This document shows positions 1 through 64,000 of a stretch of 64,000 nucleotides of DNA, in pieces. The first letter of the stretch is position 1. Every line of letters begins with the position of its first letter. The position numbers and the translations under genes were made by a program. Source of the stretch: Fistulifera solaris (lineage: Eukaryota > Bacillariophyta > Bacillariophyceae > Naviculales > Stauroneidaceae); assembly GCA_030295235.1 (NCBI GenBank), contig AP026162.1, positions 62,001 to 126,000 on the forward strand, written 5' to 3'. The notes beneath the pieces are model-generated. The model was not told where the DNA came from. It searched no databases and worked only from the letters and a program-made list of their open reading frames with translations.

Positions 1-359
1 ACTGCTGCGTCTTCAACGCACGATCGAAATTCGTCCGCACACGCAGAAATAGGCAAAGAAGGTGTCACCACTACACTTAGCTGTATTGTGCCAGTACCGA
101 TTCCAATGCAACGGCTCAATCGCTAAAATCCGCGAAGGTTCGTACGTCAATACGGCAAATGAATCTTTCTCGTTTTCCTCATCCTCATGCGATCGTCCAT
201 CCATTGCATTACCAGTATTTTTTCTTCACTTGCCCTTTCCAACAACAACGACAACTCGCTCGAGCTAGATACCCATTTTTGAATACTAGTCAATCAAACA
301 TCATTATTCTTCATTCTTTCAAGTCTCGCGTTCTGCTGCAACGCCCTCTTCTTCGTGTC

Positions 360-1870
360 ATGTCTTCAACAGCTTCGTCACCATCCTTCAAAACCATCAC
401 GGAAGGTTCGAGCCGCATGTGCTATCCGGCGGATCAAGAACAAGCCGTCTTTTACAATCCTGTACAAGTACAAAATCGTGATTTAAGTATTCTGATGATT
501 GCACTCTATCAAGAGCGATTGCAACAACGTCATCAAGAAAAACTCGAAAAACGAAATTATAGTGACAAAATGCCTCCGTACGAGGGAATTCGCATTCTCG
601 ATGCACTGGCTGCGTCAGGATTACGATCAATGCGATACATTCAAGAAATTGAGAATGTACAACATGTCACAATCAATGATTTAGAAGAGGCGGCGGTCGA
701 ACGGGCGCATCAAAATGTCAAAGAAAACAATTTACAAGATAAACTGGCTTCTTCACTCCAAGATCCGGGAATTTTCATACAACAAGCGGATGCCCGTGCG
801 GTCATGTATTCAAAAACAGCACAGTATCATGTCATTGACATGGATCCCTACGGCTCAGCGGCGTCGTTCCTAGATGCGGCGGTGCAGTGCGTCGAAAATG
901 GTGGTTTACTTTGCGTCACTTGCACCGATATGGCAGCCTTGGGCGGCAGTCACCCAGAAACTTGTTTTGGTCGTTATGGATGTATGCCCATTCAACGGTC
1001 CGGATACCTGCAAGAACTGGCCGTGCGAATTTTACTGGATTCGATATCCAAGTCAGCGGCGCGCTATGGACGGGTTTTGCGACCGATCCTATCGGTGGGG
1101 ATGGATTTTTACGTTCGTGTCTTTGCAGAGATCCACAACAGCAAAAGTGCTGTGAATACTTTGTCCCTCTCCACCGGATATGTTTTTCAATCCACACAAT
1201 GTCCGACATTTTATGTCGCGCCCGCTGGACAAACGGGGGCAACAAGAATAATGTGTATCAGGCAGGACGGTTGCCAACAATGGATGCGGCAATCGAAGGA
1301 ACCAACTGGAAAATAGCCGGTCCGATATGGTTGGGTCCATTGCACGACAAGGGTGTGATTCAAAAAGCTCTGCAAAAGTTACAGAAAATGCCTCATTTGT
1401 CCACAAAGGACCGACTCGAGGGGTTGCTGACGAGTTGTTCGGAGGAACTGGATGTTCCGCTTTATTACAACTTGCCCAGTTTGGCACAGTTTCTAGCTGT
1501 TTCGTCACCGCCCATGATGAAAATAAAAGCTGCTATAGTTAATGCGGGGTACAAAGTTTCAGGTTATCACAAAGAACCACAAGCTATTAAGACAGATGCG
1601 CCAAATCATGTTGTGTGGGACATCATCCGTGCATGGTGCGACACCCAGCCACCTCCTAAGAAAGCATCATCCAGTGCTTTGAAAATGCGTGCCGTGGAAC
1701 CTAAAATCAAAGTCAACTTTGCGATTCCTTCCTCGCTACCTAATCCAAAGAAATCAGAGATTCGACGATTTCCTCAAAATCCACAACCGAATTGGGGACC
1801 CAAGCCTAGGGCTACCGGTGTCAAGCGTAAGCTTTCCGCTGAAGAGAACGAGTTATCTCCACAAGAATGA
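360..1870 (+). CDS. TRM1: tRNA (guanine26-N2)-dimethyltransferase
   Basis: The protein methylates G26 of tRNAs using S-adenosylmethionine. Visible family motifs are the SAM-binding stretch ILDALAASGLRSMRYIQEI, the DMDPYGS catalytic motif, a CTDMAALGG stretch and, in the C-terminal domain, the conserved AGPIWLGPLHD. The reading frame changes by one base inside the five-G run at 1235-1239. One more G there would join both halves into about 503 residues without a stop, so a missing base is the simplest reading. An upstream in-frame ATG at 159 would add 67 residues rich in Arg and hydrophobics that could be a mitochondrial presequence; Trm1 is known to be dual-located in other eukaryotes. The lysine/arginine-rich tail could serve nuclear import. 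It converges with the next gene, 82 bp away. Confidence 0.9.
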
Positions 1871-1952
1871 TCGAATAGACTTAAAGGGTAGATCTTTTTT
1901 TTTTTTGACACTGCGAGTATTCTGCTATGATAACAACTTGATCTACGATTTA

Positions 1953-3701
1953 TTACCAAAAGGATGGCTTGCCATTGTCGATGGGTGGAAACTCTTTACA
2001 AGGTATCTTGCTTGGTTTGTCTCGGTAGTGACATACTACCACGGGCTCTCTCACGCAACAGGTATCTAAAAGAGTCATGTCGCCACGCAGGACCTGGTCA
2101 GCGTCCGCGCCGGCAATGGCGGCTACCGGCTGTTGCACGCATTGGTCTTGTACATACCATTCTCCTAATTGCTGGAAGAATTTAATCTTGTTTTCCTTAC
2201 TGTGTGTCCAACTCATGTGGAATATATACGGTTTTTCGATTCCAGCTATTATATCTTTCATGAGTTCTTTCCGTCTGTGAAAGGCGTGGCCACCGGGAAA
2301 TTCATTTTCCGTTCGGGCAAATATCTTGACACGCAGTCCATACATCGAAGCGTGCTCTGTTAATAGTGCAACCAATGGCACTTGATGACTGTGTGTCGCA
2401 AAAATCAAATCTCCCGACATGAGAAAGCTGTTGAAGAAATGGACTGTTTTGTCATTGTTTCGAATGTAGTAGAATCCAGTATTTGCTGAATACGGTGCAT
2501 AAAACAAACCATGATTTCCATCATCTTGGAAGTATGCGTCGAAGCCGTAGTTTGGATTATTCGTATCGTGGAAAAAATCCAACGGATTTTGATGCCATAC
2601 GATGTCCACATCTTGAAATAGTATATCGTATCCCAGCATACTGATCATCTGCACGCAGTATACTTTTGCCAGCATCATGCTGGTGAAAGTGCTATCGGCA
2701 TATCGTCCCGCTGCCTCTTTGGGCATCGAACCGAAGTTGGTTTCATCGTAGAATGCAGCAACCCCATTGGCAATGGCCAGGTCTCGCGTTTCCTCGTCTG
2801 TCGCGAATACAAGCACACCATTCAGACTAATACCTTTACTTCGGGCTGAACAAATGAAATTCAACAGCAGTTCCGATTGTCCCAAGTTGCAAACGAGAAC
2901 GACGATGGAATTGTTGACGGCAACCTTTTCAGCAATTGGTTTCAATTGCGCCAACACCGAGTCCAGACTACCCAGGTACTGTCGAAGAATCTCCCAATAC
3001 TTGATTGTGTCTTCCTTGGAAGGCGGTTTTGTGGACTTTCGTCCAGAAGCCTGTGCTCCACGATTGACGAGACGCAACGGAGCCGAAGCGTCTAGTTTGC
3101 CGCCATCTTCGGGCAATCGCATGAATTTTTGAATGTGGAATGCTTCATACTGCCCAAATAATGCGACACATTGTTTTCGATTGCTAAAGTCTGTCAGGAT
3201 GACATTGAGATATTCGCAATTAGCGGTCGCTTCTCGTGAAGAAAGAGTTGGAATTGTTGTTTGCAAAGCTGCTTCAGCCGCTTTATAAAGATCTTTTGGA
3301 TGGGCCTTTTCACTGCTATAAAATATAAGTACCTCATTGTTCTGTGGAGTATCAGGATCAAGAGGAACACCCATATCAAATGTAGTCGCAAATTCTGTGC
3401 GAGGGACTCGTGCGACGCCTGTTGCAATTCCTTGCACCGAAGGAGGAAAACGGCTCGCTGTGTCATCTTTCAAGGTAGGTGTGTTCTCTAGTTTTAGCTT
3501 GAGAATCTGATTCTTGATTCCCTCCTCTATTCGTCGCTGGACTTCTTTTTCCGATGTAAACAGTTTCGAGGTCGAACCAATTAGAAATCCTAGATAGAAC
3601 ACCATGATGCCGAGAATGCAACCCATCGCAGTCGTTCTCAGAAATCCGTTCCCTTGTGGCGACGACCCGGAACGAGCCTTCCTAGGAGTCACAAGCACCA
3701 T
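1953..3701 (-). CDS. GT77-type nucleotide-diphospho-sugar transferase (copy 1)
   Basis: A type II membrane protein of 582 residues. One hydrophobic anchor lies at about residues 27-46 (GCILGIMVFYLGFLIG), followed by a lumenal catalytic domain. The Nucleotid_trans (PF03407, GT77) signature is clear: AKVYCVQMISMLGYDILFQD leads into DVDIVWHQNP, the metal/nucleotide-binding DxD. Further on come a NTGFYYIR segment and a Cys-rich C-terminus (QDQC, DTCC, CHYRDKP). GT77 enzymes add galactose, arabinose or xylose to glycoproteins or polysaccharides in the Golgi; the acceptor here cannot be told. The ATG at 3701 is the first before the anchor. There is no intron, whereas its paralogue at 19442..21236 has one. 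Its promoter is shared with the divergent gene at 4661. Confidence 0.85.
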   Translation of the reverse strand: MVLVTPRKARSGSSPQGNGFLRTTAMGCILGIMVFYLGFLIGSTSKLFTSEKEVQRRIEEGIKNQILKLKLENTPTLKDDTASRFPPSVQGIATGVARVPRTEFATTFDMGVPLDPDTPQNNEVLIFYSSEKAHPKDLYKAAEAALQTTIPTLSSREATANCEYLNVILTDFSNRKQCVALFGQYEAFHIQKFMRLPEDGGKLDASAPLRLVNRGAQASGRKSTKPPSKEDTIKYWEILRQYLGSLDSVLAQLKPIAEKVAVNNSIVVLVCNLGQSELLLNFICSARSKGISLNGVLVFATDEETRDLAIANGVAAFYDETNFGSMPKEAAGRYADSTFTSMMLAKVYCVQMISMLGYDILFQDVDIVWHQNPLDFFHDTNNPNYGFDAYFQDDGNHGLFYAPYSANTGFYYIRNNDKTVHFFNSFLMSGDLIFATHSHQVPLVALLTEHASMYGLRVKIFARTENEFPGGHAFHRRKELMKDIIAGIEKPYIFHMSWTHSKENKIKFFQQLGEWYVQDQCVQQPVAAIAGADADQVLRGDMTLLDTCCVREPVVVCHYRDKPSKIPCKEFPPIDNGKPSFW

Positions 3702-4660
3702 GCTAGGAATCAATCTATGAGGTAATAAAGTAAGTATTTCAACAAAGAAATTTTGTTCGCATGAGAGACTAAGTGATAAGACGGCAAAGAATGGTTATCT
3801 TTGTGAGCGTTTACAAAATCAAGTAGTTTCAATCAAGCAGGGGCGTGACCGCGACGATGCAAGTAAGGTCATGCTTGCGTCTGAATCGCGTTTTAATTTT
3901 ATTTGAGTCCCACTGATCACAAAAAGGAGCACACTTTTCGGACAGAGAGAAAGAGGAAGACGGTTCAAAGACTACTCTGTATCCTACAGTAGCTCTTGTC
4001 TTCATTATTACTATGGTGTAGTGTGTGTTTTCGCTTTTCGCTCTTAGCGATTGGACCAGATGACAGCGAACTAGATTGTAGCTTTAGATCCGGCATCCGG
4101 CATGTTCCAGTCAAGGTAGATGCACTTAAATCTTATAGGTAATACATAAGTCCAAAAGAAAAAAGACCACCAAACCTTTAACGCTTCTTTAATTATGGTT
4201 TTCTTGACATGGCCTAAGTGGGATAAAAGCTTTCTCGATTTCCGTTTTTCGCTTAACGATCAATGCGGCATTTCATTACTTAGAATGTCTCCCAATTCCC
4301 AATAGACAATAGACTATTTAGTAGAAAACAATTGTGACTGGTGACTTCAGGATTAGCTTAGAGGAGTCAGTAAAGTCTTGTGGATAGGGGGCAATAGTTT
4401 CGCCGAACTTTGAACAACTTTCATCTACTGTACTTTCAAGAGCATACGGTTTTTTCGGATTATTAACTTTAGCTATTGCTGTGCCAGGATACGCCGAGAA
4501 ACTATTTTTATTAGTCCGATGATCCGATGATGGTTTGCTCTTTTCCTTCATAATGATGTTCGCGTTGACAAGCAGCCCTATAATTTTGAAAAACACGCCT
4601 TGAGATTTTACAATTCACTCCTTCCTCGACACAATCTTGCAAACAAGAGAGCAAGCAGCA
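3702..4660. other. Intergenic region between divergent genes
   Basis: This 0.96-kb AT-rich spacer separates the GT77 gene from the glutaredoxin-like gene. I see no RNA gene, no clear repeat and no convincing coding sequence. A short minus-strand reading frame at 4318..4551 has no recognisable domain. Both neighbouring promoters should lie here. Confidence 0.5.
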
Positions 4661-5200
4661 ATGAACCGATTAAAATTTCACAACATCAACATACCGACAC
4701 CTGGAAACATCTTGTCGGGGCTCCCACAAGACAATGTTCGGGCATTCATTGCAGACGAAAACAGAAAACATCGTATAGTCCTTTGGAGTGTCCGCAATAG
4801 TCCCTACTGCGCGGCAACCAAGAAGATTCTGCAACAATTCGGAGCTGTAGTTCATGAACTGGACGACTACAGCAACGGCGACCAAATTCAACGAGAGCTT
4901 CGGCGGCTGACTTCCCACGCCACCTTGCCTATTGTCTTTGTCGATGGCACCCATCTGGGAGGTTACGATGCCGTTCGGAGAGCCTACCAGAGCGGCGCCT
5001 TGCACCAGGATTTTAGTAACCCTGGCTGCTCGTCTTCGTCGTCATCTCTCGACTTTGCTAGCAACGACTGTCCTATTGAAGACTATTTTATCCCTCGAAG
5101 TATGTCCATGTATCCTCGCAAAGAAAGCTTAACGACAATAGCCGAGGCAGAGCGCGAAAGACGTATGGGAATACGATCGCACAGTTTAGGAACCTATTAA
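4661..5200 (+). CDS. Glutaredoxin-like protein with SPYC in place of CPYC
   Basis: A 179-residue protein with a glutaredoxin fold at about residues 33-112. It has IVLWSVRNSPYCAATKKIL in place of the usual SKSYCPYC active site, the cis-proline stretch TLPIVFVDGTHLGGYDAV, and helix positions typical of the family. The N-terminal, nucleophilic cysteine is a serine; only the second cysteine remains. By family knowledge this should abolish ordinary dithiol and monothiol chemistry, which use the first Cys, so a binding or regulatory role, or chemistry on the remaining Cys, must be considered. The tail after residue 115 is Ser-rich and then basic (ERERRMGIRSHS), with no known domain. The start is the ATG at 4661; the frame stays open slightly upstream without another ATG. 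A normal CPYC paralogue lies 2.3 kb downstream. Confidence 0.85.
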   Translation: MNRLKFHNINIPTPGNILSGLPQDNVRAFIADENRKHRIVLWSVRNSPYCAATKKILQQFGAVVHELDDYSNGDQIQRELRRLTSHATLPIVFVDGTHLGGYDAVRRAYQSGALHQDFSNPGCSSSSSSLDFASNDCPIEDYFIPRSMSMYPRKESLTTIAEAERERRMGIRSHSLGTY

Positions 5201-5458
5201 ATCACTTTGTTATTAGAATTTTCATACTAAACCTTTCTAAATCATTGATGATTTCTTACTTATCCTAAGCCATTACAGTAGCGAAAGACCGAGCGTAATG
5301 CCCCAAGAGAAACAACTTTTAACAGCGGATCTTACTTCTTTAGGGCGCTGTCAACTACCCTGCCGTATATCCTCAAATGATCTCTTCTCAGAAGAAACGG
5401 TATCGCACGCACTTCATCGCATCTTACGAATCTGAAAGATTCAGGTTCGTAATAATGA

Positions 5459-6463
5459 CTACAAGGGCGGCGGAGGAGGAGGTGGAGGCGGAGGAGGCAT
5501 CATAGGTGGCGGGGGAGGAACCGATGGCGGTGGCGGCCTGAAAAGAAGGGGGCCATAATTAGAAGACAAGAAAGACAATTGAGCCATCAAGTTGCCACAA
5601 TACTTACGGAGGAGGCGGTGGTGGCGGCATGGCAGTCAATGGCAATGGCGGGGGACTGTAAAAGGAGAAACAACAATACGTGAGAGCAAGGACTATATAG
5701 CAACAGCACAACACTGAAAGACGTACGGCGGCGGTGGAGGAGGCGGAGGTAAAGGAGCTACCATATCCGCATTGACATGAGCACTCGCAAACATATCATT
5801 GGGCCGAAAGAACGTAGTCGTAGCGCCCGCTGCAGCAGGCCTCTGTTGCGCTTCCGCTAACATTCGTTCGGCGCGTGTACCGTGACGTTCGTTGGTCGGT
5901 TTTCCATCGGCATCCTTCTTGAGTGCAAATTGGACCTGAATTTGCCGATTTCCCAAAAATTGCCCACTCATGAGCTCAATCGCGGTATCGGCTGACGCGA
6001 AATTATCGTAGGATACAAACGCAAATCCTTTGGATTCATTGGTTTGTTCATCTCGCACCATATAAGGCGGCTTGGTGAGAGTACCAAAGGCCGAAAAGGT
6101 ATCGTGCAACAATTGCTCATCAACCGTCTGAGGATCCAAGTTTCCGATGAACAAATTCGCGCCAATATCCGGCAGGGACTGATCCTGCAATGAGCTTTTC
6201 GAGACACGCAGTGGACGTCCCATAAGTTTGATCATATTGAGTATCGTAATCGCATAATCCGCTTCTACGACGTCTAAAAATTCGATGAATCCGTAGCCAT
6301 TGTGTGTCCCTGTGAGCTTATCTTTGGGCATATAAACCGATTGAACGCGACCCACTTGCACAAAGAGTTCCGTCAGCAATTCTTCCGTACAAGTAGGATC
6401 TAAATTTCCTACGTAAACGGTCGCATCTTGATTGCGATGCTCGACATGGGCGAGTGATGCCAT
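5459..6463 (-). CDS. SF3B4: Splicing factor 3b subunit 4 (SAP49/Hsh49)
   Basis: A component of the U2 snRNP SF3b complex that contacts pre-mRNA near the branch site and binds SF3B2. There are two RRMs: RRM1 at about residues 15-92 (RNP2 VYVGNLD, RNP1 GYGFIEF) and RRM2 at about 102-180 (LFIGNLD, GFAFVSY). The linker and order match SF3B4. A proline-rich tail follows. I resolve three exons: 6463-5727, 5655-5608 and 5537-5459, with introns of 71 and 70 nt (GTACGT..CAG and GTAAGT..CAG). Their phases keep a single frame of 287 residues ending in a poly-proline run and TAG. The tail is much shorter than in animals. The gene diverges from the glutaredoxin gene at 7465, with a transposable element between them. 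Confidence 0.92.
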
Positions 6464-6677
6464 CGGAGTTTATGCGTTGTTTGTGTGTGTTTTGCGTTTC
6501 GCCCTAGTTTTGCAATCGATCAATCACTTCTAATTTCAATGATAAGCAAGGATCGCGAGTGCATGTATAGTTGCTGTTTGTAGTACTTAGATGAAGACTG
6601 AAGCTAATAAAGTTAATTGCTATGAAGCTCATTTGTTGCATCCATCGCATCGCGTTGCGGTTGTGCGGATTGCGGAC

Positions 6678-7122
6678 GAGGACGTCAAGGGGAATATAAT
6701 CTGGGGTGAATGCTCTGGTCTGTCCGGCGTTCTTTAACCCAAACGCTTGTTTTCGCGATAAGTGACACTTTCCGGGTTACTTCTACAAGTAACACCGTTC
6801 CGAAGTGCGAGAAGAGGCCCACCTTCATAACTAAATATCAAGGTCAGAAAATGGGGCTTAGCTCAGACTCGCTTCAAAAAATCATTTTTCTTCACATGAT
6901 AAAATAACAATGTCAAGAGCAAGTCTGAGCTAAGCCCCATTTTCTTATCTTCATAATCAACACTTAAGATGGTCCATTTTGCCGCGATGCTTCGCGATAC
7001 CTGTTTTGGCCGTCTGCCCTCCCCATAGCGTTTGACTTAAGGGACGCACGTCGGCAAGACGGTGTATTACGGAACCGGTACCCAGAGCAATGACCCCAGA
7101 TTAAATTCCCCTTGAGGACGTC
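6678..7122. mobile_element. 427-bp non-autonomous TIR element (Mutator-like?), with 9-bp TSD
   Basis: The element proper is 6687..7113. Its ends are inverted repeats of 32 bp (6687-6718 and 7082-7113) that match at 29 positions, beginning AAGGGGAATWTAATCTGGGG. Directly outside each end is the same 9-bp word, GAGGACGTC (6678-6686 and 7114-7122), a textbook target-site duplication. It has no coding capacity. A 9-bp duplication is typical of Mutator-like elements, so I infer a MULE-derived MITE; no transposase is present to confirm this. It sits in the promoter gap between SF3B4 and the glutaredoxin gene. Confidence 0.85.
6846..6945. repeat. Inner inverted repeat inside the 427-bp element
   Basis: The arms 6846-6873 and 6918-6945 are inverted copies (AGAAAATGGGGCTTAGCTCA and the next 8 bases) with one mismatch, separated by 44 bp. 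RNA from this stretch would fold into a 28-bp hairpin. It may be a second, nested foldback element or the folded core of the outer element; I find no clear target duplication of its own. Confidence 0.75.
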
Positions 7123-7464
7123 GGCGGAAAGAGGCAAGAGGTCGAAGGAGAAAAAAGACGGTCAGTCCGTGCGTCCGTGTTCTTGTCCATGTTGTTTGTT
7201 GTGACTTGTGACGTGTTTCTAATGACTGGCGAGCAGACTGGCATACATTTGCGAAGAAAAGAACGTCATCGAAAAAATGGCGAGAACATCATCGACATCC
7301 GATCGATCCGATCAAACGAGAAAATGTCCCTACGCATGAATGAATCATCGTCAAACTTTTTATATTAATCCTTCGTTAGAATTCTCATAAAGAACTCTTT
7401 TGGCATTCTTATTTAGTCGTTGTGAGCGTTCTTACCTCACAATTCGAAATCATCCATTTCTTTC

Positions 7465-7888
7465 ATGGGAAGCTCTTCTTCGAAATCAACAAGAACGAAC
7501 ATGAGTGAATTGAAAGACTTTATTCAAAAAGAACACGACGCTTCTCCGGTCGTTGTATGGTGCGTCTCGTAAGCGCTATTTTTGTGTGTTGACTTGTCTT
7601 TTGTATCCCCCGTGCTTACCGGCACCTCTCATGCATTTTTGCAGGTCCAAGTCGTACTGTCCGTACTGTACGGCCACCAAAAATCTCTTTCAGAAACTAA
7701 ATGTTCCGCATAAAGTGCATGAATTGGATCAAATGTCGAATGGGAATGACATTCAAGCGGCTTTACAACAAATGACGGGACAGCGTACCGTACCGAACGT
7801 ATTTATTAAAGGAAAACATTTGGGTGGCAATGATGATACGCAAGCGGCGCACCGATCGGGTCATTTGCAGCAATTGTTGAGTCAGTAA
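7465..7888 (+). CDS. Glutaredoxin, dithiol CPYC type
   Basis: A classical small glutaredoxin (112 residues) that reduces disulfides and protein-glutathione mixed disulfides. Two exons, 7465-7559 and 7645-7888, are joined across an 85-nt intron (GTGCGT..GCAG) to give VVVWSKSYCPYCTATK. The CPYC active site, the TVPNVFIKGKHLGG cis-proline and glutathione-binding segment and the C-terminal helix are all present. The N-terminus MGSSSSKS has glycine at position 2 and serine at 6, which fits an N-myristoylation signal, so membrane attachment is possible. Family length is normal. Its end is 118 bp from the convergent GRASP gene. Confidence 0.93.
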
Positions 7889-8006
7889 AACAATACGATA
7901 CAATAGAAATAATACTTTGTGGTGTTTATCATCGATCCGACAACTATTAAATCACTTACGATTGACATCCTACATGTCTTTGAACAAAAATACCTCCACG
8001 AGTACT

Positions 8007-9300
8007 TTACGTGTAATGCATTTTGGGTGGAGGAGGAAATGGTAATGCGGATTGTGACGGTGGCCTTTGAAAGAGTGCTTCAGCTTCGGAAGTGCTTGTC
8101 GTAGTTGTTGTCACGGAGGTGGTTCGTATCGGCTCGACTACGGCCGGTTGTGTCGTTGTCGTTCTCGTTTCTGGAGGTGGCGGTTGCTTCTGTGGAATTT
8201 CAACTTCTTCCGCACTCTCTTCACTTTCATCGTCTTCTCCATGATCGACTTCCATTTCCAACTGAGGTTCTACTTCTAAAAGAGTCCGTGTAGGTGCAAC
8301 CGTCGTTTCCGGTGATTGGGCTTGTTGTGATTGTGATGTTGTCGGAGTGGGCAACACACCGACATATCGCACTTTACGTTCCACACTCGTCCCCTCGGTC
8401 GTTCGAGCTGATGAAGGCAATCGATGCAAATATCCCGTACCCACTTCAGCTCCTAACAATCCCTTTCCGCCCCACTCTAAAGTGGGCATCAGTGCCACGA
8501 CACGAACCATATCCGAATCCGTATTGTAAACGTACAATTCGACGACGTGATCTTCGTGTTGTCGCAGCAAAGTCGCTAACTCAGCACTCGAATTCAGTGT
8601 TTGATGTGTTGTACCCAGTAAAAAAGTCCTTGAAGGGTACTAATCCTGCAATGGCGGCCGGAGATTGTGGTTCTACTGTTAAAATACGAACCAAACGATC
8701 TTCAGCACCAGCATAGTTGTCCAATCGAATTGTGACTCCGAGTAAGCCTGCACCGCCCCATTGATCACTCGGCGTCAATTCTACCAGTCGCGCTTGTTGA
8801 CTTTTTTATATTATAAACCACTGCGCGGGAGGAATAGCATAGATGAGAAAGTGAAAATAAATCAAACATAAAGTTTAGAGGAACGTTTGCAAAGGTCATT
8901 TTCACTTGAAGCAAGAAAAAGAAGCAAGAAAATACAAGTGCCCCCTCTTCTTTTCGTTCCTCTAACCGAGACGACACTCCGCCGTGAACTTACAGAATTC
9001 CATGGGTTTTTCTTTGTATTCATTCAACAATGCCGGTAAATCGACGTCGTTGTATTCTTCACCCGGTTGTAGTCCTTCTCCACTTCCAAGCAACATTTGC
9101 CCTTGTGCACCGACCAGAAAGTCTAAAAATGATACTAAACCTGCTTTGGAAGCTGGTGAATTGGGCTGGACTCCTAGCACACGGTACCCTATTGTATCGA
9201 TGCCGTCAAAGGGGTCCAAAGCGTCGTCGTCATCGTCATGAAAATCGTTCTCGTTGTCGTTGACGTCTTGATAAGCGGCAGAGCCCTGTGCATTTCCCAT
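8007..9300 (-). CDS. GRASP-type Golgi reassembly stacking protein
   Basis: A peripheral Golgi protein that tethers cisternae and acts in unconventional secretion. The N-terminus MGNAQG fits N-myristoylation. Two PDZ-like GRASP domains follow: the first with GYRVLGVQPNSPASKAGL, the second with ILTVEPQSPAAIAGLVPF and WGGKGLLGAEVGTGYLHRLP. A proline/threonine/glutamate-rich tail completes it. There is an intron at 8821..8993 (173 nt, GTAAGT..GCAG). Two one-base frame breaks lie in homopolymers, T6 at 8802-8807 and A6 at 8620-8625 (plus strand). In each case one base fewer restores the expected VYNIKSQQARLVELTPSDQW and the DFLLGTTHQTL segment, giving 372 residues. Consensus error is likelier than a pseudogene, because both halves are otherwise well kept. 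Confidence 0.88.
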
Positions 9301-9469
9301 GTGAATGAAAGAGGTGACTGATGCTTTTAAGAAAGAGATTAAGAAAGTTTTGGAAAGTATCTATCGTTGACAACTAACAAAAACACAAACGCAACAAAGA
9401 CTTTTCCTCGATCGTCGCGTCTTTTATTGCTTGGATATGTCTACATGGCGCAACGTTTATTACGTCTAT

Positions 9470-9732
9470 CTCTCGACTTAGGGGGTGCTCTAAGGGGCCG
9501 CGCGCGAAGGCAGACGGTGAAGTTTTTGGAACCCGGACTTATGAAGGCCGTTTTGCTGCAAAAATTTTTTAGCCTTTACGGACGCACTTTGGACACCAAA
9601 AACAATCAACAGCATCACCGCCTCATCAGGCAGCTCGAACTCACTTTCAAGGAAGACGTGAGGTTCCTCGCTACCGTTTTCTGGTTGCAACGTCGACTTG
9701 CAATCAGGATTTGATATCAGAATCTTTTTGTT
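9470..9732. repeat. Repeat A, copy 1 (263 bp)
   Basis: The block 9470-9732 recurs at 10961-11223 with no difference that I can find, in direct orientation. It starts CTCTCGACTTAGGGGGTGCT and ends at TCTTTTTGTT. Both strands have short open frames over it but none resembles a known protein. Identity over 263 bp means the duplication is recent or homogenised. It begins 169 bp upstream of the GRASP start codon. Confidence 0.85.
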
Positions 9733-10541
9733 TGAATATCATTTTCTGGTTGCCGCTTTCAGGATTCGATCCAGTGGCGATGAACCTCCCGTCTTCCTGG
9801 GTACTTCCACATTTTTACTGTCCGGGTCAGCTGCTTCGCAGCGCATTATCACACTCTTGTCTTTTGGGGGCACGCGGGGGGTTGATGACTTGCCACCATC
9901 TGCTTCCTGCGTTTCGCGAAAGACGCTTTCATGCTTTTTGAGCTTATTTCCGCTCACCGAGCAAGCAACGGTTCTGTTCTTTTTGAGCCGTGGAGTCATT
10001 TGGACGAATTTGACTCTTGTTTTTCAACGGGTAATGAGGGAACGCGGTTCTCTTGTTGCTAAATTAGATCTTTTTTGCGTGCGACATTGACGTTCTGTCA
10101 CACGAGACAAAGAGTTGTAATCACAATTGTATCAGGGGATGTATCAAGCTTCGGTTTACTGTTTTTGAAGATCGGGCACTACTTCAAAAGCTTGAATGAT
10201 TTCCCTTTCTGGATATCCTATTACGGTAGAGGCTTTTACTACCGAAAATCATCTAAACTATTGCCGACTAAAGGTCATCTGGCGGAGTTGTTGCGGATTC
10301 CTTACGCGAGGCACACAAAGCAATCTACCAGAAACAGAAAACACAACAAAAATGCACAACAATACACTTATTCAAAACAATACACCTAGCATTCAAAGCA
10401 CTCATCATTTGATATTATTTGTCGGAAAATCAAAAGAAAAGTAAACCACAGTTCTGGTCGGAGTGGTATCGGCGTTTTGTGAAGGGGAATGACCTATACC
10501 ATGGCCTGAGTCCGACCAAAAGGGAAACTATTGGGGTACGA
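9733..10541. other. Non-coding or unrecognised stretch between repeats A1 and B1
   Basis: About 0.8 kb. A minus-strand frame at 9739..9999 (about 86 codons, rich in Lys/Ser/Pro) lies in the same frame as the minus-strand frame of repeat A, separated by a single TGA just outside the repeat edge. I recognise no domain and do not call a gene. The right part is AT-rich (10300-10440). Confidence 0.4.
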
Positions 10542-10954
10542 GGGGGAAGGCGCTCACTACGCCAACTGGGTACTGATCGCGTTTCTTTCGAGAGCTTCGC
10601 TATTTGGGTTTGGGGACCCGGAATTCGTTTTGAGTCCTGTGGCGGGACCCAATCTATGAGACATGCTTCGGCCTCCCTCATTTGAGCGAAGAGACAAGGT
10701 CCACTTGTGGAAATTGTCTCACTCAAGAATTCCTACGTTCCCTCTTCCACTGAGGTGATCTTTCAGAGGCTCGCTTTCAGCCGCGGTGGCTATTTACCTT
10801 CGAGCCAATAAGGTTCGGGGTTAGCACCCCCTCGTAGGAGACAGCCTTGTGCTGGCTCTTAACTCAGTAAAGTTTCACTTTATCCTACAGTTTGAGCGTC
10901 GGATTTCAAAGACTGAGCCGGAGGCAAGAGCGCAAGAATCCGGCAGTGCACCTA
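10542..10954. repeat. Repeat B, copy 1
   Basis: Starts GGGGGAAGGCGCTCACTACG and ends GCACCTA. Copy 2 is at 11267-11659. Copy 1 holds about 21 extra bases (10898-10918) ending in GAGC, the same four letters that precede them, which fits slippage or deletion between short repeats. Otherwise the copies differ by one T. A short related piece (GGGGTTAGCAC..CCCTCGTAGG) also occurs near 43650, so this is a dispersed family. Confidence 0.8.
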
Positions 10955-10960
10955 TCGTGT

Positions 10961-11223
10961 CTCTCGACTTAGGGGGTGCTCTAAGGGGCCGCGCGCGAAG
11001 GCAGACGGTGAAGTTTTTGGAACCCGGACTTATGAAGGCCGTTTTGCTGCAAAAATTTTTTAGCCTTTACGGACGCACTTTGGACACCAAAAACAATCAA
11101 CAGCATCACCGCCTCATCAGGCAGCTCGAACTCACTTTCAAGGAAGACGTGAGGTTCCTCGCTACCGTTTTCTGGTTGCAACGTCGACTTGCAATCAGGA
11201 TTTGATATCAGAATCTTTTTGTT
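10961..11223. repeat. Repeat A, copy 2 (263 bp)
   Basis: A direct copy of 9470-9732, lying between the two B repeats. The flanks on both sides differ from those of copy 1, so the block itself moved or was duplicated as a unit. No terminal inverted repeats or target duplication are visible. Confidence 0.85.
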
Positions 11224-11266
11224 ACCATCCCACCACCCGGTCCCCCCGTCTGCACCTCTTGTGGCC

Positions 11267-11659
11267 GGGGGAAGGCGCTCACTACGCCAACTGGGTACTG
11301 ATCGCGTTTTCTTTCGAGAGCTTCGCTATTTGGGTTTGGGGACCCGGAATTCGTTTTGAGTCCTGTGGCGGGACCCAATCTATGAGACATGCTTCGGCCT
11401 CCCTCATTTGAGCGAAGAGACAAGGTCCACTTGTGGAAATTGTCTCACTCAAGAATTCCTACGTTCCCTCTTCCACTGAGGTGATCTTTCAGAGGCTCGC
11501 TTTCAGCCGCGGTGGCTATTTACCTTCGAGCCAATAAGGTTCGGGGTTAGCACCCCCTCGTAGGAGACAGCCTTGTGCTGGCTCTTAACTCAGTAAAGTT
11601 TCACTTTATCCTACAGTTTGAGCCGGAGGCAAGAGCGCAAGAATCCGGCAGTGCACCTA
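11267..11659. repeat. Repeat B, copy 2
   Basis: Direct copy of 10542-10954 lacking the 21-base segment. It abuts the satellite array that begins at about 11663. The ends lack TG..CA, and no primer-binding or polypurine tract is evident between the B copies, so an LTR pair is not supported. Confidence 0.8.
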
Positions 11660-11662
11660 CCA

Positions 11663-13027
11663 GGTACGGGCTTTACACGTAGGCTTCCGTAGGGAAATTT
11701 ATCGACAGAGGGGATACCCGGATATTGCGCAATTTCGATCACACCATTTTTCGCATCTTTTCGACACCAATGTCAACAATACTTTGCCCAACATCGCCTA
11801 TGCATGACATGAAACAATAATCGACCTTATTTTAAAAGTAAAAAGATACAACGCTTCCAATGTCTACACGCAGAGTACGTAGCCGCCGTAGGAAATTTAT
11901 CTCTGTGGGGGTACCCGGATAATTCGTTTTTCGCCGTCACCAATTCTTGAATCTACAGTGCCTAAATGTCGACGTTTGCTTGCGCACCGTATTCGCATTG
12001 TAACAAGAAGCAAAAATCGCCATTGATTTGAAAACAAAACGTTGATGGAACGAATGATGCAACGCTTCGAATGTCTACGTAATTTCACGTAGCTCTGGTA
12101 AGGAAATTTATCGACAGAGGGGATACCCGGATATTGCGAAATTTCGATCACACCATTTTTCGCATCTTTTCGACACCAATGTCAACAATACTTTGCCCAA
12201 CATCGCCTTTGCATGACATGAAACAATAATCGATTTTATTTTGACAGTGAAACAGGAAAAAGTAAAAAGATACAACGCTTCCAATGCCTACACGCAGAGT
12301 TCGTAGCCGTCGTGGGAAATATATCTCTGTTGGGGTACCCGGATATTTCGTTTTTCGCCGTCATCCAATCCTTGACTCTACAGTGCCTAAATGTCGACGT
12401 TTGCTTGCGCACCGTATTCGCATTGTAACAAGAAGCAAAAATCGCCATTGATTTGAAAACAAAACGTTGATGGAACGAATGATGCAACGCTTCGAATGTC
12501 TACGTAATTTCACGTAGCTCTGGTAAGGAAATTTATCGACAGAGGGGATACCCGGATATTGCGCAATTTCGATCACACCATTTTTCGCATCTTTCGACAC
12601 CAATGTCAACAATACTTTGCCCAACATCGCTAATACATTGCATAGAACAATTATCGAACTTGATTCGACACTAAAACATGAAACAGTACAAAGACACAAC
12701 GCTTCCAGTGTCTACGCGCAGAGTACGTAGCATCCGTAGGAAATTTATCTCTGTGGGGGTACCCGGATAATTCGTTTTTTCTTCATCATTTAAATTCATG
12801 GCTTTCCAGTGCAGAAAAGTCAGCATATTCTTACAAACCGCATAAGCATTGTAACAAGAAGCAAAAATCGCTATTGATTTGAAAACAAAACGTTGATGGA
12901 ACGAATGATGCAACGCTTCGAATGTCTACGTAATTTCACGTAGCTCTGGTAAGGAAATTTATCGACAGAGGGGATACCCGGATATTGCGCAATTTCGATC
13001 ACACCTTTTTTCGCATCTTTTCGACGC
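11663..13027. repeat. Tandem satellite, about 424-bp dimeric unit
   Basis: The core AAATTTATCGACAGAGGGGA, followed by TACCCGGATATTG, recurs starting near 11695, 12105, 12528 and 12955. Spacing is 409-427 bp. Between these lies a diverged version reading TTATCTCTGTGGGGGTACCC (near 11893, 12318 and 12745), so each unit is a dimer of two half-units of about 210 bp. Each A-type half from the second unit on is preceded by the near-palindrome CTACGTAATTTCACGTAG. Related copies occur at about 33960-34263 and 43805-44900. Short frames in the array are by-products of the repeat. Confidence 0.88.
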
Positions 13028-13227
13028 CATTAACATGATGAATTTATGCGTTTGTCGGAGATGATTCCCATGAAGATGCGGGAAATAAGCCCTTTCTGTT
13101 GTTATCTCCTTTAAGTGCATCCTTTCTTACACTAGAGAAAAGGTCAACCGACTATATTCGATAATGTAGAAAGAATGTTTAAGCCTTCTCTTATCTAGCG
13201 CGCAAGCCGAAATCTACTTAGACACTA

Positions 13228-13347
13228 ACTTTCATCAAAATTTGATGAAAGTGTACAACTTTCATCAAGCAACGGAAACTTTCATCAAAACTTGATGAAA
13301 GTGTACAACTTTCATCAAAATATGATGAAAGTGTACAACTTTCATCA
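13228..13347. repeat. Hairpin cluster 1 (ACTTTCATC / GATGAAAGT)
   Basis: Several ACTTTCATCA words alternate with their reverse complement TGATGAAAGT, making three or more near-perfect palindromes such as CTTTCATCAAAATTTGATGA. They are separated by GTGTACA and by AGCAACGGAA. The same arrangement, including AGCAACGGAA, recurs at 13842-13969. Confidence 0.8.
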
Positions 13348-13841
13348 CGAATGACTATTGCTCAGTCACGAAAGAAAATTCATTGCAAAAATCATTAGAG
13401 TTAAAATCGTTCGTCGCTAATCATCGATGCATGCTGCGTTTTGACGCGGCGTCAACCCTTCTTGCTCGTTCTTTTGATCTCACCCATCTATCCCACTTGA
13501 TTTTGTCGTCTTCATGATGAATGTGCTTCCGAAACGCTATCAGAAGCTTCTGTCAATTGCAAGTTTCGAGTAAGGTGGGCGTATACAATCAGCGACGCTC
13601 CGTAGCACGCCTTGAACCGTCGAATTGTCAATTGTCCGCGAAACTGGCGCAAAAAGGCCTGCCCTCAAGATTTCTTCGGGGTAAGAACCAACATAGTAAC
13701 GTTTACTGAGTGAAGTGAGTATGTTTGTTGTTGATGTTGATGGGGAAAGAATGTTTTGTAAAATCGAAAGGTGCGAGTGTTTTTGGCAACTCGCCAATCC
13801 TTAATGCACTCGGTGACTGGACAACGTTTAAGTGAAGAACA
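13348..13841. other. Spacer between the two hairpin clusters
   Basis: About 0.5 kb. A plus-strand frame at 13521..13709 (62 codons) has no recognisable domain and no supporting context. I see no RNA gene or transposon ends here. Confidence 0.4.
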
Positions 13842-13969
13842 ACTTTCATCAAATTTTGATGAAAGTGTACAACTTTCATCATATTCTGATGAAAGTGTAG
13901 GACTTTCATCAAGCAACGGAAACTTTCATCAATATTTGATGAAAGTTGTACACTTTCATCATATATCTA
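13842..13969. repeat. Hairpin cluster 2 (ACTTTCATC / GATGAAAGT)
   Basis: Second cluster of the same palindromic words as 13228-13347, in direct orientation about 614 bp away. The shared AGCAACGGAAACTTTCATCA suggests duplication of the cluster. From 13970 to the farnesyltransferase gene (14300) I see nothing else. Confidence 0.8.
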
Positions 13970-14300
13970 AGTCGCGCACGCCAACATTATTAATTAGGGC
14001 AACAGATTTAAGCCTGAATATATTTAGCCTAAACAATAATCGCGGATAAATGTGGCACTCATTTGTACTGTTTTCTATAAAGTCTTGTGACGTGGTGTGA
14101 CATTTCCCGCATCTTCCATCAAAGAACGGTAAATACTCCTTAACTACGACCAATTCGCTTATTTGCAAGGACTTTGCTTTCTAGTTGTTGTTTCGCCAAA
14201 TAGTACGTGTCAGTGCTATTAGAGAATTCTTTGCTTCAAGTCAATCGGCGTAGCAAAGTACGGCACGGCATCATAATGTCTAACACTTTTCCCAGCCATT

Positions 14301-15635
14301 CTATTCTTCCCATTGAATTGATTTGAAATACTGCACATGTTCGTTACGAATGTTGTAACACGGATGTGTAGCTGCAACAGCCGCATGCCTTGAAAATACG
14401 ACAGATTCATCCTCTGTGTCGCTAGCAATACCGCGATACTGCTGTGCAATCGACAATCCGGATAGATTGTAACACGAATGATAGAAATCTCGGTTCTTGG
14501 ATGGCTTGTCGCGTAAACCTCCGTGAATGTCTTGTGCGCATAGTAGAATGTATCTTTCCAACATGGCCGTATCAAATAGCGCCGTTAGAGTTTTCGTACC
14601 ACTAGAACCATCATTCGACAACAAGAGGTCACTGACTACCGCTAAAGCCCCACCTTGCCAGAAACTATAGCATCCGTCGACCAGTTTGTTGGATCGACCG
14701 CTGAACCCACCTTCCAACGCCAATTGCCTCCGCGATACATAATCACAAAGTGCAGGTAAATCAATCAAATGTGTGCTCTCCATTAATTGCAATGCCGCAA
14801 TGGCACAATATGTGTATCCACCATGTGCTTCAGCACCGGGTTCCCCACCAAAACCTCCTTCCCACGTTTGACACGCACTGACATAGTTTGCCCATGAAAC
14901 GGGCAACGGTAATTGCAACAACGAGAGGACGGCGATACAACAATATGTTGCTCGGACATCAATTTCTCCATCGTGATGCATTCGCACACGACCTTGTTCA
15001 TCGGCCAAAGTCAGCATCCATTGATAAAGAGGCTTTCGCACCTGCTGTAGGAGATGTAGGGCTGAGTGTGATGACGACGGCTGTAGTTTATCGTTCTTCA
15101 AAGAATCTTTTGCATGTCGTTCATGACTGGCAAGAATGGCTAACGCCATGACTGCCGCATAGGTTGTTGCCGCATGTGGCAACTGCCCCGGTCCTCCACC
15201 AAAGCCTCCATCGCGTGGATGAAAAAAGAGTTGCAGTGTTTGTACCATAGCTTGACGTTCGTCCGCCGTAGTTTTGTAATCGAGTAAATCACACGCATGT
15301 AACGTCCAGTAAATCATCCAGGATCGACTGGAATCGAGTGTTACAAACGATGGACGCAACTGGGATCGTAAGGTCGGTTGAAAGACGGGTGACAAGTATT
15401 GTATGTGTCGTTCGACCAGTAAACAAATATCCAAGTCCTCCTTGTCGGCTGGTACTTCCTTACTCATAAGCAATCCCGATTGTCGTAAATGATCCAATTG
15501 ACTGGGCGGCAATGTTGCCAAGTTGACAAAAAAGGGTTGACATTCCATTTCGGTCCGTTGTTGTTGTCGAGTCGATTCGGTGCGTTTCAAAAACGGCATG
15601 ACCGTCTGCTGATCGATTTTTCGCACAATCGTCAT
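14301..15635 (-). CDS. FNTB: Protein farnesyltransferase subunit beta
   Basis: Catalytic subunit that attaches farnesyl to CaaX cysteines together with the alpha subunit. At 444 residues and without introns it matches the family length. The prenyltransferase repeats are clear: GGFGGGPGQLPHAATTYAAV, GGFGGEPGAEAHGGYTYCAI, GGFSGRSNKLVDGCYSFWQG and GGLRDKPSKNRDFYHSCYNL. The zinc ligands are in place: Asp and Cys of VDGCYSFW and His of DFYHSCYN. The GGFGG-type motifs and DGCYSFW favour FNTB over the geranylgeranyltransferase beta subunits. The ATG at 15635 is the only sensible start. It diverges from the LYRM4 gene, with a short tandem repeat between them. Confidence 0.93.
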   Translation of the reverse strand: MTIVRKIDQQTVMPFLKRTESTRQQQRTEMECQPFFVNLATLPPSQLDHLRQSGLLMSKEVPADKEDLDICLLVERHIQYLSPVFQPTLRSQLRPSFVTLDSSRSWMIYWTLHACDLLDYKTTADERQAMVQTLQLFFHPRDGGFGGGPGQLPHAATTYAAVMALAILASHERHAKDSLKNDKLQPSSSHSALHLLQQVRKPLYQWMLTLADEQGRVRMHHDGEIDVRATYCCIAVLSLLQLPLPVSWANYVSACQTWEGGFGGEPGAEAHGGYTYCAIAALQLMESTHLIDLPALCDYVSRRQLALEGGFSGRSNKLVDGCYSFWQGGALAVVSDLLLSNDGSSGTKTLTALFDTAMLERYILLCAQDIHGGLRDKPSKNRDFYHSCYNLSGLSIAQQYRGIASDTEDESVVFSRHAAVAATHPCYNIRNEHVQYFKSIQWEE

Positions 15636-15814
15636 GGTTTGGCTTTAAGAAGTTGATTGTTGTAGATATAACTTGTAACTGACTTGTTACACCTAGGTAA
15701 AAGGACGCCTTTAAGCCGGGGATGCGTTACCTGGTAATGGCTTCAGTGCGGCCCTTTGTTTTGCGGTTGAAAAATAAGGTGGGGTGAAAAATAATGGACA
15801 CGTTAGATCACTAC

Positions 15815-15947
15815 ACAGCCATATTTTCTGAGTATTTGTAAACATCACCCGCCCACATTTTCTGGACACGTGCAAACACCTCTACCCATATTTTCTGGGT
15901 AGGTGTAACAGCACACCCCCACATTTTCTGGAGACGTGCAAATACTT
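15815..15947. repeat. Four tandem copies of a 33-34-bp repeat
   Basis: The word ATTTTCTG recurs at 15823, 15857, 15890 and 15923, each within a unit like CCCACATTTTCTGGACACGT plus GCAAACACC. Units 2 and 4 resemble each other most, as do 1 and 3. The array sits in the 530-bp gap between two divergent genes, so it could hold factor-binding sites for either promoter. Confidence 0.8.
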
Positions 15948-16164
15948 GGCAAATACCACTTCCCAGCCAATTACGTGCCACGTCATCGTCCGTCTTCGTT
16001 CAATAATTTTTTTGAGTGTTCGGTGTTTGTTTCTCATCACGTTTTGCGCTCATTGTTGCGACCTTTGTGCATCGGTGCTTTTCTTATTCATCTTCTTCAT
16101 CATTGTCTTACAAATTACTGGTCTTCACAACACCATCACGAAAGGCTTGACCGAATACATCATA

Positions 16165-16528
16165 ATGTCATCACTGCAATTGTATCGTTCGATGATGCGA
16201 CAAGCCAAACACATTCACGATTACAATTTTCGAGAGTATGCGTTGCGTCGTGTCAAGGCGGGGTTTCGTCAACATCAATCTGCGAACGGGTGCGTATTAA
16301 AAGATTTGTTTGTTTTTCATTTTTGAGCTTGCCTTTTATTCTACGATTCAGTCATTGACAGGTCTAACTTTGCCTTCATCGTTTTTTTTTTTGAATCACA
16401 GACCCGAATTGCAAACGGCTCTTCAATTTGGCCAAGAACAATTGCAAGTCATGCAACGGTTTGCCCAGATGTCTCAATCCTATCCGAGTGCTCGATCTGT
16501 TATGGAATCTGCGCCGTTTATGGGTTAG
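16165..16528 (+). CDS. LYRM4: LYR-motif protein, ISD11-type (LYRM4)
   Basis: A small mitochondrial protein that stabilises the cysteine desulfurase Nfs1 in iron-sulfur cluster assembly. Two exons, 16165-16289 and 16402-16528, are joined across a 112-nt intron (GTGCGT..CACAG) to give 83 residues. The N-terminal LYRSMMRQAKHIHDYNFREY carries the LYR tripeptide and the conserved YNxRxYAxRR pattern of ISD11 (here YNFREYALRR), followed by the GFRQH helix. The length fits LYRM4. The C-terminus (SARSVMESAPFMG) is divergent. It converges with the XPA-like gene. Confidence 0.88.
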
Positions 16529-16715
16529 TCGCTTCTTACAGGATTTAATTGTACGAATTGCTGCGTTTCATTATGTTAGATGCACGAAACGAAATCGACA
16601 CATGTTACATGTTACGGAATAAGAGATAACAAGAAGAAACTAATAAGTAATTATCAACGACAACATCAACCACCATCTACACAACACACGACCTCTGCCT
16701 TCTCCCGTAGACCTC

Positions 16716-17272
16716 CTAACGAAACAAATCTTTCATACGCATCGCATCCTTTTCGTACCGCTGTTGCGCTCGCTTCTCACGTTCCGCACGCAATCCTTCC
16801 TTCCCACCGAATCGTTTGTGTGCTCGTTGTCGTATTTCACTCCGAGCATACAGCTTCACCTTGGCCCAGCGGGGATTGCGCGGATTCGGACGTTCCTCTA
16901 CCACCTGGCAAACCGATAAAGTGCCCGCGGGTAAACAGTACTGCTGCGTAGCCTCGGTTTGAGTCACAAACGGTGATGCGCCCACTTCAAAATCTTCCAA
17001 TTCATCCTCGTTGTTTGTATTTGCTGTAGTTAAATGTTCCGTTTTCGCTTTCTTGTGATTGGTGCTGTTGTTGTCATTGTCTTTACTAGTCTCTGTATCT
17101 TTCTCTTTTCTAAATTTTCTTCTGTACTTTCTTCGTCTTTTAATTCTTCTGCTCTATCTTTTTCTCTCACCTCTATTCCTTGGCCCTCTCCCTCCTTTCC
17201 TTCTTTTTCTCGAATCTTTCCTTCTCCCTCGTTCCCATCTTCCACCTCTTTTCGTTTTCGTACACTATTCAT
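16716..17272 (-). CDS. XPA/Rad14-like protein, C-terminal domain
   Basis: The last 80 residues match the XPA C-terminal DNA-binding domain: FVTQTEATQQYCL, then NPRNPRWAKVKLYARSEIRQ, then a GGKEGLRAEREKRAQQRYEK helix, in the order seen in human XPA (TKTEAKQEYLL, WGDMKLYLK, WGSQEALEEAKEVRQ). The part before it is a Glu/Lys-rich segment. This domain's own frame has no ATG and opens after a TAG near 17112. Adding one A in the A-run near there joins it to the frame starting at the ATG at 17272, for 185 residues in all. The CxxC zinc finger that normally precedes this domain was not found, even in the next 300 bp upstream. Either an exon is missed or this is a short XPA_C-only protein. Confidence 0.6.
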
Positions 17273-17655
17273 GTTTATTTCCGACTCTTTTTTCTTTCTA
17301 GTGACGAGCTGGAGATCCCGACAAAAGTCTACGTTCGTCAGGACCGGCCATAAACCAAAAGGCACCACGCAATACAACAAAATACACGGTCAATTGTCCC
17401 CAAAACCACAATTGAGGATTGTTCCACCCTTTTTTATTGCCGTTGCCGTTTCCGTCAGATCCGCCTGGTTGCAATGTAAACATGAAAAGAAACTTGATGA
17501 AATGGAAATAAATACTTCGATTGAATCAAATAATAGAGAATAGTTGCTGCAAAGTTTTGTGAGTGAGTCGTCAAGAGGGCGCAGGATCAGGATTCAGGAT
17601 GGGCCGCTGATAACACGCGCGTCTGTCCATCGCACGAGCGAATGCAACCGCGGCT

Positions 17656-18129
17656 ATCTTCCTTGGACGTCTCTCCCACGTTAGCAAAAAAATATTTTTC
17701 GTCTCGATACCGAGCAAGTTTTTTACACTTGACTCAAGTTCGGCATAATAATCACCCTTAGATCATTACAAATGAGAACATTTGATCTAGCTCTGACTTA
17801 ATGACAATCAGATGGATCATTTGGAACAATTTAGACCTGCATATCTTCCTATGGCATCTATTTTTATCGATTTTAAGAAGCTAGGGTGTCAACTGAATTT
17901 GATGCTCACTTGTGATGGACGTAAGCTAATCAAAATCTAGATTTTCATCACACCAACGATAACTTTGATCAAAATCATGTGTTTAAAATGATATTTGTTA
18001 ATAGAGAATTAATGAACTTTAATATTCATGATTTCATGGCTGATGACAAGTCACCTTAGCAAAAAAGTTGCTAAGTATCGAGACAAAAAAAATATTCTTG
18101 CTAACTTGGGAGAGATGTCCATCTTCCTT
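17656..18129. mobile_element. 456-bp non-autonomous TIR element with 9-bp TSD
   Basis: The element 17665..18120 is flanked on both sides by ATCTTCCTT (17656-17664 and 18121-18129), a perfect 9-bp target duplication. Its ends are inverted repeats of about 65 bp with a handful of mismatches, beginning GGACRTCTCTCCCAMGTTAG. The interior is AT-rich and has no coding capacity. Its termini are unlike those of the element at 6687, so it is a separate family. The duplication length again suggests a Mutator-like parent, by inference only. Confidence 0.88.
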
Positions 18130-18489
18130 TTCAATGCGGACGTTCTAATCGTACCAGAGTTTGAGTAATCGGCCACCTTCTTTTAATAGCTGAGTAAGCA
18201 GATTTGAAAGTTATTTGAGCCCACCGACGCTGCGTTGGTGATAATTGTTGGTTAAAATGCATCACCTTTTCCCTCTAGTTTTTACTATAGAACAAAATGT
18301 TGATTCTACAGACCCCGACTCAACAAAAGCAGTCCCGCGAGTGTTGAAAGGTACTGTCTGTCCTTCGAGCGCACAACTTTGCGCGGCCGCTATCGTGACG
18401 TTGTTGCACGCAACCAGCAGTAATAAACCAAAAAGGATTGATTATTCCTTACTTTCCTTTCTAATTCCCCTTTGTTCGTGCCTTTGACA

Positions 18490-19292
18490 ATGAGTGTCTC
18501 CAAATCAATTCAAGAAGTGCTAGGAAGAGCCCTCCGCGAAACCGGAGCTCATTTGAAGCGTCAGGGAAATGTCGAAGTACGTTTGTTGACGATTGCGTTG
18601 GCTTTTCTTCTCTTTCTGTTAATGTTGCTTACCAATTCAAACCGTTCTATTGATTTTCTTCTACTCCTTGTGATAATTTCTTGTAGATTTTTTCACGCCA
18701 TCGTCCGAAAATGACATTTCGCGGTCAAAAGCCCTTTCAAACAAACGATACCTTCATCGCGCCGAGCGCTTCAGTGATCGGTAACGTCACGAATTGGGAT
18801 CAATCTACTGTCTGGTATAAAGCAGTCGTTCGGGCAGATACACATCCCATCACAATTGGCTTTTCGAGCAGTGTAGGAGAAGGAACGGTTGTTACCACGT
18901 TGAATGTCGAAGAGTTGGAGGAAACCGGTTTTCCTCCCGAGACGCACATTGGCCATTATGTCACCATCGGAGCCGGTTGTATTTTAAAATCCTGTCGCAT
19001 AGATGACATGGTCAGTGTAGGAGACAAGTGTGTCATTTTAGAGGGAAGTCTCGTCGAAAACAATGTCATTCTCGAACCAGGAACGGTCGTTATGCCCTAC
19101 CAGCGCATTCCGTCGGGTCAAAAATGGGGAGGCAATCCTGCGGCCTATATTAGTGACTTGACGCCGGAAGAAAAGGAACACATTCCCGCAGAAGCCTTGC
19201 ATGTGCATGAACAAGCAAAAGAACATTTGGTGGAATTCTTGCCGTACGGATACAGTTACGTTCATTTGGAAGACGTTGAAAAGAGCAGTTGA
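18490..19292 (+). CDS. Gamma-carbonic anhydrase-like protein (complex I type)
   Basis: A left-handed beta-helix protein of 230 residues from two exons, 18490-18576 and 18687-19292 (intron 110 nt, GTACGT..TGTAG). Hexapeptide repeats run through the middle (ASVIGNVTNW, HIGHYVTIGAGCILKSCRID, MVSVGDKCVILEGS, VENNVILEPGTVV). The active family has three zinc-binding histidines. Here the first falls in VVTTLN, and the VGHSAVLHGC pair aligns with IGAGCILKSC, so none of the three is kept. This matches the gamma-CA-like (CAL) proteins of plant mitochondrial complex I, which are structural. The N-terminus (IQEVLGRALRETGAHLKRQG) is an amphipathic helix suited to mitochondrial import, as in plant CAL proteins. 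Confidence 0.85.
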
Positions 19293-19441
19293 GCAAAGAA
19301 GGTTAACTTAGGAAAGGAAATAAACCACAACACACGATAAAACTGCACGATACAGCGGTCTAATCATCCATTTATCAGTACAAGAGTTCTAATTTAATGC
19401 ATTGCTTGTAATAAAACTTTACTGTGATACCGAGTCGAAAG

Positions 19442-21236
19442 CTACCAAAATGAGTTTTTGCCTTTATCGATGGGCGGACTATCAATACAAGGTTTCCGAC
19501 TTGGTTTGTCACGGTAGTGACATTGGACCTCGGGCTCCCGAATGCAACAGTCCTGCATTGGTGGAACGCCTTCCACACCCACGCATTCGGCCTTGACGTA
19601 CCAGTCTCCCATTTGTTGCAAGAATTTTTGTTTATTGTCCTTGTTGTGAGTCCAGCTCATATGGAAGATATAAGGCTTTTCGGTCGTAAGAGTATTGGAC
19701 GCAAATTGTTTCATGTATTCTTTACGATTGTGATAATGGAAACCACCCGGAAACAGTTGCCCTTGAGGATCGTCGCGGCCCAATACCTTGACTTTGAGGC
19801 CCCGATCGCTGGCAAAATCCGCCAATAATGTCGTCAATGCCGATTGATGACTACCACTTTGTTGAATCACATCACCCATGCGCAAAAAGACAGAAAACAA
19901 GTACTCGGTTCGAGCATTGTGTCGAACGAAATAGAAGCCAGTGTTGGGAGAATAAGGAGCGTATCGACTACTGCGCGCCCCGTCATCTTGAAAATACAAA
20001 TCAAAATCTCCAATGGTCGGAATATTGTCCGCATGAAAGTATTCAAGAGGATTCTTGTACCAAACAATATCTACATCTTGAAACAACAAATCGTATCCCA
20101 ACATGTTGATCAATTGCACACAATACACTTTGGCCATCATCATGCCTGTCGGGAAAAAGGGACAAAACGACAAAACGAATGTTGAGTACAAAGAAGAGCT
20201 CGCAACACGCACACGATAGCTCGTTTTCAAACACACCGGCAAATACTTTATCACCATAAGCCCGCGCTGCTTTCTTGGGCATTTCACCAAAATCATCACC
20301 GACCGCAAAGGCGGTGACGCCCCACGTTTCAGCCAGTGCCATCATTTCATCATCGGTCGCAAACAACAGTACGCGCGACAAATCCAAATTCCGTGCCTTC
20401 GCACTACACACAAAATTGAGAAACAATTCCGATTGTCCGAAATTGCACACCATGACGACAATGGTATTCCCCGACCCCGCCGCCTGCTGCGCCAATGGCT
20501 TTAATCGTTCCAGTATACTCGGCAAACGCTCCAAATAATCCTTCAAAATCGGCCCATAATCATCCAATAAAGTTTGTGCGGCCGGCAAACCGGGAGAACG
20601 TCCGTTGGGTTGTTGATATTTCGAAACATACTGCATGGGGAACTTTCGATGCACTGCATTGTTGGAGTCTTTCGCAGGAGGCAAGCGTGTAAAATGATGA
20701 ACGTGAAAGCTTTCCCACTGCCCAACAATACTGACACATTGTCCTTTCCGTTCGGGTTTGATTAAAACAACTTGCATTTCGAGACAGTTCTGTGTGGCGG
20801 ATTGTGAATCGGAAAACATGGGCAATTTTCGGGGATCCGTCGTGGCTGTAGCCGGCAATGTATCTGGATGTGTAAACAACAGCATGACCTGATCATTTCC
20901 TGCTTTATTGGGAATATCCCAAGGTACACCAATGTCATATTGTTGAATAAAACTCGATCGATCGACCAAAGCAGCACCGGCTACTAATTGTCCGATCGAT
21001 TGTCTCGGAAAGACGTCCATTCCGGAAGTAAAGGAAACTCCAGTGACACTGCTGGTAAAACCATCACGAGATTGCTGCATGGATCCACCAAAGAAGACTC
21101 CGACTTGAAAAGCAAAGACGGCGACCAGAAAATGCGATAGTAAAGTGATCGGCGATATCAAACAGGAGCTAAGGAAGCGTTTGTTGTTCGCGTTGTTGTT
21201 GCGGGAATTCGAGGATACATTCGTTATCGTCACCAT
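19442..21236 (-). CDS. GT77-type nucleotide-diphospho-sugar transferase (copy 2)
   Basis: Paralogue of the gene at 1953..3701. Two exons, 21236-20237 and 20145-19442, are joined across a 91-nt intron (GTGTGT..GACAG) to give 567 residues. The layout is the same: a short cytosolic Asn-rich tail, an anchor at about residues 29-50 (ITLLSHFLVAVFAFQVGVFF), a stem, then the catalytic domain with MMAKVYCVQLINMLGYDLLF, the DVDIVW DxD, NTGFYFVR and the KPYIFHMSWTH segment. The C-terminal CCIREPEVQCHYRDKPSRKP matches copy 1 closely. The intron falls just before the AKVYCVQ motif, where copy 1 is continuous. It diverges from the GT92-like gene at 21614. Confidence 0.9.
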
Positions 21237-21613
21237 GGTTCATTAGAGTTTAGTCTGTGCTTATTAGATGATGAAAGGATGGTAGAATAGTGCCAGCAGG
21301 AAGAAACTTTGTTGTTAGTTTATTGCATTCATTCGCAACAAACAGAAAAATGCAAATGGATCGCGAGCGGGTCATTTTTCGCACTAATGTCGCTGCAGGT
21401 CGCAGCGGTATCTCAAACATAAGTCGAGTGTTACCTGTAAGACATAGTATTTTTATAATATAAGCAAAGATGTACATGAATGCCGATACGACAAGATAAT
21501 ATAAAATAGTTCAAACCACGGCATTTTTTTTATTCGACAACGAATGAATGTGAGCGTTGTTGTTATTCTGACAAAGTAGTGCCAATTACAAACGATAAGA
21601 AGTGATACATACG

Positions 21614-22917
21614 ATGATTCTTTGGAAACAAAAGCAAGTTATTCTTTGGTTTTCAGCCTTCTTTGTTCCTTTTTGACTCTGTTTAATTTTCGCTTGTCGC
21701 AAACCTACGTGAGTCTTACTTACAACAACAATGCAGCAAATGCAACAAACGATACCTTCTCAGCGAAAGTGAAAGCGCCTTTATATACACAACAAGAATC
21801 ATTTGCCGCATGTATCTTAGTATTGGATCAGAATCATCGACTGACAGAATGGATTGCTTATCATTACTTTGCGTTACCTTTACGCACACTCATTATTGCC
21901 TACGACCCAAAAAGTACACTACGAGCTCGAGAACTCGTACAACGATGGAAATCAGTTATCAATATTATTGAATGGGAAGATGATGACTATTTACCGCCGA
22001 ATTGGGCGGCAAATATGGCTCGTGTCAAAGGGAGTGTTGGAGTCCATCGACGTCGACAACCGCGCTTCATGAAAGAATGCACCAAAGTAGCTGCCTCCCA
22101 CAAAATAAAACGTGTCTTGCATGCCGATGTTGATGAATATTTGCGCATCAATCGCAACGTTGTGTCAACCGATTTTGTGAATGCGTCAGAACCAGGGCAT
22201 ATCACCAAATTTCTCAATCACCTCGAACACAAAAACAATACACTCTTTCCGGAATCATCCAACGGATACGGGAGAGCGTGTACCTGTTTCTCTCGCTATC
22301 ATTACGTACAAGTACTGAATGATCCGTCCAATGGGACGACGCACGAGTACAATAGTCCGGTATCTTCCTTTGTTGGAAAGGAACAAGAGGTTTATTTTGA
22401 CACATTACGGTATCCTTACCGCGCCGGATTCATTACGGGTCTGCCCAAGGGCATCATCAATTTAAAATACATTTCAAATCCGGAACTATCGAGAGCCAAG
22501 AACGATGTCCATTTGCCTTTGGGAAAGCAGTATTGCGAACGTCCCGATCTCAACACAACACTTTTCATATTCAATCACTACATTGGCAGTTACGAATCGT
22601 TCTTGTACAGTGTTCACAGCGATCCCCGCTACAATATGACACGAGACAAATGGGAAGAACGCGTATACGGAGGTGGGGGCATGCTCACGGGGCAAGATGC
22701 TTGGAAGGCTCTGCCGCCCGTGTTGGATGATACTATTGTCGAATGGTTGCCGGCGTTTTATCAATGGCAGTCGGATGAAGTGGCGAGTTGGCTACTACGA
22801 GACACTGGATTGCGGGCTGTGCTACCTGAGTTAATGGCACAGTATCCCGAAATTTCGAATTCGTATTATGATCGGGATGCAGAGAGGATACTGATTAACG
22901 CGTTGTCACATCGATGA
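21614..22917 (+). CDS. GT92/DUF23-like glycosyltransferase
   Basis: A type II membrane glycosyltransferase, 434 residues if one base is restored. The ATG at 21614 begins MILWKQKQVILWFSAFFVPF, a signal anchor. The frame then breaks in the T5 run at 21670-21674, and one more T continues into LTLFNFRLSQTYV and the whole catalytic domain. Features of the family are AACILVLDQNHRLTEWIAYH (donor-side strand), LIIAYDPKS, the acidic HADVDEYLRI (DxD-like) and FIFNHYIGSYESF. Several NxT/NxS sequons fit a Golgi lumenal protein. The GT92 assignment rests on these motifs; a related GT2-like family is possible. Confidence 0.78.
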
Positions 22918-23039
22918 ACGAAAATAAAGTACGAACTTATTGTTTAATTCGTTCTTGCACCTCAAAAATTCACAAAGCAATCAACATAAAATATAATAAG
23001 CTGTATCTTTAAAGCTTTTAAGAACCATGTAAAAGCGTA

Positions 23040-24529
23040 TTAATCTTCGTCGTCTTCATCGTCGTCATCTTCTTCATCCTCATCGTCGTCCACTTCCAAA
23101 ATAAGACTTTCCACGTAATCATCCAACTCGTCATCCGACAGTGAAGACGACGGCGTCAGCTTACTCAAGGGAATATCTATTCGGGTCGCCGATGTACGGA
23201 TTCGCGCGCGTTCGGCAACCTTTTCACCACCCGCCAGTTCATCCGGCCCGTAAATGCTCTCCATGGCTTTGTCTGATTTTGTGGCAACCACCAATATCTG
23301 TTGTTGGGGTGCCGGTAATAAGCTAAGAACAATGCTTGGCGGCTTGAGCAATAAAAAGTAGAGCATCTGCTTGATCAGCAACTGCACTTGTCGCGCTTGC
23401 AATACAAAGACCGCCGGCGCCCCCAACAATAAAATAGCCCGACTGGCTGGCGTCCGCCCACCGAACCAACCGAAAAACAAAAACAAACAAAAGCTCCGTA
23501 TCGACGCTTCCCAGTCAATGTTGAACTGCCGTTGTAGCTGTAGCTTGATTGACGTTTTGACCCCCGCGACGGCCACTTGACGAACACGCTCTCCTCGAGT
23601 TTGTGTGATCATGAGTCCCGACTGTTCCGCCGGTGCCATCGGATCGGCCAACAAGTTTTGTGCTTTGGAGCTAGTGAGTAGTTCCGTTTTCCATTGGGCT
23701 TGAATGCGTTCGGCTTGTTGACGAATCTGTTCAGAAATGAGCGATGAATCGTTGCTGGGTTGCACTTCAATCTCTTCATCAGAGTCATCCGATGATGCAG
23801 TCGACCGCGATGGAAGAGAGAGGCGGCATTTTGATACAATGCCGCTTCGTTGGCAGCGTACGCCTCTAGCAATTGAGCAGTCGTCCAGTGTGGTATCTCT
23901 TGTTGCAATTGCGGCAAGAATTTCGGGTCAATCGGTGGAACCATATCGAGTTGCAAGACGAGTCCGAACGCGTTATCCTCATCCATTTCGTCGTCCTCTT
24001 CGTCATCATCTTCATCTTCTATTAAATCATCGACGATGGTCGTGTCCGGCAATCGCTTCCCACGCCATATCAATTCCATTGTGGACACAGGAGGTTTGCT
24101 AGGTAATTGCCGACGAATAGTCTCTTTCAGCGAAGCAATGTCACGACTTCGATTTGCGTTCAGTTCAAGGGAATGATCCAGTACTTTAAATCCTGTTGCC
24201 GTTTGAACTGTAACAGTTACCGCTTTTTGTGAGGCTGGACTTTTCTTTGATGCTTGTTTCGCATCCTCTTCTTCCTCTTCGTCCTCATCTTCTTCGTTAT
24301 TCTCGTTGACAGCTTTATTTTCTTGCGTTGCTGACGCCTCTTCGTCTTCTACGACTCCCTCTTGCATACTCGCACCTCCACGAACGAGCCAAGCAGTATC
24401 TCTTTGAGTAAAAGAAAGTGTCCGATAAGTCGCTCGAGAAACGAAAGGTCGATAAGCTTCGGTAGTCGATTGTTGCATGTTTACTGTGTACACGAACAAC
24501 AGCACAGTTATCCGTGATATTGCCGTCAT
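23040..24529 (-). CDS. Secretory ubiquitin-like-domain membrane protein, unknown function
   Basis: About 496 residues. An N-terminal signal peptide (SRITVLLFVYTVNMQQSTTEA) precedes a very acidic stretch. A ubiquitin-like domain follows (VTVTVQTATGFKVLDHSLEL, SLKETIRRQLP, MELIWRGKRLPDTT), with an acidic insert, then a helical region and two hydrophobic segments (SFCLFLFFGWFGG; AILLLGAPAVFVL and LLIKQMLYFLLL). The C-terminus is a run of Asp/Glu. The frame shifts once near 23815-23830; one extra base there links SLF.. to RSTASSDDSDEEIEV. I know no characterised protein with a signal peptide, ubiquitin-like fold and C-terminal membrane segments in this order. ER ubiquitin-like proteins of the HERP type are a loose analogy only, since they lack the signal peptide. 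Confidence 0.65.
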
Positions 24530-25586
24530 TCTTTATTGTTTTGTATGAAGAGAGTTACAGGATTATGTTACGATTCGCTTTCTTGTTAAAATGATTTGAT
24601 AAATAACATCATCGTCTTTTATTGTCGCGTCCGCCTCGAGGGAAAAAAGCCGACGACCTTCCACCTTCCACGTGTTGGTGAAAGCTGCACGTTGCGCGAC
24701 GTAGTACGTAGTTTTATTTTTTAGAATGTGTTACCTGGTAAGGTTACGGATAAGGATTTCACGACTGCATTTCAGTCACGTATCAAATTTTCCGACTCGT
24801 TTTTCAATTGCTAAAATCATCAACATTCTCTGCAACCTGCAATGCACGTCATAAGATTTTGATGTCGAAAATGGACTCATAGATTATTTAGCCCTAGTTA
24901 CTAGTTACTTTTAGAACCAAGTGGAACCTCAAATTTACCACGACTGATACCTTCAGTCATGAGTCCGTAGTCGCTGCGGAACTCAAAACTGTCGTCGTAG
25001 GTTGTAGTGGAGCTCATCATTGTCATGCCGAAGTGTCATCGGCACGGCGAAATACTACGTACGTTATGATCTAGCTACATAAGATAGTTATTGGAAATTG
25101 GAAAAGGCTTTATGTCGTTGAGTGCAAGAAGCAGAAAGTAGGAAGTCGTATCTAAATCTCTAAAATTAGAAAGATCGAAGATCGAAGAGAATTCGCTTCA
25201 ACCTTCAACTTCAAATGATATTGAAAATTTAGCCGCGGCCGGCGCGGGGGATAAATAAAATTTACAGTAAGCCGAACTCAACTCGAAAGAGAGAAGAGAG
25301 GCTCTTATTTTGAGCGATAAGGTACGTAGTAGATGGTAGTGACAGAGTGACAGAGTGATAGTCCAGAGTCCAGAGTGCAAAGTGCATACGTAGTGCGTAG
25401 TGCGCCACGGAACCCGAACCTCGATCGTTTGTGCTCGTTTTGGCATGTCGGCACAGAGCACACAGAGGTTGATGGCGTATCGCTGCATCGCCAACAACAC
25501 GATCGACATTCTCATCACCTTGTTATCTGTTAAACTACCAAGTCTCTCTCTCTGCAGAGTCCTTGCTTTGTAAAACGGTTCTGTTC
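24530..25586. other. Intergenic region between divergent genes
   Basis: About 1.06 kb. It contains the 19-base word TCACGACTGCATTTCAGTC (24759-24777), which is also present at 57425-57443, and short tandem words such as GACAGAGT and CCAGAGT (25340-25385). No gene or transposon ends were found. Confidence 0.45.
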
Positions 25587-26795
25587 ATGGCTCGATATTA
25601 CTTATTGAAACACACGGGTAGCGATAACCGAAAACGCAATCGAAAGCGCAGCCATGTTGTCGGATTCGTTCTTCTCTTTCTTGTGGCCATCCAACTTTCC
25701 ATGTCTTTCCTATTCGATCAGGAGAAAGTAGCAGGAAGCGTTCCTCCGGCCTGCCAAGAAATGGTTCCGGGTGAACTTATTCTACGGGAGCGGACCAATC
25801 AGTCAGCACTTTCTGAAATCAAAAATTGGCCAAAACATCCGGATGAGAAAAGCATCTGCTTTTGGGACTCCAATTGGTTATTGCATCAACATTTACCACA
25901 CGCAATGCAGTGGATATACCGCTGTTGGACCATCTGGGAAAAGTATCCGGGGGAGAAGGTGCTCCTCAAAAATCCAGATGATTGGAAAGTAAAAGTCACC
26001 CGTTATTTGACCAAGATCTTCAACCCATATTCGAAGGGTGAATTCATTGATGGGATGTTGTCGGCAATGGAGGAAGCCTTCGATGTAAAATTACTCTTAT
26101 CGAATGAAATTAGCAAACATGATCGACAATATGCCATCGATGCCAAAAGTGAAACTTGTGGAGGAAATCACTGCATGCGTCGACAAGATGCGTGGAAATG
26201 GACCGAGGGTATAATACGGCATGAAAATCTGCACGAGGAGAGAATCGGCTGCAAAGGACCAGTACGGATAGGAATCTTGAATCGAGCTCATGACAACGGT
26301 CGCTCCATATTGAATGCAGGGCGTATCATGGAGAAATTGAGGCATGAATACGGTCAAAATGTTCGTGTTGACGAAAGTACAATGGACGGAAAATCCTTTC
26401 GCGAGCAAATTGGTTGGTTTGCCTCCCATGATATCATTTTTACAGGCCATGGAGCTCAGGAGACGAGTTTGCCTTTCATGCCCCGCTGTGGCGTTATTAT
26501 GGAGATATTTCCATTCGGCTATTACGTCCCTCATAAATTTGGATCTTTGGCCGATTCAACTCACGTCCGTCATTATTCGATGTACGACAACAACACGACA
26601 GATCCAATTGCGGATACACAGGCGAAAATCGACCGTTATGCAGACCGAGTCAATGTGCGGGCGGCGAATTTTTGTCCTGCTGCGGATAGCATCGTGCATT
26701 ACATTTCGACCGCTATTCGCGATTGGGAATTGTGCTGCAAAGATGTCGAAGAAAGCTTCAATTTTAGTGTAGGATCTAGCACTTCGATAAAATAG
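25587..26795 (+). CDS. GT61 glycosyltransferase (DUF563)
   Basis: A type II membrane protein of 402 residues. A basic head (RKRNRKRSH) is followed by an anchor VVGFVLLFLVAIQLSMSFLF. The C-terminal half carries the GT61 signature: IGILNRAHDNGRSILNAGRI, a strand VRVDESTMDGKSF, IIFTGHGAQETSLPFMPRCG (the glycine-rich nucleotide-sugar site), then VIMEIFPFGYYVPHKFG. GT61 includes plant xylosyltransferases and the EGF-domain O-GlcNAc transferase; the donor here cannot be told. The ATG at 25587 is the first in frame. The frame is intact with no intron. Confidence 0.85.
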   Translation: MARYYLLKHTGSDNRKRNRKRSHVVGFVLLFLVAIQLSMSFLFDQEKVAGSVPPACQEMVPGELILRERTNQSALSEIKNWPKHPDEKSICFWDSNWLLHQHLPHAMQWIYRCWTIWEKYPGEKVLLKNPDDWKVKVTRYLTKIFNPYSKGEFIDGMLSAMEEAFDVKLLLSNEISKHDRQYAIDAKSETCGGNHCMRRQDAWKWTEGIIRHENLHEERIGCKGPVRIGILNRAHDNGRSILNAGRIMEKLRHEYGQNVRVDESTMDGKSFREQIGWFASHDIIFTGHGAQETSLPFMPRCGVIMEIFPFGYYVPHKFGSLADSTHVRHYSMYDNNTTDPIADTQAKIDRYADRVNVRAANFCPAADSIVHYISTAIRDWELCCKDVEESFNFSVGSSTSIK

Positions 26796-27067
26796 GTCTA
26801 TACCGGTAGTTAGAAATGTTTGTTTTTTCACGACTTTATTTTTTGCATCGCATCAGTCTTTGCGGCTGTTGTATTCTTAACCTTACGGAGTATTTGTATT
26901 CGGTGGCAATGCCGGGACTGAAGTAGCGTTGGGTCGTGTCGTAGAAAAAAGTAATCTACTATTTGTGTTCGACTAAATGGATCGACGCGTCTTCAGCATC
27001 GCATTTATTTTTCACACTTCATCAAAACCCATTATAATGCTAAATCGCATCTATTAATCACGATATC

Positions 27068-28131
27068 ATGAGCATTGTCTCCATTTCTTACAACGATCTC
27101 GTCGAGCAAAAGCAGGAGACGCTTTTAAGTGCTACAGAAAAAGCCTTCGGACCGCAAGGACTGGGGATAATCGTGATACGAGATGTGCCCGAATTTGCTA
27201 CTTTGCGGCAACGCGTGCTGGAAGAAGCGGCGCAGTTGGGAGATTTGGGAAAGACGAATAACGCTACCAATGTGTTAGATGACTGTATTTCTCCGGAATC
27301 GAATTATAGTACAGGCTGGTCTCACGGGAAAGAACAACTGACACAGGGTGTACCCGATACCAGCAAGGGAAGTTTTTATGCGAATCCGCTCGTACCGAAC
27401 TTGCTAGAAGCTGTGTTGCAACGGGATACTATCAAAGGCATCAAGGAGGAGGAGCTACGAAAACAAGCAAATGACAATCCTTCCTTCTTCGCACCCAATG
27501 TCTTCCCTCGAGCTTGTCCGGAATTGGAGCCGGCATTGACATCCATGGGGAAACTCATTCATCACGTGGGCTGTCTGGTAGCTCGAGCCTGTCAAGACTA
27601 CTGTCGCGAGAAACATGGGTTATCCATTCCACTGCATAGTATCATTGCTCAGTCACTCAATTGCAAGGCACGGTTACTGCATTATTACGATGAACCCAAC
27701 AACGGTAACGAATGGTGGTGCGGATGGCATAAGGATCACGGCGCTTTAACTGGCTTGGTACCGTGCATGTATCGAAAAGAAGGACAAGAAATCAAAGTGA
27801 AAGAACCATCGCTCTACATTCAAAACAGAAACGGAGAGAATATTGGTGTATCGTGGCCGGCTGATTGTCTTGCATTTCAACTCGGAGAGACCTTTCAAAT
27901 TCTCACCAACGGCCTCTTGGAGGCGACACCCCATGCCGTGAAACGAGTTGGGGAAGGTTGTACTCGTGAGGCTCTAGCCGTCTTTTGCAGCCGGACTTTG
28001 ATTTTCCGCTCACCACCAATTACACGGAAGAAGTTTTGTCGTCCACAGTTCGTCCTCTCAAACAACGGTATCGCCCGGGCTGTACGTTCGGAGAGTTTCA
28101 CAATGCGACCGTGCAAGCTTTTCAAGCCTAG
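27068..28131 (+). CDS. 2-oxoglutarate/Fe(II) dioxygenase-like protein
   Basis: A 354-residue oxygenase of the isopenicillin-N-synthase-like superfamily. The iron triad is visible: GWHKDHGALTGLVP supplies His and Asp, and EATPHAVKRV supplies the distal His. An N-terminal segment (IVIRDVPEFATLRQRVLEEA) matches the DIOX_N pattern. The frame breaks at the CC of 27991-27992; one extra C turns it into VFCSPDFDFPLTTNYTEEVL, which ends at TAG 28129-28131 after KQRYRPGCTFGEFHNATVQA. The uncorrected frame would run on to 28291 with unrelated sequence. The substrate is unknown. It converges with the LRR gene 166 bp away. Confidence 0.8.
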
Positions 28132-28297
28132 AACGTTTGTGTTTCACAAAAGTTTGAATTTTGATTATAGGATAACTATTTTAAATTTTAAGTATGCCAT
28201 CTACATGGCTTATCGGTTTTTTAATAAATTATTCATTCGATTGATCACTATAGTCACTCTGCATTGCCTCCTTCTGGGCTCCGTAAAGTGAACCCCT

Positions 28298-29338
28298 CTA
28301 AGCCGCATGACTGATTCCCGTTCGACTTTTCATAGTCTCGGCATCGATCTTGTTTTTATAGGCGGCAGGTGCCATTAAAGGAATGCGTTCAAGAGCGACA
28401 TTCTGCTGCAACATTTCTGCCAAAGCATCGAATCCAGCGTTCGAGATCTTGACATTTCCCCACAAGCGGAGCATCTTGATACTTCTGTTGTCTGCCAATG
28501 CGGTCGCAATGACAATGCAACCTTCATCAGTGAGGCTGTTGCAAGACAAATCGAGTTTCTCCAAAGACTGGTTCAAGCCAATGGCCTTGGCAATGTGGTC
28601 GGCACTTTCGTCATTGAGGCCACAATGCGGTAGTGCAAGAGCCTTGATGCTTGGGGCAGTCTTGATAGCTTCGGCGAGTGCCTCAAAGTCATCAAGATCC
28701 AGCGCAAGACGGTTCAACGTGAGCTCATTCATTTTAGGCGCCGAGATCAAGGACGCCAGCGCCAGTCCCCGCACGATAACTTTGACAGGCTGACTTGCAG
28801 CAACACTGCCCACAAGACTGACACGTCGACGGCGCGTCACCTCAATCTTGACCTTTTCAAGATTCGGAATAGTCGAGAGCGCTTTGATGAAATCGTCCAT
28901 GACAATTGAGTCATCGTTCAAGCAAAAGTCAGTGAGATTGAAACCCGTCAATGTAGGGTGGTTTTCAATCGCCTTGGAAATAATGGCGAAGTCTTCCGCA
29001 GTGCCCTGCAAATCCAAGCAGCCAAATTCAAGAAACTCGATCTTGTTTGCGTTCTTCAGAAAGTCGGCGAGGACTTTGACAGGGACGCTGGCGTGCCAAA
29101 TGTGAGCCTCTGTGAGAGCCGGCAATGCACCGATGGTAGAGAAGAAATCCTCCATGTAGTTCTCGTCCATGCAGGGTAAGAAATCACGGTCGAGGCGAAT
29201 ATAGTCGACAACCGTGTTCGACGACAGTGCTTCAATCAAATCCGACATGCTAGCGGCATAGGCTTCGGGGCTCTCTGTGAGACGAAGCTCCCTAAGCTCG
29301 GGATCGTTGTTTCTGAGTTGCTCACAGATAGAAGTCAT
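28298..29338 (-). CDS. Leucine-rich repeat protein (RNI-like)
   Basis: A 346-residue protein made mostly of ribonuclease-inhibitor-type leucine-rich repeats, e.g. IKALALPHCGLNDESADHIA, LEKLDLSCNSLTDEGCIVIA and IKMLRLWGNVKISNAGFDAL. No other domain, signal peptide or membrane segment is seen, so it is probably a cytosolic or nuclear scaffold. I chose the ATG at 29338 (MTSICEQ); the frame is open about 190 bases further, but that part is not repeat-like. Such proteins are common in diatoms and their role is undefined. Confidence 0.75.
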   Translation of the reverse strand: MTSICEQLRNNDPELRELRLTESPEAYAASMSDLIEALSSNTVVDYIRLDRDFLPCMDENYMEDFFSTIGALPALTEAHIWHASVPVKVLADFLKNANKIEFLEFGCLDLQGTAEDFAIISKAIENHPTLTGFNLTDFCLNDDSIVMDDFIKALSTIPNLEKVKIEVTRRRRVSLVGSVAASQPVKVIVRGLALASLISAPKMNELTLNRLALDLDDFEALAEAIKTAPSIKALALPHCGLNDESADHIAKAIGLNQSLEKLDLSCNSLTDEGCIVIATALADNRSIKMLRLWGNVKISNAGFDALAEMLQQNVALERIPLMAPAAYKNKIDAETMKSRTGISHAA

Positions 29339-30361
29339 GATTGCTTTTGTTGCTGATAATGAGAGTCTCTTAAGATTCAATGAAGAGAAATCAGCGGTTG
29401 TCGATTTTATGAAGAATGACCACAACCAACGTTCTCGCGTCATCAACATCAAGAAGACCGCGACCGCAAACCTTTTGTCACTCGCGGTTCGGGTTTCGGA
29501 TTGAAAGGAAATGACTGCGAACACTTGGTAGTAGATTACTGTAGATCGTAGACATTAAAGTGTTCGACGCTTTTTCTATTTCTAGTTTCTCGTTTTTATC
29601 ATAGCCTAAAAGCGAAGGCATATGACTAATGACCTCGTTACTCGTTACTCACTCTACTTTTCGCATTGAAATCTTATATTCCCAGCAAGATATTATTCGT
29701 CGTTTTCCATAGTACAATGTATAATCAACAATTCACGGAATGCCGATTTTGTCCATTAGTTTAATCAGTACAGAAGCATCTTCTGCGCCTATGTAGTATG
29801 CGAGATATAGTAAAGTTATGTTGGGGAGGAGTCATTGTGGATTTCGTGAATGAATTTCGAATGAGTCATGGATCAACAGAGGCCTATAGAGCATTATTTT
29901 TTTGTAGAAGAAACCCCATTTTCACTTTAAGCGTATAATTCATTCTTGACATACCTATACCGGTAATAGGATGACCTATTGCTATAGTTGTGTTAAAGAT
30001 ACTCCGTAAGCAAGATGGAAATGCCGATACCCTTCTCGCTCTTTTCTCTAGTTTAGTTCGTTTTTCTGCATGCATCAATCATCAAGGGCTATGAGTTATT
30101 TGTTAGTTATTTGGTCGATTGGGTCACCTGGCGCCTGCGAGCTTATTAGACTATCATTCCTTTGCTTTACGCTTCGCATTTTTGCGCTCGGGATAGCAGT
30201 ACCAGTGCGATACAATCGGATAGCAACATTTTGTTTGACACACACGCGCGACGAAAGCACACACGCGTTCACGTTTGTTGCCATTTTACTTCAAAAGATC
30301 TTGATCAAGATTGCTAGCTAAATCGTTCAGTCATTGCTTCCGATCAAACTCTTCGTACAAG
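29339..30361. other. Intergenic region between divergent genes
   Basis: About 1.02 kb of AT-rich sequence between the LRR gene and the ABCG gene. I see no RNA gene, no repeat with clear ends and no convincing coding frame. Short minus-strand frames near 29884..30078 and 30096..30284 have no domain. Confidence 0.45.
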
Positions 30362-32523
30362 ATGCAAATAAATTATGTTCTGTTTCTGCTTTTGGGTGCT
30401 GCGCAAGGACAGCGATCTATTGTCTCGTGGGGAAGCCGCCTCCAAAAACGTGGTGCCTCTTCCGTAGAAGGTAAGTTTGTTTCATGCACATCGCAGCAAC
30501 AGACCTCAATGAAAGGATACTAATCTATAATCTTTACCTATATTCATTGTAGATGAAATTGTGGTACACGATGATCACATTGAAGCTATGGCGGGTCTTT
30601 CGCAAGTTGATTTGTCATTTGAAGGGATCGAAATGACGCTCAACAAAGGAAAACACAAAGAACCCAAACAAATATTAGACGGAAGTATCCGAGGAAGAGC
30701 ACGCCCGGGACGTTTACTTGCAATTATGGGACCTAGTGGAGCTGGAAAGTCTTCTGTAATGCACGCATTAGCGGGACGCATCAAAGAAAGCTCGGCTTTA
30801 CAACTGTTCGGAAGACGATATGTGAATGGTAAAGAACTGGCAGGCGATTCACCGCTTCCCGCTGCTCTTATTGAGCAAGACGTCAACTTCTTTCCGCACA
30901 TGACGGTTCGAGAGACTCTGGATTTTCGCGTTCAGTTGCAATTAGGATCACGTTTGAGTAAACGGGCGCGGCATAAGGTAGTTGATGACATTATGGAACA
31001 GTTGGGATTGACGAAAGTAGCCGATAGTATTGTAGGGAACAGCAAAGTCAGAGGCATCTCGGGAGGAGAACGGAAGCGGCTTTCCATTGCAGTGGAAATG
31101 ATTGCTTCACCAGCCCTTATCTTTCTTGATGAACCCACCAGGTACAGATATCGTCTATTCACGCTTCAACATGCTTGTGGAATCAACACTCACTCTTTTG
31201 CTTAGTGGCCTTGATGCAACAGCTGCTACGAAGCTAGTACAAACACTTCGCGATCTGGCCGATGAGGGCAAAACAATTGTTGCGGTTATTCACCAACCGA
31301 GCCAGCACGTGTTCGACAAATTTGATGATATCATGTTAGTATCGGAAGGGAAACTGATGTACTTTGGGCCCCGGGAAGAAGTTCGTGCGTATATGAATAA
31401 GTATGGTTGCAAAGCGCCCGCGGATATGGGAACCGCGGAGCACATATTGGATTGCGTATCGGCGGATTTGCTGGAAGGTGAAACTGCCGAAGACGCCTCG
31501 AATCGTATGGATCGCTTAGCTAAGAATGCCGCCAATCAGAATATTGATTTGGGAATAGCGAAAACCGCAATTGAGTCCAACAGCCAGTTACAGCGCTTTT
31601 CTTCTGGAATGAGCCACAGACCGCGCTCAAGCCTATTGACACAATTTCGATTGCTCTTACAACGATCATTTCGTGAAATAAGCAGAGGCAAGCTGGTTCT
31701 TTTCGTAAAACTGGTGCAGCAAGTGACGACAGCATTGATTTACGGAGGCATCTATAGTCTTGGAACCAATCAGGCCTCTATTCAGGATCGTTTCGGCTTG
31801 TTGTCGCTGATTGCTATCGGCACTGCTAATATGGCGATTGCGCAGTCCATTCGCGCCTTTCCTCGAGAAAAATCCATCATTTCAGGTGAACTTGCATCTC
31901 GAATGTACCGGACTTTGCCGTATTTTGTCGGCAAAGCGTTGGCTGAGATCCCCTTGGTCACCTTTATGAGTAGCGTGTTTGGTTCCATTTTGTATCGCTT
32001 GACCGGTTTAAGTCGGATGACGGGCAAGTTCCGCAATTTTCTCGGGCTCTTAAGTATGCATGGCATCACGGCGGAAGCCACAGGACTGTTGATCGGTGCC
32101 TTCAGTCCGAGTTCCGATATTGCGTTGGCAGTCTTTCCTGCCATTTTGGTAATTAACATTATTTTCGATGGTAAAAACATCTCTGAAGAGAATACACCCC
32201 GACTACTGAAATGGGTCCCAAAGATTGGTTTGATTCGTTGGGGATTTGAAGGCTTATGCGTCAATGAATTTGAAGGCTTGGAATTTGACGTGGGCGGTCC
32301 TCGACGTGGACCAGTCGCCAAGACAGGCGCCGATGCACTGGCGCGGTTCGGATTGGGCAGTCGAAGTCTCGGCGATGTGTTACGGGCACAAATGATTATC
32401 ACGGGAGGATTCTATGCATTGAGCTATCTGGGCTTGACATTGACGCGACAGCGCTTTCAGGTCATGCAGCCACCGTTGGACAACAAACAAATACTCGACG
32501 ATGCCAAAGAAAAAGAGCTATGA
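30362..32523 (+). CDS. ABCG-type half ABC transporter
   Basis: 671 residues from three exons (30362-30470, 30553-31141, 31206-32523) with introns of 82 and 64 nt. The NBD comes first, as in subfamily G: Walker A GPSGAGKS, Q-loop region ALIEQDVNFFPHMTVRETLD, signature GISGGERKRLS, Walker B ALIFLDEPT completed across the intron as SGLDA, and the H-loop VIHQPS. About six membrane helices follow, from about residue 400 (LVLFVKLVQQVTTALIYGGI onward). The second intron interrupts the Walker B/D-loop. A short N-terminal hydrophobic stretch (YVLFLLLGAAQGQ) could be a signal peptide, unusual for ABCG. ABCG half-transporters dimerise and export lipids or sterols; the substrate is unknown. Confidence 0.9.
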
Positions 32524-32673
32524 TTCAGCTAGTGCGTATTACTTATGGGAAGGATATAGATATAAAAGAGAACTTATGATATTTCATGTGATTCGTATTT
32601 CAAGAAATTCCACTGTATTATTTACTGATTTCGTGTTTTGTTGCTCCTTATCGCGTCCATTCGTTGTCGTTTT

Positions 32674-33609
32674 TCACTTATTGGTGAATTCGGGAGTACG
32701 TTTTTCCAAAAAGGCTTTCATTCCTTCCTTTTGATCATGCGTCGCAAACAAGGATTGAAAGAATCGCCGTTCCAACCGCAATCCTTCTTGCAAACTGATC
32801 TCTTGCGATGCATTGACGGCTTCCTTGGCCATCATGACCGACATGCGTCCCTTCCCGGCAATCGCATGTGCCACTTTGACGGCTTCATCCACTAAGTCAT
32901 CCGCAGGAAATACTTTAGCAACCAAACCATTCTGATAAGCCGTCTCGGCATCGACCATTTCTCCCGTCAAACACATGTACATGGCCTTGGATTTGCCAAT
33001 GGCCCGTGTCAACCGCTGCGTCCCGCCCGCACCCGGAATGATTCCCAAATTGATTTCCGGCTGACCAAATTTCGCTTTATCACCAGCGAGAATGAAATCA
33101 CACATCATGGCTAGTTCACAACCTCCACCCAAACAAAAGCCATTGACGGCCGCAATAATGGGTTTTCCCAATTTGGTAATGTCGGCCCATTCAGAGAACA
33201 TGTTCTAACAAGGTTGAGCATCAGGCGGTAGAGCAAGAGTACGTTGGTGAAGTTCTGACGATAGAATAGCGCGAAATAAGTCGCGTGTTCGACGCACCTT
33301 CGAATACGTATGATCAAACGTTCGATCTTTCATTTCACTGATATCCGCGCCGGCCGCAAACGCCTTAATCGATCCTGTGACAACCATACAACCGATAGCA
33401 TCATTCTCCTCAAACTCCTTCGCCGCGTGAATCAAATCAGCAAAGAGGGCATCCGATAAAGCATTGAGAGCTTTGGGACGGTGCAAACGAATCAATCCTA
33501 CGTTTTCTTGGAGTACTTCGACTTGAATGTTTTCGTACGCTTTTGTTGTAGTTGACAGAGTCCGACGAACGATGAGTCGGGATGCCGGTAATACAACACT
33601 GCGAAACAT
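32674..33609 (-). CDS. ECHS1: Enoyl-CoA hydratase, mitochondrial
   Basis: Hydrates 2-trans-enoyl-CoA in beta-oxidation. Two exons, 33609-33298 and 33204-32674, with a 93-nt intron (GTGCGT..GTTAG), give 280 residues. The N-terminus MFRSVVLPASRLIVRRTLST is an Arg-rich mitochondrial presequence. Crotonase motifs are present: AFAAGADISEM (first oxyanion hole), NGFCLGGGCELAMMCDFILA and FGQPEINLGIIPGAGGTQRL. The two catalytic glutamates of the family lie in GGGCELAM and QPEINLG. Length and motif order fit short-chain ECHS1. Confidence 0.93.
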
Positions 33610-33959
33610 TGCGATTTTACGTTAAAAAGTATAAAAATGAGTGAAAGGAGGTGGATTAACGAATAATAATAGGTCACAAACAATGGAGAGGAAGAAAACG
33701 CGACGAAGAAAAAAAAAAACGAAGAAAGATACGGTGGGTCACGCGCGATGGTGTCAAAAAGTCGCGGATCATAACGGACGTCATAGTCATGACTCACTCA
33801 CTCACGACCGACATCAACTTCTCGTCGAAAGAAAAAGACCTCATCGATCCACAGATCTGGAACCGACAAATGATACGTCGCATTCCTCAACATATCCTTC
33901 AAGATCCAGTGAACAAGAATCGACATTAATTGGAACACGCAACGTGAAAATGACACCAA

Positions 33960-34263
33960 ATGCAATGCTGCGACTGTCTACGTGCATTTCACGTAGGCTC
34001 CGTGGGGAAATTTAGCGACGGAGGGGGAACCCGGAGATTGTGTAGTTTTGCATATCCATGTTTTGGGCTTTATGTGACTACAATAATGGCAAAACAATCT
34101 TCACTAGTAACAACAATGATTTGCACTAAAACAAAGATCACAATCGTTTCGAAATCAAAACGTAGAAAAGAGCGAAGATTACAGCGCTTCGAACATCTAC
34201 GTCATTTTCACGTAGGCCCCGTAGGGAAATTTATCGACAGAGGGGAACCCGGATAATTTGACA
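33960..34263. repeat. Two diverged half-units of the satellite found at 11.7-13.0 kb
   Basis: Near 33972-34035 and 34180-34255 the satellite core recurs: CTACGT..TTTCACGTAGG, then GGGAAATTTATCGACAGAGG (first copy TTTAGCGACGGAGG) and GAACCCGGA. The two are about 205 bp apart, equal to one half-unit. The DNA transposon lies about 30 bp beyond the second copy. The upstream part (33610-33960) is the promoter gap of the ECHS1 gene. Confidence 0.75.
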
Positions 34264-34294
34264 ATGGGAGGCGCAGAGCGCAGCGCAGCAATCA

Positions 34295-34425
34295 GGGGAG
34301 ACTTCCGTTAGGTCTCCAACCAGGGTGAACCTCTTCCGATAGCTCTCCCGTTAGGAGAGACGTTAACTGACTACATTCAACTTTACAGTAGAGTACGCGC
34401 CATTGGATGTGGTACTAATTACTTA
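34295..34425 (+). repeat. Left terminal inverted repeat of the Ulp1 transposon
   Basis: 131 bp, from GGGGAGACTTCCGTTAGGTC to TACTAATTACTTA. It matches the reverse complement of 37373-37503 at every position compared. Beyond it the two ends differ. Confidence 0.92.
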
Positions 34426-34519
34426 GAATCTACTTAGGTTGCTCGATAAAGTAACAAAGCCTTATGAATGACAGTCCCGGATGATTCATGAATCACCCCT
34501 CTAAGATAACCAAATCCTC

Positions 34520-34680
34520 AATAAACAATAGTCAGCGAGCGCGACCGCTCTTGATAAAGAAAAAGTCAGCGAAGCGACCGCTCTCAATTGTCAATAAAGA
34601 AAAACCAGCCTACGTGACCCTGATGCAGCGAGCGACCTTCCAATAAAGAAAAAACCCAGCCTACGTGACCTTCCACCGAT
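34520..34680. repeat. Subterminal tandem repeats of the Ulp1 transposon
   Basis: AGTCAGCGA with GCGACCGCTCT and AATAAAGAAAAA recurs with drift about four times, at intervals of roughly 45 bp; the last copies carry CAGCCTACGTGACC. They are present only near the left end. Repeats near one end are often transposase-binding sites; here that is inference. Confidence 0.65.
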
Positions 34681-34789
34681 CAAGGCTTTCGTCGAAAACT
34701 ACTTCGTGTAAATAATCAAAACCCAATCTACACAATTTCAGTTTCAAACTAGACTTGGTTGATTAATATCACACATTACTCTATACGTG

Positions 34790-35490
34790 TCATTCAGCCA
34801 ATTGAAACATAACATCAAATACAAAAGGTCGGAGATCATCTCCGACTCCAATCTCCGAAATAGAGTCAAGGAACCATGTCCTCTCATTGAGGGCACGTCG
34901 ACCATGTTTCAGAATTGTCGCCGCATAAAAACATACATATGGTCCGCAACTATGGCCATCATGTTGCAATAGTTTATTGGGAAGACGCATTTCTTGGTAT
35001 TCCCACGGAGCTTAAATCGGGTAATGTTGATTCCTGCTGCTCGCTTGTTGACGCGCATTCTAATTGCTGCCTCACCGCGACGCAATTTAAATAAACCTGA
35101 AAGCCAGACAGCATTAGAGTAGTGATCGTCCGGATCTTCGAGGGAGTCGAGCGAATAAATAACTCGATTATCGGCATCAACCACCATCAACCACCAGTGC
35201 CTCTCCTTGCACATAGGGAATAAATGAATGCCCAAATTGTTCGATTTTGTCATAGAATTCAATGCCACAAACGCTGAACTAAGCTGCAGTCTACCCTCTC
35301 TCTTAATATTTTGGTTGGCGGAATCCCACAGATTACTCATGACATACGACGGGTGTGCAATAACTCCCTCATCCGTTACGGTCTTGCTTGTTATGCTTTC
35401 AAGGAAACTGTTCACAATCGCGTCATTGAAATAACATTGCGAGTTCATAATTTCAAGGCATTCACTGGTTATGGATGCCGTGGCACCACT
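34790..35490 (-). CDS. Ulp1/SENP-like C48 cysteine protease domain of the transposon
   Basis: The Ulp1 fold is recognisable: an entry segment CYFNDAIVNSFLESI (the usual WLND.IN position), the histidine in KERHWWLMVVDADNRVIYSL followed by the catalytic Asp (SLDSLED), and the oxyanion Gln plus nucleophile Cys in LLQHDGHSCGPYVC. All four catalytic positions are thus present. The frame shifts by one base in a CCC run near 35000, between KKCVF and PNKLLQHDG; one more C restores it. In-frame Met is at 35448, but the reading extends some codons upstream to about 35487 and then stops, so the true N-terminus is probably spliced on or part of the upstream frames. The C-terminus ends DVMFQLAE. Confidence 0.75.
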
Positions 35491-36116
35491 CTAGCACCTT
35501 GATATGATGCTTCTTTCCCTCTTCAGGTCGTGACGACTCAGCGACCTTTATCAACGCCCCCTTTGCACTGGATTGCAAAAAGGAGTGACCGAAGAGATCC
35601 CCTGGCATCTTCTTTGTTGTAAATCAGATCGTTTCCATTCTTTCTTGTCCCTACAGTGATAAATGATTCTATTCCACTTCTTTCCTTTTGCTGTCTCTGC
35701 AAGAGTATTCAGCGCACGTGGATTGCAATATTGTTCTCACTCACAAGTCCTCGCTGGTTTGCGCCCTTGCGTTTTCGGGTTGAAGCCCTTCTTTTCATCG
35801 TTAAATCATTTGTTTCCGTTTCCGTGAAATGATTCTGGAATATCAAACTCGTGTTCTTGAACCAAACAATTTAATTGCTCAATGGTTCCCACAAATGGAT
35901 AAGCTGTGTCGTAAAAATAGGATACGATCTTTGATGGTTCATCAGTAATGACTGGGGGTTGCAAAGGGGCTACTCCAATTTGCCTTACTTGTTGTCGACG
36001 TAATGAAAATTGATTTTCATTTCTGGGATCTACAATCTTACCGTCTCAGGTCGAAGGGTGTTCTCAAGAATTGTGATGAGGTCCCACTAGTGGCAGTAGC
36101 GGGACTTGTTATAGCT
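35491..36116 (-). other. Unresolved part of the transposon gene
   Basis: Minus-strand reading here has protein-like stretches without a start, for example ITDEPSKIVSYFYDTAYPFV followed by GTIEQLNCLVQEHEF, then a basic segment KRRASTRKRKGANQRGL in another frame. They probably link the repeat protein and the Ulp1 domain in one gene, through introns or after frame loss. I could not build a clean model. Confidence 0.45.
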
Positions 36117-37158
36117 CTACGAAGTTCTTCTGGTTTTCGGAATACCCACTGAAAATGAACTTGAGAGCGCTTCATTTTGTGCCAAGTTCTTTCTTCGCAG
36201 ATCTAGCGGCATTTTCAGGAAATGCGACGAATCGTCACTGAGATTACCGGATTTGGCGGGACTTGCATTCTTCTTTTGGATGTCTAATCGCCTTTTAAAT
36301 ACATGTGATGAATCGTCACTAGCAGACGTGGGCGGGACTTGCATTAGTGGGTTCTGTCTTCGGTATCTTTATAATCATATCTTCAGGAATCGTGATACTT
36401 CGGTTGTTGGACTGTTTCGAATGAGATCTTGGCAGTGCTCTCAGATTACCCCTCTTCATAGTTGGCATCTCAACTATGGAAGAAACTGCTGTGGCGGGAC
36501 TTCCTGCTTTTGCTTCTGCAATCGGTGGCGGTTTCAACTTCTTTTTACGGGCATGAGTCGGGCCTTTGGCTCTGGAATTTGCTGTCAGTTTCGATCTTTT
36601 CCTTTTTTGTGTTGTATTCTCATTCATTGAAGACTCGATAGTCAAGGCATGAGCTCTGATATCAGGTGGTGGCTTCAGATTTTGACTCTTCATGGTCGGC
36701 CTCTCAAAGATTGACGAATCAGTTGTGGCGGGACTTGTTCCTTCAGCTTTTTGATTTGGTGGCTGTTTCGGCCGTTTTCCTCTTCTCGTTGCCATTTTGA
36801 CTAATGAAAAATCTGTTGTTGCTGGACTGGAAGCACAAGCTGTTGTGGTCGGCGGTGGTTTCAAATTCGGTCTGGATGCGGTCGCTGTCTTCAATATCGA
36901 TGACTTTGCGGTAGATGGACTTGCCTTCTGCGCTTTTAAATTCGTTACTTGTTTGGATCTCCTCTTTGTTCTAGTTGTTGGCATTTCATTTACTGAATAT
37001 TCTGTTGTTGCGGGACTTGAGGCAAAAGCATTATGTGCGGTGCTTGGTTCCACATCTTCATCCTCTAGAATTGTCGACAGATGACCCGAGTGTGCACCAT
37101 AGAGAAACTTTTCAAAATCATACGGACCGGTTGGAGGAAGTGCCCCATATTTTTGCAT
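36117..37158 (-). CDS. Ser/Pro/Lys-rich repeat protein of the transposon
   Basis: Starts with a good ATG at 37158 (MQKYGALPPTGPYDFEKFLY). Degenerate repeats of about 35-40 residues follow, built on SPATTxxSxxEMPT, then a basic KRxK cluster, then NLKPPP; five or six copies are seen. The first frame closes at 36319 (SPAHVC). A second frame, offset by one base, continues the same style to 36117 (SDDSSHVFKRRLDIQKKNAS, SDDSSHFLKMPLDLRRKN). It looks intrinsically disordered and DNA- or nucleus-directed from its basic clusters. It could be the N-terminal part of the Ulp1 protein. No known family was recognised. Confidence 0.6.
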
Positions 37159-37372
37159 AATCGTGACGAATGATCGTCGCCCTTCGTTTCAATGATCGAC
37201 ATGTTAATGTTGTAAAAGAGCAACAGTAGGAACGGAAGGGCAACTATGACAATAAGGAATGCAGCGTTCTGATCATCTTGTCGGCAGTCGGAGCGGAACA
37301 AACGCACAACGCGAACGATTGTGCGGTTATTGTGCGTGACCTAAGTAGAACTAATGATGGATGGAAGGCCTT

Positions 37373-37503
37373 TAAGTAATTAGTACCACATCCAATGGCG
37401 CGTACTCTACTGTAAAGTTGAATGTAGTCAGTTAACGTCTCTCCTAACGGGAGAGCTATCGGAAGAGGTTCACCCTGGTTGGAGACCTAACGGAAGTCTC
37501 CCC
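37373..37503 (-). repeat. Right terminal inverted repeat of the Ulp1 transposon
   Basis: 131 bp inverted copy of 34295-34425. It ends 78 bp before the nucleoporin start codon, so the transposon replaced or displaced part of that gene's promoter or 5' leader. Confidence 0.92.
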
Positions 37504-37581
37504 AGCAATCATTGCATTGCATTTCATTGCATGACTTTTCATTCCTTTAATAAATAACATCAAATCACACACAGTATTACA

Positions 37582-39021
37582 ATGGCTTTCAATTTCGGAG
37601 GAGGAGCATCGTCGTCGTCATCCGATGGCAATAAAGCGCCAGCATTTTCCTTTGGCGGCAACAGTACAACACCCGCTCCGTCGTTTAGTTTTGGTGGTGC
37701 TCCAGCTCCCTCGACAACCAATGATACGAATAGTACGAGCGGTAGTACGGGAGGTTTTTTGTTTGGAGGAGCACCGGCGGCTGCTTCTGCAGGAAATTCT
37801 TTTTCGTTTGGGGGAGCAGCGAGTAGTAGCGCCGCCACGCCGGCACCATCCGCTGCACCTTCCTTCAGTTCCTTTGGAGCAACAACAAGCGACAGCAAAT
37901 CAACGGCACCGTCTTTCGGAGGCTTCGGAGCAGCGAGTGACGAAAAGGCCACAACGGCAGCCTCGACAACCGCGCCGTCGTTTGGGTCCTTCGGAGCATC
38001 AACAAATGCCGACACCGGTGCCTTTGCGTTTGGCTCGAGTGCTTCTTCGGAAAAGGCTGCTCCTGCGACGAATGATGCTCCAAAAGCACCTCCCGCATTT
38101 GGCGCTGCTCCGGCCGGAACTGCGTTTAGCTTTGGTGGAAGTGGAGATGCAGGAGCAGCTCCGTCGAGTAAACGGAACGAGTCGGTATCCTTTGGAGCTA
38201 CTGCAACGACCTCTGCGACGGAGAAAGCGGCGCCTGGTGCATTTAGTTTCGGAGGCAGTGACAGCGGAGCACCCTCGCAAAGCAATAAACGTGCCTCCTT
38301 TGGAAATGATGAAGACTCGGTCCCAGCGGGTGTTTCGACACCGGCTTCGAAACCAACCACTACCTTCCCAACGGCATCGACTCCTACTGCACCTCCTCCC
38401 GTGTCGACGCCCGCCAAGGTGGATGCGACACCTCGCAAAGCCGCCACGGAACCACCGCGTCTCGAGTATCAAACATTGACGGTCGAACAAATCATCAACA
38501 AGTTTCAGAAAGAATTGGAACAGGACGCTGTTGCCTTTCTTGAAGAAGCCCGCCGTGTCGCCGAGTATGATGCCATTTTGCGAGATTCGCAGCGTGATAT
38601 TGTCAAATTGACGCAATTGGCGCATCACACATTGATTGGACAACAGGAGTTGGAGCAAATGCTCAACGGTATCGACGCTTTTCAGCGGGAACTCGAGACG
38701 ACACTCAATACGGTAGAACAACATGTGGAAGATTTGTTTCAAGCGCAGTCACATCAATTACCAGCTGATGCGGACATGGAACGAGAGAAGGCGTATGCCA
38801 CAGCGAGTGCGGTTGAACAACGACTTCAAGAATTGTCCGAGTCGCTCGAAACCGTGTTGGGAGAAATGGATGTGACACAGCAACGAGTACTGACCGGAGA
38901 CACGGGAAAGATTGTCCAGATTCTAAATCAGCACGAAAAGAGTTTAGCTGATTTGGAAACAGCCGCGCGACGTATGGAATTAGATGTGGGGCATGTCAGT
39001 AAGCTATTGGAACGTCGCTAA
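37582..39021 (+). CDS. NUP62: Nucleoporin Nup62/Nsp1
   Basis: Central-channel nucleoporin of 479 residues. Residues 1-300 are a low-complexity Ser/Thr/Ala region with many FG motifs (FNFGGG, FSFGGN, SFGGF, FGSF, FSFGGS) that bind transport receptors. The rest is the coiled-coil Nsp1_C domain, beginning LEYQTLTVEQIINKFQKELE and continuing through ILRDSQRDIVKLTQLAHHTL and RRMELDVGHVSKLLERR, which forms the Nup62-Nup58-Nup54 complex. The frame is intact with no intron. The ATG lies 78 bp after a recent transposon insertion. Confidence 0.93.
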   Translation: MAFNFGGGASSSSSDGNKAPAFSFGGNSTTPAPSFSFGGAPAPSTTNDTNSTSGSTGGFLFGGAPAAASAGNSFSFGGAASSSAATPAPSAAPSFSSFGATTSDSKSTAPSFGGFGAASDEKATTAASTTAPSFGSFGASTNADTGAFAFGSSASSEKAAPATNDAPKAPPAFGAAPAGTAFSFGGSGDAGAAPSSKRNESVSFGATATTSATEKAAPGAFSFGGSDSGAPSQSNKRASFGNDEDSVPAGVSTPASKPTTTFPTASTPTAPPPVSTPAKVDATPRKAATEPPRLEYQTLTVEQIINKFQKELEQDAVAFLEEARRVAEYDAILRDSQRDIVKLTQLAHHTLIGQQELEQMLNGIDAFQRELETTLNTVEQHVEDLFQAQSHQLPADADMEREKAYATASAVEQRLQELSESLETVLGEMDVTQQRVLTGDTGKIVQILNQHEKSLADLETAARRMELDVGHVSKLLERR

Positions 39022-39128
39022 TTGATGAGATGTTTTTACAAAGTAATCAAGTCATGGAAGTATATAAAAAATAATTGATTCTGCGTCATCAATATTTTCG
39101 TTTATTGGGATCTTATTGGAGCTATATT

Positions 39129-41512
39129 TTGATCATGGAGAAAATCTGGAGACATTCCAGAAATTCTGGAATTGGTGTATTGCATCATACAGAAATGCTG
39201 GATAAGTTCCAGAAATTCTGGAATCGGCTTATTTTATCATAAAAAAGTTCTGACACATTCCAGAAATTGTGGAGACGGTGTTAATGATCCAGCACAAATA
39301 ATTATGTGCAAGTTCCAGCAATTTTCGGCACGGTACCAGTATCTTGATCATAGAGAAATTCTGGAGACATTCCAGATATTCTGGAAATGGCGCATTGCAT
39401 CAGGCAGAAATTCTGGATTCTGGATACGTTCCAGAAATTCTGGAATCGGCTTATTTTATCATACAAAAGTTCTTGACACATTCCAGAAATTGTGGAGACG
39501 GTAATTATGATCCAACACAAATTATGTGCAAGTTCCAGCAATTTTCGGCACGGTGTCTTGATCATCGTGAATTTCTGGAGACATTCCAGATATTCTGGAA
39601 TTGGTGTATTGCATCAGGCAGAAATTCTGGATTCTGGATACGTTCCAGAAATTCTGGAATAGGCAAATTTCATCATACAAAAGTTCTTGACACATTCCAG
39701 AAATTGTGGAGACGGTAATTATGATCCCGCACAGATTATGTGCTAGTTCCAGCAATTTTCGGCACGGTATCTTGATCATCGTGAATTTCTGGAGACATTC
39801 CAGAAATTCTGGAATTGGTGTATTGCATCAGGCAGAAATTCTGGATTCTGGATACGTTCCAGAAATTCTGGAATCGGCATATTTCATCATACAAAAGTTC
39901 TTGACACATTCCAGAAAATGTGGAGACGGTGTTTATGATCCAACACAAATTATGTGCAAGTTCCAGCAATTTTCGGCACGGTACCAGTATCTTGATCATA
40001 GAGAAATTCTGGAGACATTCCAGATATTCTGGAAATGGCGCATTGCATCAGGCAGAAATTCTGGATTCTGGATACGTTCCAGAAATTCTGGAATCGGCTT
40101 ATTTTATCATACAAAAGTTCTTGACACATTCCAGAAATTGTGTGAGACGGTGTTAATGATCCCGCACAGATTATGTGCTAGTTCCAGCAATTTTCGGCAC
40201 GGTGTCTTGATCATCGTGAATTTCTGAAGACATTCCAGAAATTCTGGAATTGGAATATTGCATCATACAGAAATTCTGGTTTCTGGATACGTTCCAGAAA
40301 TTCTGGAATAGGCATATTGTATCATACAAAAGTTCTTGACACATTCCAGAGATTAGCAATTATCGGAACGGTATCTTGATCTTCGTGCATTTCTGGAGAC
40401 ATTCCAGATATTCTGGTTTCTGGATACGTTCCAGAAATTCTGGAATAGGCATATTGTATCATACAAAAGTTCTTGACACATTCCAGAAATTGTGGAGACG
40501 GTGTTAATGATCCCGCACAGATTATGTGCTAGTTCCAGCAATTTTCGGCACGGTATCTTGATCATCGTGAATTTCTGGAGACATTCCAGAAATTCTGGAA
40601 TTGGTGTATTGCATCAGGCAGAAATTCTGGATTCTGGATACGTTCCAGAAATTCTGGAATAGGCATATTATATCATACAAAAGTGCTTGACACATCCAGA
40701 AATTGTGGAGACGGTGTTAATGATCCAGCACAAATAATTATGTGCAAGTTCCAGCAATTTTCGGCACGGTACCAGTATCTTGATCATAGAGAAATTCTGG
40801 AGACATTCCAGAAATTCTGGAATTGGTGTATTGCATCATACAGAAATTCTGGATTCTGGATACGTTCCAGAAATTCTGGAATAGGCAAATTTCATCATAC
40901 AAAAGTTCTTGACACATTCCAGAAATTGTGGAGACGGTAATTATGATCCCGCACAGATTATGTGCTAGTTCCAGCAATTTTCGGCACGGTGTCTTGATCA
41001 TCGTGAATTTCTGGAGACATTCCAGAAATTCTGGAATTGGTGTATTGCATCATACAGAAATTCTGGATTCTGGATACGTTCCAGAAATTCTGGAATAGGC
41101 ATATTGTATCATACAAAAGTTCTTGACACATTCCAGAGATTGTGGAGACGGTGTTTATGATCCAACACAAATTATGTGCTAGTTCCAGCAATTTTCGGCA
41201 CGGTGTCTTGATCATCGTGAATTTCTGGAGACATTCCAGATATTCTGGAATTGGTGTATTGCATCATACAGAAAATCTGGATTCTGGATACGTTCCAGAA
41301 ATTCTGGAATCGGCACATTTTATCATACAAAAGTGCTTGACACATTCCAGAAATTGGGGAGACGGTGTTTATGATCGGTGCAAGTTCCAGCAATTGTCGG
41401 CACGGTACTTTGAAATCATAGTGAATTTCTGGAGACATTCCAGATATTCTGGAATTGGTGTATTGCATCATACAGAAAATCTGGATATGTTCCAGGAATT
41501 CTGAATACGGTG
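39129..41512. repeat. Satellite of about 214 bp built from TTCCAGAA palindromes
   Basis: About twelve units begin at TTGATCA near 39129, 39354, 39558, 39772, 39992, 40206, 40375, 40558, 40780, 40994, 41208 and 41410. Spacing is mostly 202-225 bp; two units are shortened to 170-182. Each unit has the perfect 17-bp palindrome TTCCAGAAATTCTGGAA once or twice, plus several half or near copies (ACATTCCAGATATTCTGGAA, GTTCCAGCAATTTTCGG). The array is open in several frames on both strands only because the unit lacks stops; the translations are repetitive and I call no gene. It fills the gap between NUP62 and the glycosidase gene. Confidence 0.92.
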
Positions 41513-41705
41513 TCTTGTGTTGTAAAAGAACGTGACGGGGGAAAATTATGCGAAATGCGGATGTAATAATCTGCATCAAAGCATGTTGATGTTTGTTTCG
41601 CAGAAAACCCATTTCAACGGAGTGTTATTTCAAAACCCTGGCTTTATTCTGGAGGTACTACTGTAACGCGAAGCAAACGATTGACTACCAGTTACTCGCG
41701 AGGAA

Positions 41706-42625
41706 ATGGACCGCGCCGCTCATTTTTTCATTCTGTCGGTCATCTTTCTTTTGTGTTTGCTACCGGTAATTTGCAGTCAATCGGCTCTTGAATATATTAG
41801 AGTCTTTTCGGGAAATGCTATTACCAATATGACAATCTACAAGAATCGAGGGGGAAACAAAGTATATGTGCTTCATTTTTCGACGGAACATTGGAGTGTC
41901 TTAGCGACGGATCGTCTGCAACGTACCACAAAGCTGTCGAGGCAAAATAATTGCACTTGGGCTTCGAATGCGGGACCGTATCACGCCGATGGCTCCAGTG
42001 TGGGTCTTGTAGTGAGTCAGGGAGAAATCCGCCATGAGAGCTACGGTGGTGTGGGCTTTGGTTTGACAGAAGACAATACGCAGTGGGTGATTGGGACGCC
42101 AAACCGATCGGACGTTCCCTATCTGAGCGAGTTTGTGACCGGATTTGATTGGTTAGTAAGAGATGGTGCGATGGTGAATTCGACCGATACAACTGGAGCC
42201 GTTTTAGCGGCTCGAACGGCCATTAGTGTTGACGACGAAGGACGACTCCTTCTTATGATTATCGATGGCTGTGAAAAGTGGTAAGTGCTTAGAAAGAAGA
42301 CTTAAGGTACGCATTAGAGGTCGACTGACATGTCTATTAAAGTTTTAAACGGCGCGGTGTAAACTTGAATGCTCTGGCACAAGAAATGATTTTAGTGGGT
42401 GCAAGATACGCTGTGAACATGGACGGTGGTGGGTCCACCGTTTTAGTTCATCGTCATCAAGTGCTGAGCCACCCGACGTGTTTCGATGTTCCGATTCAGT
42501 GTGAACGGAACGTCGCAACAGCGTTTTGCATCCGCGATGCCAACGAAGAAGGAACATTGAGCGCTTCATTGTTGTCTGCTCAACAAGAACAAGTCCGGTT
42601 TGAACTTCAAAAAGTAAAAAAGTAA
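41706..42625 (+). CDS. Phosphodiester glycosidase family protein (NAGPA-like)
   Basis: 285 residues from exons 41706-42280 and 42343-42625 (62-nt intron, GTAAGT..TAAAG). A signal peptide (FFILSVIFLLCLLPVICS) is followed by a PF09992-type domain: GPYHADGSSVGLVVSQGEI, GFGLTEDNTQWVIG, an LLLMIIDGCEK strand and AVNMDGGGSTVLVHRHQVL. In animals NAGPA removes the GlcNAc cap from mannose-6-phosphate tags in the trans-Golgi; related enzymes act on other sugar phosphodiesters. There are several N-glycosylation sites. There is no membrane anchor or EGF region, so it is shorter than the animal protein. Its last 60 bp overlap the end of the LRR gene on the other strand. Confidence 0.82.
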
Positions 42626-43375
42626 ATCCGGATCTGTTTGGACCGCCTCCAATACTAAAACCCAAAAGTTCCAGCCGAATTGCGGGTTCCCTAAACAGGA
42701 ACGCCCCATTTGGTTGGCACGACAAAGCAAAGAGATGCGTGTTTCAGCTACTTCCGAGTCGTTCATTGACAAATCAATATGCTCTATCACAAGATTGTGT
42801 TGCAAAGCGGTCTCTATTCTCGCAAATCCATTCGCAGTGATTCGATTGTGATCCAGACCCAGTACTTTTAACGATGAGTTGCGTACGAGGCATTGCGCCA
42901 GTGCAGCGCAGCCTCGATCATGAATTCGATTGTACCCCAAATGCAGCGATTTCAAAGTATGGTTAAACTGTAAGCTCTCCGCTAATTGTTCGGCACTTTC
43001 ACATGTCAGACAGTTATTATGCAGATGAAGTTCTTCTAGGCATACGTTCGATTTCAGAGCTGCAGCAATGCCTGAGACATCTACCATGTCGTTGTAAGCC
43101 AAATATAGAACTTTCAAAGAACGATGATGCGGTAGCACAATACTCGCAAAGAGTTGCAAAGCATGGTCGTGATGTTTAAACGATGTAGTCAAGTTGAGGA
43201 TGCGAAGGACATTGTTTTGTCGCAACGCCTCGGCTAGATAAGCCATTAGAAACTCGTCCAGCCTTCGTATATTGAGGTTCAGATTCCATAGCTCAGTATC
43301 TTGTTGCAGCAGTCGCGTGCATTGTTCTTGCAGCCAAAGTGGAAGGGCATCGGTAGTGTGAGAATGATTATTCAT
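42566..43375 (-). CDS. Leucine-rich repeat protein (RNI-like), second gene
   Basis: 269 residues with six to seven ribonuclease-inhibitor-type repeats, e.g. LKVLYLAYNDMVDVSGIAAA, LEELHLHNNCLTCESAEQLA, LKSLHLGYNRIHDRGCAALA and LKVLGLDHNRITANGFARIE. No signal peptide or anchor is seen. It starts at the ATG at 43375. The final 20 codons are read antisense to the end of the glycosidase gene, so the two transcripts must overlap. It is similar in style but not in detail to the LRR gene at 28298. Confidence 0.8.
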   Translation of the reverse strand: MNNHSHTTDALPLWLQEQCTRLLQQDTELWNLNLNIRRLDEFLMAYLAEALRQNNVLRILNLTTSFKHHDHALQLFASIVLPHHRSLKVLYLAYNDMVDVSGIAAALKSNVCLEELHLHNNCLTCESAEQLAESLQFNHTLKSLHLGYNRIHDRGCAALAQCLVRNSSLKVLGLDHNRITANGFARIETALQHNLVIEHIDLSMNDSEVAETRISLLCRANQMGRSCLGNPQFGWNFWVLVLEAVQTDPDLLFYFLKFKPDLFLLSRQQ

Positions 43376-43804
43376 TCTTTTCGTTCCCTTAAATCCTGCT
43401 GCTTTGCGTAGGAATCAATCCAGGAAAATGGTTAGTAATTAGACGGTCTGAAGGGAATTAGATCGATTGGTAGGTGCAAAGTCTGTAAATAAAGAATGAC
43501 TAATCACATCATGAGAATAAAATGAGGATGAAAATCTTTTTGTTCTTTTTTCTTGGCTCTCGTGGCTCGTGATGGCTCGTGGCTCTGCGGCTCTGCTCTC
43601 TTCACTTTTGACGCCGTCTGTCAGCATGCTCGCGACCCCGTCCTTGTCCTTTGGGGTTAGCACTCCCCTCGTAGGGAACTCTCTGGCGATTATTGTCGCT
43701 GTTACCGGCGTGATGATGATCCGATGCTAAAGACAGTCTCTCTTGGAAATCAACGCTTTCACCCCTCATGGACATCGACTGCAATACGTCAAACACATGA
43801 AATA
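43376..43804. other. Intergenic region with a fragment of repeat B
   Basis: A G-rich direct repeat of GGCTCGTGGCTC type lies at 43556-43600. GGGGTTAGCAC..CCCTCGTAGG at about 43651-43674 matches the end of repeat B (10.8 and 11.5 kb). I see no gene. Confidence 0.5.
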
Positions 43805-43927
43805 TGCAGAGCTTCGAATGTCTACGTAATTTCACGTGGCTCCCGTAGGGAAATTTATCGACAGAGGGGATACCCGGATATTGAGCAATTTCGATCACAC
43901 CATTTTTCGCATCTTTTCGACACCAAT
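43805..43927. repeat. Satellite half-unit, left part (interrupted)
   Basis: Matches the 11.7-13.0 kb satellite: CTACGTAATTTCACGTGG, AAATTTATCGACAGAGGGGA, then GCAATTTCGATCACACCATT up to CGACACCAAT. It is cut there by the 884-bp element and resumes at 44812. Confidence 0.85.
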
Positions 43928-44819
43928 TAAGGACGTATAAAAATGTAAGGACGTGGAGCGTTTCTGGAGGTTATGACACCCTGAGCGCTGAATCGCAGTC
44001 CGTCATGACACCGGTTTTCAATACATTTCTACAGCCCGTCTTGATTTTCGTACATGCGATAATTACCGGACCCGAGGGGGCGAAAACGCATCTTCATTAC
44101 GTGAAATAACACGTGCAACCGACCATATTGGATTCAACTATTTTATATTGATTCTCAACTATCTTTGAATCTAATTCTTGTTTTAATCTACTTTAAAAAA
44201 TATTGGAATGTTGTGGTATGCTTGTTGTTAAAGGAATCAATAAAATGGCGGCTCATAAGAAAGATTGGCTATTATTGCTTGCACCCCTACTTTTATAAGT
44301 GCACTTATTCAATCGTCTTGGAGTAAACTCCTATATATTTTTTTAGGAAAATGAAGTTTAAAAGCTATATTGTCAGTTTAGTCAACTGCATCGCCATTTA
44401 CCGTTTCCGCTGGTAGTGTGAACCTTGCCCATGGTAAGGGCTGGAGAATTGTTGAGAAGGCACTGTTCAATTCTAACCTTTTCGGTCGACCACAGAAGCA
44501 TTTTCCAACCGGACCTCTCAACCGTCCTCAACTAGTGACTATAGAAGCTTTGTAGATTAAAAGATAACAATAACAATACATATTTCGATCAAAAGAGATC
44601 GTTTCTGTTGTGGTCCAAATTGCGCGCTTTTTCACGTAAATGAAGGCTCGTTTTCTCCACCGGGGTCCGGAAATTATCGCATGCACGAAAAATGAGATGG
44701 ACAAAAAACGGTGTGATAACAGACTGCGATTCAGCGCTCAGGCAGGGTGACACGGATTTATCACGGATCTTGTGCGTGCGCCCCGCGTCCTTACATTTTT
44801 ATACGTCCTTAACACCAAT
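43920..44819. mobile_element. 884-bp TIR element inserted in a satellite copy, 8-bp TSD
   Basis: The element 43928..44811 has perfect 26-bp terminal inverted repeats starting TAAGGACGTATAAAAATGTA, with ACACCAAT duplicated on both sides (43920-43927 and 44812-44819). The empty site is known, because the satellite at 11.7-13.0 kb reads CGACACCAATGTCAAC without interruption. Inside the ends a longer imperfect inverted repeat reaches about 190-200 bp on each side (TGAGCGCTGAATCGCAGTC and CATGCGATAATT.CCGGACC on both arms). There is no coding capacity. The 8-bp duplication fits hAT-like or related elements; the family is uncertain. Confidence 0.9.
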
Positions 44820-44905
44820 GTCAACAATACTTTGCCCAACATCGCTAATACATTGCATAAAACAATAATCGACTTTGATTTAATAATGAAACCTGCTAAA
44901 TAGCT
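44812..44905. repeat. Satellite half-unit, right part
   Basis: Resumes as ACACCAATGTCAACAATACT, TTGCCCAACATCGC and ATAATCGACTTTGATT, matching the 12.6-kb copy of the satellite. The duplicate of the target site is its first 8 bases. Confidence 0.82.
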
Positions 44906-45336
44906 AACTAGTGACGGAACTGCTCCCGTCGTGATTTGAGAAGGCGCCCTTCATAGGGATCATCGACATGAACCATAGCTTTTATCTATGTAATTTCATC
45001 GTTTGCAACAACTCTCTTCAGGCTGCGTTATCTCATCGTATCATTCAATGTCTGCGTCTGCGGGCTAGGCTTTCGGGAGTTAAATCTCATAGCAACGGCA
45101 GTTAAAAACAAACATGCGAATACATCGACTATACGAAGCTCATTAGCCTCAGTCAAGAATAAAGAGTCATAATTACAATCTTTTTTATGTCCGACAGACC
45201 CACTGACATGGATTTATGCTAACAAAATGCTGTCCGTTCATTAGCCGTACCAGGTAACAATCAAGCAATTTCCATACTTCTTGTCCTTCCATTTAATGCA
45301 TTCCGTATGTTTGCGCAATGCGCCTTCGGCAATACA
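44906..45336. other. Intergenic region, nothing recognised
   Basis: About 430 bp downstream of the AP2-like gene. It holds no open frame with a domain, no RNA gene and no repeat that I recognise. Confidence 0.4.
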
Positions 45337-47052
45337 TCAGCGCAGCCGCGAAGACTCCAAACTGTCATCGCCATCATCAACAATCCCCAATTCTCGAACG
45401 ACATATCGTCGCGCTTCTTCGACCAACGCATGGATGTTTTCCCGGCTCAGTTCTCCGTCCGACGCATCTTTTTTGTAAGGCCTCAAGAACTTCTTGAAAG
45501 CATCGTGGGCACTGTTGGCTTGGTGACAGCTCGAATACACTCCAACATAGCGACTGGCCCCAGCGAAGTAGACTTGTGCTTGCTGAAAATAAAATGCGAG
45601 TGAAATGAGGAAGAAGACAAATGATAAAAGAGCCGAACTTTAAAAAAAAGTGCCAAGCTAAAGTCTTCCTGGTTAGTACTCACCCACTTCCCCGACGGTC
45701 GTCGCGTAACGCCTTTGGGTAGGTTCCCTGGATAACTCTCGATCGATTGCGGTGTATCCGGAACTTGCTGATGGCTACTTCTTTTGGTTCGTTTGGGTGA
45801 GGCCATTGATTTCTTGGATTCTCGTCGTGGCGAAGAGGTGCTCGTAGAACGATCTACAACTGGTCTCTTTCGAGTTTTGGCTACAGCATCCTTGTCGTGG
45901 TGCTCGTGCTCATTCTCATCCTGCAGCAATTTATGTTGATGAACCTGCTTTGTTTGAGAGGTAGATGCAGCAGTAGAGGGAACAACGGAAGGCTTTGTTG
46001 TTGTACTTGTTGCATTCGCCGGCTTCAATCTTCGTACTTTCGAAGGTTTTTCCGGAAACGCCATCGAAAAAAGAGGGTTCGAATACAATTCCAAAAGATC
46101 GATTGGAGTTTTGATCGTTGGTTTTGGGAGTTCAATGGTCGCTTGTTTCAATTTGAATATCAGTTTTTGTTTCGGAACGGGTTTGGTGTTCGTGACAGGT
46201 TGTAATGTGGGTGTCGTTTTCCCCGGAAGTGGCGGGACGGAAATGGCGATTGGAGCCCCACTACGTAATGGTTTCTCGGCCTTGTCGGCTTTTCTTCTTC
46301 TTTTTCTTTTCTCCGGAATCGACAATTTGACCTTCGCGCTTCTTTTCTGAGACTCCTTCTTCTGTTGTTCCATCCACCTGTCTGATAGCTTCCTGTGCTC
46401 CGTGTCGCTCTGTTTCCCCCGCTGGTTCATTCGGTTTCTCCATTTCCAACAATGATTGGCTGGTTCCTTTTGTTCGTATCCCCGTCACCAACTCCAGTAT
46501 AATTTTATACAATTCTTCTGTCGCTTGTTTGTGTGGAACTAAATAATACGGCAAGGCCGCTGTTTCAATGGTAGAAGCCGCAGTATTCTTCAAACGATCC
46601 ACTTGCGGCAATGTAAAGACACGAACGTGGGCCAATTGCTGCAACACTTGCGCCACCACTTGTTGTGGTGAAGTTCCCAAATGAAACGAAGTCATAACAA
46701 TTTGTTTGAGTTGTTGATTTCCCGCCCAAAGGGCGTGTCGGTCGCTATGAAAGGGCAATAGTATATCGTGATGTTGAATGCCTGGATCAAAGCGTGTGCG
46801 GTGATCTAAGTGTATGGGCGCACCGGGACGATACAGTCCTTGATGAATGACATTCATGAGAAGAGCGGGATGTAAAACACCGGGATTAGGAGGTGGGGGA
46901 AGGATCAGATCTACGGCGGGAAGAAACGTGTTGTTGGTGTTGTTGTTGGGTAAAGCGATGTTCGTTAGGCGCTGATTGTTATTACTGCTGTTCGTGCTTT
47001 CTTGTGCCTTCAATGCCTCTATTGCGGTATTTTGTATAGTATCTTCGCTCAT
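45337..47052 (-). CDS. AP2-like domain protein
   Basis: 537 residues from exons 47052-45684 and 45582-45337 (intron 101 nt, GTGAGT..TTCAG). The intron splits an AP2/ERF-like DNA-binding domain, NLPKGVTRRPSGKW | QAQVYFAGASRYVGVYSS, continuing into the alanine/histidine helix (QANSAHDAFKKFLRPYKK). The N-terminal third (MSEDTIQNTAIEALKAQEST; HALWAGNQQLKQIVMTSFHL) has no known domain; the middle is basic and Ser/Pro-rich with likely nuclear signals (PEKRKRRRKADK). A one-base frame change lies in the T4 run at 46290-46293 (plus strand); one base fewer joins the two frames. It diverges from the HDAC gene with about 400 bp between starts. Confidence 0.75.
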
Positions 47053-47450
47053 TGTATTCGCTATTGTTAACTGTTGCGAAAGATGAATAATTGAGTTGCA
47101 TAACAACAATGATGAAGTGTCGTCAACTTTCCCTGTATCGTGTTCTTGCTGCGAAAAAGGGGGAAAATCCTTCCACGTAAACCTTCGTAGCTTTTTCTAC
47201 TTGACGCCTTAATTGCTTGCACTGTAGGTCCGAATGTAGTCTCGCGGGTCAAGGTCAATAATAACCTTAGCCCTAATGGAATCATACTATGCTTTGTGTG
47301 CTCGCGCCGCCGCAAGAAAAAATATAAACCGCAAACATTTTAACAAAAGCAACGGCAACAAACCACCTTTCTATCTCTTCCTATTATCCATCCTTACCGT
47401 GTTTTTTTTTGTTACTTCTTTCTGCTTTACAAAAAACAAACAGAGATATC

Positions 47451-48814
47451 ATGACGACGAAGCAGCGTGTCAGCTATTTCTATCATCCTACTTGTGTACG
47501 TTCTATAAGGATCGTTCGAACAGAGGAATCGTCGTAGACTCTATGAACTGCGTTCTCTCATTAACTGCTTCCCTTTCTACTCACTCACAAATCACACACA
47601 CTATTCACTCACAGCCACTGTTCTATTACGGCCCGTCGCATCCGATGAAACCACATCGCATGAAATTAGCACATCACTTAATACTCACGTACGGATTGTA
47701 CAAGGAAATGGAATGTTACCGCCCGCATCCCGCCAGTGCCGGAGAAATGACACAATTTCATTCCGAAGAATACATTTCATTCTTATCGAAGGTATCTCCT
47801 GACAATCTACGACAATTCACGGCCAGTATGCAGAAATTTAATGCCGGAGATACGACCGATTGCCCCGTCTTTGATGGATTGTATGAATTCACGCAATTGT
47901 ATACAGGCGCGTCGCTCGATGGGGCCGTGCAATTGTGTCAGAATCAGACCGATATTGCCATTAATTGGTCGGGAGGACTGCATCATGCGAAAAAAGCGGA
48001 AGCCAGTGGTTTTTGTTACGTCAATGATATTGTGTTGGCCATTCTCGAATTGCTCAAAGTACATGCGCGTGTCCTGTACATTGACATAGATGTTCATCAC
48101 GGAGATGGGGTAGAAGAAGCGTTCTATACCACCGATCGTGTCATGACTTTGTCGTTGCACAAATATGGTGATTTCTTCCCCGGGACGGGACACATTAGTG
48201 ATGTTGGGGCCAAGAAAGGTACCGGGTACAGTGTCAATGCACCCCTCAACAATGGTATCACCGATGAAGCCTATTTTGAAGAGTTGTTCAAACCTATTAT
48301 GGACAAAATTATGGATGTCTTTCGTCCTGGGGCTATTGTATTGCAGTGTGGAGCCGATTCCCTCGCACAAGATCGGTTGGGTTGTTTCAATTTGACCATC
48401 AAAGGACACGCGGCCTGTGTCGCTTACGTCAAGTCGTTGGGTGTTCCACTTCTGGTCTTGGGAGGCGGAGGATACACGATTCGCAATGTGGCCCGTTGTT
48501 GGGCGTACGAAACGGCCGTTTTGGTGAACAAGCCGGATGTTCCGAATGCGATTCCGTACAATGATTACTACGAGTATTATGCACCCGATTACGAACTACA
48601 TTTAGGACAAGACCCGACGATGGAGAACTTGAATACACCGAAAATGTTAGAGAGCATTCGTGTGGATATTTTACAGCAATTGTCGGATTTGGAGGGAGCA
48701 CCGAGTGTGGGAATGCAACAAGTGCCGCCCTTGTTTCAACGAAGCGAGTCATCGGATTCGGTGAAACGAGACCGTAAACCGCACGCGGCTGAGTTGTATG
48801 ATACGGTTGACTAA
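47451..48814 (+). CDS. Class I histone deacetylase (Rpd3/HDAC3-type)
   Basis: Zinc-dependent lysine deacetylase, 414 residues from exons 47451-47495 and 47615-48814 (119-nt intron, GTACGT..CACAG, phase 0). It joins as [10 protein letters not shown] | [15 protein letters not shown]. The catalytic set is complete: [20 protein letters not shown] (paired His), [15 protein letters not shown] (zinc Asp and His), [20 protein letters not shown] (second zinc Asp) and [20 protein letters not shown] (active-site Tyr is replaced or displaced only if TIRN is not the Y position; the usual GGGGYTxRNV motif is intact). It ends soon after the core with a short basic tail. Class I fits from [10 protein letters not shown] and LVLGGGGYT. 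It lies 3 kb from an NCoR/Snt1-like gene, a partner of HDAC3-type enzymes elsewhere. Confidence 0.93.
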
Positions 48815-48865
48815 ACAATAAAGAGAGAGATTACTACTAGTAAGGGATATGATTTGAAACAAGTT

Positions 48866-49678
48866 CTATTCTAGTCGGTGATTGGCTTCGCCGCTCGAAC
48901 GAATGGCAGCGTTGTAAATCGACTGCCATTCGGCAAACGAACGACTATTCAAAATTTTGGCATTGTTTCGTCCTATTTGTTCCGTCGCAGCCGGTCCAGC
49001 CAGTTCAATAGCTTGTGCCGAAACGATGGAAATGGTAGGATACGGGCTTCGTTTTTCAAACGCCAAGACGGGTTCGTCTTCCGCAAACATCCATTCGGGA
49101 TGAAATGGCGCCAGTGTAATATGATCGCGTAATATAGGATTGTCATGATCGAAGAAGTCATCCTCCAAGTCGAGGAAGCGATTGTAGAATTCGTCAAAAG
49201 GGGGATTATTGTTGCCATCGTTGAGCAGAATTACAAAGGATATTGCTGTCTGAGGATCTTTCTGGGCTTGATGAAATTCGAGAGCTGCTAATTCCGTTGC
49301 TGCTTCCATATCATCGGCCGACGTATCTGGGAGAACATAAAAGTGAATTGCGTGTTTTGTGTCTGTCGATAGCTTGGCCCAAGGACACAAATTGTATTTT
49401 ACCACAAAGTGACGACACCAATTCCATGTTTCTTGCACTTGTTGCGACAATGATGAGTATGTTGCTGTTTCTATTATTGAATGATCGAGTACCCAATGAT
49501 CATCTTTCCATAAGGAAACATCAAATAGCGGTGGCTTGTCGGTAGCAGAAAGATCCTCCTTGATTGTGGTTGCTCGAGTGATGCGTATTCGTCGCCTTTG
49601 TTGCTGAAAGGATGTCACCCAGCTACGTGTCGCTTCAACGAATGTTGCTAATAGCACAGAAATCAAAAACAGTCTCAT
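48866..49678 (-). CDS. DUF1415 family protein with N-terminal signal
   Basis: 270 residues. The core matches DUF1415, a family mainly of bacteria and algae: WNWCRHFVVKYNLCPWAKLS near the start, ISFVILLNDGNNNPPFDEFY, then HITLAPFHPEWMF and RSPYPTISIVSAQAIE. Function is unknown. The N-terminus MRLFLISVLLATFVEATRSW looks like a signal peptide, followed by an Arg/Gln-rich stretch (FQQQRRRIRITRATTIK), which could be a transit peptide; plastid or secretory location is possible, without the usual Phe at the predicted cut. The ATG at 49678 is the first in frame. No intron. Confidence 0.8.
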   Translation of the reverse strand: MRLFLISVLLATFVEATRSWVTSFQQQRRRIRITRATTIKEDLSATDKPPLFDVSLWKDDHWVLDHSIIETATYSSLSQQVQETWNWCRHFVVKYNLCPWAKLSTDTKHAIHFYVLPDTSADDMEAATELAALEFHQAQKDPQTAISFVILLNDGNNNPPFDEFYNRFLDLEDDFFDHDNPILRDHITLAPFHPEWMFAEDEPVLAFEKRSPYPTISIVSAQAIELAGPAATEQIGRNNAKILNSRSFAEWQSIYNAAIRSSGEANHRLE

Positions 49679-50276
49679 CGTGCGGGCTCTTCAGTCACTA
49701 TGTGAGAGAGCAAACAACAACACTTGCGTTAAGGTAAAAGAATAACAAATCTACTATGTATATAATGGAAGCAAATGAGAGAATGAATGAAAGAGGACAC
49801 GCGAGAGTTTTTGCAAAAGAAGATGTACCAGTACTTGTACTATAGGTCAAAGTGTAGACGACATTTTGCGTGACTTGGTTTCAGTCATGAACCATCGTTA
49901 TGAATCCTCCCATCTTGCTTGTTTATGGTGCCAATGATAAAATCTATGATACTTGCAATTTTGTTAACACTAAACTGCTGATGCTAGTTGACATCTGCGA
50001 CGCACTTCTCATTGTTGTCGTTGATATTTCTCCCGATTGGTGCAGTTGAAGTGTCCCGGACCAAGTTCTTTCGTTTCGTGACTCAAAGCTGCAACCTAAT
50101 CCTATTGTGAGGTAGCTACATTTGAGTAGTAGAATATTTTGTTTTCTCAGTCCGCAAGCAGCACAGCCTAAGAAACCTGAAGCCAATTGAGTGAGGTGCT
50201 TAAACAGATACTCTGGCTCTATTTACTTAAACGGACCTCTCTAAAGGTTTCTTGGCTAACATGTAGTGTAATGTAG
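49679..50276. other. Intergenic region, nothing certain
   Basis: About 600 bp. A minus-strand frame at 49944..50186 (about 80 codons) lacks a domain. No RNA gene or repeat was recognised. Confidence 0.4.
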
Positions 50277-51353
50277 TTATAACCATAAGCATTCGATATT
50301 AATGCGAAATGAATTGACAATGGCTTCTGCCGTGTCCCTTTCTATTCCTCCTGCTTCAAACTTGACCGCATTAATCGAAGTCATCATCATGTACACATCT
50401 CCCGTGGGCGTGACTTCGTAGGCATCCACCAAAGCTCGACGCTCTACCCGCAGTCCATTTCCGGTGACAGTATAGTATTTGATTTGAAAGCGCCGCCGTG
50501 TAGCACACATATCATTGGGACACTCCGTCAATACCTTACTTGACGTGACTTTGTATTCATCCACTTCAACACCTTGGCTTTTCACAATGACTCCTTGCGG
50601 ATCAAAGATACTGCTGCCCATGAACTTCTTGTTGATCGTCGCCAATCGTTCTCCGTCGGGCAATTTGGTGCGCAGCACATAGAGACGATCTCCATTGCGC
50701 TGATCGACGTATGTAATACCTCCTAGAAACTTGTCCAATTGCAACCAATCCGACGGAAATTCAAAGGTAATCGACAGGGATCGCTGTTGCAAATTGCTCG
50801 GTGCAACGACTTGATCGTCGTAACGAAACAAATTCCCCAGAGGACCGGTTCGCGTTAAACGTGGTGTCAAGCCGGGTGCCGCACGGTACGCCCAGGAAGC
50901 AATAGTTCCCTGTTCCTCGACATCCAGAGAAGGACGGTTGCTGGCCGCCAACGATGGTTGTGAACTGGTGGTCGATGAGGTAATTTCTTTGAGTTGATTT
51001 GCTCGTGACGCAGCCGAGCCGTCGTACGCTTTCAGTTGCTCCTTCAATGTAGGATTTCCTCCTCCGCCGTCGGTTCGCAATCCAGAGACGTCAATGCCGG
51101 CAGAAGCGGATTGTGCGGTTATGGTGGAAACCAGGAGAGTAACGGCTGTAATAAAATTGCGACGACTGTACAGGTCGGCTTCTTTTCTGTCCTTTGACAT
51201 AAAAAGAGGCTTTCGTTTGTTGTGTAAAGCATGATGTTTGGAGCATGAGGATGGTTGTGAGAATATTGGATGTGAAAAGCCGTGTGCCGACGGTGCGAAG
51301 AACAAAACGGCGAACCCAACAAGGCGCGTCAGTTTAGGGAGTTCGGAAAGCAT
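50277..51353 (-). CDS. PsbP-domain protein of the thylakoid lumen
   Basis: 358 residues. The targeting region has three parts: a signal peptide (LVGFAVLFFAPSAHG) with Phe directly after it (GFSHPIF), as in heterokont plastid presequences; a basic transit stretch; and a twin-arginine signal (SRRNFITAVTLLVSTITAQS, ending SASA) for Tat export to the lumen. The mature part has the PsbP fold: SITFEFPSDWLQLDKFLGGI, VDQRNGDRLYVLRTKLPDGE, and a late DVYMMMTSINAVKF strand. PsbP and PsbP-like proteins support photosystem II or its assembly. I prefer the ATG at 51353, since the one at 51479 would bury the signal peptide. It diverges from the SANT gene at 51705. Confidence 0.87.
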   Translation of the reverse strand: MLSELPKLTRLVGFAVLFFAPSAHGFSHPIFSQPSSCSKHHALHNKRKPLFMSKDRKEADLYSRRNFITAVTLLVSTITAQSASAGIDVSGLRTDGGGGNPTLKEQLKAYDGSAASRANQLKEITSSTTSSQPSLAASNRPSLDVEEQGTIASWAYRAAPGLTPRLTRTGPLGNLFRYDDQVVAPSNLQQRSLSITFEFPSDWLQLDKFLGGITYVDQRNGDRLYVLRTKLPDGERLATINKKFMGSSIFDPQGVIVKSQGVEVDEYKVTSSKVLTECPNDMCATRRRFQIKYYTVTGNGLRVERRALVDAYEVTPTGDVYMMMTSINAVKFEAGGIERDTAEAIVNSFRINIECLWL

Positions 51354-51704
51354 TTGGAAGAAGGTAAAGTGTAACGTATTATCTTGCTTTTTCTTGGTAT
51401 TGCATTGTTGTGTGGTTAATAATGATAGAAAAGGACATGCCGATCGACGATTATCGACTGACGAATAAGTTTTCGCCATCAGCTCATGGGACTGACCGAA
51501 ATTCCAGTCCCGGTAAATCGTCTGGTAGGCGTCCGTACTGAGTTACCGCACCGCCGCGCTGCGTTTTGCTCGCGTTGACCGTTTTTTATTGCTCTGCAAA
51601 ATGCTTTGCACTCCTTCTTGTTAGAAAAAAGAGAACAACCACGAGCGCTTACATTTATATTGACTTCTCTTTACTCTTATTCTTATCAATTAACGAAAGA
51701 TCTT

Positions 51705-54700
51705 ATGTCGTGGCAAGCAAACAACAACAATAACAACAATAGCAATGATGGCTTTCCCGGTGGGTCGACGCGACGATTTCCTGACATTTCCGAAGAGGGT
51801 GAAATTGGAGAAGAAGAAGGAGAAATTGTCGTAAATTCCAACAATCCTCCTCCGCCGCCTCCTCCGGGGAATCCGAATACTCCGAATAGTTTGCATCGCA
51901 GTATCAGTAACGCATCGGCGTCGGGTGCACCGGTACCGCCGTTTGCTCGGAGAGGACGGCGGCCCTCGTGGGGCGGTAATCCAGTAGGGGGAGGTCCTGT
52001 CGGAGGCGGTAGAGGGATTGCTGGAAGAGGAGGAATACCACCGCCGTTTGCGGGACGCGGTAGAGCTATGGGTATTCGACATGGTTCATTCACGGGGTCC
52101 GTTCCTCCGTTAACTCCTCCGCCGCCACAACAAGTTCGTAGTCAATCCTTTGCCGGATTTCAAAGCAGCGCTAGTGCAAGTAATCCAGGAATGATGCAGC
52201 GACGACCGACGGATCCCAGATTTCGAAGCGAGGGTGGAGCGACGGCCGCTTTGGCGCGTTCCGGCAGTTTCTCTCAGCAAGACACCAACGCCTCGGTACT
52301 CACGTCGTCCTACAGTAGTTTAGCAGAACTGGCGAACCCGCATGCGGAAATGCTTTCTCGATCAACATCGACAAGTGCTGTAGCCGAGACGCGGCCGCGG
52401 GAACCGTCGTTCCATGACGAGGCCTTTTCGAGGAGTAATGCTCCTCCGCCACCGGCTGACTCCTACCGTGCTTTGGAGGGAGATGCTCCCGATCGATATG
52501 CGCCTTTGTCAAATTCTCGTCAAGAAGGAAATGCGTTTGCTTCGCGAAACTCTTGGTCCGATGCGCCTCCATTTCGTGAGCAAGAAGGGCCGCACCGGGA
52601 TCTTCCAGCATTTCCTCGTCAGCAGGGAGGGGCACGTTGTGACGTTCCGCCATTCCGTGATCCTCCGTTTCGTGAAGCGTCCTTGCAGGAGTCTTCGTCG
52701 TGGCGAGGAAATGACGGTTCTGCTGATGCGGGCTTTGTCCCGCGTCAAATTCGCGATGGACTTCCTTTGTCTCGGTCTATTTCCGAGCCGGTTGTTGCTC
52801 AGCATGCGGAGACTACCGCCATTGGCAGTAATTTCCCCGTCCTCCTCCTCCACCCCCAGTGCAAGGCGGTGGATATCGTGGCTTCCGGAACGACTTTCGT
52901 GGGGAGCATCCGTCCGACTTTCCTAGACGTTCACCACCGCATCGGGGTCGGCCCATGTTTGCGGGCCGAGGAACTGGTCCTCCGCCCCCGAGCATTTCCC
53001 GAAACAGTTCTTTTGGTGCACCGCCTCCGCCATTACAATCCGCAAACCCGTTCACAGCAAGACGACTGGATCCTCGTTTGCAAAGCGAAAGTTCTCACAA
53101 TGTCGACGCATATCCTCCGCCTATGAGTACAGTCGACGAAGAAGGCGAAGTTCATGGCGATGGCTCAAGCAGCACCTCTCCGTTCCGAAAATCTTCCTTT
53201 TCGTCGAATTCGCAGTTGCCTTCCGAATCCTTTGGACGAAGTGGCGAGCAGCCGTCTCAGAGTTCTACTGCAGGCTCGCCACAACCGAGGAAAGCTGTTG
53301 TACTTACTCTTTTCCAACCTTCGCCGGGCTCGTCTCTTCTACCTCCAGCTCCTGTTATCTTAGAAACAGTTGAAGACGCTCCGTTATTGACTACGGCACT
53401 GGAAAATGATGAGGATGCCGACCGTGCCGAAAAAGTCGTTGGATATGTCAGTGAGCTTTTAAACAATAGTAACCCAAAGTCAAGTGACCCGGGAACCGTC
53501 AGCGAACTACCAAAGAAGCACTTGATCCTTAGAGCAGTCTCTCTGATGGACGGCAAGATGAAGAGTAAGCAAAGCGATGTAGAGTCCAAGGAAACAGAGC
53601 TAGAGTTGCAGCTAAAAACAGACGCAGAGCTTTTTGAAAAAGCACGGAACGAAGCTGCCGCCGAAGCCGAACGGAAAAACATGGAGCAGTTGCAACTTGA
53701 AAAGATACCGACGATACAGAAACTGCTGAGCTCGAAGCTGAACTTGAAATTATTATGAAAGAGCGGAGAGGCGTGTTTGAAAATGAAGTCGCGGTGGAGG
53801 AAATCTTGACAATTACATCGGCAATGGCTGATGACATTCGCGTGAAACGTGAAGAGGAATTGAAACAGCAGATCAAGATAGCTACAGGATCATTTGACAA
53901 GGATATTGAAAGTACTCGTTGTCAGCTTGACGAGCTCCGTGAGGAGCTGGCGAAGACTAAGGCTCAACTCGTCGCCGCTGAGGTTGAACATGAGGAAAAG
54001 TCCAAAGTAGAAGAAGCGAAGCGCAAACCCAAAGACACTCAACAGTCTCGCAACTTGGTAACCAACATCATTGCAGAAAATAAACGTCGTGCAGCAGAAG
54101 CTAATGTGTCTGTTTTCTCGGCGGTTGTTTCTGAGGATGAAAATCAGGTGGACAAATTAGCAATGTATGGAGCGCTTGACGAGGCGAAAGATCCAAAGTT
54201 CGGAAAGACTAGCGCAGAGTGGGCTACGCTGACGCAGCAAGTCGGCGGCTTAGCGGATGCTCTGTACCACGAACCGGAAGAAACTCCGTTTTTTACAAGA
54301 AATCAAGAGACGCACGCCGCAATGGAACCCTTGATAAAAGAGTTTGTTCGGGATACACAAACGCTCCTCACCAAACATTGGACCACGTTGGCCGAGGAAT
54401 ACGAATTTCGCTCCAAGGCTTACAAGAGGACACGTAAAGAAAACGAAAAGAAGGGAAAGCAGCGAAACTCAATGATGGCAAGGACATCGATCATCGCACG
54501 TACCGTGATGCCTATGCTCGAGTCAACTGGTTCTCCTGGAGCAGCCGCAGGTCGTACCTCTACTAATCCATATCGACGTGCCAGAAGAGGAAATGAAGTT
54601 CGATCCGAATATGAACAAGAGCAGATTATTGCTGAGATTGCGGCCAAAGAGGCTATGGAGAAACGGATCGCGTTTGGCGGATGCAAAACGCCGAGGCAAA

Positions 54701-56424
54701 TTGGGGCTGTTGAACGGCAGTTGACAGCTAACTTTTACAATACCTTCACCGCGCAAAAGGTGGATGTCGTGGAGCAAGAAAAGTTGTGCGCTATGGAGAA
54801 TATGTGGACCGACACCGAAAAGTGCATCTTTTTGGACAGATTTCTACAGCATCCGAAAGACTTTCGAAAGATTGCATCCTTTCTACGGAACAAAACCACT
54901 CGTGATTGTATCAAGTTTTATTACGATTCAAAGCAAACGGTTTCCTATAAGGGGGCACTTAAAGAGCATATTATGCGAAGAAAGCGACGAGGAGAGTACC
55001 ACGTGTGGGACGCAACGATTCAGGCAGCTCTATCGGTGGGGGCTGTGGTAAAAGCGGGGACCGACGAAGAAAATCCATTGGTATTCTCGCTTCCTGAAAA
55101 TGATTGCACCTACAATACTCGCGATTTACATCCTCTGAAACGGGAAGTGTTTGACTTGATGGAAGTCAATGAAGAAGAGGCTGCAAAATTTCAAGTTAAG
55201 CAAGACAAAGAAGCAAAGTCAAAGTCTTCCAAGTCAAAGAAGCGCAAAGTACCCGATCTATTTCTACTGGAACCAGAACAGCGCAAGTACCTTCGACCCG
55301 ATACGCCTGAACAATCTGTTGAAGAAAAGCCTATGAAGAAATCGTTGAGCAAGGCGAGTGTTGCTGACTCTTTTCCTGTTTCAATGACCGATGAGCAGCC
55401 GAGTCACGCCCGAAAGTCGACGTCAAAGAAATGGACCGCGGCTGAAAAGAAAATCTTTCTGGAGACAGTCGAGAAAAACGGTAGGAACTGGAAGATTCTA
55501 GAAGATGCAATCGGAAGCAAATCGATTTCACAGATCAAAAACTACTACTACGATTGGAAGAAGGGTGGTAAGGAGAAGCCGGAGAAGAGGGGTTCCAAAA
55601 CCGAGCACGCAATTGATGGGAAAATAGATGCATCGCAGATTGAAGATGGCGACATTGCGAGTCCGATACCAAAGAGAGCGGTATCAGCACAAGCCAGTTC
55701 TCCCCTACCAGACCAGCCATCTGCTGAGAACAGGGAGCATCTCGGTCTTCCGATGCACCTGCAGCAAAATTCTCCGTTTTCGCAGCCCTCTGCCAACATA
55801 CCGTTGAATGCGCACTCACTATCCGGCCTGTCACCAAGCTTTCAAATGCCAGGTGCGCCTGATATTTTAACACAGTTGCGTCAAATGCAACTTGAACGTT
55901 CTAGATCTCGTTCTGGAACGTCTTCTCCTGAATTGACTGCGGATATATGGGCTCAAATTCAGCTGCTACAGTCTCAACAACATCAACTAAGTCGTGAAGA
56001 TGCTTTTCGGGCACTTGTCCAGCAGCAACATCATCAACAGCAACAGCAACAGTTGTCGGGTCTTCTTCCTTTCTTACAACAACAACAGCTTCAGCAGCAC
56101 CCACATGGAGCCTCTATTAACGATTGGAACAACGACCAGCAGTTGCAAAGCTTGATTCTTCAAAATATGAGGGGATTAGGTCTAGGCGGTGGAGGGGGGA
56201 ATGGGGCACTTCATCAACTGGCTTTGGCTGGGCTTTCTGGCTTGCCTGGGGTACCACACGCGCCTCAAGATCCACAGCAAATTGCATTGCAGCATCTCCT
56301 CGCCTTGCAACAGCAAAATCATTCACGACCGGAACCATCGAATACCGATGCCTTAGCGCTTCTTGCAAGAGCTCTTTCGGAAGGAAGGAATAACTTTTCA
56401 GATCCTGGAAACAATAATCCGTAA
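51705..56424 (+). CDS. NCoR/SMRT/Snt1-like SANT-domain corepressor
   Basis: About 1573 residues. The N-terminal third is low-complexity (poly-Asn, PPPPPPP, GGxxGGRGxxGRGG, Ser/Arg/Pro). A coiled-coil region follows (RVKREEELKQQIKIATGSFD, CQLDELREELAKTKAQLVAA). There are two SANT domains: WTDTEKCIFLDRFLQHPKDF..CIKFYYDSK, preceded by the conserved AMENMW, and KWTAAEKKIFLETVEKNGRN..IKNYYYDWKK. The tail is Gln-rich. Spacing and sequence of the two SANTs match NCoR, SMRT and yeast Snt1, the scaffold of HDAC3/Set3-type deacetylase complexes, in which SANT1 activates the enzyme. Two one-base breaks lie in C4 (52835-52838) and A4 (53700-53703); one more base at each gives an open frame. There are no introns. 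Confidence 0.82.
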
Positions 56425-56467
56425 TAATACGCAAGAATAATAATCGTAATCTCAGTATTTACTAGAA

Positions 56468-57268
56468 TTAGTTGAGGACTTGGAGTTGGTCGCCAAGGGT
56501 AAGATGAGCCGATTCATCAATGGCCGCATAAATTCCCAGAAAAGGCCCATGCTCGGGAAAGTATTCGGTCAAAAGTTTAGGGACGTCAATGATTGTGGTA
56601 GGATCTTTCGGGTCCACGCTGACACCGTCGCAGCGCACCGTCTTGCTCAGCACAGTGAGACGCAGTTGATTATTGTTCGACACGAGTGTCTTTCCAACCC
56701 ATGAAAATTCAGCTCACGCTGGTGCATTTTGAATGACAATGTTCGGACGAAAGCGTGAAGCATTCAAACGCATCCCCGTTTTCTTTGCAACATCATCTAC
56801 GGTGGCTTGATTGACAATGTGTACGACGCGGCTATCATTACGATTTTTGATTCCAGAACTCGTGTTACCGAAATGAAATGTTTCTGACTGAATGCATTTG
56901 ACTTTCTCACCGGATAAATTGCTCATGTAGAATGCTAATTGTTCGCGTCCTTGCTCGGTCGTAAGGTCGACGGGGCCTAAAACACATTCTTGGGTCTCCC
57001 GAGATCTTAATTCTAACATTCCATTTTGATAGGAAGAATGTAAAGAAGCCAAGAGTCGAGGCTGAGTAAAAGCGCAGAGAAAGTTGTCTTTATGTAGCCA
57101 TTCTCCTTCGGGCCATTCTCTGGATGCTTTCAAGAGGGCGTATCGTCGATCATCAGGGAAACGGCCTGACGACAAGTCTACGGATGTCAAAGGATCACCC
57201 GACAATCCTTTGACGGCGTAACGATACAGTTCTGTAACTGAGAATGCTTCGTTGGGATATAATATCAT
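56468..57268 (-). CDS. MOSC-domain molybdenum cofactor-binding protein, interrupted by TGA
   Basis: A 267-codon frame with a MOSC_N domain (VTELYRYAVKGLSGDPLTSV, DRRYALLKA) and a MOSC domain (SRVVHIVNQATVDDVAKKTG, MRLNASRFRPNIVIQNAPA, then AEFSWVGKTL and CDGVSVDPKDP). This is the arrangement of mARC/YcbX-type amidoxime reductases that carry the Moco sulfur ligand on Cys. An in-frame TGA at 56714-56716 falls between NAPA and AEFSW, where relatives usually have a tryptophan or similar residue; one base change from TGG explains it. No frame shift is involved. The copy may be a recent nonsense allele, a base error, or read through. The essential C-terminal part lies after the stop. Confidence 0.75.
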
Positions 57269-58177
57269 CTTTCATTTCGTTGATGATGAATAATTATCCA
57301 TAATACGGACCACTTCGTTATTTTTTTTTTAAAAAAAATAATTGTGTATCAGGTATCAGATGCGTCATGGTGGCGGATTTTTTTCTTTACTTTCACTATA
57401 GGCTAAAGTGTTACTTTACGGCAATCACGACTGCATTTCAGTCCGACTGCTATCCATCTTCAATTCGTTCTGCAATCATTCTGCACTAGACCCTATGATC
57501 GATTGAAAACGATGAAACTGCCTGGCACCATCAGCATCATTTGAAACACCGAGCTTCGATTGTCAATGTCGAAATATTGTTTGTGGATCGATCGCGTTCG
57601 AATTCACTATAGGATCAAGTGTTGGTTCACCATAACAAGACTGAAAATCAATCACGAAAAATCTTTCTCGAAGGGGGAGGAGTCCCGAGCTGGTCCTGAG
57701 TCCCGACACGTCACATGAATGCAAGATGCAAGATGAAAGTTCTACAGTTTCTTCGTTTCTTCCCAGTTTTTCTACACTTTATATCTTTTCGAAAACGGCA
57801 TACAGGGTTCTGGGGAGTACTTTCTACCCTATACGCAACGCTTGTCGATCTACGATTCGATAGAAGAAAGTAGAGAGCGTTTCTCGATCCTCTATTTCCA
57901 GAAGACAACGAAAACTCAGAAATCCTTTGGATGCTATCACCTCGACTGTACTCTGGAAGAACAAAGAAGGACAAGGCGGAGAAGCGCACGAGAGATGCGC
58001 TCGTTTGGCTCTCGCTCTCGTCGCGCAACGCAGGCCAAAAAATAATTATTTCTTGCGACACCAGGTACGTTGCCTTCCATTGCCTTATTCCTTGAACTAC
58101 CAAGTAAGTTGTAAACGAAATTCCCTTTCGTCCTCGATGTCGCGGAGGCTCGACTCGATCCAAAGACTTCTTTCGCA
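57269..58177. other. Intergenic region between divergent genes
   Basis: About 0.9 kb. A T9/A7 junction lies near 57320-57340. The word TCACGACTGCATTTCAGTC (57425-57443) is shared with 24759-24777. Short frames on both strands from 57711 to 58248 have no domain and lie beside the kinase start. Confidence 0.45.
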
Positions 58178-59467
58178 ATGCGCCGAACTCGTCGGGGATC
58201 GCACGAAGCCGTGACATTATCGAAACGCAAAGTCTGGAACAAAGCCATGGCAATCGAGCGCGTTCGTCAAGTTGTCGGGACTGGTACACCACTCGATCTA
58301 GCGGCATTCGATAAGAAGGAACTTTTGTTAGGGAAAATTCTGGGCCGAGGAAGCTTTTCTGTTGTAGAAGAAATCACTTCTATCTGTTTTTTGGCGAATT
58401 CATCGTCATTCACCAGTCAGCATCGCAAGGAACTTCGTCTCAAAGAAGAGGAACGGAACTTTTTAGCACAACACTGTCTTCGATCGTCGGGACACGGTCG
58501 TCCTTCGCCGCGATACGCTCTCAAGCGGCTGCAGACGAACGGCGACTGGAATGGTGTGGCAGATTTAGTCATCGAATCCCATTTCTTGCGACGCTTGCAA
58601 CATCCCAATCTCATCAAGATTAGAGCTGTTGCCGTGGGAGATACCTTTCATCTAGACTTTTTCCTGGTTTTGGATCGATTGTATTGTACATTACAAACGA
58701 AATTACGGCAATGGAAGAGAGATGAACGGAATTGGTGGAATTGTCGACGCACATCCAACATGGGAGAACGCTTGATTGCTGCGTATCATCTGGGATCAGC
58801 GTTGCAATATTTACACGAACAGCGCATTTGTCATCGTGATATCAAACCAGAAAATTGCGGTTTTGACATTGTAAGCATTGATCGATGTCGAGCAGTCGAT
58901 ATGATTTCCTTCTCACACACATTGTTCCCGTCTCTGTTGCAGCGCGGTGACATTAAAATTTTTGACCTCGGTCTGGCGCGGGAAATGAGAAATCCGAATG
59001 CGGATGGAACTTACAATCTCTCCCACATGACTGGAACGCTACGATTCATGGCTCCGGAAGTCTTTCAGGAAGGCAAGTCCTACAATGAGCTTTGTGATGT
59101 CTACTCGTTTGCTATTTTGTTGTGGCAAATGATTGTACTAGAACAACCGTTCCGACACATGAATGATGAACAGACGTTCGTCAAGATTGTCTTTGAGAAA
59201 CATGGTCGGCCGGATCTCACCAAGGTGCATCCACCGCGGTGTCAAGCGTTACTCAAAAAAGCTTGGCATGCTGTACCTAGTGAGCGCCCTTCGATGTCGG
59301 AAGTTTGCTCGGATTTGCGACGCATGACCATGGAAATTGAATTTGGTGAAAGCGGTGATTTCGAAACAGCCAGTCGACGATCGACTTTCATCTATGACGA
59401 AACTGAGAGCGGGTATATCATGGAAAACCTGAGTGACGGAAGCTCGAAAAAGTCCGCCAATAAGTGA
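58178..59467 (+). CDS. Protein kinase, TKL-like
   Basis: 405 residues from exons 58178-58870 and 58943-59467. The 72-nt intron (GTAAGC..TGCAG) is a multiple of three and free of stops, so the unspliced message is also open; removing it joins ENCGFDI to RGDIKIFDLGLA, the expected kinase spacing. Motifs: glycine loop LGRGSFSVVEE, then an insert of about 50 residues, VAIK-type lysine in YALKRLQ, HRDIKPEN catalytic loop, DLG in place of DFG, TLRFMAPEV activation segment, and DVYSFAILLWQMI. TKL or dual-specificity kinase is the best guess. All catalytic residues needed for activity are present. The acidic C-terminal tail is unassigned. Confidence 0.87.
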   Translation: MRRTRRGSHEAVTLSKRKVWNKAMAIERVRQVVGTGTPLDLAAFDKKELLLGKILGRGSFSVVEEITSICFLANSSSFTSQHRKELRLKEEERNFLAQHCLRSSGHGRPSPRYALKRLQTNGDWNGVADLVIESHFLRRLQHPNLIKIRAVAVGDTFHLDFFLVLDRLYCTLQTKLRQWKRDERNWWNCRRTSNMGERLIAAYHLGSALQYLHEQRICHRDIKPENCGFDIVSIDRCRAVDMISFSHTLFPSLLQRGDIKIFDLGLAREMRNPNADGTYNLSHMTGTLRFMAPEVFQEGKSYNELCDVYSFAILLWQMIVLEQPFRHMNDEQTFVKIVFEKHGRPDLTKVHPPRCQALLKKAWHAVPSERPSMSEVCSDLRRMTMEIEFGESGDFETASRRSTFIYDETESGYIMENLSDGSSKKSANK

Positions 59468-60008
59468 GAGACAATGGATGTTCGCACACCATTTTGAATA
59501 CAGAATTTTGATTCCTCGTGAGAAAGAAATGAATAATTCATTTTAGTTTTGATAGAAACGATAAACAATATTAGCTTGATTGCTTAGAAGCTACCCAGTT
59601 GTAATTTGACGACTCGATGAACCTAACTTTGGAACGCAAAAAAATGGCGTGAGCCGTTGATCCGGTCGGCTTTCGGCCTCTTCCTACTCTTCACTATCCA
59701 ACCTTGTTTTCCGTTCATGATTCCCGTGGACGAAGTTGAAAACCGGGTGGATAATTATTACACTACAACTTAAATGTAAATTACTTTTAATCAAATAGTC
59801 ACTATCCGCGCCAGCCGTTCCACTGATTGGACAAAAACGAAATAACAACGCGCATTTCTCAAATTTTCGCAACGCACCGTGTTCACGGCTTTATTTTCTC
59901 CTCCGCTCGCCTTCTGCGTCCATTTCGATCGCGTGGCTAAGCAGGAAGGCGAACCCTTCATTATGCATTCGAGAAACTAGAACATAATATAATTTCAGTT
60001 TCACTAGA
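59468..60008. other. Intergenic region, nothing recognised
   Basis: About 540 bp between two genes on the same strand. It should contain the terminator of the kinase gene and the promoter of the glycosyltransferase gene. No repeats or RNA genes were seen. Confidence 0.4.
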
Positions 60009-61310
60009 ATGTCGGCTGGTTTAGGAACTTCCAAACGACGAACGGTGGGCGCTAGTTCTTCCGCTGCTTATTTGTTTTCGAAAGTCAAAGTCCCTTCCAC
60101 GTCGACACAGTCGGTGCTTCCACTGCGTAGAAGAAGAATGACATCAAGGAAATCACGTCGGAGATTCATCTGGCTACTTACTATCACGGCAATCGCGGCC
60201 TGCTTTCTTGTTTCGTCGGTTTTTCTGAAACATCGGACCGAATCAGCAATATGGCGCAACCCGATGAATGTCGTTCACGTTGTGCAGACTCGTTTTATGC
60301 AATTTCAACCTCAATTATCGCAACTGGGATGGGCACGTTTCTATCTGTTTCGAGCTATTACTTTACCGAGTATGCTGTTGCAGACAAATCAAGATTTTCT
60401 GTGGATTATTCGAGCCGATCCGAATCTCAACAACGAATTGAAAAGTGCCATGAAAGAACTCGTCAAAGACTATCCGAATATTGCATTGAGTGGAAGCAAC
60501 ACAAATCCAGAAGGATTCAAGTGCTCGAATTGTATTGAAGATTTGAAAGATAACCTGTGGTCCGGTAGCTGGGAAATGATAGAATCCTACTGGGAAGCCG
60601 CCAAGACACACACCGTTTTAGAGACGCGCCTAGATGCCGATGATGCACTCTGGCTAGGGTACATTGACTGGATACAAACAAGAGGAAATGTTGAACACTG
60701 GAAGGTTTGGTGTCCTGAAAATCATTTAGAATGGCACAGCGGGCGTGTTTGGCGGAATCGTACGTCAGAAAAGGGCAGTTTGATCGGCCTTCATTTGCCT
60801 CATTGTGTCACCGCTGGACTCACGTGGGGATACGGCGTGGGAACGGATTTGCACGATACGCCTACCCACAAACATGAACAGATTCACAAACACGTTCCCG
60901 CTTGTGCGAAAAATACGACCGATCAATGTCTACTTCGGGTGACTCCACCCGATCAAATGCCGTCGGTGCTGCGCGCTCGAACGCTTACTAGCGCGGGGAT
61001 GGAGCATGTCTTGGCCGATGGAAAGAGCGAAACACCGGCAGAAGAAAGCTTTCGAAAGAAGCTGCGTCATTCGTCGTGGCAAAATTCACAAGAAGAACTT
61101 TTTGAAGGGATGATGTTTGTGTTCGGCATTAGTGATGTCGATTTGCAGGAGACGAAAGAGTTTCTGGAAGATCACAAGGCGGAGATTGCTATGGAGGCGC
61201 TGAAAGGACAATGTACAAAAGGCCATTCATGTAAAAACGAGACTAAATTGTTGCTGAACAATGTCTTGGGTGGGTCGAAAGAAGATGGAATCAATCAAGC
61301 ATCTAAATAG
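60009..61310 (+). CDS. Rhamnosyltransferase-like glycosyltransferase (PF11316-type)
   Basis: 433 residues, type II membrane protein: a basic head (RRRRMTSRKSRRRF), an anchor IWLLTITAIAACFLVSSVFL, then the catalytic domain. Family features are VVHVVQTRFMQFQPQLSQLG, the Rhamno_transf pattern of Arg/Phe and TLPSMLLQTNQDFLWIIRAD, and the LETRLDADDALWLGYIDWIQ segment with its acidic cluster. A later LPHCVTAGLTWGYGVGTDLH helps acceptor or donor binding in relatives. Pairs of Cys (CSNCIEDL; CTKGHSCKN) fit a lumenal, disulfide-bonded protein. Real sugar specificity is unknown. The frame is intact. Confidence 0.75.
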   Translation: MSAGLGTSKRRTVGASSSAAYLFSKVKVPSTSTQSVLPLRRRRMTSRKSRRRFIWLLTITAIAACFLVSSVFLKHRTESAIWRNPMNVVHVVQTRFMQFQPQLSQLGWARFYLFRAITLPSMLLQTNQDFLWIIRADPNLNNELKSAMKELVKDYPNIALSGSNTNPEGFKCSNCIEDLKDNLWSGSWEMIESYWEAAKTHTVLETRLDADDALWLGYIDWIQTRGNVEHWKVWCPENHLEWHSGRVWRNRTSEKGSLIGLHLPHCVTAGLTWGYGVGTDLHDTPTHKHEQIHKHVPACAKNTTDQCLLRVTPPDQMPSVLRARTLTSAGMEHVLADGKSETPAEESFRKKLRHSSWQNSQEELFEGMMFVFGISDVDLQETKEFLEDHKAEIAMEALKGQCTKGHSCKNETKLLLNNVLGGSKEDGINQASK

Positions 61311-61392
61311 CCTTCTTAATCTAGAATTGATCGCCTACTAGAGCATTTTCGCTTCAAATTTTTATTTATAAAGGTATATGCTAGTTTACAAT

Positions 61393-64000
61393 TTAACGCG
61401 GCCATGCCCCATGATCAAACATGGGGACGCTGTCGTATCGATAATCATCGTGTGCACCAACCGTGGCTTTCGAACAAAGGTGCGCTAAACGTCGCTCCAA
61501 CTGAAATAGACTAGGAAACTCGTTTGAGTGCTTCTTCGCCCACGCAGCCGCTTTTTGAGGATCCGTGTTTTGTACCGGCAGACCAGTAATGCTGGTCTCG
61601 TTCAGTTTAGCGAGTAAAAAATTCTCGATGGTTTTTGAATTGAAAACAGGGTGTTCGCCTCGGTTTTTCAATACTGAGAAAATGCCGCCAGAAGCTGCCT
61701 GGACCAAAAGCGCTCTATCGTGAACCCAGGGACACCACCAGATTGGCATGTCCTTTAAATATCCCATCGACTCGGATAAAGTAAGATCTTTAACAACTTC
61801 AGAGCGCTCCGAACAGACGTAAATGCTAGAGCGCAGAAGCTGGATGCGCCGCAAAATAGCATTGGCATATCCAACTGATTGCAACGAGTGATTCTCAAGA
61901 CTCACGCAAGGATCTGGCAAGGGCGAGGGTTGCGGTTTACTCGGCTCAGGATGCACGCTAACACCGAAGGCGGTCGCATAGTCGCCATGGCTGCCGCGGG
62001 CATTTCTCGTTGAGCTACCGTTACCATTGACACACAAGCGAAGGCAATGGGGAAGAAGAAACTTTTCCACATATATAGCCAGTTGCGCAATACCTGGGAC
62101 GGTACAGCTCGGAAGAGCTGTCACAATTCGTTGCCTGAAGGACTCTTGGGAGAAAGCGCTGTGGGACTGGCTGTCAACAGCGACCCCAGAATCCCTACTG
62201 AGGTCTTCTAGAAACGTCGGGTTGACTTTGGCTTCATCTGACTTCAAAGGAAAGCCGAGAAACAATACAGCGACGCAAATCGTCGCTCTCAATTCAACGT
62301 TTGACAAGAAAACAGATGGAATTCGATTGGTGGGGTCAACACCTTCAAACTTCCTAGCCTTTTCAATATCAGTATCCGGCTGTGAACCAGAAGATTGGGT
62401 CTTCTTTTCTTCACCATTCAAGTCAACTTCCCGGCTCGTCATTCGTGACGCGCTCTGGACGTCTTCGGCACCATAGTAACGGAGATTTTCATTAATAAGC
62501 AATTCTGCTGCGCAAGCTTCCCGAGCATGCACAAGTCCAGTTATAGCATAACGGGTTAAGTTCATAGGGACACCAATAGCGCGAAGATAGCGTGGAGCGT
62601 CTGTTCCGTAGGCAACCTGGGATAGGTTGACACTAGCTGGACCGTAGCCATAGTCAGAACCGTCGTTTAAAGTACGGTGGGATGACCCAGATTGGTTGCT
62701 ACCAATACCAATGCCTGAAAACTCGGGTGCGATTTCGGCGAGCTCAGGAGCAAACTCCGTGATGGCATCCTTATGAACACTAATCAAAGTCATTATATCT
62801 GGCGATGTACTCCACAATGGATCAGATGAGGGCTCGTCCCACACTTGGGGATATACATTATCAGAGTAAGCCTCCTTTTCGACTGCATCAAGAATACAGC
62901 GCAAACGAAAATCAAGTATTCTCGCATCAGGCATTGATAACAAGCGCTCTTCTTCTTCTTCATTGTCATTTTTGGAACCATCGACTTCGTCTGGCGCCAA
63001 GTCGCCGTCCGTCCTAGACGATTCTACCGGAACACGTCCTCGAGACAAAACCTTGTGCTCCTTGACAACCAGATCAGATTGCTCTTTCACAGCATCGTGG
63101 ACGCGCTTAATCAAGCGCGGGAGAGTTACAAAGTGGGAATCCGTCCCGTCAAACGCGAATGCATCTTCCACTTGTGTATCAGGCATTTCACTAATGACAG
63201 CTTCGGCTTCCGCCCCACCCTTACGTAGTAATGCGGCGTCCTCTTCGCGTTTTGACGCCGCTTTTGCCGCGGCAGCAACGGCAGCTTGTACTTCGAGCTC
63301 CGCTTTGATGCGAGCGGCTTCCAACGCATTATCAAAGACCCCTATGGCTGCAGAAGATGCTGTTCGGAAAATTTCTGCAGCGTCAATACTCGCCGCATCA
63401 GATTGGGAGACACAAGCAATTCGCTCCAAAAATGATAATTCAAAATCGTTGCGCATAGCTTCGTAATTTCCAAGACCATGGATAAACGAACCAACCAAAA
63501 GACTGATGTCGCAATCTCTGTCCCACCACGTAGCTGGTTCTTTGAGATTCAAACCCTTGTAGAAAGTCCCTACGATGAGCGAAAGCTCCTCAGTTGTAAC
63601 AAAGCGGGCTTTAAGGTCTGCATCGAGAGTTGCCAAATCTGACGAACTACATCCTCTTTTTCCGAGCGCTTCGTGACCTAGGGTACTTAAAATTGAGTCG
63701 AGACAGTCATTTATGAAGCAATTCAATCGCGAAAGTATCCCGATCCTCCTCAGAGAACGTAGAGCGGCGCCTTGGCGAAGCTCGGCAACAAAGGCTGGCT
63801 CCGTAATTATTAACGGTAACCTTAACTCCCGTTCAAGGTTTTCCACCTCCGATTGTGTTTGCAATGCTGTGCACACGGCATCGCAAACCCAATTCATCTC
63901 TTGAGCACTACTAAAGCCAAGCCACTCTCTCAGCAGCAAGCGTACATTTGAAGGAACATTTGTTCGCGAGTGAATGCTCAAAGCGACGGCGACCTGCAGG
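61393..64000 (-). CDS. CHD-like chromatin remodeler, C-terminal part (partial at window edge)
   Basis: The frame is open from the right edge to the stop at 61393 (about 869 codons), so the N-terminal part, including any ATPase, lies outside the window. Two related segments resemble the C-terminal repeats of CHD6-9/Kismet: WWDRDCDISLLVGSFIHGLG then NYEAMRNDFELSFLERI, and, near the end, ILRRIQLLRSSIYV with PIWWCPWVHDRALLVQAASG. In CHD proteins similar pairs (WWD..DKSLLIGVFKHGYEKY; LPKWWEPVRHDGELLRGAAR) follow the helicase. An Ala/Glu-rich helix (EAARIKAELEVQAAVAAAAK) and acidic stretches lie between. The family call is an inference and depends on the missing upstream part. Confidence 0.55.
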   Translation of the reverse strand, partial: LQVAVALSIHSRTNVPSNVRLLLREWLGFSSAQEMNWVCDAVCTALQTQSEVENLERELRLPLIITEPAFVAELRQGAALRSLRRIGILSRLNCFINDCLDSILSTLGHEALGKRGCSSSDLATLDADLKARFVTTEELSLIVGTFYKGLNLKEPATWWDRDCDISLLVGSFIHGLGNYEAMRNDFELSFLERIACVSQSDAASIDAAEIFRTASSAAIGVFDNALEAARIKAELEVQAAVAAAAKAASKREEDAALLRKGGAEAEAVISEMPDTQVEDAFAFDGTDSHFVTLPRLIKRVHDAVKEQSDLVVKEHKVLSRGRVPVESSRTDGDLAPDEVDGSKNDNEEEEERLLSMPDARILDFRLRCILDAVEKEAYSDNVYPQVWDEPSSDPLWSTSPDIMTLISVHKDAITEFAPELAEIAPEFSGIGIGSNQSGSSHRTLNDGSDYGYGPASVNLSQVAYGTDAPRYLRAIGVPMNLTRYAITGLVHAREACAAELLINENLRYYGAEDVQSASRMTSREVDLNGEEKKTQSSGSQPDTDIEKARKFEGVDPTNRIPSVFLSNVELRATICVAVLFLGFPLKSDEAKVNPTFLEDLSRDSGVAVDSQSHSAFSQESFRQRIVTALPSCTVPGIAQLAIYVEKFLLPHCLRLCVNGNGSSTRNARGSHGDYATAFGVSVHPEPSKPQPSPLPDPCVSLENHSLQSVGYANAILRRIQLLRSSIYVCSERSEVVKDLTLSESMGYLKDMPIWWCPWVHDRALLVQAASGGIFSVLKNRGEHPVFNSKTIENFLLAKLNETSITGLPVQNTDPQKAAAWAKKHSNEFPSLFQLERRLAHLCSKATVGAHDDYRYDSVPMFDHGAWPR

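Follow-up and report, generated by a model that had tools for sequence, protein, structure and literature searches.

In a 64,000-nt stretch of the Fistulifera solaris genome (hereafter, the window), we identified a DNA transposon of 3,209 bp, termed element A (positions 34295-37503), the sole recognisable cargo of which is a predicted SUMO-protease-like gene of the SENP/Ulp1 type. We read it as a recently inserted, non-autonomous cut-and-paste element, probably Mutator-like (MULE), that was moved in trans, and we put the probability of this reading at roughly 55%. Non-autonomy and movement in trans are proposed because long, identical ends and an 8-bp duplication enclose a cargo without transposase; amongst the known groups, MULEs are favoured because the length of the duplication and the long terminal inverted repeats (TIRs) fit them. 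A first-pass annotation of the same DNA had already described a transposon with an Ulp1-like gene and without a recognisable transposase: the ends, the duplication and the score of the joined protease domain support this description, but the gene is not simply intact. The features of the locus are as follows.

34287-34294, no strand: left target-site duplication, AGCAATCA (from the sequence)
34295-34425, plus strand: left terminal inverted repeat, 131 bp, starting GGGGAGACTTCCG (end comparison)
34513-34731, no strand: short direct repeats, in pairs of 14 to 34 nt, within a sub-terminal non-coding stretch
34790-35010, minus strand: predicted last exon, with Gln and Cys of the C48 site (QHDGHSCG), then a stop
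35011-35096, minus strand: predicted 86-nt intron, CAG/GTTTAT ... TTTAAG/CTC, which raises the Peptidase_C48 score
35097-35490, minus strand: predicted exon encoding His (ERHWW) and Asp (YSLDSL) in the N-terminal half of the C48 domain
35491-36368, minus strand: coding-like stretch in which the frame shifts repeatedly (frame inspection and repeat-unit test)
36319-37188, minus strand: 289-aa open reading frame (ORF) with degenerate SPATT-type repeats, without Pfam match
37373-37503, minus strand: right terminal inverted repeat, 131 bp (end comparison)
37504-37511, no strand: right target-site duplication, AGCAATCA (from the sequence)
37582-39021, plus strand: NSP1/NUP62-type nucleoporin gene, Nsp1_C 52.1 bits (Pfam)

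Ends and target-site duplication of element A

The TIRs of element A are complementary at 131 of 131 sites, with a mismatch at base 132 and no similarity beyond, and the 8-bp AGCAATCA lies directly outside each end; the mismatch-free ends and the direct duplication claimed in the first-pass annotation are thus both confirmed. The whole window was searched for 12-bp inverted repeats (at most one mismatch; span of at most 8 kb) with an exact 8-bp duplication directly outside them. Three places emerged, namely element A, element B and a structure nested within element C; five single-base shuffles of the window yielded zero each. The perfect ends, the flanking AGCAATCA and the empty shuffles together make it very likely that element A results from a genuine transposition event. 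The absence of differences over 131 sites limits the divergence between the TIRs to less than 2.3% at 95%, so that the earlier label “young” is fair, but the dating is loose.

When the window was searched with a 30-base piece of the end, allowing up to three mismatches, the two matches were the element's own pair. Within the window we saw no second copy of the ends, no partner transposase and no paralogous empty site for element A, and all of these results count against our preferred reading. A hairpin role of the TIR was rejected: its folding is no better than that of shuffled sequences (z −0.81; 45 of 200 as good). None of 500 shuffles was as rich in direct repeats as the sub-terminal stretch (34513-34731), but 8 of the 166 controls, taken from elsewhere in the window, equal it; Tandem Repeats Finder gave no tandem array there.

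A Peptidase_C48 domain split over two frames

Recognisable coding sequence in element A is confined to the minus strand, where the Peptidase_C48 domain is split over two frames at the 3′ end of the gene region. The ORF at 34909-35490 (minus strand) contains the His and the Asp and covers profile positions 82-120 (18.5 bits), and the ORF at 34790-35011 (minus strand) contains the Gln and the Cys and covers positions 158-183 (12.3 bits). Both unjoined pieces score under the Pfam cut-off of 20.7 bits, which is passed only by the exon-joined reading across the predicted intron (27.6 bits; E 3.2e-6). With this intron, one of six in-frame GT-AG choices, the reading passes from one frame to the other without meeting a stop; a short intron is credible here, the ABC-transporter host gene in the window having one of 64 nt. 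His, Asp, Gln and Cys stand in catalytic order, and all four are aligned with a solved bacterial SUMO protease, which is the nearest solved structure to the C48 reading (E 0.0057), together with SENP2 (E 0.022). The Ulp1/C48 domain with its four residues, as annotated at first pass, is therefore real; it is, however, not simply intact, as it occupies two frames and needs the predicted intron.

The first-pass annotation also listed a separate repeat-rich protein. We infer that this 289-aa ORF is likely the N-terminal part of the C48 gene instead. Between about 36.37 and 35.49 kb, seven frame changes were counted by eye. One of these changes is supported by a test, in which repeat units in frame 2 and in frame 3 aligned better than every one of 1000 shuffles; of the unit comparisons made, U2/U3 and U1/U2 were each matched by 0 of 1000, U3 and the N-terminal ORF by 7 of 1000, and U2 and that ORF by 168 of 1000, which is not significant. 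When codon usage was profiled with 25 host ORFs as the training set, no single frame stood out along the gene, a point against our reading.

The frame changes at 35491-36368 could be undetected introns, decay or assembly indels. Host ORFs show three single-base frame breaks in about 30 kb (near 1236, 52835 and 53701, found by eye), which sit at short base runs within otherwise coherent ORFs and are either assembly indels or real. Given these host breaks, assembly indels could account for a few of the frame changes in element A, where the density of breaks is higher than in the host genes. Decay of the C48 gene in this copy is likely, but we rejected the frame breaks as certain proof of it, as host genes carry three of them and short introns exist.

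Search for a transposase and for relatives

The search for a transposase covered the 19 stop-to-stop ORFs of at least 60 aa inside element A and used Pfam alone, at E up to 1. None was detected in any of the 19, in keeping with the “no visible transposase” of the first-pass annotation and as expected for any non-autonomous element. The other sub-threshold matches, DUF6347 (E 0.17) and Baculo_11_kDa (E 0.054), were put down to chance. In IMG/VR viral contigs, one pattern match for the C48 ORF and 20 for the N-terminal ORF were obtained, none of which was confirmed as a relative, and TIR pieces of 18 and 29 bases had no exact match there. Five bacterial records amongst the GTDB contigs match a 16-base TIR piece; the matches extend over just 16-19 bases and were dismissed as chance.

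Host neighbourhood and other repeats in the window

Element A is inserted just upstream of the NSP1/NUP62-type gene, the ATG of which lies 70 bp past the right duplication; the fresh insertion falls within the promoter region of this nucleoporin gene. SUMO proteases act at nucleoporins in other organisms. Other neighbours identified with Pfam include histone deacetylase, PF03407 glycosyltransferase, ABC transporter, prenyltransferase, DUF1415 and kinase genes. The ORF at 50277-51542, without a Pfam family at E 0.01, has a start (..SAHGFSHP) that resembles what we take to be the motif of a secondary-plastid signal. The host would accordingly be a photosynthetic stramenopile, perhaps a diatom.

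Element B (43928-44811) is an 884-bp TIR element with the 8-bp duplication ACACCAAT, the ends of which are perfect over 26 bp and then imperfect. Joining its two flanks gives a sequence that matches, over the junction, three empty paralogous sites within the 424-bp array (91.6-94.4% identity): element B is a second family with an 8-bp duplication, and its insertion is proven. Two further elements are MITE-like, with 9-bp duplications: element C (17665-18120; about 456 bp; duplication ATCTTCCTT), with imperfect TIRs starting GGACRTCTCTCCCA, and element D (6687-7113; 427 bp; duplication GAGGACGTC), with TIRs starting AAGGGGAATWTAATCTGGGGT. A relationship of the ends of element A to those of B, C and D was rejected (scores of 8-13.5; 95% level of 14.5 in shuffles made solely against the left end of C), which also counts against our reading. 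A dispersed repeat around CTACGTNATTTCACGTAG occurs at 11689-13029, 33967-34265 and 43807-43889; it makes up a 424-bp tandem array (3.2 copies) and is also found just to the left of elements A and B. Just 3′ of the nucleoporin gene, two long AGAAATTCTGGA-rich arrays with a 214-bp period and a 52-bp sub-period extend over 39129-41486.

Alternative explanations

The first-pass annotation left the choice between a new family and a non-autonomous form; the latter fits better, but neither is proved. An autonomous element of a new family would need a transposase hidden in the repeat-rich 289-aa region, which indeed has no Pfam match; that region is, however, of low complexity, consists of degenerate SPATT repeats and, with Pfam alone, gave no hint of a catalytic domain, DDE-type or otherwise, which makes such an element very improbable. 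Still more remote is an assembly artefact in which the inverted ends were produced by duplication: the breaks in the host ORFs indicate that the assembly may contain indels, but a fold-back would not yield an exact 8-bp duplication at both ends, different outer sequences and 2.9 kb of unique interior.

More serious competitors concern the enzyme and the cargo. The 8-bp duplication is compatible with KDZ and hAT as well as with MULEs, a point against our reading. For hAT, the TIRs are too long (131 bp versus the 8-23 bp given for the grapevine families in the source consulted). Mobilisation of the same non-autonomous type by a KDZ/Zisupton-type transposase is rather unlikely, though not far-fetched: Zisupton, as described in the accessible text, combines 8-bp duplications with TIRs, and KDZ elements with accessory genes are reported to be abundant in the stramenopile Ectocarpus. 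On the other hand, element A has no KDZ transposase, and the CA..TG ends without TIRs ascribed to Kyakuja differ from its GGGG ends. The first-pass annotation assigned Ulp1 genes to KDZ/Zisupton elements, but the portions of the KDZ and Zisupton literature searched mention Ulp1 with neither; its assignment of Ulp1 to Mutator-like elements was borne out by the published excerpts. A Pack-type capture, in which part of a host SUMO-protease gene was acquired accidentally and plays no role in transposition, is a sizeable possibility, if short of an even chance, and this and our preferred explanation are not mutually exclusive. The predicted intron, the upstream frame changes and the lack of further cargo are consistent with capture, while the catalytic domain itself reads cleanly after splicing, and the recurrence of Ulp1 in unrelated transposons, as far as the sources consulted describe it, argues for selection.

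Proposed mechanism and meaning

For a non-autonomous, probably Mutator-like element, we propose that a transposase encoded elsewhere in the genome would bind the long identical ends, excise the element in trans and reinsert it with an 8-bp duplication. An ancestor may have gained the Ulp1 gene as genomic DNA, given that the intron is apparently retained. The protease may once have desumoylated the transposase or silencing chromatin, thereby aiding the spread of the family; in this copy, it may now be a mere passenger, as the upstream coding part looks frame-broken.

A more speculative scenario, which we consider improbable, draws on Arabidopsis. VANC proteins are described as anti-silencing factors that bind to tandem repeats located in the non-coding portions of their own elements, and Ulp1 is present in some VANC genes, according to the excerpts available. 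By analogy with this VANC/KIU anti-silencing, but in an alga, a family that has lost its transposase might keep Ulp1 as a de-silencer that removes SUMO from the silencing chromatin on every copy sharing these ends, with the repeat-rich part perhaps directing it to the short repeats located at 34.5-34.7 kb; such a helper would both parasitise and pay for its autonomous partner.

Ulp1/SUMO-protease genes recur in unrelated transposons for reasons that are unsettled; according to the accessible part of a 2026 review, what the Ulp1 domain does there is unknown. A short element with identical ends and Ulp1 as its only recognisable gene would be a clean test case: should different copies preserve C48 but retain no transposase, the benefit would have to come from the protease itself.

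Comparison with known systems

Our literature search found no report of an Ulp1-only TIR element from a diatom, which does not prove that none exists. MULEs are characterised in the published excerpts by 8-11 bp duplications and long TIRs; the 8-bp duplication of element A falls within that range, and its 131-bp TIRs fit the long TIRs (often >100 bp) of the group. The MULE-Diatoms row in one of the sources gives TIRs of 123-124 bp, with neither a duplication length nor Ulp1, the latter two being points against our reading. Ulp1 domains are reported, in the text available, from MULEs of hydra, lancelet, Arabidopsis, maize, rice and melon, from TIR and non-TIR MULEs alike in grapevine, and from the KAONASHI/KIU group. 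KAONASHI and KIU, Ulp1-carrying MULEs of Arabidopsis with similar elements in melon, rice and grapevine, likewise have a C48/ULP cargo in which Ulp1 stands beside an extra N-terminal part; the Mutator-type context would be common to both, but is only suspected for element A. The KI elements are described as non-TIR MULEs with a transposase, whereas element A has long, perfect TIRs and none was seen.

Two other systems share the protease. Ginger1, as far as its description is accessible, is also a DNA transposon with TIRs (about 40-270 bp) and an Ulp1 domain, but it has 4-bp CCGG/CCGT duplications, TGTNR ends and an Ulp1 domain fused to the transposase; element A has an 8-bp duplication and GGGG ends. 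CryptonF and CryptonS similarly place a C48 peptidase on mobile DNA in stramenopiles; in the excerpts consulted, however, Cryptons use a tyrosine recombinase, and CryptonS has 5- or 6-bp terminal direct repeats and no long TIRs.

The association of TIRs with genes other than a transposase links element A to Pack-MULEs and to elements of the brown alga Ectocarpus, in which, according to the available text, some families carry only genes that lack homology to a transposase and are taken to be non-autonomous and mobilised in trans. The Ectocarpus elements are giant, whereas element A measures 3.2 kb and carries Ulp1. Element A thus resembles gene-carrying transposons known from plants and brown algae, and its combination of features is of an already known type.
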